Assembly: GCA_903855945.1 (NCBI GenBank)
Contig: CAIOAK010000160.1
Location: 1 to 34,712 of the forward strand
Length of the DNA stretch: 34,712 nt
Source: an uncultured Anaeromyxobacter sp.
GTDB lineage: Bacteria; Myxococcota; Myxococcia; Myxococcales; Anaeromyxobacteraceae
Direction of reading: 5' to 3'
The notes under the pieces are model-generated. The model had not been told where the DNA came from and did no database searches. It worked only from the letters and a program-made list of their open reading frames with translations. Positions 1 through 34,712 of the stretch are shown here, piece after piece. The position numbers and the translations under genes were made by a program. Position 1 is the first letter of the stretch. Each line of letters opens with the position of its first letter.

Positions 1-1
1 G

Positions 2-355
2 ACCATCCTCCGGCCGCGGTTCGAGTCGGGCGAGCTCGCGCCGTGGGGCCCGAACGACGACCGGTGGGAGGACGCGCACAACCTACCGCGGCGGGAGTGG
101 GCGGCGATTCCGAACCACCAGGTCGAGGCAACGTGCGCACGCCTGTTCATCACGAGCGAAACGGCTGCCTTCGTGGTGCTCACCTGGGCGTCGCCCGCGG
201 CCAAGCGGGCCGGGGAATGGTTCGATGTCGTGGGCAAGAACTGCAAACTCCCCGACTGCGCGCTCGACACCTCCGCCATGGATGCCATGGCCGTAGACGT
301 GTTCGCCTTCGCCCGGCGCAAGGGCTGGCTCCGGGCCGGCAAGAGGGCCGCGTGA
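2..355 (+). CDS. Unknown protein, C-terminal part (runs off the left edge)
   Basis: The reading frame is open from the first bases of the window to a TGA at 353-355, giving about 117 residues with no internal stop; the true start lies outside. I do not recognise a family. The visible part is soluble-looking, with a Trp/Arg-rich stretch near residues 18-35 and two Cys residues in the segment KNCKLPDC. The stop overlaps the GTG start of the next gene (GTGA), which supports both being real and co-translated. Codon choice includes CTA, GTA, ATT, GCA and AAA, which look scarcer in the genes to the right, so the segment may have been acquired. It lies just beyond the 3' end of a tRNA gene, a common integration position. 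Confidence 0.5.
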   Translation, partial: TILRPRFESGELAPWGPNDDRWEDAHNLPRREWAAIPNHQVEATCARLFITSETAAFVVLTWASPAAKRAGEWFDVVGKNCKLPDCALDTSAMDAMAVDVFAFARRKGWLRAGKRAA

Positions 356-549
356 CCCCGAGGAAGGCGACGGGGCGCCCGCCGGGGCGGCCGCGGGGGC
401 CGAAGCGCACCCTCCTGCTCGTGCGCCTGGAGCCCCGGCAGGCGAAGGAGCTACGCCGGCTGGCGAAGGCCAGGGCGAAGGAGACCGGAGACCGGCTCGA
501 CGTGTCGGCCATCGTCCGCGAGCTACTCGACCGCGCCGGGCTGGCGTGA
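352..549 (+). CDS. Small basic protein with AT-hook-like N terminus
   Basis: A 65-residue protein starts at GTG 352, overlapping the preceding stop by four bases. Residues about 6-18 read GRPPGRPRGPKR, an AT-hook-like Gly-Arg-Pro segment that normally binds the minor groove of AT-rich DNA. It is followed by a strand-like LLLVRLEP and two helices (about residues 29-62), the order expected of a ribbon-helix-helix DNA-binding fold. Proteins of this size and make-up are common on phages, plasmids and integrative elements as small regulators or antitoxins, but no toxin gene is visible next to it. Two CTA leucine codons are present. The function as a DNA-binding protein is inferred from composition only. 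Confidence 0.5.
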   Translation: MTPRKATGRPPGRPRGPKRTLLLVRLEPRQAKELRRLAKARAKETGDRLDVSAIVRELLDRAGLA

Positions 550-610
550 GGCCACGCCCCGCGAATGTCACCCCCGTTGTCACCCCGGCGCGGCCCCTCG
601 CCCGGCCCAC

Positions 611-645
611 AAAAAAGGGCGGCCACCGTGCCCGGCAACCGCCCT
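611..645 (-). terminator. Rho-independent terminator downstream of tRNA-Val
   Basis: Read on the minus strand, the arm AGGGCGG (645-639) pairs with CCGCCCT (622-616) around a 16-nt interior, followed directly by a run of T (616-611). It begins 17 nt beyond the CCA end of tRNA-Val, where a tRNA transcript would end. Confidence 0.8.
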
Positions 646-661
646 GAATATCTCTGCTATT

Positions 662-736
<75 letters not shown>

Positions 737-783
737 TCGAATCGTCGGAAGCGGGCCGTTTCTATCCGCTGCGCGCGAGGGTG

Positions 784-1365
784 TCAACGTCCCGACACGT
801 CCGGTGCCCGCCTCGCCAGCCTGACGCTCGCGAGGAACGAGGACGCGTACTGGATGGCGCTCGCGACCACCAGCGCGCAGGCCCCGACACCGAGCGCGAC
901 CACCCACGGCCAGGTTCGAGCTACCGGGACACCGTGGTAGTCGGCGGCCAGCACCACCACCACGATCAGCACGGTCAGCGCGGTGGCGTACTTGCCGATC
1001 CGCGTGGGGCGCACCGGCACCGGCGCGTGCGTCAGGGTGAGGAAGGCCGAGCCGAGGGCCAGCATCAGGTCCCGCCCCACCACCGTGGCCATGAGCCACA
1101 CCGGCAGCTGGCCCCGCGCGGCCATGGCCACGAGCGCGCAGCCGAGGAGCAGCTTGTCGGCCGCCGCGTCGAGGAATGCGCCGATCCGGGTCTGCTGCGC
1201 GAGCAGCCGGGCGAGAAGTCCGTCGAGCCCGTCGGTGACCGCGGCGACCGCGAAGGCGATGAGCGCGCCGTCCTTGTCCCCCACGAGGTAGCGCCAGAGG
1301 AAGACCGGAGCGAGGACGATCCGGACCATCGTCAGCACGTTCGGGACGTTGAACCAGACCGGCAC
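784..1365 (-). CDS. pgsA: CDP-alcohol phosphatidyltransferase (PgsA-like)
   Basis: Membrane enzyme of phospholipid synthesis that transfers a phosphatidyl group from CDP-diacylglycerol to an alcohol; the PgsA subgroup makes phosphatidylglycerol phosphate from glycerol-3-phosphate. The family signature DGx2ARx8Gx3Dx3D is complete near residues 44-66 (DGLLAR, then G, D and D at the right spacing), with the usual hydrophobic segments before and after it. About 193 residues fits the family. I chose GTG at 1365 because GGAGG lies eight bases upstream; a second GTG nine bases further out (1374) is possible but sits on that ribosome-binding site. It is last in a minus-strand group behind the hydrolase and VOC genes, 52 bp after the hydrolase stop. 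The substrate alcohol cannot be told from sequence alone, so the gene symbol is the most likely one, not certain. Confidence 0.82.
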   Translation of the reverse strand: MPVWFNVPNVLTMVRIVLAPVFLWRYLVGDKDGALIAFAVAAVTDGLDGLLARLLAQQTRIGAFLDAAADKLLLGCALVAMAARGQLPVWLMATVVGRDLMLALGSAFLTLTHAPVPVRPTRIGKYATALTVLIVVVVLAADYHGVPVARTWPWVVALGVGACALVVASAIQYASSFLASVRLARRAPDVSGR

Positions 1366-1417
1366 CGGCGACACCTCCGCGCGGTGGAATCCTAGCAGGG
1401 TGCGAGGCCGGTCCGCA

Positions 1418-2128
1418 TCACCCTGCGTCGCGGAGGCGACGCAACTCCACGAAGGCGGTATCGCCCCCGGCGCGCAGGAAGGGGTTCACGAGCACCTCCT
1501 CCCCAAGTTCGGTCGCCTCCGGTTCCACCCCGGCGGCCCGGGCGGCCCGGACGGCGGCGAAACGCCCCGCCGCGGCCTGGTTCCCCGGTTCCCGCGCGAG
1601 GACGAACCGTAGGTTGGCCTCGGCGTAGTCGTGCCCCGGGTGGACCTCGAGCCGCGGATCGAGCCCGGAGATCACGGTGCGGAAGGTGGCCGCCAGCCGG
1701 GCCGGGTCGCCGCCGTTCCGGCAGTTGCCGCAACCCGACCAGAAGAGCGTGTCCCCGGTGAGAAGCCTCCCCTTCCACTCGAGGAGGACCGATCCCGGCG
1801 TGTGCCCCGGCGAGGCGTGCACGCGGACGTGAAGCCGGCCCAGTTCCAGTTCCGTCACCCCCGCGAGGTCCCGGTCGGGCGGGAACCAGGCCGCATCCCC
1901 TCCGTGTCCGACCACCTCGGCGCCCAGTTCGGCGCGGAGCCGTGCGCTGCCCCCCGCGTGATCCGGGTGGGCGTGGGTGTGCAGGATCCACTTCGGGTGA
2001 ACCCCGCTCCTCCGGGCCACCTCGAGCGCCACCTCCGGATCGGCGGGGTCCACGAGCGCCGCATCGTCACCGTCGGCGAGCAGGTAGAGGTAGTTGTCGG
2101 TGCGGAACCGGTGTCGCTCGAAGATCAC
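1418..2128 (-). CDS. Metallo-beta-lactamase-fold hydrolase (glyoxalase II-like)
   Basis: A cytoplasmic dinuclear-metal hydrolase of about 236 residues. The metal motif HAHPDH is present in HTHAHPDHAGG, with further ligands in ASPGHTPGS, LTGDTLF and VHPGHDY, in the order seen in hydroxyacylglutathione hydrolases and related thioesterases. The segment SGCGNCRNGGD after the bridging Asp differs from the usual glyoxalase II sequence and adds two cysteines. The GTG start at 2128 overlaps the stop of the VOC gene (GTGA), indicating translational coupling. A VOC (glyoxalase I fold) protein immediately upstream makes a glyoxalase-like pair plausible, but the substrate is not shown. Confidence 0.8.
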   Translation of the reverse strand: MIFERHRFRTDNYLYLLADGDDAALVDPADPEVALEVARRSGVHPKWILHTHAHPDHAGGSARLRAELGAEVVGHGGDAAWFPPDRDLAGVTELELGRLHVRVHASPGHTPGSVLLEWKGRLLTGDTLFWSGCGNCRNGGDPARLAATFRTVISGLDPRLEVHPGHDYAEANLRFVLAREPGNQAAAGRFAAVRAARAAGVEPEATELGEEVLVNPFLRAGGDTAFVELRRLRDAG

Positions 2129-2514
2129 GCCTCCTCCGGCCAGTGGGAGAGGGCCACCCGGTTCCCCTCGGGGTCCCGGAAGAAGAGGGAGAACGGGGTC
2201 CTCCGGGCGAGGCGAACCCGCGCCGCGGCGAGTCGACCCTCCCATTCCTTCCGGTCGGCACGCGGGATGCCCAGCGCCACCACCTGCCAGCCCGCCGGAG
2301 CGTCCTCGAACGGCGCCTCCTCCACCGGGCGCGTGGCCCGCTCCAGCGCCAGGAATCCGGCCCCGGCGGAGAGCCAGACGCTCCGGTCCCCTCCCCCGTC
2401 GTCGGGCCAGCGGCGGAGCACGGATAGCCCCAGCACCTCCCGGTAGAACCGCTCGCAGGCCGCCAGGTCGTTGCAGCGAAGCGCCACGTGGTGAACCCCC
2501 AGAATCTCTCCCAT
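2125..2514 (-). CDS. VOC-family protein (glyoxalase/bleomycin-resistance fold)
   Basis: A 129-residue protein starting at ATG 2514 with a GGGAGGA ribosome-binding site about five bases upstream. The N-terminal GVHHVALRCNDLAACERFY and the C-terminal FFRDPEGNRVALSHW are the two hallmark edges of a vicinal-oxygen-chelate domain, with metal-ligand-type His and Glu residues. Members include glyoxalase I, dioxygenases and resistance proteins, so the exact reaction is open. It overlaps the hydrolase gene by four bases and is transcribed away from typA. The pairing with a glyoxalase II-like hydrolase suggests aldehyde or thioester detoxification, which is inference. Confidence 0.78.
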   Translation of the reverse strand: MGEILGVHHVALRCNDLAACERFYREVLGLSVLRRWPDDGGGDRSVWLSAGAGFLALERATRPVEEAPFEDAPAGWQVVALGIPRADRKEWEGRLAAARVRLARRTPFSLFFRDPEGNRVALSHWPEEA

Positions 2515-2549
2515 TCCATCCTCCCGGTACCCGCGCGGGGCGTTTCCCC

Positions 2550-2578
2550 TTGCCGTTACGACGCAGCGCGTATATGAA
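2550..2578 (+). promoter_or_regulatory. Possible sigma70-type promoter for typA
   Basis: TTGCCG (2550-2555) and TATGAA (2573-2578) are separated by 17 bp, each with a fair match to -35 and -10 consensus. The start would fall near 2585, about 14 nt before the typA ATG, and the short C-rich leader shows no Shine-Dalgarno sequence. Confidence 0.4.
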
Positions 2579-2598
2579 CCGCCCGCCTCCCCCCCCCT

Positions 2599-4452
<1,854 letters not shown>

Positions 4453-4455
<3 letters not shown>

Positions 4456-4603
4456 CGGCGGCTTCAGCCGTCGCAGGAACGGGCCACGGAGCCGTTCCGA
4501 CGAGCACGAGACGAGAAAAGGGCTGGCGAGTGATCGCCAGCCCTTTCGCGTTTCGGAACCGTTCCGTGAGTGGTTCTTGCGCCGGCTGAAGCCGGCGCTG
4601 CTA
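4453..4603. repeat. 150-bp imperfect palindrome exactly spanning typA and rplC stops
   Basis: The left arm (4453-4500) and the reverse complement of the right arm (4556-4603) both begin TAG and, after a 3-base gap, match at 36 of 45 aligned bases, including the shared core CGGCTTCAGCCG-like sequence. The centre holds a perfect terminator hairpin. The two TAG triplets at the outer ends are the stop codons of typA and rplC. It resembles a REP/BIME-type or miniature inverted-repeat sequence, but only this copy is in the window. Confidence 0.75.
4516..4553. terminator. Bidirectional rho-independent terminator
   Basis: GGGCTGGCGA (4520-4529) and TCGCCAGCCC (4534-4543) form a perfect 10-bp stem with a 4-nt loop. 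It is flanked by AAAA on the left and TTT on the right, so it can end both convergent transcripts, typA (plus) and rplC (minus). Confidence 0.88.
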
Positions 4604-5311
4604 GACCTTCGGCTTCGCGCGCTCGCGGACTTCCTGCTTCTTCTTGGTCTTCGGCTGACCCTTGGAGGCGGTGTCGACGAAGACCAGCCCGTCCGCGTGA
4701 CCCGGGACGGCCCCCTTCACGAGCAGAAGGTTTCCCTCGGCCTCGATGCCGGCAACGATGAGGTTCTGCGTGGTGATGTTGTCCACGCCGTACTGACCGG
4801 GCAGGTGCTTGCCCTTCCAGACCTTGCCGGGGGTCTTGCGCTGGCCGATGGCGCCGGGATGCCGGTGGTGCTCGTGCGCCGTGGACGAGTCGCGGGCCGC
4901 GCCCTTCATTCCCCAGCGCTTGAAGACGCCGGCGAAGCCGCGCCCCTTCGTGACTCCGGTGACATCGACGCGCTGGTCGAGCTTGAAGACCTGGTCCACC
5001 GTGAGCACGTCGCCGGTCTTGAGCTCGCCGAGGAGCTTCGCGTCCCTGGGCCGGACCTCCTTCAGGTGGCGGAAGACCGCGGTTCCGGCCTTCTTGAACA
5101 CGCCTACCTCGGCCTTGGTGAGCCGCTTCTCCTTGCCCTCGGCGATCTCGACGAAGCCGAGAACGACGGCATCGTATCCGTCCTTCGCCGTCGTCTTGCG
5201 ACGGATGACGGTGCAGGGGCCCATCTGGAGAACGGTGACGGGGATGCAGTCGCCGTCGGCGGTGAAGATGTGGGTCATGCCGACCTTGCGACCCAGAAGA
5301 CCAGTAGCCAT
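4601..5311 (-). CDS. rplC: 50S ribosomal protein L3
   Basis: Primary 23S rRNA-binding protein next to the peptidyl-transferase centre. The 236 residues carry the typical N terminus GLLGRKVGMTHIF, the motif GPCTVIRRKT, the central loop TKGRGFAGVFKRWGMKG, and GAIGQRKTPGKVWKGK with the glutamine methylated in many bacteria. ATG 5311 has GAGGT about nine bases upstream and a good sigma70-type promoter behind it. What is odd is the location: rplC normally sits in the S10 operon after rpsJ, but here both neighbours are unrelated (typA and a response regulator), so it is a solitary gene or a second copy. The C-terminal tail is Lys-rich and ends at the edge of the palindrome. Confidence 0.96.
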   Translation of the reverse strand: MATGLLGRKVGMTHIFTADGDCIPVTVLQMGPCTVIRRKTTAKDGYDAVVLGFVEIAEGKEKRLTKAEVGVFKKAGTAVFRHLKEVRPRDAKLLGELKTGDVLTVDQVFKLDQRVDVTGVTKGRGFAGVFKRWGMKGAARDSSTAHEHHRHPGAIGQRKTPGKVWKGKHLPGQYGVDNITTQNLIVAGIEAEGNLLLVKGAVPGHADGLVFVDTASKGQPKTKKKQEVRERAKPKV

Positions 5312-5385
5312 GTTCGACCTCGCATTGGTTCGCCCCGCGTCGGAAGGCCGGGGAGGACTTGCAGAAAACGTTTGTGGAGCGCGGA

Positions 5386-5414
5386 CTTGTAGCGGAGGGG
5401 GTGGGGCCTGTCAA
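5386..5414 (-). promoter_or_regulatory. Sigma70-type promoter of rplC
   Basis: On the minus strand a perfect TTGACA (5414-5409) is separated by 17 bp from TACAAG (5391-5386, four of six consensus bases). The start would fall near 5379, leaving a leader of about 68 nt. This lets rplC be expressed independently of the response-regulator gene upstream. Confidence 0.72.
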
Positions 5415-5436
5415 GACATCCCGCCGGGCAGGAGCC

Positions 5437-6813
5437 CTACCCCATTCCGTGCTTCTTCAGCCGGTAGCGAAGCGTGTCCCGGGTGATGCCGAGCAGCCGC
5501 GCCGCCCTCGACTGGTTCCCGCTCGTCCGATCGAGCGCCTCCTGGATGAGCTTCCGTTCCACATCCTCCAGGACCAGCCCGTCGGGGGGTACGTTGGGGG
5601 AGCGATCGACCCGCCGGACCGCCGGCGCGCCACGGAGCTCCGGCGTCAGGTGCTCGGGACGAAGCTCCTCGACCCCGGCGTGGAGGATGAAGGCCCGCTC
5701 CACCACGTTGCGGAGCTCGCGAACGTTCCCCGGCCAGCGGTGGGCCTGGAGCATCTGCAGGGCCGCCGGGCTCACGCCCTTCACGTTTCCGCTCATCTCC
5801 TCGTTGAACCGGGCGATGAAATGGACGCAGAGCGTGGGCACGTCCTCGGGATGGTCGCGCAGCGGGGGCACCACGATGCGCACCACGTTGAGGCGGAAGA
5901 AGAGGTCGGAGCGGAAGCGCCCCTCGGAGACCCGCTGCTCCAGATCCACGTTGGTGGCGGCGAGCACCCGGACGTCCGCCCGGAGCTCGGCGACGCCTCC
6001 CACGCGCCGGAAGGCCTTGTCCTCGAGGAGGCGGAGGAGCTTGGCCTGGCCGCCGGGGTGCAGGTCCCCGATCTCGTCGAGGAGCACCGTGCCACCCTCG
6101 GCGCTCTCGAAGAGCCCGCGCTTCTGCGCGTGGGCGTCCGTGAAGGCCCCCCGCTCGTGACCGAAGAGCTCGCTCTCGAGCAGGTGCTCGGGCAGGGCCG
6201 CGCAGTTCACCTGGAGGAAGGGCCGCTCGGTGCGACGGCTGGAGCGGTGGATGGCCCGGGCCACCACCTCCTTGCCGGTGCCGCTCTCCCCCTCGATGAG
6301 CACGGTCGTCGCGTCCCCGCCCGAGAGCCGGCCGACGACGCTGCGGATCCGCTCCATCTCCGCGGAGTTCCCCACCAGGTCCATCGCCTCCGAACCGCCC
6401 CGGCGCTCCTGCGCGAGTTCCTGGATCTGCCGGCGTGTCTGCGCGGTCTGGAGCGCACGAGCGACCGCCCCGTCGAGCGCCTGGAACGGGAACGGCTTCA
6501 CCAGGAAGTCGACGGCGCCGTGCTTCATGGCCTCGACCGCGATGTCCACCGTGCTGTGGGCCGACATCATGATGACGGGCAGGTCCGGGGACAGGGCGAG
6601 CGCCCGCTGCAGCGTGACGAGGCCATCGATTCCGGGGAGGCGGACGTCGAGGAGCATGAGATCGGGGGACCGGGTGGCCACGGCGTCGAGCGCCTCCTCC
6701 CCCGACTCCGCCGAGACGACCTCGAAGCCGCCGCGCTGGAGACGCTCGCCCACCGACCAGCGGATGAGCTTCTCGTCGTCGACGACCAGGATGCGGGTGG
6801 GCGTTTCGGTCAT
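5437..6813 (-). CDS. NtrC-family sigma54-dependent response regulator (system 1)
   Basis: A 458-residue transcription activator. The receiver domain is at residues 7-118, with D12, D13, phospho-acceptor D56 and K106. The AAA+ sigma54-interaction domain spans about 145-370, with Walker A GESGTGKE at 175-182 and Walker B VLLDEIGD at 243-250; a Fis-type helix-turn-helix follows at about 418-458. The sigma54-contacting loop reads GAFTDA (222-227) instead of the commoner GAFTGA. ATG 6813 overlaps the stop of the upstream kinase (ATGA), so kinase and regulator are co-translated partners. Phosphorylation by that haem-motif kinase is inferred from this overlap. Likely targets are the sigma54-type promoters found before the kinase and the radical SAM gene. 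No obvious terminator follows it before rplC. Confidence 0.94.
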   Translation of the reverse strand: MTETPTRILVVDDEKLIRWSVGERLQRGGFEVVSAESGEEALDAVATRSPDLMLLDVRLPGIDGLVTLQRALALSPDLPVIMMSAHSTVDIAVEAMKHGAVDFLVKPFPFQALDGAVARALQTAQTRRQIQELAQERRGGSEAMDLVGNSAEMERIRSVVGRLSGGDATTVLIEGESGTGKEVVARAIHRSSRRTERPFLQVNCAALPEHLLESELFGHERGAFTDAHAQKRGLFESAEGGTVLLDEIGDLHPGGQAKLLRLLEDKAFRRVGGVAELRADVRVLAATNVDLEQRVSEGRFRSDLFFRLNVVRIVVPPLRDHPEDVPTLCVHFIARFNEEMSGNVKGVSPAALQMLQAHRWPGNVRELRNVVERAFILHAGVEELRPEHLTPELRGAPAVRRVDRSPNVPPDGLVLEDVERKLIQEALDRTSGNQSRAARLLGITRDTLRYRLKKHGMG

Positions 6814-8315
6814 GCGGGATTCTCCACGGAGCGGTCCGAAGCGGCCGCGGCCGGTGGGAAGCCTACCGTGAAGGTGGTCCCCCCGCCCAACGGGCAACGA
6901 TACCCGATGGTCCCGCCGTGCTCGGCCACGATCCGCGCCGAGATGGCGAGCCCGAGGCCGTTCCCCTCGCGCTTGGTGGTGAAGAAAGGCTTGAAGAGGT
7001 GCGGGCGGACGCTCTCGGGGATCCCGGGGCCGGTGTCCTCCACGGTCACCGTGACCCGGCCATCGACCACCCGGGACCGAACCACGAGCCGGCCTCCATC
7101 CGTACCCATGGCCTGGCAGGCGTTCAGGCAGATGTTCAGGAAGACCTGCTCGAGCCGTTCGGAGTCGGCCATCACCGGCGGCATCGACCCCAGGTCGGCC
7201 TCGACCTCCACGCTGCCGAGCTTGCGCTGCTGCCGCACGAGGAAGAGCACCTTCTCGAGCGTGAGGTTGAGGTCGCTCTCCCGGAGCCTCGGCCGGGGGG
7301 GACGGGCGAACGAGAGGAGGCTCTCCATCGTGCGGCCGAGACGCGCGACCTGGTGTCGCATCTCCCCCACCATCTCGGCCTGGCGCGGGTTCCCGGCCAG
7401 GTCCTCGGCGAGGAGCTCGAGGGCGCCGGACAGGCCGGCCAGCGGGTTCTTGATCTCGTGCGCGAGCCCGGTGGCCAGTTCGCCGACGGTGGCGAACCGG
7501 TCGGCCCGGGCCATGCGTTCCCGGTAGAAGGCTTCCAGCTCGGTCTGGCTGCGCCGAAGGGCAGCCAGCGTGGCGTCGAATCCGCGCGCCGCCGTGCCGA
7601 GCTCGTCGCTCCTCCCCTCGTCGGCGCGGACCGCCAGGTCGCCCGACTCGGCCCGCGCCATCGCGGCGACGAGCCGCTTCAGCGGGGCGACCGCCTCCCG
7701 CCCGACCAGCCACCAGGCGATGGCGAGCAACGCGAGCAGCGCGAAACCCGCGCTGATGGCGAGCGTCCGGGCGATCTGCGCCTGGGCCGCCACGGCCGGC
7801 GCCCGGGTGAATCGAAGATCCAGCCAGCCGTTGATGCGGGCGTCGCGCCCGTGGCACGCGGTGCACCGGGAGCCGTTCGCCACCGGGCGAAGGACGGCGT
7901 ACTGGGAGGTCTCCCCGCCCGCCTCGAAGACGAGCCGGGGCTCGTGCATGGACCTCATGTCCCCCCAGGGGCGTGTACCGATCAGCCGCCGGTCGGTCGA
8001 GTAGGCCACGTCACCGCTCGAGCGCAGGAGGCTGATCGACTCGAGATCGGCGCGGTGGCTCCGGGCCAGCTCGAGGATCTCGACCACCTGCGCCGGCGCC
8101 CCGTCGGCCATCGTCTGGGTCACACCGCTCGCGACGTTGGCCGCGAAGATCTCCGCCCGCTCCCGCTGGACCTTCTCGATGTCGGCCCCGTACGCGCGTA
8201 CCGCCGCGTAGACCATCGCACCGAGCACTGCGGCGAAGAGGATGGCCGTCGGTAGCAGGATCCGGGCCCGCACGCTGCCGTCCAGCCGGCGCCAGAGATT
8301 TCGAAGGGCTTCCAC
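6810..8315 (-). CDS. Sensor histidine kinase with periplasmic CxxCH haem motif (system 1)
   Basis: Membrane kinase of about 501 residues. Transmembrane segments are at about 18-40 and 183-204. The extracytoplasmic domain between them contains CTACH at 151-155, a c-type haem attachment motif, after a PAS/cache-like stretch. HAMP follows (about 204-257), then the HisKA domain with phospho-acceptor H286 in GLAHEIKNPLAG, and the HATPase domain with NACQAMG, DTGPGIP and GNGLGLAI. The start used is GTG 8315; GTG 8273, with GGA upstream, would shorten the cytoplasmic tail without touching TM1. A sigma54-like promoter lies just upstream. Haem attachment would occur in the periplasm, so the signal is probably redox state, oxygen, NO or an electron donor/acceptor; this is inference. 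Confidence 0.93.
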   Translation of the reverse strand: MEALRNLWRRLDGSVRARILLPTAILFAAVLGAMVYAAVRAYGADIEKVQRERAEIFAANVASGVTQTMADGAPAQVVEILELARSHRADLESISLLRSSGDVAYSTDRRLIGTRPWGDMRSMHEPRLVFEAGGETSQYAVLRPVANGSRCTACHGRDARINGWLDLRFTRAPAVAAQAQIARTLAISAGFALLALLAIAWWLVGREAVAPLKRLVAAMARAESGDLAVRADEGRSDELGTAARGFDATLAALRRSQTELEAFYRERMARADRFATVGELATGLAHEIKNPLAGLSGALELLAEDLAGNPRQAEMVGEMRHQVARLGRTMESLLSFARPPRPRLRESDLNLTLEKVLFLVRQQRKLGSVEVEADLGSMPPVMADSERLEQVFLNICLNACQAMGTDGGRLVVRSRVVDGRVTVTVEDTGPGIPESVRPHLFKPFFTTKREGNGLGLAISARIVAEHGGTIGYRCPLGGGTTFTVGFPPAAAASDRSVENPA

Positions 8316-8332
8316 GCTTCGGGGACCCGGAT

Positions 8333-8348
8333 CGCAAGTACCACGCCA
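8333..8348 (-). promoter_or_regulatory. Sigma54-like promoter before kinase 1
   Basis: On the minus strand TGGCGTGGTACTTGCG matches TGGCACG-N4-TTGCW with the required GG-N10-GC spacing; only two bases of the -24 box and the last base differ. The start would fall near 8323, leaving a very short leader before GTG 8315, or about 50 nt before the alternative GTG 8273. It would make the kinase/NtrC pair autoregulated. Confidence 0.5.
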
Positions 8349-8381
8349 CCGGAGCCGGCACCACCAATCGTTCGTGGTTCC

Positions 8382-9680
8382 TCAGGAATTCGATCGCGCC
8401 GCACGGAATCGGCGGCTGCAGTCCTCGGCGGCCGCCGTCACGTCGTCGAGCCGCATGGCCCGCGGCTTCAGCACGGCCTCGCGCTCGTTGAAGCGTCGGT
8501 AGTCGCGGGTCGCCACGTGGGCGCCCCACTCCTTCCACGCCCGCGTGTAGGGGAGCGGAGCGAGGACTGCGAACCGGGCCTCGTCGCTGCTCCACGCGAC
8601 GGCGCGCTCCAGGGTCTCCTCGACGCGCGCGGGAGTTTCGTCCGGGAAGCCCACCCAGAACGAGGTTTCGGAGGTGATTCCCGCCTGCCGGAGCGCCCGG
8701 ACCGCGCGCCTCCCGTCGGCGAGCGACTGCTTCCGGGCCTCCCCAGCGAGCCGGTCCTCGCCAGGCTCGCGGCAGATCCCGACGTGGATGACGCCAGCTT
8801 CTCGCCACGCTGCGAGCCGGGACTCGTCCCGGAGCAGGTCGGGTACGCAGGTCCAGACGATGAACTCGAGTCCCAGGTCGAGTTCGACGACCCGCTCGAG
8901 CAGTGCCGTGAACCGCTCCGGATCGGCGGTAGGCGCCGGGTCCTGAAGCGCGACCACCTCGACGCCGCGCTCGCGGCGCAGGGTGGTGAACTCGTAGGCA
9001 ACCGAGTCCACCGAGCGCTTCCGCCAGACCCCACCGTTCGTGGCCGACTCGAAGCAGTGGGCGCATCGGCGGGGGCAGCCCCGCGAGGTGGCGACGGCGG
9101 CGAGGCGGGCATCCGGCCGCTGCCGGCAACGGTAGCCGGGCGCGTCGAGGATGTCCCAGGCCTTCGGCAGCGGGTCGAGAGCGGCCAGCCGCGGACGGTG
9201 TGCTGTGCGGATCACCCGTCCCCCCAGGGGGAAGGCCAGTCCGGCCACGCGCGCGGGATCGTCCCCGGCCTCGAGGCAACGGAGGAGCTCGGGCAGCGTC
9301 TCCTCCCCCTCCCCCACCACCACGAAGTCTACCTCTCCGCCGGGCAGGAACTCCGGGTACATGGACGACGCGTGGACCCCGCCCACGATGGTGCGGAGGC
9401 CGGGGCGGCGGACCTGCTGGCAGAGTTCCAGTGCGGACGGAAAGCCCGGGGTGGACGAGGAGATGCAGACCGTGTCGGGATCGAACTCGCGCACCCGGCT
9501 CGCGAGGGACGGGACGTCCAGCCCCTCGGCGACGGCATCCACCATTCCGCAGTCGTGCCCGGCGGCTCGCACGGCACCCGCCAGGTGGACCAGGGCAAGG
9601 GGGAGCCAGGCCTGGGCGGTTTCGGCCCCAAGACCCGGCTCCGGCGCGCTCGTCAGAAGGACCCGCACGCGCTCCCCCAT
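8382..9680 (-). CDS. B12-binding-domain radical SAM protein (BchE/P-methyltransferase-like)
   Basis: A 432-residue protein with an N-terminal cobalamin-binding-type Rossmann domain (about 5-140, including TIVGGVHAS and VVGEGEETLPELL) and a radical SAM barrel whose cluster motif is C202xxxC206xxC209 (SRGCPRRCAHC). This domain order is shared by BchE, hopanoid/lipid modifying enzymes and class B methyltransferases. The DxHxxG cobalamin motif is not visible, as is usual for this branch. The substrate cannot be told. ATG 9680 has AGGA about eight bases upstream and a sigma54-type promoter 40-55 bp before the start. It lies between the NarL-type regulator and kinase 1 and may be a target of the NtrC-type regulator downstream. 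Confidence 0.85.
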   Translation of the reverse strand: MGERVRVLLTSAPEPGLGAETAQAWLPLALVHLAGAVRAAGHDCGMVDAVAEGLDVPSLASRVREFDPDTVCISSSTPGFPSALELCQQVRRPGLRTIVGGVHASSMYPEFLPGGEVDFVVVGEGEETLPELLRCLEAGDDPARVAGLAFPLGGRVIRTAHRPRLAALDPLPKAWDILDAPGYRCRQRPDARLAAVATSRGCPRRCAHCFESATNGGVWRKRSVDSVAYEFTTLRRERGVEVVALQDPAPTADPERFTALLERVVELDLGLEFIVWTCVPDLLRDESRLAAWREAGVIHVGICREPGEDRLAGEARKQSLADGRRAVRALRQAGITSETSFWVGFPDETPARVEETLERAVAWSSDEARFAVLAPLPYTRAWKEWGAHVATRDYRRFNEREAVLKPRAMRLDDVTAAAEDCSRRFRAARSNS

Positions 9681-9731
9681 CCCCGTTCCTGGTCACACCC
9701 CTCCCGACGCGACCCGGGCACGGATGGCGAG

Positions 9732-9747
9732 AGCAAGGAACGGGCCG
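9732..9747 (-). promoter_or_regulatory. Sigma54-like promoter before the radical SAM gene
   Basis: On the minus strand CGGCCCGTTCCTTGCT has a perfect TTGCT -12 box and five of seven -24 bases, with GG-N10-GC spacing. The start would be near 9722, about 42 nt before ATG 9680. A short dyad, CTGGG (9809-9813) with CCCAG (9822-9826), lies upstream. Confidence 0.5.
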
Positions 9748-9856
9748 CCCAGGTTGCGTGGCGATGCGAGCCATTCCGGGCGCTTGGAAGGAACGACCTG
9801 AACCGCGCCTGGGGGTTGGCACCCAGTCAGGGGGAACGCGGGGGATTTGGCGCAGA

Positions 9857-10510
9857 TCAGGGGTCGACGCGGATGACGCCCTGGCGAAGCGCGAATCGAA
9901 CGAGCTCGGTCCGATTGTGGAGCCCGAGCTTCTCCATCACCTTCTCGCGGTGGGACATCGCGGTCTTCACGCTGATGCCCAGCACGTCGGCGACCTCCTT
10001 GTTGGCGAGCCCCTCTGCGACGAGCTTCAGCACCTGCTTCTCCCGGTCGGTGAGCGACTCGTACCGATCGCCCCCGCCCTCCGCCGCCGGACCCGAATCC
10101 TCCATCGCCGTGCGCGCCACCTCCGGATCGAGGACCAGCCCCCCGCGATGGACGGCCCGGATCGAGTTCGGCAACTCGGCCCCGGCCGACTTCTTCAGCA
10201 GGTAGCCGGAGACGCCGGCCTTCAGCAGCCGGCGCACGTATTCCCGGTCCTCGTACTGGGAGAGGATCAGGATCTTGGCCCGGAGCCCCGCCTTCTTGAT
10301 CTCGAGGGTGGCCTCCAGGCCACCGAGCCCGGGCATGGCGATGTCCATCACCACGACGTCCGGGTCGAGCTTGCGGGTGGCCTCGATGGCACCCTGGCCG
10401 TCCACCGCCTCCCCGACCACCTCGATGTCCTCGCAGAGCGCGAGCAACGCACGGACTCCCTCGCGGAGGATGGCATGATCGTCGGCGAGCAGAACGCGGA
10501 TCTTCGACAT
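9857..10510 (-). CDS. NarL/LuxR-family response regulator (system 2)
   Basis: A 217-residue two-domain regulator. The receiver domain (about 4-120) has D10, D11, phospho-acceptor D56 and a Lys in the GYLLKKSA segment. A linker precedes the C-terminal LuxR-type helix-turn-helix (about 150-215), with the signature LTDREKQVLKLVAEGLANKEVA. Its ATG lies three bases after the stop of the HisKA_3-type kinase gene, the normal partner class for NarL regulators, so the two almost certainly form a pair. It is last in the run that begins with the nine-haem cytochrome. Unlike the other two regulators here it would work with sigma70-type promoters. Confidence 0.95.
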   Translation of the reverse strand: MSKIRVLLADDHAILREGVRALLALCEDIEVVGEAVDGQGAIEATRKLDPDVVVMDIAMPGLGGLEATLEIKKAGLRAKILILSQYEDREYVRRLLKAGVSGYLLKKSAGAELPNSIRAVHRGGLVLDPEVARTAMEDSGPAAEGGGDRYESLTDREKQVLKLVAEGLANKEVADVLGISVKTAMSHREKVMEKLGLHNRTELVRFALRQGVIRVDP

Positions 10511-10513
10511 CGG

Positions 10514-12364
10514 CTAGCTCTCCCTCGGAAGCGGTACGGCGAGGCGGATGCGCGTCCCCTGACCCGGCGTCGATTCGATGCTCACCTTTCCACCCAGGAT
10601 CTCCACCCGTTCCTCGATCCCCATCAGCCCGAAGTGGCGGCGGTCCGCGTGGGACACGTTGCCCGGATCGAAGCCGCGCCCATCATCCTCGATCTCGATG
10701 CGGATCTCACCCTCGACCTCGGTGAGTTGCACCAGGACGCTCTCCGCGTGGGCGTGGCGCGCGATGTTGCTCATCGCCTCCTGACAGACCCGGAAGAGCG
10801 CCGTCTCGAAGGCCGCCGGATAGCGATGGTCGAGCGCGTCGAACTCGCAGCGCACGGAGATGCCCCGGGTCGCCAGGTGGCGCTCGGCGTACCAGCGGAT
10901 GGCGGACTGGAGCCCCAGGTCGTCGAGGACCGAGGGGCGCAGGTCCAGGATCATCCGGTGGACCTCCTCGATGGTCCGCACGGCGAGGGCCTTCGCCTCC
11001 TCCAGGCGGGGGGTATAGCCCGCCTTGAGCGCGGCCAGCGAACCGTCGATGGCCATGACGAGGGCGGCCAGGCTCTGGCTCGTCTCGTCGTGCAGTTCCC
11101 GGGCGATGCGCTTCCGCTCGTCCTCCTGGGCCGACACCACCTTCTCGTAGAGCCGTCCCAGCGCCAGTTCGCGCTCGCGGAGCTGCTCGTTGGCCTTCCC
11201 GAGCTGTGCGGTCCGCTCGATCACGCGCGCCTCGAGCTGGGCGTTGGCGTCCGCCACCGCACCGAGGAGGCGGGAGAGCGATTCGCGCATCCGCTCCAGG
11301 GCCATCGCGAGCCGCCCCACCTCGTCCTCGCCCAGCGCCGGGATGGGGGCCGAGAGGTCGCCGCCCGCGATGGTCTCGGCGGCACGCGTGAGCGCGACCA
11401 CCGGCCCCGCGATGCTCCGCGCCGCCCCCCAGGCCAGCATCGCCCCGGCGAATACCGACACCAGGATCATGCCCCCGAGCCAGGTCGGGATGGCACCCGA
11501 GGTCCCCATGACCTCGGATGCGGGGACCCGGGCCACGACCGCCCAGGGCGCGTTGGCGACCCAGGCGGTCGTCACCGCCGCGCGCCCCTGGGCGTCCTCG
11601 GAGCGCCCCGCATGGCAATCGCGGCAGAGCTTCGCCGTCCCGGTTCCCTCGGCGACCAGACGACGGACGCCGGTGCACGCGGTCGTGGAGGTGGGCCTCC
11701 CCGGCTCGGTGGTGGCGAGAACCCGCCCGGAGCGGTCGAGCAACTCGGCCGTGCCCTCCGTCCCCTGCCGCAGGTAGCGGAGGAGCACCTGGAAATGGTG
11801 CTGACTCGTGTCCACCACCCCACCCACGACGCCGGTGATGCTGCCGTGCCAGTCCCGCACCGGGACGAGCTGATAGACGTGGTCGCCCGACCGGCCCTCC
11901 ACGAACCCCGTGACCGCCGGACGTCCGGTCTCGATGGCGGTCCGGACCGCCGGAAGCCCGGCGACGGGCGCCATCGACCGGGCGCCTCGGCCCGGTTCCT
12001 CCGCGAGCACCTGCCCCGCTGCGTCGAGGAAGAAGGCGCCGCCGGGGAACTGGAGCCCCACGCGCGGGTCGCGGAGCGCCGCCCGCTCCGGCTCGACGTC
12101 GCGGTCCTCCAGGTTCACGTGGGAGGCGGTGGCGGCGCGCTGGAGCACCTCGAAACCCTGGAGCAGTTCCTCCTCGACCTGGGCGGCCACCGTGCGGGCC
12201 GACCACTCCCGGGCCGCCACGAGCTGCTGGTCGAGCCGAGTGACGCGCACCCCGAAGGCCCAGGCGAGCAGGCCGACCGGGATGACGGCGCTCACGGCGA
12301 GCAGGAGGTAGACGCGGGTCTGCAGCGAGCTGCGCAGACGGTCCCGGAGCGAGGAACCGCTCAT
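10514..12364 (-). CDS. NarX-like (HisKA_3) sensor kinase with cache domain and CxxCH (system 2)
   Basis: A 616-residue membrane kinase. TM1 is at about 18-38 and TM2 at about 293-313, enclosing a large periplasmic double-cache-like domain. The membrane-distal part is preceded by coiled coil, and the membrane-proximal part carries CRDCH at 247-251, a haem-c motif, with an extra Cys at 230. HAMP follows (about 313-366), then a coiled coil (about 370-412), the dimerisation/phospho-acceptor helix with H425 in RKRIARELHDETSQ, and a HATPase domain (NIARHA, DDGRGFD, GLMGI). ATG 12364 overlaps the previous stop (ATGA); longer reading upstream would run into that gene. The partner is the NarL-type regulator immediately downstream. 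The signal is probably redox-linked through the haem, which is inference. Confidence 0.93.
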   Translation of the reverse strand: MSGSSLRDRLRSSLQTRVYLLLAVSAVIPVGLLAWAFGVRVTRLDQQLVAAREWSARTVAAQVEEELLQGFEVLQRAATASHVNLEDRDVEPERAALRDPRVGLQFPGGAFFLDAAGQVLAEEPGRGARSMAPVAGLPAVRTAIETGRPAVTGFVEGRSGDHVYQLVPVRDWHGSITGVVGGVVDTSQHHFQVLLRYLRQGTEGTAELLDRSGRVLATTEPGRPTSTTACTGVRRLVAEGTGTAKLCRDCHAGRSEDAQGRAAVTTAWVANAPWAVVARVPASEVMGTSGAIPTWLGGMILVSVFAGAMLAWGAARSIAGPVVALTRAAETIAGGDLSAPIPALGEDEVGRLAMALERMRESLSRLLGAVADANAQLEARVIERTAQLGKANEQLRERELALGRLYEKVVSAQEDERKRIARELHDETSQSLAALVMAIDGSLAALKAGYTPRLEEAKALAVRTIEEVHRMILDLRPSVLDDLGLQSAIRWYAERHLATRGISVRCEFDALDHRYPAAFETALFRVCQEAMSNIARHAHAESVLVQLTEVEGEIRIEIEDDGRGFDPGNVSHADRRHFGLMGIEERVEILGGKVSIESTPGQGTRIRLAVPLPRES

Positions 12365-12930
12365 CGGGTCTCCCCGTGCGTGCTGCGCGCCATGCGGAGG
12401 AGGTCCTCGAGCGAGCCGCGCCCCCGCAGCAGGAACCGGCGCCCTCCCCGGCTCCAGTCGAGCTGGCTCCAGAGCGTGCCATCCTCCGCCACCACCCGGG
12501 CGAGCACCGCGCCGTCGCCCAGCGGGGCGCTCTGCTGCTGGATGATCGCCAGGCGCCCCTGGAGCCCCTCGGGGATGGCGCGATCGGTCACGGACTCCAC
12601 GAGCAGCAGGGCCGGCGTGCCGTCCTTGCCGAGGAAGTCGAGGGCCACCGCGCCGCCCTCGTCGCGGGTGAAGCGCACGCCGCTCGGCGGCCATCGCAGC
12701 GTATCGGGGAAGTAGGAGGGGAGCAGCACCTTGGTCTGCAGCCGTCGCTCCGCGTCCTCCACCGTGTCCACCCGGCGAACGCCGCGCGGCTGCCCGTGAA
12801 GCCAGGTGGGAACGGAGTCGAGGGTGGCGAGCGCCGCGACCGTGCCCCCCAGGACGAGGGTCATGGTCAACAGCGCACGTGCGCCCTCGCTCACCGTGCT
12901 TCCCATCCCGGCGACCCTCGCGGCGGTCAT
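12361..12930 (-). CDS. Unknown membrane-anchored protein, 189 residues
   Basis: I do not recognise a specific family with confidence. A hydrophobic segment at residues 17-37 is followed by an extracytoplasmic domain of about 150 residues. This domain contains LLPSYFPDTLRWPPSGVRF and alternating beta-strand-like segments, somewhat like anti-sigma-linked or outer-membrane sensor domains that follow a single N-terminal anchor. It is locked between the M56 peptidase gene and kinase 2 by ATGA overlaps at both ends (12927-12930 and 12361-12364). That arrangement strongly suggests a shared task, for example as a substrate of the peptidase or an accessory to the kinase sensor. Both options are inference. 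ATG 12930 was chosen because of the overlap; a second Met nine residues in is possible. Confidence 0.7.
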   Translation of the reverse strand: MTAARVAGMGSTVSEGARALLTMTLVLGGTVAALATLDSVPTWLHGQPRGVRRVDTVEDAERRLQTKVLLPSYFPDTLRWPPSGVRFTRDEGGAVALDFLGKDGTPALLLVESVTDRAIPEGLQGRLAIIQQQSAPLGDGAVLARVVAEDGTLWSQLDWSRGGRRFLLRGRGSLEDLLRMARSTHGETR

Positions 12931-13919
12931 ACCACGAAGAACAGCAGGAGACCGAGGCCGACCGCCGTTGCGGCGAGGCGCATGCGCGCCAGCGGGACCC
13001 GGTGGGGTGGAGGGGCGAGCAGCGCCCGGCAGCGCAGCTCGATGTCGTGGGACCGGGCCCGCGCGATGGGCTCGGCGAGCGCCGCGGCGAGGGGGTGGCT
13101 TCCGGGTGCGCTGGCCGGCCCCCGCCCCTCGGTGGCGCGGAAGAGCTTCAGGAGCCCGCTCGCGAGCGCCAGCCGGTCCCCGCTCGCGTTCCCCGCCCGC
13201 TCGTCGGCGACGCGCTCCCCGTCCCGGGCGATGGCCCGCACGAGCACCTGCACGCCCGGGTTGAACCACATGAGGGCGCGAGCGCCCATGAGCGCCCAGG
13301 ACAGCGTGGGGTCGCGACGTTCCAGGTGCGCGAGTTCATGGGCGAGCGCGCCGGCCAGTTCCTCGGAGTCGAGGAGGGCCACGGCCGACCGGGAGATGAC
13401 CACGGTGGGTCGCCGGGTTCCGGTGCAGAAGAGGACGGGCGGGCCTTCATCCACCCAGGCGAGCGGGGGAGCCTCCATCCGGAGCGCGGCGGCCGCCCGC
13501 GCGAGTGCCTCCTGGGCCGGGCGCGCGTGGGGAGACCGGGCCAGCCACGGAGGCGAGCGGGCGCCGCGTGCGCGCATCCACGGGACGAGGTCGAGCAGGA
13601 AGAGCCCGAGTCCGAAGGCGGACATCCCGAGGATCCACCAGCCGTAGAGGCCGATCCCCAGGAAGGCGAGGTCCTCCCAGTGACGCCCGGCGAAGAGCGC
13701 ACGGCCGTCGCGGAACGACTCCTCCTCCCGCCCCGGGAAGAGGAGGAAGTACGCGGGCACGACGAGCAGCGGCCAGACGAGCGCCAGCAGGCGGAACCCG
13801 GTGCGCTGCTGGGGGTCGCGCACCTTCCAGAGCCGCACGAGCGCCTCGACGACGAGCGCGGCGACCAGGGTGTGGAAGATCGCCTGCCCGGCGAAGTCCA
13901 TCCACCTGGCGCCGCTCAT
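12927..13919 (-). CDS. M56-family (BlaR1/MecR1-like) membrane metallopeptidase
   Basis: A 330-residue multi-pass protein with hydrophobic segments at about 10-30, 42-61 and 84-113, and one at the extreme C terminus. The zinc motif HELAH is at residues 194-198, followed by the downstream acidic ligand region GERVADERAG (about 234-243), as in M48/M56 peptidases. BlaR1-type proteins have an extracellular penicillin-binding sensor; none is present here, so the signal-sensing part must be elsewhere or intrinsic. It overlaps the unknown 189-residue gene by four bases and lies 21 bp after the cytochrome b gene. A role in regulated proteolysis connected with kinase 2 is suggested by position only. 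Confidence 0.88.
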   Translation of the reverse strand: MSGARWMDFAGQAIFHTLVAALVVEALVRLWKVRDPQQRTGFRLLALVWPLLVVPAYFLLFPGREEESFRDGRALFAGRHWEDLAFLGIGLYGWWILGMSAFGLGLFLLDLVPWMRARGARSPPWLARSPHARPAQEALARAAAALRMEAPPLAWVDEGPPVLFCTGTRRPTVVISRSAVALLDSEELAGALAHELAHLERRDPTLSWALMGARALMWFNPGVQVLVRAIARDGERVADERAGNASGDRLALASGLLKLFRATEGRGPASAPGSHPLAAALAEPIARARSHDIELRCRALLAPPPHRVPLARMRLAATAVGLGLLLFFVV

Positions 13920-13940
13920 ACGGCGTCCTCGGCCCCGGGC

Positions 13941-14654
13941 TCAGTGCCCGTGACCGCCGGGCTCCCGTCCCTCGATGCGGGCCAGCTCGAGCGGGTGCTC
14001 GTGCTCCATGCGCTCGCGGCTGATCTGCCCCGTGAAGATCGACGCGTCGAACGGGAACACGTCGGGGTGCAGGTGCGCGTTGAAGATGTGCCAGATGGTG
14101 ATGACGAGGAAGGCCATGAGCCCCTCGTTCGAATGGGCCACCTTGGCCGCCGGGATGATCTCCCCCGGGCCGAGTCGCGCCACGAAGGCCGGGTACATGA
14201 GGGTGAGGCCGGAGAGGATCATGATCACGTTGCCGATCATGAGGCTCCAGTACTCCCACTTCTGCTTGTAGTCGTACCGGTCGAAGGCGGCGGGGTGATC
14301 CTCGAGCCCCAGGTAGTAGCGGAGCGTCTGCACGGCGTCGTTGAAGTCGCGCTTGTTCACCGCCATCGTGAATCCGACCTTGCGGGACAGGATGGCGCGG
14401 AAGGCGGTGGCGAGGTGGACCACCACCGCCACGAGCAGCACGATGCCGAAGAAGCGGTGGATCCAGCGGACCGTGTCGATCCCGCCCAGGTTGCCGATGA
14501 GCCACTGCGCCCACCGGGCCGTGTAGAACTTCTGGGGCAGGCCGGTGGCGACCAGGCCGACGAAGTCGACCATGGTCACGAAGTGCTCCACCCGCTGCGC
14601 CGGACCGAAGCGCAAGAGGTACGACGTCCCCACCCCGTTCGACCCTTCGCTCAT
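13941..14654 (-). CDS. Di-haem cytochrome b (FdnI/HydC-like quinone-interacting subunit)
   Basis: A 237-residue integral membrane protein with four likely helices at about 25-41, 66-88, 135-158 and 175-195. Histidines placed for two b haems include H24, H66, H80, H174 and H189. The segment YKQKWEYWSLMIGNVIMILSG is typical of the cytochrome b subunits of formate dehydrogenase and hydrogenase complexes. ATG 14654 has no strong ribosome-binding site but gives the expected N terminus. It follows the nine-haem cytochrome gene by 47 bp, so the pair probably forms one quinone-to-periplasm (or reverse) electron-transfer unit, comparable in composition with the Cbc complexes of Geobacter. The His-rich C-terminal tail (residues 217-237) is unusual. 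Confidence 0.88.
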   Translation of the reverse strand: MSEGSNGVGTSYLLRFGPAQRVEHFVTMVDFVGLVATGLPQKFYTARWAQWLIGNLGGIDTVRWIHRFFGIVLLVAVVVHLATAFRAILSRKVGFTMAVNKRDFNDAVQTLRYYLGLEDHPAAFDRYDYKQKWEYWSLMIGNVIMILSGLTLMYPAFVARLGPGEIIPAAKVAHSNEGLMAFLVITIWHIFNAHLHPDVFPFDASIFTGQISRERMEHEHPLELARIEGREPGGHGH

Positions 14655-14701
14655 CGCCGCGCTCCTCGCTCCGGAATCCGTGCCGCCCGCCGCACCGCCG
14701 C

Positions 14702-15745
14702 TCACCGGTTCACCACGACCCGCCAGAGGTGGAGCGCGATCTGCACCAACAGGCTGACGAGGATGAAGGGGATGAGCACGTAGTAGAAGAGCTGCACGGT
14801 CCAGACGAGCGGGGACTTCTTCAGGCTGGGCTCGTAGTGGGACATCCAGGCCTTGGGGAAGTCGGCGGTGGCGCCGGCGTGGCACTTGCCGCAGGTCTTC
14901 ACGAGGTTGGACTTCATCACAGAGGAGCGGGGGTCCGACGGCTTCTGGATGTCGTGCACGCCGTGGCAGTCGGTGCAGCCGGCCGCGAGCCTGTCCGACT
15001 TTCCCTTCTTGCCCTTCTGCAGGGAGGCCGCCATGCCGTGGAAGTCGGACAGGTAGCTCGAGACCACGTTGGTGGAGAGGCCGTAGCGCTTCATCAGCTT
15101 GGGGTCGGTGTGGCAGCGGCCGCAGATGTCGGCGGTGCGCAGGGACAGCGCGCCAGCGCGCGGGTCGGCGACGTCGTGGGCGTGGTGGCAGTCGGTGCAG
15201 ACCGGGACGTCGCCGTTGCCCTGGGTCACCGCCTTGCCGTGGACGCTCTCCTTGTAGACGTCGAAGACCTGCTTGTGGCAGTTGGAGCAGGTCTGGGAGA
15301 CCCGGGTGCGGGGCTCGGCGGGGCGACCGATGGCGTGGGAACCGTGGCAATCGACGCAGAGGGCGGCCTGCTGGTTCCCCTTCTGCGCCAGCTGGAAGTG
15401 AACCCCGTCGAGGGTCTTCGTGTAGTTGGCGAAGTGGCACTTCTTGCACTGCTCGTAATAGGCGACCGTGACGTCCCGGCGGGTCTTGAAGGGCTTCGAA
15501 TCGTGGGGGTAGTCGGTCTTGTCGGTGTGGCAGTCGGTGCAGCGGAGCATGTCGCCGTGGACCGACTTGCCGAAGGCCGCCTGGTCCACGTGGAGCGGGA
15601 GCTTCTCGCCACCGGGGAGGTCCATGGACATGGACGGGTCGCTCCCGTGGCAGCCCAGGCAACTGTCCTGCTCCGCCGGGATCTCCGCCCACGCCGGCGC
15701 GGCCAGGAAGGCCACCGCCAGTGCAAGCAACATCCGCTTCGACAT
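14702..15745 (-). CDS. Membrane-anchored nine-haem c-type cytochrome
   Basis: A 347-residue secreted protein: Sec signal peptide 1-20 ending AWA, then nine CxxCH motifs with their first Cys at residues 29, 69, 100, 130, 153, 183, 208, 257 and 285, and a C-terminal membrane helix at about 312-340. Additional histidines between motifs (for example SVHG, GSHAIG, HHAHD, GVHD) can act as distal ligands for bis-His haems. The architecture is that of periplasmic electron conduits tethered to the inner membrane. Together with the cytochrome b gene downstream it suggests a quinol:cytochrome oxidoreductase. ATG 15745 is preceded by GAGGGGCG. No sigma54-type promoter is evident upstream, but a perfect 19-bp palindrome lies about 120 bp away. 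Confidence 0.95.
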   Translation of the reverse strand: MSKRMLLALAVAFLAAPAWAEIPAEQDSCLGCHGSDPSMSMDLPGGEKLPLHVDQAAFGKSVHGDMLRCTDCHTDKTDYPHDSKPFKTRRDVTVAYYEQCKKCHFANYTKTLDGVHFQLAQKGNQQAALCVDCHGSHAIGRPAEPRTRVSQTCSNCHKQVFDVYKESVHGKAVTQGNGDVPVCTDCHHAHDVADPRAGALSLRTADICGRCHTDPKLMKRYGLSTNVVSSYLSDFHGMAASLQKGKKGKSDRLAAGCTDCHGVHDIQKPSDPRSSVMKSNLVKTCGKCHAGATADFPKAWMSHYEPSLKKSPLVWTVQLFYYVLIPFILVSLLVQIALHLWRVVVNR

Positions 15746-16009
15746 GGTCGCCCCTCGTCTCGATCGGAGGGCCGCCGACGTTGACTGGCGGTCCTCGTGA
15801 TTAACCCGTCGGCTGTAGCAGATCCCTCGGGGTCTGGCCAGAGGAACGCGGATTAACTTCCATGAATTTCCCCGGGAAATTCGACGGCGATCGTGGACTC
15901 GAGCGGTCGATTTGGGCGACTTCGCCCACTACGCAGCTTGCGCGCGCTCCGCCCATGGTGAGGGCCGAGCACGCGCAAGGTTTTCGCTCCCGGGTGCGCC
16001 CGGGAAGAC
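15746..16009. other. Intergenic region between the trihaem and nine-haem cytochrome genes
   Basis: These 264 bp hold no convincing gene. Contents: stem TCCCGGG/CCCGGGA with 4-nt loop (15988-16005) just after the trihaem stop, without a T-run; an 8-bp inverted repeat CTTGCGCG (15937-15944) with CGCGCAAG (15972-15979); a GGGCG/CGCCC hairpin (15914-15927); the palindrome at 15864-15882; and GATTAAC twice (15799 and 15851). The structured half may slow or end transcription from the upstream operon, and the other half probably holds the promoter of the nine-haem operon. Confidence 0.5.
15864..15882. promoter_or_regulatory. Perfect 19-bp palindrome, candidate operator
   Basis: GAATTTCCCcGGGAAATTC has perfect 9-bp arms around one central base. 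It is markedly AT-richer than its surroundings and lies about 120 bp upstream of the nine-haem cytochrome start. The protein that binds it is unknown; the NarL-type regulator encoded in the same run is one candidate, although the sequence is not a typical NarL heptamer pair. Confidence 0.45.
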
Positions 16010-16354
16010 CTACCGATGGCAGAGGTCGCAGGAGTCGAAACCGAAGGCCGCCTTGCCGTGGCAGGTGCCGCACTGCCCGCCCTTCTCCATCACGTCGTGC
16101 CGGATGGGCTTCCCGTCGGCCGTGGCGCCCGGCGAAAGCGTCTTCCAGAACTTCGGGTGGCAGGTGGTGCACCCGGGCTTCTTCGGGTCCACGTGGCTCC
16201 CGTGGCTGAAGGTCACCTTCCCAGGGCTTCCGTCCGACGGCTTGAAGGTGTAGTCGGCCGGCAGCTTGTCGAGCCCCCCGGCGGCCGCCGTGGAGGCGAC
16301 CAGGACCGCGAAGAGCAGGGTGAGACGGCGAAGCGTCCTCGCGATGCGGGTCAT
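16010..16354 (-). CDS. Trihaem c7-type periplasmic cytochrome
   Basis: A 114-residue exported protein with a Sec signal peptide (about 1-25, ending TAAAGG) and three CxxCH motifs: CTTCH at 62-66, CGTCH at 95-99 and CDLCH at 109-113. The FSHGSH segment before the first motif is typical of the c7-type trihaem domain, where such His residues serve as distal haem ligands. ATG 16354 overlaps the NrfD stop (ATGA). As the last gene of the redox operon it is the likely periplasmic acceptor or donor for the ferredoxin/NrfD module. Confidence 0.93.
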   Translation of the reverse strand: MTRIARTLRRLTLLFAVLVASTAAAGGLDKLPADYTFKPSDGSPGKVTFSHGSHVDPKKPGCTTCHPKFWKTLSPGATADGKPIRHDVMEKGGQCGTCHGKAAFGFDSCDLCHR

Positions 16355-17586
16355 GGCGTGCCTCCGTGGCTTCCAGCCTGCTCCTTCATCGGGGAGAGCA
16401 CCGGCATCCGGAGCACGATCCAGCGGAAGGCGAGGACGCCCACCACCACGAGCATGAGGGAGACCGCGATCTCCATCCAGCTGGGCCAGTAGCGCACCGG
16501 CTGGTTGTAGTTGTAGGCCACGAGCGACACGTTGAGCCGGTTGAGGACGATGCCCACCACGCCCAGGATGGCCGCCACGCGCACCACCGTGATGTGCCGG
16601 TAGCGGGCGCCCCAGGCGTACATCAGGGAGGGAAGCAGGACGAAGCCCAGCATCTCGAGGAGCCACCACTTGCCGTAGAACCCCACGCCGATGAGCCCGA
16701 GCGCGTGGTTGTCGATGACCCCCTGCAGCTTGAGGAAGAAGTAGGCGAACATCACCACCGCGCCGGCCTTGGCCAGGCCGAAGGTCACCTTCTCGATGTC
16801 CACGTGGTGCCCCTCGAGCTGGTCGGAGAAGATCTGGTGGGAGATGGTGCTCTCCACGATGACCATGGAGATGCCGGCGATGACCGCGCTGATGAAGAAG
16901 AAGATGAAGATCTGGCCCGAGTACCAGAGCGGGTGGAGCTTGTGCGGGGCGATGATGAAGAGGGAGCCGAGCGCCGACTGGTGCATCGTGGAGAACATCA
17001 CCGAGAGCACCGTGAGGGCGAGCAGCAGCTTCTTGAGCGGCCGGTAGAAGCGCTCCCAGCCGAGCCACTCGAAGAGCGGAACGGCGAACTCGAGGAAGAG
17101 GACGGTGGTGTAGCAGGCCACGCACCATGCGACCTCGAAGAGGACCGACTGGGTGCCGTTGTTGGAGAAGATGCCCACCATGTTCCAGGGCTTCCCCAGG
17201 TCGGCGATCAGGCCGATCACCGCCATGAGATAGCCGAGGAAGCCGGTGAGGATGGCGGGGCGCTCGATGGCGTGGAACTCCTCCAGGTTGAAGATCTCCA
17301 CCGCCGCACCGATGGTGAACCCGCCCGCGGCCAGGGCGATGCCGGTCATCATGTCGAAGCCGATCCACAGGCCCCAGGGCTGCGTCTGGGAGAGGTTGGT
17401 GGTGGCCCCGAGGCCGGCGGCGAACCGGTAGACGATCAGCGGCACCCCCACCGCCAGGATGGCGGCGCAGACCACGTTGAAGGGCGTCCAGAGCGATACG
17501 AGGTACTCCCGCATCGTCATGCCGAGCAGGATCCGCTCCTGCACCCACGAACCACCCGGTCGGGCCGGTGCCCCTGAGCTAGCCAT
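16351..17586 (-). CDS. NrfD/HybB-family quinone-interacting membrane subunit
   Basis: A 411-residue protein with about ten hydrophobic helices and no haem ligation pattern. The segment TNLSQTQPWGLWIGFDMM near residues 63-80 is characteristic of HybB-type subunits of hydrogenase-2 and related complexes. These oxidise or reduce (mena)quinone and pass electrons to a four-cluster ferredoxin subunit. ATG 17586 overlaps the ferredoxin gene's end by eight bases; an upstream in-frame ATG at 17628 would add a low-complexity stretch encoded antisense to a tandem repeat and is unlikely. No hydrogenase or other catalytic gene is next to it, so it probably couples the quinone pool to the cytochromes here. 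Confidence 0.93.
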   Translation of the reverse strand: MASSGAPARPGGSWVQERILLGMTMREYLVSLWTPFNVVCAAILAVGVPLIVYRFAAGLGATTNLSQTQPWGLWIGFDMMTGIALAAGGFTIGAAVEIFNLEEFHAIERPAILTGFLGYLMAVIGLIADLGKPWNMVGIFSNNGTQSVLFEVAWCVACYTTVLFLEFAVPLFEWLGWERFYRPLKKLLLALTVLSVMFSTMHQSALGSLFIIAPHKLHPLWYSGQIFIFFFISAVIAGISMVIVESTISHQIFSDQLEGHHVDIEKVTFGLAKAGAVVMFAYFFLKLQGVIDNHALGLIGVGFYGKWWLLEMLGFVLLPSLMYAWGARYRHITVVRVAAILGVVGIVLNRLNVSLVAYNYNQPVRYWPSWMEIAVSLMLVVVGVLAFRWIVLRMPVLSPMKEQAGSHGGTP

Positions 17587-18478
17587 GGTCGCCTCCCTTG
17601 CCGTTGCCCTTGCCGTTGCCCTTGCCATCCCGATGCGAGAACGCCCAGAGACCCATGAGCAGCGGGGGCCAGAGCGTCATCACCACCGGTGGAACTCCCA
17701 GCGCTCCCCGGACCAGCCGGGGATAGGAGTTGTCGTTCACGGCCACCTCGAACCCCAGCTTCTCGAAGGTGATGTCGGTGATGTAGAGCCAGTTGGTCCC
17801 GCCGGCCTCGTGCTCGCCGTAGATGTGCGGGGTGTACTTGTCGGGGTTGCCGTAGACGCGCCCTCGCGCCTCGGCGATGAGCCGTCCGCGGGTTCCGTAG
17901 GTGAGCGCGCCGCTCGGGCAGACGCTGGTGCAGGCCGGTGGCTTCCCCTGCGCCTGCCGACTCGAGCAGAACGTGCACTTGCGGACGACGGGGAGCGCGC
18001 TCGCGTACTGGTACTTCGGCACGCTGAAGGGGCAGGCCACCATGCAGTACCGGCAGCCCATGCATTTCGAGCCGTCGTAGGACACCGGGCCAGTTTCCAG
18101 CTTGTCGAGCGCGCGAACCGGGCAGGCCGACGCGCAGGCCGGCTCCACGCAGTGCATGCACTGCCGCTTCACGAACCGGGGTGAGCCGTCGGGCTTCTCG
18201 GCCCGGAGGACCACGGTGAAGCAGTCCGGTCCGGTGTTCCGGCGGGTGGCGAAGGCCTCCGCGTCGGAGGGAGGGTCCGGGAGCTTGTTGGCCTCGGCGC
18301 AGGCGGCCTCGCAGCCCCTGCAGCCGATGCACTTCGTGGTATCGACGAGGACGGAACTCTCGTCCTCCCCGGCCACCGGGATGCCGTCAGCCGCCGGGGT
18401 CCTGCCCGGAAGCGCGACGAGCGCCGCGGTTCCCGTGGCTCCTGCGATCTGGAGGAAGTGTCGTCTACCGAGCTTCAT
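17579..18478 (-). CDS. HybA-like ferredoxin subunit, four [4Fe-4S] clusters, Tat-exported
   Basis: A 299-residue protein. It begins MKLGRRHFLQIAG, a twin-arginine signal, so it is folded in the cytoplasm and exported with its clusters. Sixteen cysteines fall in four groups: C50/53/56/60, C107/110/115/119, C139/142/145/149 and C168/171/183/187, the HybA/DmsB pattern. A C-terminal hydrophobic helix (about 263-281) anchors it, followed by a tail of Gly-Lys-Gly-Asn repeats. ATG 18478 overlaps the stop of the small Cys-rich gene (ATGA). It should carry electrons between NrfD and the trihaem cytochrome on the periplasmic side. Confidence 0.95.
   Translation of the reverse strand: MKLGRRHFLQIAGATGTAALVALPGRTPAADGIPVAGEDESSVLVDTTKCIGCRGCEAACAEANKLPDPPSDAEAFATRRNTGPDCFTVVLRAEKPDGSPRFVKRQCMHCVEPACASACPVRALDKLETGPVSYDGSKCMGCRYCMVACPFSVPKYQYASALPVVRKCTFCSSRQAQGKPPACTSVCPSGALTYGTRGRLIAEARGRVYGNPDKYTPHIYGEHEAGGTNWLYITDITFEKLGFEVAVNDNSYPRLVRGALGVPPVVMTLWPPLLMGLWAFSHRDGKGNGKGNGKGGDHG
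17595..17626. repeat. 12-bp tandem repeat encoding the Gly-Lys-Gly-Asn tail
   Basis: The unit CCCTTGCCGTTG (plus strand) is repeated about 2.5 times. On the coding strand it specifies GKGN repeats at the C terminus of the ferredoxin subunit. Because the unit is a multiple of three, copy-number changes would lengthen or shorten the tail without a frameshift. Confidence 0.8.
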
Positions 18479-18699
18479 GTGCGGGCCCCCTTCTTCTCCT
18501 TCGATTCCGCGAGCTCGGTCTCGAGCTCCTCGATGGTGTGCAGCGCGCGAGAGAGCGCCTCCTTGTACAGGGTGCAGGCGCTGAAGCCCTCCCCCTCGCA
18601 GGTGGAGGCCGTGGTGATCCGATCGCTCGGGATGAGCTTCTTCTGCGCGGATGCCTGGCAGAACACCATGGTCACTTCGGTGAGGTAGGGGCAGCTCAT
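18475..18699 (-). CDS. Small Cys-rich cytoplasmic protein, first gene of the redox operon
   Basis: A 74-residue protein with GGGAGGA eight bases before ATG 18699. Four cysteines (C3, C14, C34, C42) sit in a compact N-terminal part containing CPYLTEV, VFCQASAQKKLIP, STCEGEGF and ACTLYKE; the C-terminal third is a charged coiled coil (about 44-70). There is no signal peptide. The spacing suggests binding of one metal or FeS cluster, but I do not recognise a named family. It overlaps the ferredoxin gene by four bases (ATGA). A role as a maturation factor, chaperone for the Tat substrate, or redox-sensing partner of the ferredoxin is possible; none is proven. Confidence 0.8.
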   Translation of the reverse strand: MSCPYLTEVTMVFCQASAQKKLIPSDRITTASTCEGEGFSACTLYKEALSRALHTIEELETELAESKEKKGART

Positions 18700-18725
18700 C
18701 GTTCGTTCCTCCCAGCCTTTCCCTT

Positions 18726-18741
18726 TTCAAGGGGCGGGCCA
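18726..18741 (-). promoter_or_regulatory. Sigma54-like promoter of the ferredoxin/NrfD/trihaem operon
   Basis: On the minus strand TGGCCCGCCCCTTGAA matches TGGCACG-N4-TTGCA except for one base in each box (A to C at -24, C to A at -12). The start would be near 18716, about 17 nt before ATG 18699 with GGGAGGA in between. An NtrC-type activator gene lies directly upstream, and a 14-bp inverted repeat is 38-165 bp beyond the promoter. Confidence 0.55.
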
Positions 18742-18778
18742 AGCGGGCTCCATCGGACCCTCGGTGAAATGCGCCCTC

Positions 18779-18890
18779 TTCACGGATGGTTGGGATGGGG
18801 ACATCCGGCTCGGGTCGCAGCCCCCCGGATGGGTCCCGATGCGTTTCTCAACGGATGAAAGCGCCACACCGAGGCGCAACCATCCGTGAA
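18779..18890. promoter_or_regulatory. 14-bp inverted repeat, candidate enhancer pair
   Basis: TTCACGGATGGTTG (18779-18792) recurs exactly in inverted orientation as CAACCATCCGTGAA (18877-18890). A related half, TCAACGGATGAAA, is at 18848-18860. The pair lies between the NtrC-type regulator gene and the sigma54-like promoter, at the distance typical of upstream activating sequences. Binding by the adjacent NtrC-type protein is inferred. Confidence 0.55.
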
Positions 18891-18974
18891 CACTGACGTT
18901 TATGGCGCTGCGTCGCGGGGTGTCGAGAACTTCACCGTTCGTCGAATAACTCGGCACCCGCCCGGGTCGGGGCA

Positions 18975-20347
<1,373 letters not shown>

Positions 20348-20351
<4 letters not shown>

Positions 20352-20881
20352 CTCGCCTCCCCACCGCTGCGCATCACGCGTCCGCGGCACGTCGTGCAGA
20401 ACTCGCCCCGCTTCTTGTCCACGTCCCTCGCGCCGGACGAGCGCCCCATGACACATCCCGGGCGGTCGCAGTGGACCAGCCCGAAGCAGTGGCCGAGCTC
20501 GTGGACGGACTCCTTGGCCAGCCGCTCCAGCGCCACGCGCGGGTCGGGGAGACCCGGCTCGCCGAGCCGTGCGCTGGAGACCACGGCCGCCCGCCCGCCC
20601 AGTTGCGCCTCGCCGAAGACGAAGGTGAGGATGGGGATGAAGAGGTCCTGGTCGGTCACCGCGAGCACCAGACCCGGCGGCCCGGACTGGACGAGCCACG
20701 CCAGGATCCGCGATGTGGACCACTGCTTGCGCCGGGCGTCGTAGGCGTCCGGGGGGCGGGCCGGGTCGTCCCAGACGGCCACGGGGAGGCCGATGGCTCG
20801 CCCCAGGTGGAGCTGGAGGTGCTCGAGGGTCCGGGGCCCGGGGTCCTTCTCGCCGATCCACCACAGGTGTATGGCCTCCAC
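20348..20881 (-). CDS. amzA: Archaemetzincin (M54 metallopeptidase)
   Basis: A 177-residue cytoplasmic protein. The active-site motif HExxHxxGxxHC is complete: H127 E128 L G H131 C F G L V H137 C138. A second, structural zinc site C138-x4-C143-x18-C162-x2-C165 includes the Met two residues after C143 that is part of the archaemetzincin signature. The start codon is GTG at 20881, one base after the kinase stop, and the stop overlaps the regulator start (ATGA). Archaemetzincins are aminopeptidase-like in the few tested cases, and their biological role is poorly known. Here its insertion between a haem-motif kinase and its regulator suggests a function in that signalling pathway, for example turnover of a component. 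Confidence 0.9.
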
Positions 20882-20882
20882 G

Positions 20883-22601
20883 TCACGATCCGTGCGAGGC
20901 GGGGACGCGGATGGTGAACCGGGTCCCCTTCCCCGGCTCGCTCTCCACCGTCACCTTCCCCTTGTGCCGCTCGACGATCCCGTAGACCACCGAGAGGCCG
21001 AGTCCGGTGCCCTTCTCCTTCGTGGTGAAGAAGGGGTCGAAGATCTTCAGCATCAGCTCCTTCGGGATGCCCGGGCCGTCGTCCTGGAAGACCATCTCCA
21101 CGGCGTCGTCCTCCGGGAGCGGCCGGGTGGTGATGCGCAGCCGCCCTCCCTTGCCCATGGCCTCGACGGCGTTCATGACGATGTTGACGAAGGCCTGCCG
21201 GAGCTGGCCGAAGTCGCCCAGGACCAGCGGAACCCGGGCCAGATCCTTCTCCACCACCACGCCCACCATGGCGATCTGGTTCGCCACGAGCTGCAGGACC
21301 TCGTCGAGGACGTGGTTCACGTCTACGGGCTTCAGCGCCAGCGGCCGCTCCCGGGCGAAGTCGAGCAGGTTGCGCACGATGGCCGTGCAGCGCTCCGTCT
21401 CCCGCTGCACGAGCGCCAGCTGCTTCACGAGGGTGCGCCGCTCCACCTCGCCGACCGGCCCGTGCTCGATGGTCCGGATCATGAGCTTCGCGAAGGTGAG
21501 GATCCCGGCCAGCGGATTGTTGATCTCGTGGGCGATGGAGGCCGAGAGCTTGCCGAGCGAGGAGAGCTTCTCGGTGCGGACGAGCGTGTCCTGGGCTGCC
21601 CGCAGCTCGCTGGTGCGCTCCTCGACCTTGTGCTCCAGCTGCTCGTTCAGCGCCTCCAGCTCCCCCTCGACCCGTGCGAGCGACCGGGTCATCTCGTTGA
21701 AGGAGGCCGCCAGCAGCCCGAGCTCGCCGCGGAAGTCCACGTGCAGCTCGGTGCCGAGATCGTCGTGGGCCACCCGCCGCGTGGCCTGCACGAGCGCCTC
21801 CACCGGGCGCACCACCCGGTGGGAGGCCACCCACCAGAACACCGAACCGAGCAGGAGGGCGAGGAGGGCCGTGACGAGGAGGCTGACCCGGCGGAAGGTG
21901 AGCAGATCGTGGTCGACGGAGGCGAGCGACACGCCCGTGTCGAGGACCCCCAGGACCTGGGCGGTTCGCGGGTGGGCGTGGCAGGCGGCGGTGGTGCAGT
22001 CGGGGCTCGACCGGATGGGGGTGACGATGGAGAGGACGCGACCCTGCTGCCCCTCGTAGACCCGCGCCCGGAGCGCGTCGATGGGGACGGTGAGGTTCTC
22101 GTTCTCCCCGTGGCAGGCGTTGCATCCCTCGGCCCGCTTGTCGACGAGCTGGCCGCGCTCGCCCCCCACCGTGGAGAAGGTGATCCGCCCCTCCTTGTTG
22201 ATGATCCGGACGTGCGCGATCTGCCCCTGGCGGCCGACGTTGTCGATGATGGAGTAGGCGTCGCTCCGCTCGTCCTTCAGCATGGCGTGCCGGATCGACG
22301 CGGCCACGGTCTCCGAGACGAGTGCGGTGGCCGCCGTCGCGCTGGCGATCCGCTGCCTCGAGATGGTCGTCTCCACCACGGCGAAGGCGACGATCGAGGC
22401 CACCACGAGCGCCGCCACCACGCCGAGGAGCTGGGTGGAGATCCGATCGCGCCAGGGGATGGAGTCGAGCGCCGAGCGATCGTGGCCGTGGCCCGACGCG
22501 CCACCGGGTTTCGACCCGCTCGTCCTTCCCGCTTCCTGCAACCGTGCCTCCCGGCAATCGCGATCCGCCACGAGCCTACTCCCCTCGCGGGAAACGTCCA
22601 T
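20883..22601 (-). CDS. Sensor histidine kinase with two haem-c motifs (system 3)
   Basis: A 572-residue membrane kinase with TM1 at about 57-78 and TM2 at about 238-260. The periplasmic domain between them contains CNACH at 160-164 and a second, wider motif C202-TTAA-CH at 207-208 (Cx4CH), so it may bind two c-type haems. HAMP follows (about 260-312), then a coiled coil (about 305-342), HisKA with H358 in SASIAHEINNPLAG, and HATPase (NAVEAMG, DDGPGIP, GTGLGLSV). The first 50 residues are polar and poorly conserved-looking, so a start later than ATG 22601 is possible. It begins an operon with archaemetzincin and the NtrC-type regulator and diverges from purU. Confidence 0.92.
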   Translation of the reverse strand: MDVSREGSRLVADRDCREARLQEAGRTSGSKPGGASGHGHDRSALDSIPWRDRISTQLLGVVAALVVASIVAFAVVETTISRQRIASATAATALVSETVAASIRHAMLKDERSDAYSIIDNVGRQGQIAHVRIINKEGRITFSTVGGERGQLVDKRAEGCNACHGENENLTVPIDALRARVYEGQQGRVLSIVTPIRSSPDCTTAACHAHPRTAQVLGVLDTGVSLASVDHDLLTFRRVSLLVTALLALLLGSVFWWVASHRVVRPVEALVQATRRVAHDDLGTELHVDFRGELGLLAASFNEMTRSLARVEGELEALNEQLEHKVEERTSELRAAQDTLVRTEKLSSLGKLSASIAHEINNPLAGILTFAKLMIRTIEHGPVGEVERRTLVKQLALVQRETERCTAIVRNLLDFARERPLALKPVDVNHVLDEVLQLVANQIAMVGVVVEKDLARVPLVLGDFGQLRQAFVNIVMNAVEAMGKGGRLRITTRPLPEDDAVEMVFQDDGPGIPKELMLKIFDPFFTTKEKGTGLGLSVVYGIVERHKGKVTVESEPGKGTRFTIRVPASHGS

Positions 22602-22668
22602 CGCCGTTTCGTCATCCCAGGTAGGGCTTCGATTTCCGCCCCTCGCCGCGCCGGGTTACACATCGCGC

Positions 22669-23520
22669 ATGCACGCCGTCCTGCTCATCCGCTGCCCGGA
22701 CCGCCCCGGCATCGTGGCCACCGTTTCGACCTTCCTCTTCCGGCACGGCGCCAACGTCGTGGACCTCGACCAGCACAGCACCGAGGAGGCGCCGGGCACC
22801 TATTTCATGCGGCTCGAGTTCCAGGTGGAGGGACTGGATATCCCGCTCCCCGACCTCGGCCGCGCCTTCGGCGACGAGGTGGCCACGCCGATGGGGATGG
22901 AGTGGCGCCTCGCCAGCCATGCGGAGCGGAGACGGGTGGCCGTGCTCGTCTCCCGGCACGACCATGCGATGCTCGACCTGCTCTGGAACTGGAGACGGGG
23001 CGACCTGCGCGCCGAGATCCCGCTCGTCCTCTCCAACCACCCCGACCTCCGGCCCTCCGTGGAATCCTTCGGGGTCCCCTTCCTCCACGTCCCGAACGAC
23101 CGGGCCAACCGGGAGGAGGCGGAGACCCGCATGCTCGAGGCGCTCGAGGGGCGCGTCGACCTCGTGGTCCTCGCCCGCTACATGCAGGTCCTCTCCCCGC
23201 GGTTCGTCGAGCGCTACGCGGGGCGCATCATCAACATCCACCACTCGTTCCTGCCCGCCTTCGCCGGCGCCGATCCGTACCGGCAGGCCTACGACCGGGG
23301 CGTCAAGATCGTCGGGGCCACCGCCCACTACGTCACCGCCGAGCTCGACCAGGGTCCCATCATCGACCAGGACGTCGCCCGCGTGAGCCACAAGGACTCG
23401 GTGGAGGATCTCCGGGCGCTGGGGCGCGATCTGGAGCGGCGGGTCCTCTTCCGGGCCGTCCGGTGGCACTGCGAGGACCGAGTCCTCGTCCACGGCAACA
23501 AGACGATCGTGTTCGCCTGA
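22669..23520 (+). CDS. purU: Formyltetrahydrofolate deformylase
   Basis: Hydrolyses 10-formyl-THF to formate and THF, balancing one-carbon pools and feeding formate to purine synthesis. The 283 residues match the family (about 280). An N-terminal ACT domain (1-85) begins VLLIRCPDRPGIVATVS. The formyltransferase fold follows with SNHPDLRP, ARYMQVLSP, the catalytic INIHHSFLPAF (Asn and His) and the Asp in LDQGPIIDQD. ATG 22669 was chosen because the ACT domain begins at once; no clear ribosome-binding site precedes it. It is divergent from kinase 3 with 67 bp between, and ends four bases from the convergent TerC gene. Confidence 0.96.
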   Translation: MHAVLLIRCPDRPGIVATVSTFLFRHGANVVDLDQHSTEEAPGTYFMRLEFQVEGLDIPLPDLGRAFGDEVATPMGMEWRLASHAERRRVAVLVSRHDHAMLDLLWNWRRGDLRAEIPLVLSNHPDLRPSVESFGVPFLHVPNDRANREEAETRMLEALEGRVDLVVLARYMQVLSPRFVERYAGRIINIHHSFLPAFAGADPYRQAYDRGVKIVGATAHYVTAELDQGPIIDQDVARVSHKDSVEDLRALGRDLERRVLFRAVRWHCEDRVLVHGNKTIVFA

Positions 23521-23524
23521 GGAT

Positions 23525-24508
23525 CTACGGCGGCGGATTCAGGTCGTCATCCCGGCCCGGCTCCACCCGGGGGGTACGCCCCGTCGTGAGCCAGGAGGCG
23601 AGCACGGCCAGGCTCAGGATCCCCAGCACCACCAGGAGGGACACGGCGGCGGGAACCTTCACCCAGCGCACCACGACCATCTTGACGCCCACGTAGATGA
23701 GCACCGCCGAGAGGCCGGGGCGCAGGTAGACGAAGCGACCCACCATCTCGGCCAGCAGGAAGTAGAGCGCCCGGAGTCCGAGGATGGCGAAGATGTTGGA
23801 CGTGAAGACGATGAACGGGTCGGAGCTCACCGCGAAGACGGCCGGGATCGAATCCACCGCGAAGGCGACGTCGGCGAACTCGATGGCGACGAGCGCGAGG
23901 AGGAGCGGCGTGGCCCGGATCCGTCCGTCCTCCCGGACCAGGAAGGCGTTGCCGCGCAGGCCGTCCGTCGTGGGGAGCACGCGACGGACCCGATCGAGGA
24001 TGCGCCTGCCCCCCGCGCCCGGGTCCTCCTCCTGCGCCCAGAGCTTCCACCCGGTGTAGACGAGGAAGGCCCCGAGCACGTAGGTGAGCCACTGGAAGCG
24101 CTCGAGGAGCGAGATCCCGCCCACGATCATGACGGCGCGCAGGATGAGCGCCGAGAGGATCCCCCAGAAGAGCACCCGGTGCTGGAGCTGGCGCGGGATG
24201 CCGAGTGTCCCGAAGAGGACGACGAAGACGAAGAGGTTGTCGACCGAGAGCGACTTCTCCACCACCCAGGCGGTGAGGAACTCCTGCCCGCGCGCCCTCC
24301 CGCCGAGGACGAAGACGCCGGCGCCGAAGAGGAGCGCGAGCGCGATCCACATCGCGCTCCAGCCCAGCGCCTCCCGGGTTCCGACCACGTGGTCCCGGCG
24401 GTTGAGGATCCCCAGGTCGAGCGCGAGCATCCCGAGCACGAAGGCCAGGAATCCGACCCAGAGGATGGGCGTGCCGATCGAGGTCATCCGTGCACCAGCC
24501 GCGGTCAT
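23525..24508 (-). CDS. TerC-family integral membrane protein (Alx-like)
   Basis: A protein of about 327 residues with seven to nine helices. Family hallmarks are the acidic residues buried in helices: LGMLALDLGIL, EKSLSVDNLFVFVV, EFADVAFAVDSIPAVFAV and SNIFAILGLRALYF. TerC/Alx proteins are linked to tellurite resistance, pH response and manganese export; metal ion export near the Sec translocon is the current idea. Start: ATG 24508 or ATG 24487, neither with a strong ribosome-binding site; the first is annotated. No manganese riboswitch is recognisable upstream. It ends four bases from purU and diverges from the multicopper oxidase gene. Confidence 0.9.
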   Translation of the reverse strand: MTAAGARMTSIGTPILWVGFLAFVLGMLALDLGILNRRDHVVGTREALGWSAMWIALALLFGAGVFVLGGRARGQEFLTAWVVEKSLSVDNLFVFVVLFGTLGIPRQLQHRVLFWGILSALILRAVMIVGGISLLERFQWLTYVLGAFLVYTGWKLWAQEEDPGAGGRRILDRVRRVLPTTDGLRGNAFLVREDGRIRATPLLLALVAIEFADVAFAVDSIPAVFAVSSDPFIVFTSNIFAILGLRALYFLLAEMVGRFVYLRPGLSAVLIYVGVKMVVVRWVKVPAAVSLLVVLGILSLAVLASWLTTGRTPRVEPGRDDDLNPPP

Positions 24509-24635
24509 ACCACGGGGTCCCGGATGGGGCTGCCCGGGGCACGCAGGTGACGGCGACCGATGGCGGCGAATGCAACTAACGGTTTGGCCGTCTCCGGGAC
24601 CTCCTGGGGTCACGACACACCTGAGGAGATTCCAG

Positions 24636-26156
24636 ATGCCCCCGCGATACGACCGCCGCACAGCACTTCGCCCGCTTCTCGCCGCCCTGGCCCTGGCAGG
24701 AGCCCTCGCTGCCTGTGGCGGCAGTGGCACGAGTTCGGGCGACACTCCCGTCACCTACAACGACCTGGCCGTCCCTCCCCTCCTGACCGGAACGACCTCG
24801 GGAGGCGTCACCACCTTCGACCTTGCGCTGGCCGCGTCCACGAAGCAGCTGAAGCCAGGGGCCAGGACGGAGACCTACGGGTTCAACGGTGCCGACTTCT
24901 GGGGCCCGACCCTGGTCCTGAACCGTGGCGACCCGGTCCGGATGAACGTGCGCAACGACCTCGCGGAAGAGACCACGGTCCACTGGCACGGGCTCCTCCT
25001 GCCCGGGAGCGCGGACGGCGGACCTCACCAGGTCGTCATGCCCGGCGCCACGTGGCTGACCCCTGCCTTCCCCGTGAAGAACCGGGCCGCCACCTACTGG
25101 TACCACCCGCACATGCACATGATGACGCAGAAGCAGCTCACCCTGGGCGCCGGGGGGCTCATCATCGTCCGGGACGCGGAGGAGGCCGCCCTCCCGCTCC
25201 CCAGGACCTACGGAGTGGACGACATCCCGCTCGTGCTCACCAGCCGGCGATTCACCACGACGAGCGGGGTCGCCAACCAGTTCCAGTACACGACCATCGC
25301 CTACGGCGACTACCTGCTCGCGAACGGAACGATGAACGCCCAGGTGAGCCTCCCACGACAGGTCGTGCGCCTGCGCATCCTGAACGGGGAGATCGAGCGC
25401 GGCTACAACCTCGGCTTCAAGGACGGCCGGACATTCCAGGTCATCGGCGGTGACGGTGGGCTGCTCGCCGCGCCGGTCCCGGTGACCCGCCTCGTCCTGG
25501 TGCCGGGCGAACGCTACGAGATCCTCGTCGACCTCTCCGGCGACACCGTGGGCAGCACACTCGATCTCCAGTCCTTCAACGGGCCGGGCTCCGGCCTCGC
25601 CTTCGGGTTCGCTGGCTACGAGAACGCCACGTCGGGGGAGTTCGGCAGCCTCCTCAACTACCGGACCTTCGACGTGCTGCACGTCCGCGTTGCCGCGGCC
25701 AGGTCCGGCGGCGTCACCGCCCTCCCCGCGACCCTGGTGAGCAGCACCTACCCGAGCGTGGGCGACGTGAGCCGGTCGCGAACGGTCAACATCACCGCAG
25801 ATGGGCCGGGGGCTCCGTTCACCTTCGACGGGCTCGGCTTCGACATGGACCGGATCGATCAGTTCGTGACGGCAGGCGCCACCGAGTCATGGACCATCAC
25901 GGCCGGGACGATCTTCAGCCATTCGTTCCACATCCACGGAGTGCAGTTCAAGATCCTGGCGCGCAACGGCAGCGCGAGCGCCGTCGGCAGCCACGAGCAG
26001 GGATGGAAGGACACGGTCTACCTGCCCATCCGGGAGGCGGCCACCTTCATCGCCCGGTTCGACGAGACGGCCGATGCCTCGTTCCCGTTCATGTACCACT
26101 GCCACATGGTGAACCATGAAGATGGCGGGCTCATGGGGCAGTTCACGGTCCACTGA
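24636..26156 (+). CDS. Multicopper oxidase lipoprotein (CueO/laccase-like)
   Basis: A 506-residue exported protein with a lipobox LAAC at 24-27 after a hydrophobic signal, so it is lipid-anchored. Copper ligand motifs are complete: HWHG at 116-119, HPHMH at 157-161, HSFHIHGVQF from 429 and HCHMVNHEDGGLM at 488-500. These provide the trinuclear centre and the type 1 copper (C489, H494). The position that is the axial Met in CueO and CotA (Cys+10) is Leu499 here; a Met follows at 500. The family oxidises Cu(I), phenols or metal ions with O2. ATG 24636 has GAGGAG seven bases upstream. Monocistronic between divergent TerC and the exbB operon. Confidence 0.94.
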   Translation: MPPRYDRRTALRPLLAALALAGALAACGGSGTSSGDTPVTYNDLAVPPLLTGTTSGGVTTFDLALAASTKQLKPGARTETYGFNGADFWGPTLVLNRGDPVRMNVRNDLAEETTVHWHGLLLPGSADGGPHQVVMPGATWLTPAFPVKNRAATYWYHPHMHMMTQKQLTLGAGGLIIVRDAEEAALPLPRTYGVDDIPLVLTSRRFTTTSGVANQFQYTTIAYGDYLLANGTMNAQVSLPRQVVRLRILNGEIERGYNLGFKDGRTFQVIGGDGGLLAAPVPVTRLVLVPGERYEILVDLSGDTVGSTLDLQSFNGPGSGLAFGFAGYENATSGEFGSLLNYRTFDVLHVRVAAARSGGVTALPATLVSSTYPSVGDVSRSRTVNITADGPGAPFTFDGLGFDMDRIDQFVTAGATESWTITAGTIFSHSFHIHGVQFKILARNGSASAVGSHEQGWKDTVYLPIREAATFIARFDETADASFPFMYHCHMVNHEDGGLMGQFTVH

Positions 26157-26218
26157 CCCCAGGTACCCGAAGAGCTTGTTCCGTGGAAAACACCCGTCGG
26201 CCCGATTAAAAGGAGCGA

Positions 26219-26875
26219 ATGCTTACCCAGAGATTCCTGCAACTTAACCTGCTGGGGGCCGAGTGGGTGAACTGGCTCCTCGTCCTCCTCTCCCTGGTGG
26301 GCGTCGCCATCACCATCGACCGGGTCCTCCTCTACGTGCGGACCCGGGAGCGTTTCGGCGCCCTCCAGACGGGGCTCCAGGAGGCGCTTCGCCGCAACGA
26401 CCTCGCAGCAGCCCAGGCACTCGTGCGGAGCGACTCGCTCATTCGCAACGTCCTGCGCGCCGGGCTCGATGCCGTGGGCCGTGGCGCCCGGGACCCCAAG
26501 GCGGTCGAGGAGGAGATGCTCGCGGCGCTGGCGGCCGAGCGGTCCCGCTACGACGCCCGCGTGGCCTGGCTCACCACCATCGCCAACATCGCACCGCTCG
26601 TGGGGCTGCTCGGGACCATCATCGGGGTCGTCGGGGCCTTCTACGGACTCGGCCAGGCGGGCACGACCCAGTCGGCCGGCAATCCCCAGGTGATGTCCTC
26701 CATCGCCGAGGCGCTCGCCTCCACCGCCTTCGGGATCTTCGTGGCCGTGCCGGGAGTGGTCACCTACAACATCCTCCGCGCCCACATGGCGGGACGCCTG
26801 CGCGAGGCCGAGTCCCTCATGCGGGAACTGCTCGCCAATCTGGGTCGGCTCGAGGCATCGGAGGAGACTCCGTGA
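26219..26875 (+). CDS. exbB: ExbB/TolQ-family proton channel
   Basis: A 218-residue inner-membrane protein, with AAGGAG six bases before ATG 26219. TM1 is at about 16-38; the two later helices lie around 120-150 (IAPLVGLLGTIIGVVGAFYG) and 165-190 (ALASTAFGIFVAVPGVVTY), the latter with the conserved Thr in the proton path. The MotA/TolQ/ExbB family converts proton motive force to movement. The adjacent exbD, tonB and receptor genes point to the ExbB rather than the TolQ role, although the two cannot be told apart on sequence alone. First gene of a five-gene operon. Confidence 0.92.
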   Translation: MLTQRFLQLNLLGAEWVNWLLVLLSLVGVAITIDRVLLYVRTRERFGALQTGLQEALRRNDLAAAQALVRSDSLIRNVLRAGLDAVGRGARDPKAVEEEMLAALAAERSRYDARVAWLTTIANIAPLVGLLGTIIGVVGAFYGLGQAGTTQSAGNPQVMSSIAEALASTAFGIFVAVPGVVTYNILRAHMAGRLREAESLMRELLANLGRLEASEETP

Positions 26876-27309
26876 ACATGGGGGGATTCGGGCCCGACCC
26901 GGCCGACGAACTGGTCACGGGGGTGAACATCACCCCCATCGTGGACGTGGCGCTCGTGCTCCTCGTCGTCTTCCTCGTCACCTCCTCCCTCATCGTCTCC
27001 AGGAGCATCCAGGTGGAGGTGCCAAGGGCCGCCACGGCTTCCGAGAGCGCGGTCGGACTGCTCGCGCTGGTGGTGGCCGCCTCCGGGGAACTCTACGTGA
27101 ACGGGCAGCCCGCGCGGGTCGACGACATCCCTCGGGCGGTGGCCGAGGCCCGCAAGCGGCTCGATCCCGGGCAGAAGCTCTCGGGGTTCGTCTCCGCCGA
27201 CGTCTCCGCCCCGTACGGTCGCTTCGCCGAGGTCGTGGACCGTCTGCGCCAGGAGGGCGTGACCGAGATCGCGCTCGACACGAAGCCCATGGAGTCCCCC
27301 CGGAAGTGA
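26872..27309 (+). CDS. exbD: ExbD/TolR-family protein
   Basis: A 145-residue protein with a short cytoplasmic tail, one helix at about 22-43 and a periplasmic domain. The conserved proton-carrying Asp is in the segment NITPIVDVALVLLVVFLV. GTG 26872 overlaps the exbB stop (GTGA) and has GGAGGAG six to seven bases upstream; ATG 26878 two codons later is a possible alternative. It pairs with ExbB to energise TonB. Confidence 0.93.
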   Translation: MNMGGFGPDPADELVTGVNITPIVDVALVLLVVFLVTSSLIVSRSIQVEVPRAATASESAVGLLALVVAASGELYVNGQPARVDDIPRAVAEARKRLDPGQKLSGFVSADVSAPYGRFAEVVDRLRQEGVTEIALDTKPMESPRK

Positions 27310-28025
27310 ATCGGGTCTCCCACACCGGCGTGCAGGGCTGGGCCATCGCGTTCGCCCTGTACGCGTCCTTCCTCGCCTGGGTCGCGCTCGCTCCGCCCGC
27401 GCGCCGGAACCGACCCCGTCCGGCGCCGACCCGGGTGACCCTCGTGGAGTCCCGCCCGGAGCCGGCCCCGCCGCCGGCCCCGGAACCTCCGCGCAAGATG
27501 GAGGTCGTGAAGCGAACCACGAAGGATCCGGTCGCGCCGGCGCCGCTCCTCCCCACGCCGCCGTCGGCCGCACCTCCACCCCCGGTCGCGCCGCGCCGCT
27601 TCGCGGTCTCCCTGGAGGGCACCGTCCCGGGGGGCGGAATCGCCGTCCCCACGGCGGCGCCCGGCACCGCCCCGGCGCTCCGCGCCACCCCGGGAGGCAC
27701 GAGCGATCGGCCCGACGCCCCGGCCTACTCGATCGAACCCGATACGGGGCCGAGCCTCCTCGCCCAGCCCGACGCGGCGGAGATGCGCGCCCTCTATCCC
27801 GACGCCGCCCGGAGGGCTGGCCTCGAGGGGGATGTCCGGCTCGAGTTGCAGATCTCGGCCAGCGGCGAGGTCACCGGCTCGCGCGTCGTGCGGTCCGGCG
27901 GCAGCGGGTTCGACGAGGTTGCCCAGCGGCTCGTGCGTCGATTCCGCTTCCGTCCCGCGACCCGCGGCGGCAAGGGCGTTCCCGCCACCGTTCCCTGGAC
28001 CTACAAGTTCCGTCTCGAGGGGTGA
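27306..28025 (+). CDS. tonB: TonB-family energy transducer
   Basis: A 239-residue protein with an N-terminal anchor helix (about 11-29), a Pro-rich spacer (about 38-100, many PAP and PPP steps) to cross the periplasm, and a C-terminal TonB domain (about 150-239) with LYPDAARRAGLEGDVRL, a GEVTGSRVVRSGG turn and FRFRPA. GTG 27306 overlaps the exbD stop (GTGA). It links ExbBD to the receptor encoded next. The spacer is long enough to span the periplasm without help. Confidence 0.92.
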   Translation: MNRVSHTGVQGWAIAFALYASFLAWVALAPPARRNRPRPAPTRVTLVESRPEPAPPPAPEPPRKMEVVKRTTKDPVAPAPLLPTPPSAAPPPPVAPRRFAVSLEGTVPGGGIAVPTAAPGTAPALRATPGGTSDRPDAPAYSIEPDTGPSLLAQPDAAEMRALYPDAARRAGLEGDVRLELQISASGEVTGSRVVRSGGSGFDEVAQRLVRRFRFRPATRGGKGVPATVPWTYKFRLEG

Positions 28026-30601
28026 ATCGAATGAGGCGAATCCGCCATGCCGCCAGAATCCTGCCGCTCCTGCTGCTCCTCGCGTCGATGCCCGCGGTGG
28101 GGCAACAGCAGCAGGCCCCGGCGGCGCCGCCACCCGAGCCCACCCTCGCCGCCCCCCCGAAGCTGAAGGAGCTCGTGCCCGCCGACGTGCCTCGGGGAAC
28201 GAAGTTCCCGTCACCGGAGGTGGTGGTGGTCCTCTCCCTCGAGGTGACGGCCGACGGGAAGGTCGATCGCGCGTCGATCGAGACCGGCGCCGGCGAACCC
28301 TTCGACTCCGCCGCGCTCTCCGCGGCACGTCGATTCGACTTCGAGCCGGGGCGGCTCTCCACGGGCGAACCGGTTCCGGTCACCGTCACCTTCCGCCTTC
28401 GCATCCAGGAGCCGGCGGCCCCTCCCCCTGCGCCTTCCCGCCTCACGGGGTACCTGCTCGAGCGGGGCTCGCGCCTGCCCATCCCCAACGTGCCTGTGAC
28501 CGTCCGTGCGGGCGACCGGGTCGTGGCAACCACGTCCACGGACGGCTCGGGACGATTCCAGGTCGAGGTGCCGGCCGGGGAGTTCACCCTCTCGGCGAGC
28601 CCCCCCGACCACCAGCGTCTCGACCTCCTCGTGAAGACCGCACCCGGCGAGGTGCGCGAGGAGAACTACCTCCTCGAGTCGGCCGGCGGGGCCAACGAGA
28701 CGGTGGTGAGCGCGTCGGCCATCCAGCGGGAGGTGATGAAGGAGGTCCTCACGGCGCAGCAGGTGTTCAACGTGCCCGGCTCGGCCGGCGACACGCTGAA
28801 GGCGGTGCTGAACCTGCCGGGAGCCGCCCGGGCTCCCTTCGGCGCCGGCCTGCTCGTGCTGCGCGGTTCGGCCCCCGGCGACAGCAAGGTGTTCCTCGAG
28901 TCGCAGCAGATTCCGCAGCTCTACCACTTCGGCGGAATCCGCAGCACCTACGCCCCTGCCTTCCTCTCCTCGGTGGAGTTCGTGCCCGGCAACTTCTCGG
29001 TGGACTACGGCCGCGCCCAGGGCGGCATCATCGACGTCCGGGTCCGCGACCCCCGGCAGGACGGATTCCACGGCCAGGCCGACGTGAACCTCTACGACGT
29101 GGGGGTCGAGATGGAAGGGGGCCTCGGCGGAGGCTGGTCGCTCGGCGGCGCCTTCCGCCGCTCCTGGATCGACACCGTTCTCCCGATCTTCCTGCCCAAG
29201 GACGCGAACCTCTCCTTCAGCAGCGCGCCCCGCTTCTACGACTTCCAGTTCATCGCCACCTGGGCCCCGGACGCCAGTCAGAAGCTGCGGATCATCTTCT
29301 ACGGCTCGATGGACCGGCTCGTGGCGCTCCTGTCCCAACCCCAGCGCGACCCCACCATCACCGGCCAGCTCGACGCGCGAGTCTCCTTCTACAACCTGCA
29401 GGGCGAGTACATGAACGTCCTCTCCTCCCGCCTCCGGCAGGATACGTCGCTCGTGGTGGGGTTCCAGGAGATCCAGACCCAGATTGGCCCGCAGTACTTC
29501 TTCAACCTGAACCTGGAGCGGCTCTCGCTGCGGAGCACCTGGACCTACGGCTTCTCCCCCCAGTGGGAGCTCCGGGGCGGCTTCGACGGCGAGGCGGCCA
29601 AGGCCAGGATCTCGGTCAACGTGCCGAGCTCGACCGGCCCCAATCCGCTCCCCCCGTCGTCGCTCCCCCAGATCGGCGCCCAGATCACCACCTGGATCTA
29701 CTCGCCGGCCTTCTTCGCCGAGCTCCGCTGGGCCCCGATCCCCAACTTCTCGATCCTGCCGGGCATCCGCGCCAACTGGTTCTCGGAGATCAACCAGTGG
29801 GCGGTGGACCCGCGGCTGCTGGCGCGCTGGGAGGTGGTGCCCGGCAGCGTGGTGAAGGGCGCCGTCGGCATGTACCAGCAGGCGCCCAATCCACAGAAGA
29901 GCAACTCGGTGACCGGCAACCCGTACCTGCTCCCGGAGCAGAGCCTCCAGGCCAGCGTGGGGCTGGGGCAGAAGATCGTGGAGGGGGTCAGCCTCGACCT
30001 CACCGGCTTCTACAAGTGGCTCAGCCAGCAGGCCATCGCGAACCAGACCTCGGCCTACAGCCCGACCGCGCCCCGCTACACGAGCGACGGAACCGGCAAG
30101 ATCTACGGCCTCGAACTGCTCCTCAAGGTGGCCATCGGGGACAGCTTCTCCGGCTGGGTCGCCTACTCCTACCAGCGCTCGCTCCGCACCGACCCGCCGT
30201 ACGGACAGGTGCCGTTCGACTTCGACCAGCCCAGCAACCTCACCGTGCTCGGCACCTACCAGCTCGGTCGCGGCTGGTCGGCGGGGGGGCGCTTCCGGCT
30301 CGTCTCGGGCAATCCCTACACACCGGTGGTGAACTCGGTCTTCGACTCGGCCACCGGCGTCTTCGTTCCCGTGTACGGCGACAACAACGCCGACCGGCTC
30401 GCCACCTTCTGGGCCCTCGACCTTCGCATCGACAAGGTCTGGACCTTCAAGGACTGGACGCTCACCCTCTACCTCGACTGCCAGAACGTGACCAACCGCA
30501 AGAACCAGGAGGGCTGGACGTACAACTACGACTACGCGGACAAGACTCCGACCACGGGTCTTCCCATCCTGCCCATCCTCGGCCTGAAGGGAGAGTGGTG
30601 A
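28022..30601 (+). CDS. TonB-dependent receptor with its own N-terminal TonB-like domain
   Basis: An 859-residue outer-membrane protein. Signal peptide 1-27; Pro/Gln-rich linker; TonB C-terminal-like domain at about 65-128 (VTADGKVDRASIETGAGEPF, AARRFDFEPG); carboxypeptidase-regulatory-like beta-sandwich at about 140-215; plug at about 225-345 (LRGSAPGDSKVFLESQQIP, then GNFSVDYGRAQGGIIDV); then a beta-barrel ending with Trp 859. GTG 28022 overlaps the tonB stop (GTGA); ATG 28031 is a close alternative. The fused TonB-like domain is odd because that domain normally belongs to the energy transducer on the inner-membrane side. The transported substrate is unknown; a nearby oxidase hints at metals but is not in the operon. 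Confidence 0.92.
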   Translation: MNRMRRIRHAARILPLLLLLASMPAVGQQQQAPAAPPPEPTLAAPPKLKELVPADVPRGTKFPSPEVVVVLSLEVTADGKVDRASIETGAGEPFDSAALSAARRFDFEPGRLSTGEPVPVTVTFRLRIQEPAAPPPAPSRLTGYLLERGSRLPIPNVPVTVRAGDRVVATTSTDGSGRFQVEVPAGEFTLSASPPDHQRLDLLVKTAPGEVREENYLLESAGGANETVVSASAIQREVMKEVLTAQQVFNVPGSAGDTLKAVLNLPGAARAPFGAGLLVLRGSAPGDSKVFLESQQIPQLYHFGGIRSTYAPAFLSSVEFVPGNFSVDYGRAQGGIIDVRVRDPRQDGFHGQADVNLYDVGVEMEGGLGGGWSLGGAFRRSWIDTVLPIFLPKDANLSFSSAPRFYDFQFIATWAPDASQKLRIIFYGSMDRLVALLSQPQRDPTITGQLDARVSFYNLQGEYMNVLSSRLRQDTSLVVGFQEIQTQIGPQYFFNLNLERLSLRSTWTYGFSPQWELRGGFDGEAAKARISVNVPSSTGPNPLPPSSLPQIGAQITTWIYSPAFFAELRWAPIPNFSILPGIRANWFSEINQWAVDPRLLARWEVVPGSVVKGAVGMYQQAPNPQKSNSVTGNPYLLPEQSLQASVGLGQKIVEGVSLDLTGFYKWLSQQAIANQTSAYSPTAPRYTSDGTGKIYGLELLLKVAIGDSFSGWVAYSYQRSLRTDPPYGQVPFDFDQPSNLTVLGTYQLGRGWSAGGRFRLVSGNPYTPVVNSVFDSATGVFVPVYGDNNADRLATFWALDLRIDKVWTFKDWTLTLYLDCQNVTNRKNQEGWTYNYDYADKTPTTGLPILPILGLKGEW

Positions 30602-31455
30602 TGAACCGCACCCTCGCCGTCCCGCTGCTCGCCATCCTCCTCGCGGTGGCCGGCTGCAAGAATGACTTCTCCCCCCAGAGCGACCTGCTCGATCTTCGGG
30701 TGCTGGCCCTCGTGGCCAGCCCACTCGACGTCACCCCCTCGGCCGGGACCGTCACCATCCGTCCGTTCTCCTACGTGCCCCCGGGCTCCCCCACTCCGCT
30801 CGTGGAGTGGACCTTCTGCCCGCTCAGCGTGGGCGCCGTGACGGCCTACGCCTGCGCCATCCCCGCCTGCGAGACGAGCTCGCTCGATCCCGCCGAGCAC
30901 TGGCTCCGGGTCGGCTCCGACGGGACCCTCACCGCCAGCCCTGCCGCGATCATCGACGGGAAGTGTCCCCAGCTGCGGCTCGCCGCCGCCCAGGGGGCAT
31001 TCCAGTCGGTCTTCCGATTCCGGATCACCATCGGCTCGGAGACCCGGGATGCCATCCTCCAGCTCCCGGTCTGGCTCCTCCCCCCGCCCAGCGGCTGGGA
31101 GCCGAACCTGCCTCCGGTGATCCTGGAGGTCCGCATCGGCGGGCGACCGGCCGCGAGCCCACCCCCACTTCCCGTGAACGGCGCGCTGCCGGTCGAGCTC
31201 ATCATCGATCCGGCCAGCGTGCAGACCTACGTCGACGCGGCCGGGGTCGCCCAGACCGAGACCATGACCGGCTACTACTACACGGACGCCGGCACCTTCG
31301 ACAAAGGCGTCCTCACGGGAACCGACACCACGAGCCAGCTCCAGGGGATCGGCATCCCGGCCACGCGGACCTCGGCCCAGGTGTGGGTGGTGGCGCTCGA
31401 CCTCCGCGGCGGTCAGGCGGTGGCGGGCCCGTTCACGGTTCCGATCGGGCCGTAG
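30601..31455 (+). CDS. Lipoprotein of unknown function, partner of the receptor
   Basis: A 284-residue protein with a lipoprotein signal (about 1-19, AVAGC with Cys19). The rest is beta-rich with four further cysteines (in the segments TFCPLS, YACAIPACETS and GKCPQL) that could form disulfides, and Pro-rich turns. I do not recognise a named family. It starts one base into the receptor stop (TGATG), so it is translationally coupled. A surface or periplasmic role in capture of the receptor's substrate is likely from position, as with other lipoproteins encoded beside TonB receptors. Confidence 0.82.
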   Translation: MNRTLAVPLLAILLAVAGCKNDFSPQSDLLDLRVLALVASPLDVTPSAGTVTIRPFSYVPPGSPTPLVEWTFCPLSVGAVTAYACAIPACETSSLDPAEHWLRVGSDGTLTASPAAIIDGKCPQLRLAAAQGAFQSVFRFRITIGSETRDAILQLPVWLLPPPSGWEPNLPPVILEVRIGGRPAASPPPLPVNGALPVELIIDPASVQTYVDAAGVAQTETMTGYYYTDAGTFDKGVLTGTDTTSQLQGIGIPATRTSAQVWVVALDLRGGQAVAGPFTVPIGP

Positions 31456-31468
31456 TAGCCTCCCCTCC

Positions 31469-31729
31469 ATGCCCATCGTGAAGGTCTACAGCAAGAAGGT
31501 CTGCCCGTACTGCGTCCGCGCCAAGGCGCTCCTCGACCGCAAGGGGGTGGTCTACGAGGAGATCGACGCCGAGCACGACCCGGACCTCCGCAGCTGGCTC
31601 GTCGAGGCCACCGGACAGCGCACGGTCCCGCAGATCTTCGTGGACGGCCGCTCCCTGGGCGGGTTCTCCGACATCGACGCCCTCGACCGGGAGGGGAAGC
31701 TCGACCCCATCCTTCGCGGCGAGGGCTGA
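31469..31729 (+). CDS. grxC: Glutaredoxin (GrxC-like)
   Basis: An 86-residue thioredoxin-fold protein with the dithiol active site CPYC at 12-15, the cis-Pro motif TVPQIF, and the glutathione-binding GGFSDIDAL. It reduces disulfides and protein-glutathione mixed disulfides. It starts 13 bp after the lipoprotein stop and has no obvious Shine-Dalgarno sequence, so it may be read from the upstream operon. Ends nine bases from the convergent MFS gene. Confidence 0.94.
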   Translation: MPIVKVYSKKVCPYCVRAKALLDRKGVVYEEIDAEHDPDLRSWLVEATGQRTVPQIFVDGRSLGGFSDIDALDREGKLDPILRGEG

Positions 31730-31738
31730 CCGGCGCCC

Positions 31739-32971
31739 TCAGGTTTCCATCCCCTCCTCCCGCCGCTCCGCGCTCTCCCGCCGGAGCACGCGCGGCTCGA
31801 CGGCCGCGAGCAGGAGCGGGAGTGCGAGGGCGAGCACCCCGGAGAAGAGGGCGACGCGCCACATCCCCACGAGCCTCCCCCCCTCGCCCGTCGCGAGCAG
31901 CACCGAGGAGAGGAGCGCCCCGGCTGCCGAGGCCAGGTGCTGGACCGCCGACTGGGTGGACTGGAATCGGGCCCGCTCGGATGCACGCGGCACGCGGGAG
32001 GCGAGCGTGGAGAGGGCCGGGTTCCGCATCGAGTTCGCCAGGATGAAGAGGACGAAGAGGGTCCAGGCCGGGAGCAAGGGAACGGGCGGAGCGAAGTCGA
32101 GCCCCAGGTTGGCGAGCAGGAAGAGCGTACCCGCCGCGGCCGTGCGCGGCGCTCCGAACCGGTCGATGGCGCGCCCGACGATGCGCAGCACCGCGAAGGA
32201 GAGGACGCCGCCGGCCATGTAGAGGAACCCGAGCTGGTCGCGGGGCAGCCCCGCGTTGAACTGGAGGAAGGTGGCCAGGTTGGGGACGATGGCGAAGGTG
32301 GCCGCCATGGTCGTGGCGGTCGCCGAGAGGCTGAGCAGCGCGGCCGGCTCGCGCAGGAAGGCGTAGCCCCGCGACGCGGAGGCGCCGGCGTGCGCCAGGT
32401 GCCCCCGCATGGTCGGCATGAGGAACAGGGCTCCCGCGGCCACGAAGGCGCCCATGCCAGCGACCGCGAGGAAGGGGGTCCGCCACCCGCCGACCTGCGC
32501 CAGCCAGAGCCCCGCGGGCACGCCGACGACCGTGGCCACCGAGAAGGCGCCCATGACGAGCCCCATGGCCCGCCCACGCCGCTCGGGCGGGACGGTGTCG
32601 GCCACGATGGCGAAGGAGAGGGAGGTGGCCGGGCCGCCGAAGAGTCCCGCAGCGACCCGCGCCAGGAGCAGCGTGCCGAGCCCGGTCGAGAATCCGGCCG
32701 CGGCCGTGGCGACCACCAGTCCCGCCATCGACACCGCGAGCGCGCGGCGTCGCTCGAACCGATCGAGGAAGCTCGACCCCACGGCACCGGCTGCCGCAGC
32801 GGCCAGCGTGTAGCTCCCGGTGACGAGCCCGAGCCGGTTCATGGGGATGCCGAGCGCCAGCGCGAAGTCGGGGCCAAGCGGCACGACCATGACGAAGTCG
32901 AGCACGTTGACGAACTGCACCGCCGCGACGAGCAGCAGGATCGTGCGCTCGCTGCGCCCGGGACCGCTCAA
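31739..32971 (-). CDS. MFS transporter, drug-efflux type
   Basis: About 410 residues and about 12 helices in two halves. The loop after TM2 has DRFERRRAL (motif A-like) and the antiporter-type GPATSLSFAIVAD and GAFSVATVVGVPAG segments follow. The start is placed at TTG 32971 because it overlaps the regulator stop (TTGA) and leaves a short tail before TM1; no ATG fits there. Its coupling to a CarH-like regulator suggests light- or B12-controlled export. The substrate is unknown. Confidence 0.85.
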   Translation of the reverse strand: MSGPGRSERTILLLVAAVQFVNVLDFVMVVPLGPDFALALGIPMNRLGLVTGSYTLAAAAAGAVGSSFLDRFERRRALAVSMAGLVVATAAAGFSTGLGTLLLARVAAGLFGGPATSLSFAIVADTVPPERRGRAMGLVMGAFSVATVVGVPAGLWLAQVGGWRTPFLAVAGMGAFVAAGALFLMPTMRGHLAHAGASASRGYAFLREPAALLSLSATATTMAATFAIVPNLATFLQFNAGLPRDQLGFLYMAGGVLSFAVLRIVGRAIDRFGAPRTAAAGTLFLLANLGLDFAPPVPLLPAWTLFVLFILANSMRNPALSTLASRVPRASERARFQSTQSAVQHLASAAGALLSSVLLATGEGGRLVGMWRVALFSGVLALALPLLLAAVEPRVLRRESAERREEGMET

Positions 32972-33795
32972 ATCCGTTCCGGCACGGCCCCGGCTTCGAC
33001 GAGCTGGAGCCACCCGCGGAGTTCCTGGAACGTGACCACGCGCGCACCGTACGGGACCCAGGCCGGCCAGGGGCCCGAGCCTCCGAGAGCGAGATGAACC
33101 TCGCCGGCACGGCAGATGGCGCCGAGCCTCTCGGTCTGCGCCAGCAGGTCGCCGGGCTCGGCCACGGCGCTCGCCGAGACCGCCACCGCGTCCACGCTGC
33201 CGCTCGCCACATGGGCCACGATCTCGGAGAGCGGCAACCGCCGCCCGGCCCAGAGGACCGGCCAGCCCTGCTCGCGGACCACGATCTCGGCGAGGGAGAG
33301 CCCGAGCGTGTGCTCCTCGTTCTCGGCGGTGGTCATGAGCAGGCGCGGAGCCCCGGGCCGGACCGGCATCTGGTCGGACACCCGGGCCAGCGCGCGCTGG
33401 AGCCTCTCGGTCGCGAGATGCTCCTCCAGGATGGAGAGGGTTCCCTCCGTCCAGCGCTCCCCGATCTCCTCGAGCACCGCGGCGAGCGACTCGGAGACCT
33501 TCCACCACGCGCCCTGGCGCGCCCGTTCCGCGTAGAGCGTGGCGAGGAGCTGGTGCGATTCACCCTCGGCGAGGAGGAGTTCGAGCCAGACCTCGACATC
33601 GGGCCCGGCGGCGGGCTGGATCTCCCCCGTCTGGTCCTTGCGGAAGCGCTCCACCTCGACCGGGTCGAAGCGCGGCTGGCGACCCACCTTCCGGGCGCAT
33701 CGCAGCAGGCCGAGGTCGGCCCAGCGCTTCACGGACCCGGGTGTGACCCCCAGGATCCGGGCCACCTCCGCACTGGTGAGGAGCTTCTGATTCAT
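32968..33795 (-). CDS. MerR-type regulator with B12-binding domain (CarH/LitR-like)
   Basis: A 275-residue protein. The MerR-type helix-turn-helix is at 5-52 (LLTSAEVARILGVTPGSVKRWADLGLL begins it), a four-helix bundle at about 66-145 and a cobalamin-binding Rossmann domain at about 150-270. Two CarH signatures are present: W115-x9-EH (W115, E125, H126) over the upper face of cobalamin, and E160-x-H162-xx-G165 for the lower axial His. In characterised CarH, adenosylcobalamin keeps a DNA-bound tetramer in the dark and light releases it. So this protein is probably a light-sensitive repressor of its own operon. ATG 33795 has no Shine-Dalgarno sequence. It is co-translated with the MFS gene and diverges from PAP2. 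Confidence 0.9.
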   Translation of the reverse strand: MNQKLLTSAEVARILGVTPGSVKRWADLGLLRCARKVGRQPRFDPVEVERFRKDQTGEIQPAAGPDVEVWLELLLAEGESHQLLATLYAERARQGAWWKVSESLAAVLEEIGERWTEGTLSILEEHLATERLQRALARVSDQMPVRPGAPRLLMTTAENEEHTLGLSLAEIVVREQGWPVLWAGRRLPLSEIVAHVASGSVDAVAVSASAVAEPGDLLAQTERLGAICRAGEVHLALGGSGPWPAWVPYGARVVTFQELRGWLQLVEAGAVPERI

Positions 33796-33807
33796 CGAGG
33801 GGGGAAT

Positions 33808-33843
33808 TGTCGAAATTGGCGTTTCGTTTCAAGGGATTCGACA
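33808..33843. promoter_or_regulatory. Candidate CarH-type operator/promoter region
   Basis: TGTCGAA (33808-33814) recurs inverted as TTCGACA (33837-33843), with an inner dyad CGAAA/TTTCG (33811-33826). TCGACAGGA also occurs twice in direct orientation (33838-33846 and 33932-33940, the second touching the PAP2 start). On the minus strand TTGAAA (33832-33827) and GACAAT (33811-33806) could be the regulator's promoter, 15 bp apart. The start would lie a few bases before ATG 33795, fitting a leaderless mRNA. Assignment to the CarH-like protein is inference. Confidence 0.45.
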
Positions 33844-33939
33844 GGAAAAAGGCCGGAGAGGCTGGAACGGCCTCGCCCCTTGCCCGGGCCCCTGCCCCAT
33901 CGAGTAGTATTCGCGCCCTTGTTCGCCCCACTCGACAGG

Positions 33940-34712
33940 ATGATGCTCACCTTCATCGCCTTCCTGGCGGTGGTGGCCGCGGCCGTGCACCCGGAATCGC
34001 TCCATTTCCTGGTGCTGCTCGGGCTCATGGCGCTGGCGTTCGTCGGCGCTGCCCTCTGGGGACGCCGATCCGAGCTCGGCCGGGTGGCCCACGCCTTCAT
34101 GCCCCTGCCGATCGTGGTGACCATCTTCAACGTCGCGGGGCCCCTCATCGGCGAGCTCAACCCGGCCCGCTTCGACGCCACCATGGCGGCCATCGACGCG
34201 AGCTGGTTCGGGCCGCTCGTCCCGGCCTGGCGCCACCTGCTCGGCCGCCCCACCTGGCTCACCGACGGGGCGTCCCTCTTCTACGTGAGCTACTACTTCA
34301 TCCCCTTCGGCATGTGCATCGCCCTCTGGGTGCAGCGCCGATGGAAGGACTTCGACGACCTGGCCTTCGGCCTCATCACGACGCTCCTGCTCTCCTACAT
34401 CGGCTACTTCCTCGTGCCCACCACGGGGCCCCGGGTTCCCACGGAGCTCGAGCTGCAGGTGCTCGGAGGCGGGACCTTCAGCGCGCGGGTCCGGGACTTC
34501 CTCCGCGCCGCCGAGGTGAACCAGCTCGACGCGTTCCCGAGCGGCCACACGGCCCTCTCGCTCGTGTACCTGGGGTATGGCTGGCGCCTCTTCCCCTCCT
34601 GGAAGATGCGCGTCCCGCTCGCCATCTCGGTGGTGGGGATCATCTTCGCGACCGTCTACCTGTCGCTCCACTACGCCATCGACCTCCTGGCCGGGGCGCT
34701 GCTCGCAGCCTC
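33940..34712 (+). CDS. PAP2-family phosphatase, 3' end cut by the window
   Basis: At least 257 residues, open to the last base. An integral membrane phosphatase with about five to six helices. The catalytic PSGHT (in LDAFPSGHTALSL) and the third motif SLHYAIDLLAG (His and Asp) are present. The first Lys-Arg motif of classical PAP2 is replaced by the segment VPTTGPRVP, as in the inositol-phosphate-transferring branch. It should dephosphorylate lipid or isoprenoid phosphates. Start: ATG 33940 or 33943; TTG 33919 is also in frame. Divergent from the CarH-like regulator with shared operator-like sequence. In Myxococcota CarH-type proteins control isoprenoid (carotenoid) genes, so a prenyl-phosphate substrate is plausible but unproven. 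Confidence 0.85.
   Translation, partial: MMLTFIAFLAVVAAAVHPESLHFLVLLGLMALAFVGAALWGRRSELGRVAHAFMPLPIVVTIFNVAGPLIGELNPARFDATMAAIDASWFGPLVPAWRHLLGRPTWLTDGASLFYVSYYFIPFGMCIALWVQRRWKDFDDLAFGLITTLLLSYIGYFLVPTTGPRVPTELELQVLGGGTFSARVRDFLRAAEVNQLDAFPSGHTALSLVYLGYGWRLFPSWKMRVPLAISVVGIIFATVYLSLHYAIDLLAGALLAA

Follow-up and report, generated by a model that had tools for sequence, protein, structure and literature searches.

A conserved six-gene run places a membrane peptidase pair between a predicted CbcL-type quinol oxidase and a haem-motif kinase in Anaeromyxobacteraceae

Introduction

CbcL-type oxidases set the potential at which metal-respiring bacteria export electrons, and how potential is sensed is an open question in both Geobacter and Anaeromyxobacter. 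CbcL carries nine c-type haems together with a di-haem b-type membrane domain and is associated with low-potential Fe(III) respiration (PMC6295460, PMC9129911). In RseB/MucB, the C-terminal domain is the primary surface that contacts the anti-sigma factor (PMC7400510). A 2026 study described single Cache domains that bear haem, are fused to signalling modules and have properties of NO sensors (PMC12889525).

Here we analyse a stretch of 34,712 nucleotides from a genome of the Anaeromyxobacteraceae, soil bacteria that respire iron (“the window”), in which six genes, cytC9, cytB, M56, P189, HK and RR, form a run at positions 9857 to 15745, all on the minus strand. Every part of the run belongs to a known kind; what is new is their combination, in which a CbcL cassette with a haem kinase also carries a protease pair. 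To our knowledge, M56 peptidases have few known roles beyond beta-lactam resistance, and our literature search returned no relevant paper on M56 peptidases together with kinases and cytochromes.

Layout of the six-gene run

The original prediction described a run of cytochrome, M56 peptidase, unknown, kinase and regulator genes, and each of the six was recovered where it had been placed. The features of the run and of the region upstream of it are as follows.

14702 to 15745, minus strand: cytC9, a nine-haem c-type cytochrome (nine CxxCH motifs; Pfam Paired_CXXCH_1 and Cytochrome_C7)
13941 to 14654, minus strand: cytB, a b-type cytochrome (Pfam Ni_hydr_CYTB, E 3.7e-12)
12927 to 13919, minus strand: M56, a membrane zinc peptidase (Pfam Peptidase_M56, E 8.3e-15)
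12361 to 12930, minus strand: P189, a single-pass anchored protein of 189 residues (AlphaFold2 model; Pfam DUF4245 below threshold)
10514 to 12364, minus strand: HK, a sensor histidine kinase with the domains dCache-HAMP-HisKA_3-HATPase_c (Pfam; dCache fold Z 19)
9857 to 10510, minus strand: RR, a NarL/FixJ-type response regulator (Pfam Response_reg and GerE)
15812 to 15841, minus strand: putative promoter, CTGGCC, 18 nt, TACAGC (comparison of relatives)
15865 to 15881, no strand assigned: palindrome AATTTCCCCGGGAAATT, a candidate operator (copy count in the genome; position kept in the genus)

ATGA overlaps had been proposed at three junctions. Two of them, M56/P189 and P189/HK, are certain and measure 4 nt each. 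The third, between cytC9 and cytB, is only possible, and as GTGA: the cytB ATG start leaves 47 nt between the two genes, and the overlap would exist if the GTG start at 14705 were used. The remaining gaps are 21 nt (cytB to M56) and 3 nt (HK to RR). Among the family genomes, a 4-nt overlap occurs at the cytochrome junction in many and at the kinase-regulator junction in most.

The order cytC9-cytB-M56-P189-kinase-regulator is unbroken in all family loci as far as the contigs extend. This shared order and the conservation of the motifs show that the run goes beyond chance. At the level of sequence, the comparison shows that the six genes make up one conserved set of three pairs in which the catalytic and haem motifs are intact.

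The cytochrome pair

The cytC9 product has a signal peptide and one C-terminal transmembrane helix, and nine CxxCH motifs are present both in the window protein and in 17 of 17 cytochrome sequences. In one genome, G012, the cytC9 and cytB profiles both match a single fused ORF. Judged from their sequences, cytC9 and cytB are a two-gene version of the CbcL-type inner-membrane quinol oxidase.

The M56 peptidase and P189

The M56 protein contains HELAH at residues 194-198 and four hydrophobic helices, and its third zinc ligand is probably E235. HExxH is intact in all 19 of the M56 proteins in the family, and H194, E195, H198 and E235 are invariant among proteins with 46-82% identity to that of the window. 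The fourth hydrophobic helix is the last element of the protein, and no sensor domain follows it. Hydropathy and charge predict a cytosolic active site and a C-terminus outside the membrane.

M56 also scores above the Pfam cut-off for Peptidase_M48, more weakly than for Peptidase_M56, and when it was compared by sequence with solved structures its sole PDB match was an HtpX homologue. Both matches are consistent with quality control, the arm for the cytochromes that the original prediction had suggested: an HtpX-like M56 would remove cytochrome b that had failed to assemble or cytochrome c without haem, P189 would be its adaptor on the outside and the kinase would merely be an operon-mate. We consider this role rather unlikely; the distribution of the genes, which bears on it, is treated in the next section.

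P189 has a short cytosolic tail, one N-terminal helix and an extracytoplasmic beta-sheet domain (approximately residues 50-185), and it was modelled by AlphaFold2 with a pLDDT of 84 (about 94 for the domain). The modelled outer domain aligned with residues 220-316 of RseB at a VIA-align Z of 10.4. All six top structural matches were RseB/MucB C-terminal domains (Z 10.4 to 8.7) and the next group scored 7.5; the fold lies within a broad PsbP/Mog1-like group (Z near 7). No relationship between P189 and RseB was found by sequence (hhalign probability 0.6%), and Pfam MucB_RseB_C had no match among 23 P189 members and none at P189 in relatives. P189 was thus rejected as a member of the RseB family by sequence, and its likeness to RseB is one of fold only. 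The absence of a sequence relation or Pfam match and the breadth of the fold group also mean that a protein-docking role for P189 is merely suggested. Assignment to DUF4245 (PF14030) was rejected as well, at 20.6 bits against a gathering score of 30.1; this family was matched weakly by 6 of the 23 P189 members.

The BlaR1 topology and active site of M56, with the outside domain detached, could also be those of a split BlaR1-type receptor for envelope damage, which would act on its own cytosolic repressor or sigma-type target encoded elsewhere; the gene neighbourhood would then reflect co-regulation only. The RseB-like fold, being one associated with envelope stress, agrees with such a receptor. 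However, a search for BlaI/MecI family proteins (PF03965) was negative in each of four genus genomes and positive in the control genomes, and BlaI/MecI was rejected as the M56 partner on that basis. The tight and exclusive tie of the pair to one respiratory cassette is also unexpected for a general stress receptor. An envelope-damage receptor is therefore improbable in our judgement.

Distribution in the family and the phylum

All of our distribution data come from one phylum, Myxococcota (195 genomes). Among the 23 further genomes searched within the genus and family, 21 contained P189. Of the two exceptions, one is G002, whose contig stops just past M56, and the other is G012, where the set is missing and the CbcL-like gene is the fused one. 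In the whole phylum the P189 profile was positive in 25 genomes, three of them outside the Anaeromyxobacter family. To the extent that the contigs reach, P189 was found only beside both the cytochrome pair and the kinase pair, and the neighbourhood of every positive genome is consistent with the full set. The neighbours of M56 were not replaced by other genes in relatives: throughout the family, and in the three outside genomes, the set retains M56-P189.

M56 peptidases as such are common, occurring in 136 of the 195 genomes, and it is therefore P189 and its pairing with M56 that are specific. A fused M56-P189 protein or additional pairs had been considered as proof of a split receptor; this line was dropped because, at eight other M56 genes of the phylum, the neighbouring sequence gave no match to the P189 profile. 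A scan of genome contigs with the M56 protein recovered three close relatives only.

Within a family, gene order by itself could be operon inertia, and M56 and P189 could be inherited passengers of an old operon with no functional tie to their neighbours. This explanation is already disfavoured, and we regard it as very improbable. In G125, which lies outside the family, the six-gene order is kept. Its assembly is listed at 7% contamination; the genes are not DNA from a close relative, because their identity to the sequences of the window is only about 39-66%. In G030 and G163, which represent two more distant lineages, the three pairs are re-oriented yet still adjacent: the cytochrome pair is divergent from M56-P189, which is convergent with the kinase-regulator pair and adjoins the regulator gene, and the ATGA overlap of M56 and P189 is retained. 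These two genomes carry more weight than synteny throughout the family, as the adjacency outlasted a rearrangement. The invariance of the M56 catalytic residues at only 46-82% identity also argues against passengers.

The divergent arrangement in G030 and G163 is compatible with quality control as well, since M56-P189 and the cytochrome operon could share a control region there. On the other hand, G044 has split cytochromes without a kinase and is also without M56-P189, in the one short contig available (4.7 kb). G012 likewise has no M56-P189 beside its fused CbcL-like gene, with the qualification that fused proteins may need less control. M56-P189 probably links the cytochrome and kinase pairs, because it is found only where the two co-occur. 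The G044 cytochromes, together with the restriction of P189 to places where both halves are neighbours, lead us to favour a layer between cytochrome and kinase over pure quality control; this preference is distributional and drawn from one counter-lineage (G044) and one phylum.

Kinase, regulator and control region

The CxxCH of HK is CRDCH at residues 247-251, in the membrane-proximal subdomain of the dCache sensor, and HK is predicted from this motif to be a haem-bearing dCache HisKA_3 kinase. DUF3365/Tll0287 was not among its Pfam matches at E values up to 0.1. The motif is kept in 21 of 22 family kinases. It is lost from the kinases of locus L044 and of G125, where the clusters are otherwise complete, and haem is therefore not indispensable for the set. 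RR has a receiver domain and a GerE/LuxR helix-turn-helix and belongs to the NarL/FixJ type.

The window contains a parallel case, as had been pointed out: in system 3, an M54 peptidase (20348-20881) adjoins a second CxxCH kinase (20883-22601). Elsewhere in the phylum, kinase-regulator pairs of the same type as HK-RR occur without M56-P189 in G192 and G138, and we count such kinases against our best explanation of the run.

No sigma-70 consensus promoters or terminators were found above chance in the run. By comparing the upstream regions of relatives we derived a promoter element, TTGGAC (or CTGGCC/G)-18/19-TA, which is present upstream of cytC9 in 14 of 18 regions (shuffles: mean 0.8, maximum 4), an optimistic figure because the pattern was chosen after inspection. 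The AATTTCCCCGGGAAATT palindrome is perfect and lies some 68 bp ahead of the point where transcription is expected to begin. It occurs once in the 4.07 Mb genome when up to 2 mismatches are allowed, and its chance expectation in the window is 0.02 with up to three mismatches. The three other genus genomes keep it in position, imperfectly and with a few changes; the regions before cytC9 in other genera yielded no copy. These features make it a candidate operator.

Proposed mechanism

Our best explanation is that the run is an autoregulated CbcL-type quinol oxidase cassette in which M56-P189 is a split BlaR1-like module between cytochrome and kinase. Taken as a whole, we judge this explanation to be evenly balanced between right and wrong: the cassette is well supported and the protease step is one that we infer. 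The haem-bearing Cache domain would inform the kinase of the redox state, or of NO or some other small ligand, outside the membrane, and the regulator would act at the palindrome or promoter before cytC9 and so drive the operon.

The part of the protease pair is less certain. M56 and P189 may work together in the manner of a BlaR1 receptor split in two, in which P189, anchored by a helix of its own, would supply the outside domain. The RseB-CTD-like domain of P189 would dock on a partner outside the membrane, either the Cache domain of the kinase or the nine-haem cytochrome, and docking would gate M56. M56 would then cut a membrane or cytosolic target that belongs to the pathway; the kinase and P189 itself are the most economical candidates. 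Cleavage would adjust the output of the kinase to the state of the cytochrome. It is possible, and on balance doubtful, that an M56-P189 receptor controls the haem-sensing two-component system by proteolysis and, through it, the respiratory quinol oxidase. The original prediction had proposed the peptidase and the anchored protein as a second input layer to the kinase. The linkage of M56 and P189 with the rest of the run is confirmed and the distribution favours a cytochrome-kinase layer; which way a signal would travel, and what M56 would cut, are matters of hypothesis.

Since an oxidase, a haem-bearing kinase and a protease module are joined in one conserved unit that has a candidate operator, the question of potential sensing can be tested here by single-gene deletions. 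A detached sensor partner for an M56 peptidase, if true, would be a new arrangement, and regulated membrane proteolysis would be wired into a NarX/NarL-type pathway.

Comparison with known systems

Like HtpX (M48), M56 has a membrane zinc peptidase domain, and its match to the M48 family is weaker but significant. It differs from HtpX in its better match to M56 and in its coupling to P189. The likeness to BlaR1/MecR1 extends to an M56 domain with HExxH and a downstream Glu, four helices, a C-terminus outside and a partner domain outside the membrane, which here is the separate, anchored P189 with a different fold. Unlike BlaR1/MecR1, the M56 protein has no C-terminal penicillin-binding sensor domain, and the partner repressor BlaI/MecI is absent from the genus (4 genomes).

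With RseB/MucB, the modelled outer domain of P189 shares the fold of the C-terminal domain. In contrast to RseB/MucB, P189 is without the N-terminal lipid-binding half-barrel and is too short for both RseB domains; it is membrane-anchored and has no detectable sequence relation. The six-gene run also contains no sigma or anti-sigma gene, and its protease is M56, not DegS/AlgW.

The kinase and regulator resemble NarX/NarL-type systems with haem Cache sensors in their HAMP, HisKA_3 and NarL-type output and in a CxxCH within a Cache fold. They differ from sCache_heme (DUF3365, PMC12889525) in that the Cache of HK is a double one, which carries its motif in the membrane-proximal part, and in that HK has no match to DUF3365.

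The cytochromes are like CbcL of Geobacter sulfurreducens (CbcL/MtrH/MtoC family): cytC9 has the nine c-type haem motifs, and cytB (Ni_hydr_CYTB) corresponds to the HydC/FdnI-like b-type membrane part. CbcL is one polypeptide, whereas two genes are found in the window and in all relatives of the set, and here a protease pair and a haem kinase are built into the cytochrome run.

Kinases with and without the haem motif

The CxxCH motif has been lost from the kinases of two loci whose clusters are otherwise complete, where ECPSPPG (L044) and CRSCG (L076) are found. This loss suggests that the kinase sensor can function without covalent haem.

Elsewhere in the Myxococcota, genome G138 encodes a different multihaem cytochrome followed by a related CxxCH kinase and regulator, and another CxxCH kinase is divergent from that cytochrome. 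Haem kinases next to cytochromes are thus recurrent in the phylum.

L133 (G138) 2303-6514, minus strand: locus with this arrangement

The window itself holds a second CxxCH histidine kinase, which flanks an M54 peptidase gene on one side while an NtrC-type regulator flanks it on the other. This position of the peptidase is conserved in the family loci that extend that far.

20348-20881, minus strand: M54 (archaemetzincin-type) peptidase, motif HELGHCFGLVH
20883-22601, minus strand: second CxxCH histidine kinase, haem motif CNACH

Neighboring genes

A B12-binding radical SAM protein is encoded downstream of the NarL-type regulator, and in G192 a relative (40% identical) is convergent with the related kinase-regulator pair.

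Window 8382-9680, minus strand: B12-binding radical SAM protein
L132 (G192) 4961-6469, plus strand: its relative

A family of small two-helix membrane proteins has no copies in the window. Other genera of the Anaeromyxobacteraceae carry two copies of the gene, convergent with the regulator, and outside that bacterial family the gene neighbors the split cytochromes, on either their upstream or their downstream side.

L049 8797-9345, plus strand: small two-helix membrane protein family
L077 7010-7432, minus strand: same family
L109 3012-3314, minus strand: same family
L032 13392-14366, minus strand: same family

Absent from the window but present in three loci of other genera (L031, L032, and L033) is a gene for a membrane-anchored protein, located between those of a small cytochrome (cytC3) and the nine-haem cytochrome (cytC9). 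By eye, its product looks like the glycine-cleavage H protein.

Follow-up and report, generated by a model that had tools for sequence, protein, structure and literature searches.

A predicted sigma54-dependent control region of a respiratory operon in Anaeromyxobacter, with three putative enhancer dyads and a separate inverted repeat

What does the interval between positions 18700 and 18974 of this Anaeromyxobacter contig control, and which protein would act on it? In the window, as the whole stretch of 34,712 nucleotides analyzed here is called, the interval lies between the gene of an NtrC-type regulator (regulator 3; 18975-20366, minus strand) and that of a small Cys-rich protein (18475-18699, minus strand), both of which are as described in the original prediction. 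That prediction combined a sigma54 promoter with a circuit leading from a histidine kinase (kinase 3) via regulator 3 to the operon, and regarded an inverted repeat in the interval as the site of the regulator; the promoter and the circuit have stood, whereas the repeat as a regulator 3 site has not.

The interval probably controls a sigma54-dependent operon, which would be activated by regulator 3 at three dyads. In the mechanism proposed here, kinase 3 would phosphorylate regulator 3, and the phosphorylated regulator would occupy the dyads at 18956-18940, 18937-18921, and 18853-18837, from where it would loop to the promoter at 18741-18726, at which sigma54 RNA polymerase would be positioned, and open it. 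The operon placed under this control would encode the small Cys-rich protein, an HmcB-like Fe-S protein, an NrfD/HmcC-like membrane protein, and a trihaem c7 cytochrome, and the inverted repeat would be a second, separate element around the third dyad, serving some other protein.

The operon, its regulator, and the kinase

The first gene of the operon encodes a 74-residue protein that has no Pfam or NCBIfam match and in which four Cys, at positions 3, 14, 34, and 42, are invariant among 14 aligned sequences. It is followed by a 4Fe-4S protein with a likely Tat-type leader (17579-18478, minus strand; Fer4_11), which is closest to HmcB/HybA, by an NrfD-type membrane protein closest to HmcC/HybB (16351-17628, minus strand; PF03916), the true start of which lies inside the 5' part of the ORF, and by a trihaem c7-type cytochrome with three CxxCH motifs (16010-16354, minus strand; PF14522, TIGR04257). 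In NCBIfam, the Fe-S protein is best matched by HmcB and the NrfD protein by HmcC, with scores of 326.7 and 447.4 bits that lie below the curated equivalog cut-offs of 420 and 550, and the arrangement also differs from the Hmc complex in that the partner here is a small trihaem c7 protein. Beyond the trihaem gene, a cytochrome with nine CxxCH motifs and then a cytochrome b561-type protein are encoded on the same strand.

Regulator 3 consists of a receiver with the acceptor Asp, a sigma54-activation AAA+ domain, the GAFTGA-type loop of which reads GSFTGA, and a Fis-type helix-turn-helix (Pfam), and the phospho-acceptor motif, G[AS]FTGA, and the helix-turn-helix are kept in all 11 regulators examined. 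Kinase 3 (20883-22601, minus strand) combines HAMP, HisKA, and HATPase domains with a sensor part that carries a CxxCH and a CX4CH motif. Both motifs are present in 12 of 12 kinases (kinase 3 and 11 related ones, from 11 loci), a count that leaves out the reversed hits of 28-30% identity in the Acidobacteriota loci L100 and L101, the partial one in L103, and an edge fragment in L076. CX4CH can hold haem, as in class III cytochromes, and by its two c-type haem motifs kinase 3 probably senses the periplasmic redox state or a haem ligand. In Pfam, the sensor part gives a weak sCache_3_2 hit only, with no hit to DUF3365 at E 0.001. The sCache_heme sensors, which are described as extracytoplasmic CxxCH sensors fused to histidine kinases, with a tested signaling member that has the properties of an NO sensor (PMC12889525), are similar in their architecture but differ from kinase 3 in these profile results and in the second motif. 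Because of the weak single-Cache hit, kinase 3 is said here to resemble the haem-bearing Cache sensors and is not counted among them.

An archaemetzincin gene (M54; 20348-20881, minus strand) lies between the kinase 3 and regulator 3 genes. It is found in seven of the eight family loci read, being missing in L075, as well as in three of six Acidobacteriota loci and near the kinase that accompanies a regulator fragment in L105. Elsewhere in the window, another NtrC-type regulator is encoded at 5437-7866 (minus strand), and a HisKA_3 kinase with a LuxR-type response regulator (the latter at 9857-10510) at 9857-12694 (minus strand).

The small Cys-rich protein was detected in 17 of the 60 genomes searched (its own included), all of them from one family, where it occurs in 17 of 24 genomes. 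A second collection yielded 17 loci with the small gene in all, including six of Acidobacteriota, with named records that point to Anaeromyxobacteraceae as the family (Anaeromyxobacter oryzae, A. oryzisoli, A. sp. PSR-1, and metagenome-assembled genomes); among the genomes scanned, the protein was confined to Anaeromyxobacteraceae and Acidobacteriota. An orthologue of regulator 3 with 71-100% identity (93-94% within the own genus) is present in 20 of the 24 family genomes, the best match in the other four being at most 50% identical, and it lies directly upstream of the small gene in 17 of the 17 family genomes that have this gene (G007 included). In line with the circuit as originally predicted, the kinase, regulator, Fe-S, NrfD, and trihaem genes stand together in 8/8 family loci read (11-13.5 kb each, with extra kinase copies in L076), and the regulator orthologue accompanies the operon in 4/6 Acidobacteriota loci. 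In these four (L100, L101, L103, and L104), regulator 3 has 68-72% identity, whereas L105 holds a 51% identical fragment and, in L106, regulator 3 was not found within the fetched locus. The module may have moved between the two phyla, Myxococcota and Acidobacteriota, as judged from the sequences. The cross-phylum identity of regulator 3 is higher than that of its closest paralogues within the family, which is roughly 50%.

Three family genomes (G011, G015, and G020) have the regulator and lack the small gene, in the place of which there is a 24-codon membrane-like ORF, followed by the Fe-S gene. In all three, a promoter of the same sigma54 kind lies before this ORF, together with the dyads and the inverted-repeat motifs (elements B and C, see below), and in two of them (L071 and L073) about 1.7 kb lies between the regulator and the control region, which stays with the operon. 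Since they are kept despite the swap of the gene and the insertion of about 1.7 kb, the cis elements are linked to the operon itself, rather than to its first gene or the 3' end of the regulator gene.

The promoter and its -12 element

The promoter is a sigma54-type -24/-12 site of the form TGGCCCG-N4-TTGAA at 18726-18741 (minus strand); its sequence, TGGCCCGCCCCTTGAA, is the reverse complement of these positions and begins 42 bp 5' of the ATG at 18699. It scores 11/12 against the sigma54 consensus, with A or C accepted at position 5, a score that none of 1000 Markov shuffles of this 100-bp segment reached, and on both strands of the 34.7-kb window there is one further site only that scores at least 10/12. 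For comparison, 26 orthologous regions were used, 17 with the small Cys-rich gene, three with the swapped gene, and six from Acidobacteriota, so that 20 of them belong to Anaeromyxobacteraceae. The -24 GG with standard spacing to the -12 element is present in 26/26 of these regions and TGGC in 25, which upholds the original assignment of a sigma54-like promoter at the right distance from the Cys-rich gene. When eight loci were tested singly, L012 and L022 were matched equally well by 83 and 132 of 1000 shuffles, respectively. Since single-locus matches are thus not always beyond chance, the case for the promoter rests on its position and on joint conservation.

The -12 dinucleotide is GC in 19 of the 26 regions, GA in four, and GG in three. 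The C of the GC pair is missing from the present locus, which has GA; this C is strongly but not absolutely preferred, as some E. coli sigma54 sites lack it (PMC4551910), and the site is therefore best described as an orthologue of the sigma54 promoter with a deviant -12. What had been taken for a flaw in the motif is instead conserved throughout the genus, in which GA is found in 4/4 loci from four genomes, so that it is not noise.

The deviation raises the alternative that the promoter has decayed in this genus, with TTGAA no longer serving sigma54 and the operon being served by a different promoter or by transcription that runs on from the regulator gene. The uniform GA of the genus, along with GG in the three loci of two other genera (two of genus g2 and one of g5), would agree with such a loss. 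However, TGGC, TTG, the spacing, and the three dyads are all kept, the regulator is well conserved within the genus, and a sigma70-type site was not found in 18300-19300, which together make decay highly improbable. RpoN is present as one copy in 9/9 genomes searched, and no change that would compensate for GA was found in the helix-turn-helix or the RpoN box of these nine genomes, as these parts are usually placed in the protein; within the last 170 residues, the genus differs by a single H-to-R replacement, 43 residues from the C-terminus. The GA at -12 would be expected to leave the promoter leakier than one with GC.

A second TGGCCCG-N4-TTGAA occurs at L127:1742-1757 (C171:23741-23756 of the own genome), directly before an ORF with a signal-peptide-like start, and could possibly be another sigma54 promoter with GA at -12.

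Enhancer dyads and the inverted repeat

The upstream regions have in common a 17-bp dyad, CGTYGAG-N3-CTCRACG, at about -258, -240, and -155 from the ATG. In the window, its counterparts are UAS1 (TGCCGAGTTATTCGACG, 18940-18956, minus strand), UAS2 (CGGTGAAGTTCTCGACA, 18921-18937, minus strand), and UAS3 (CGTTGAGAAACGCATCG, 18837-18853, minus strand), the last of which is found at the same place in 4/4 genus loci. A loose scan with up to four mismatches gave 76 matches in 17 regions of 450 bp, where 100 shuffles averaged 22 and never exceeded 35; as about three such matches per 450 bp also occur across the coding-rich window, loose single matches mean little. With a single mismatch, the dyad is found at 80 places genome-wide, compared with 39 for the reversed pattern, UAS1 and UAS2 themselves having three mismatches each to the consensus.

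For a stricter test, a matrix was built from 33 distinct sites in family loci outside the own genus; by it, UAS1, UAS2, and UAS3 take ranks 1, 2, and 5 among the 34,696 positions of the window, in which no other cluster of three occurs. The third-best dyad match exceeded that of 400/400 shuffles in 4/4 genus loci and in five of the six Acidobacteriota loci, none of which was used in training; the consensus had first been drafted by eye on loci that included the present one, which makes the genus test, though not the Acidobacteriota test, mildly circular. The exception is L101, with 0.158 for the third-best match and 0.003 for the best. The upstream sites of NtrC-type activators are described as lying about 100 bp or more from the promoter (PMC7057263, PMC4641369), and such regulators as typically binding dyads of this sort in tandem, for example NmpR of Myxococcus xanthus (PMC11841059). 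The three dyads here, conserved in position and about that far upstream of the promoter or farther, correspond to this and are likely to be the sites of regulator 3.

The regulon was searched with a sequence-only model of the UAS1-UAS2 pair built from 17 sequences. This locus was the best match in 5/5 genomes with the regulator, all five of which are in the training set and hence not independent, and nothing was found under E 0.01 in 2/2 genomes lacking it. The next match in the own genome (C161:9254) overlaps long ORFs, that in G020 (C70:35261) lacks a sigma54-type site of 10/12 within 500 bp, and both were set aside.

The inverted repeat that had been noted upstream of the promoter is indeed exact, its arms, TTCACGGATGGTTG (18779-18792) and CAACCATCCGTGAA (18877-18890), being complementary at 14/14 positions with 84 nt between them, and it is the sole exact 14-mer inverted repeat within 200 bp in the whole window. 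Such a repeat arose in 6 of 20,000 shuffles of 18701-18974, but also in 20 of 100 shuffles of the whole window, so that taken alone it is modest evidence, and it is the comparison with relatives that makes it real. Both arms are copies of a motif distinct from the dyads, GYAAC-N4-CGTGAWC, which forms element B around the proximal arm (18778-18793, minus strand) and, in the opposite orientation, element C around the distal one (18876-18891, plus strand); with a matrix trained outside the own genus, C ranks 1 and B ranks 4 of 69,394 in the window. Element B is in place with at most three mismatches in 17/20 family loci, with L018, L021, and L022 lacking it. In seven of the 20 loci, namely 4/4 of the own genus and three very similar Anaeromyxobacter loci, a reversed copy C lies 97-98 bp from B, and C points forward in the three genomes with the swapped gene. 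By this comparison the repeat is a real family-level element, separate from the predicted regulator 3 sites.

Originally, the repeat had been predicted to be the footprint of regulator 3. In the corresponding alternative, regulator 3 binds B and C, and the GTYGAG dyads serve another protein, such as the LuxR-type regulator at 9857-10510, the gene of which is present in 22/24 family genomes; the exactness of the repeat, its usual enhancer distance, and the high ranks of its arms for a motif derived from family loci would all fit. Against it, matches to the B/C motif stay within chance in all six Acidobacteriota loci (best-hit P 0.10-0.84), four of which have a regulator 3 orthologue and in which dyads are present, B is missing from three of the 20 family loci that possess regulator 3, and the LuxR-type gene persists in 3/4 family genomes without regulator 3. 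This reading is improbable, and the dyads, not the repeat, are assigned to regulator 3, because they accompany it across two phyla and the repeat motif does not. As the repeat does not follow regulator 3, B and C are likely bound by a different protein. The LuxR-type regulator was considered for that role too, for which its distribution was not decisive.

B and C could instead be a bending site of the IHF or HU kind that aids the contact between enhancer and promoter and is not a regulator's operator. B lies between UAS3 and -24, a frequent place for bending proteins, and DNA looping is often IHF-assisted (PMC7057263). A general bending protein should, however, have many such sites, whereas the 16-bp motif is sequence-specific and, coding matches aside, was found only at this locus in six genomes scanned; C is moreover inverted, and the motif is unlike the IHF consensus, all of which leaves a bending site unlikely. 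In that scan, 3 of 11 exact places were at this locus and the other eight in or beside long ORFs without such a promoter, a 9/12 sigma54-like match near one of them (L081) having been disregarded. Nor did the genome scan for the 14-mer, proposed with the original prediction, reveal a regulon: the own genome (4.07 Mb, 213 contigs) holds the two known exact copies, no third one, and 12 places with two mismatches. A binding array of CGGATG/CATCCG, five copies of which start between 18783 and 18881, compared with a maximum of three in 300 window shuffles, was rejected, being absent in relatives and having the repeat arms themselves as two of its copies.

The reading preferred for B and C, a binder other than regulator 3, can tentatively be extended to a repeat that is the operator of a second regulator. 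The two copies of GYAAC-N4-CGTGAWC, which face each other head to head at a distance of about 98 bp, lie on either side of UAS3, and their binder might gate the enhancer, and where the -12 is GA or GG and the silencing of sigma54 would be relaxed, the second regulator may supply the off state.

Related systems and biological meaning

BccR/CbcBA of Geobacter may be an analogue of the circuit, and BccR was not found in the literature searched. This search, which is not proof of absence, also gave nothing recognized as dealing with this control region. The closest published analogue found is DVU3142 with ohcBAC of Desulfovibrio, in which the gene of an enhancer-binding protein adjoins a multihaem cytochrome/Fe-S/membrane operon with a sigma54 promoter and predicted sites, which persist where operon genes are lost (PMC4641369). 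There the regulator gene is divergent, whereas here it lies upstream on the same strand, and the present system differs further in its haem-motif kinase and in a module that reaches another phylum. NmpRSTU of Myxococcus xanthus likewise joins a myxobacterial NtrC-type regulator, tandem dyads before sigma54 promoters, and a haem-dependent kinase on top, but its dyad is GCGCA-N5-TGCGC, its kinase domain is cytoplasmic and of the globin type, and several operons are regulated (PMC11841059). The circuit is of a known kind; what is of interest in it is the loss of the -12 C and the additional element formed by B and C.

With this, a guess from a single genome has become a testable module that occurs in two phyla and joins a predicted three-site enhancer and its regulator to a respiratory operon and to a kinase carrying two haem motifs. 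The orthologous sigma54 promoters with GC, GA, or GG under orthologous activators form a natural series on whether the -12 C keeps them silent. If the repeat is indeed the operator of a second regulator, Anaeromyxobacteraceae would have a two-key sigma54 promoter, built on an enhancer that they have in common with Acidobacteriota.
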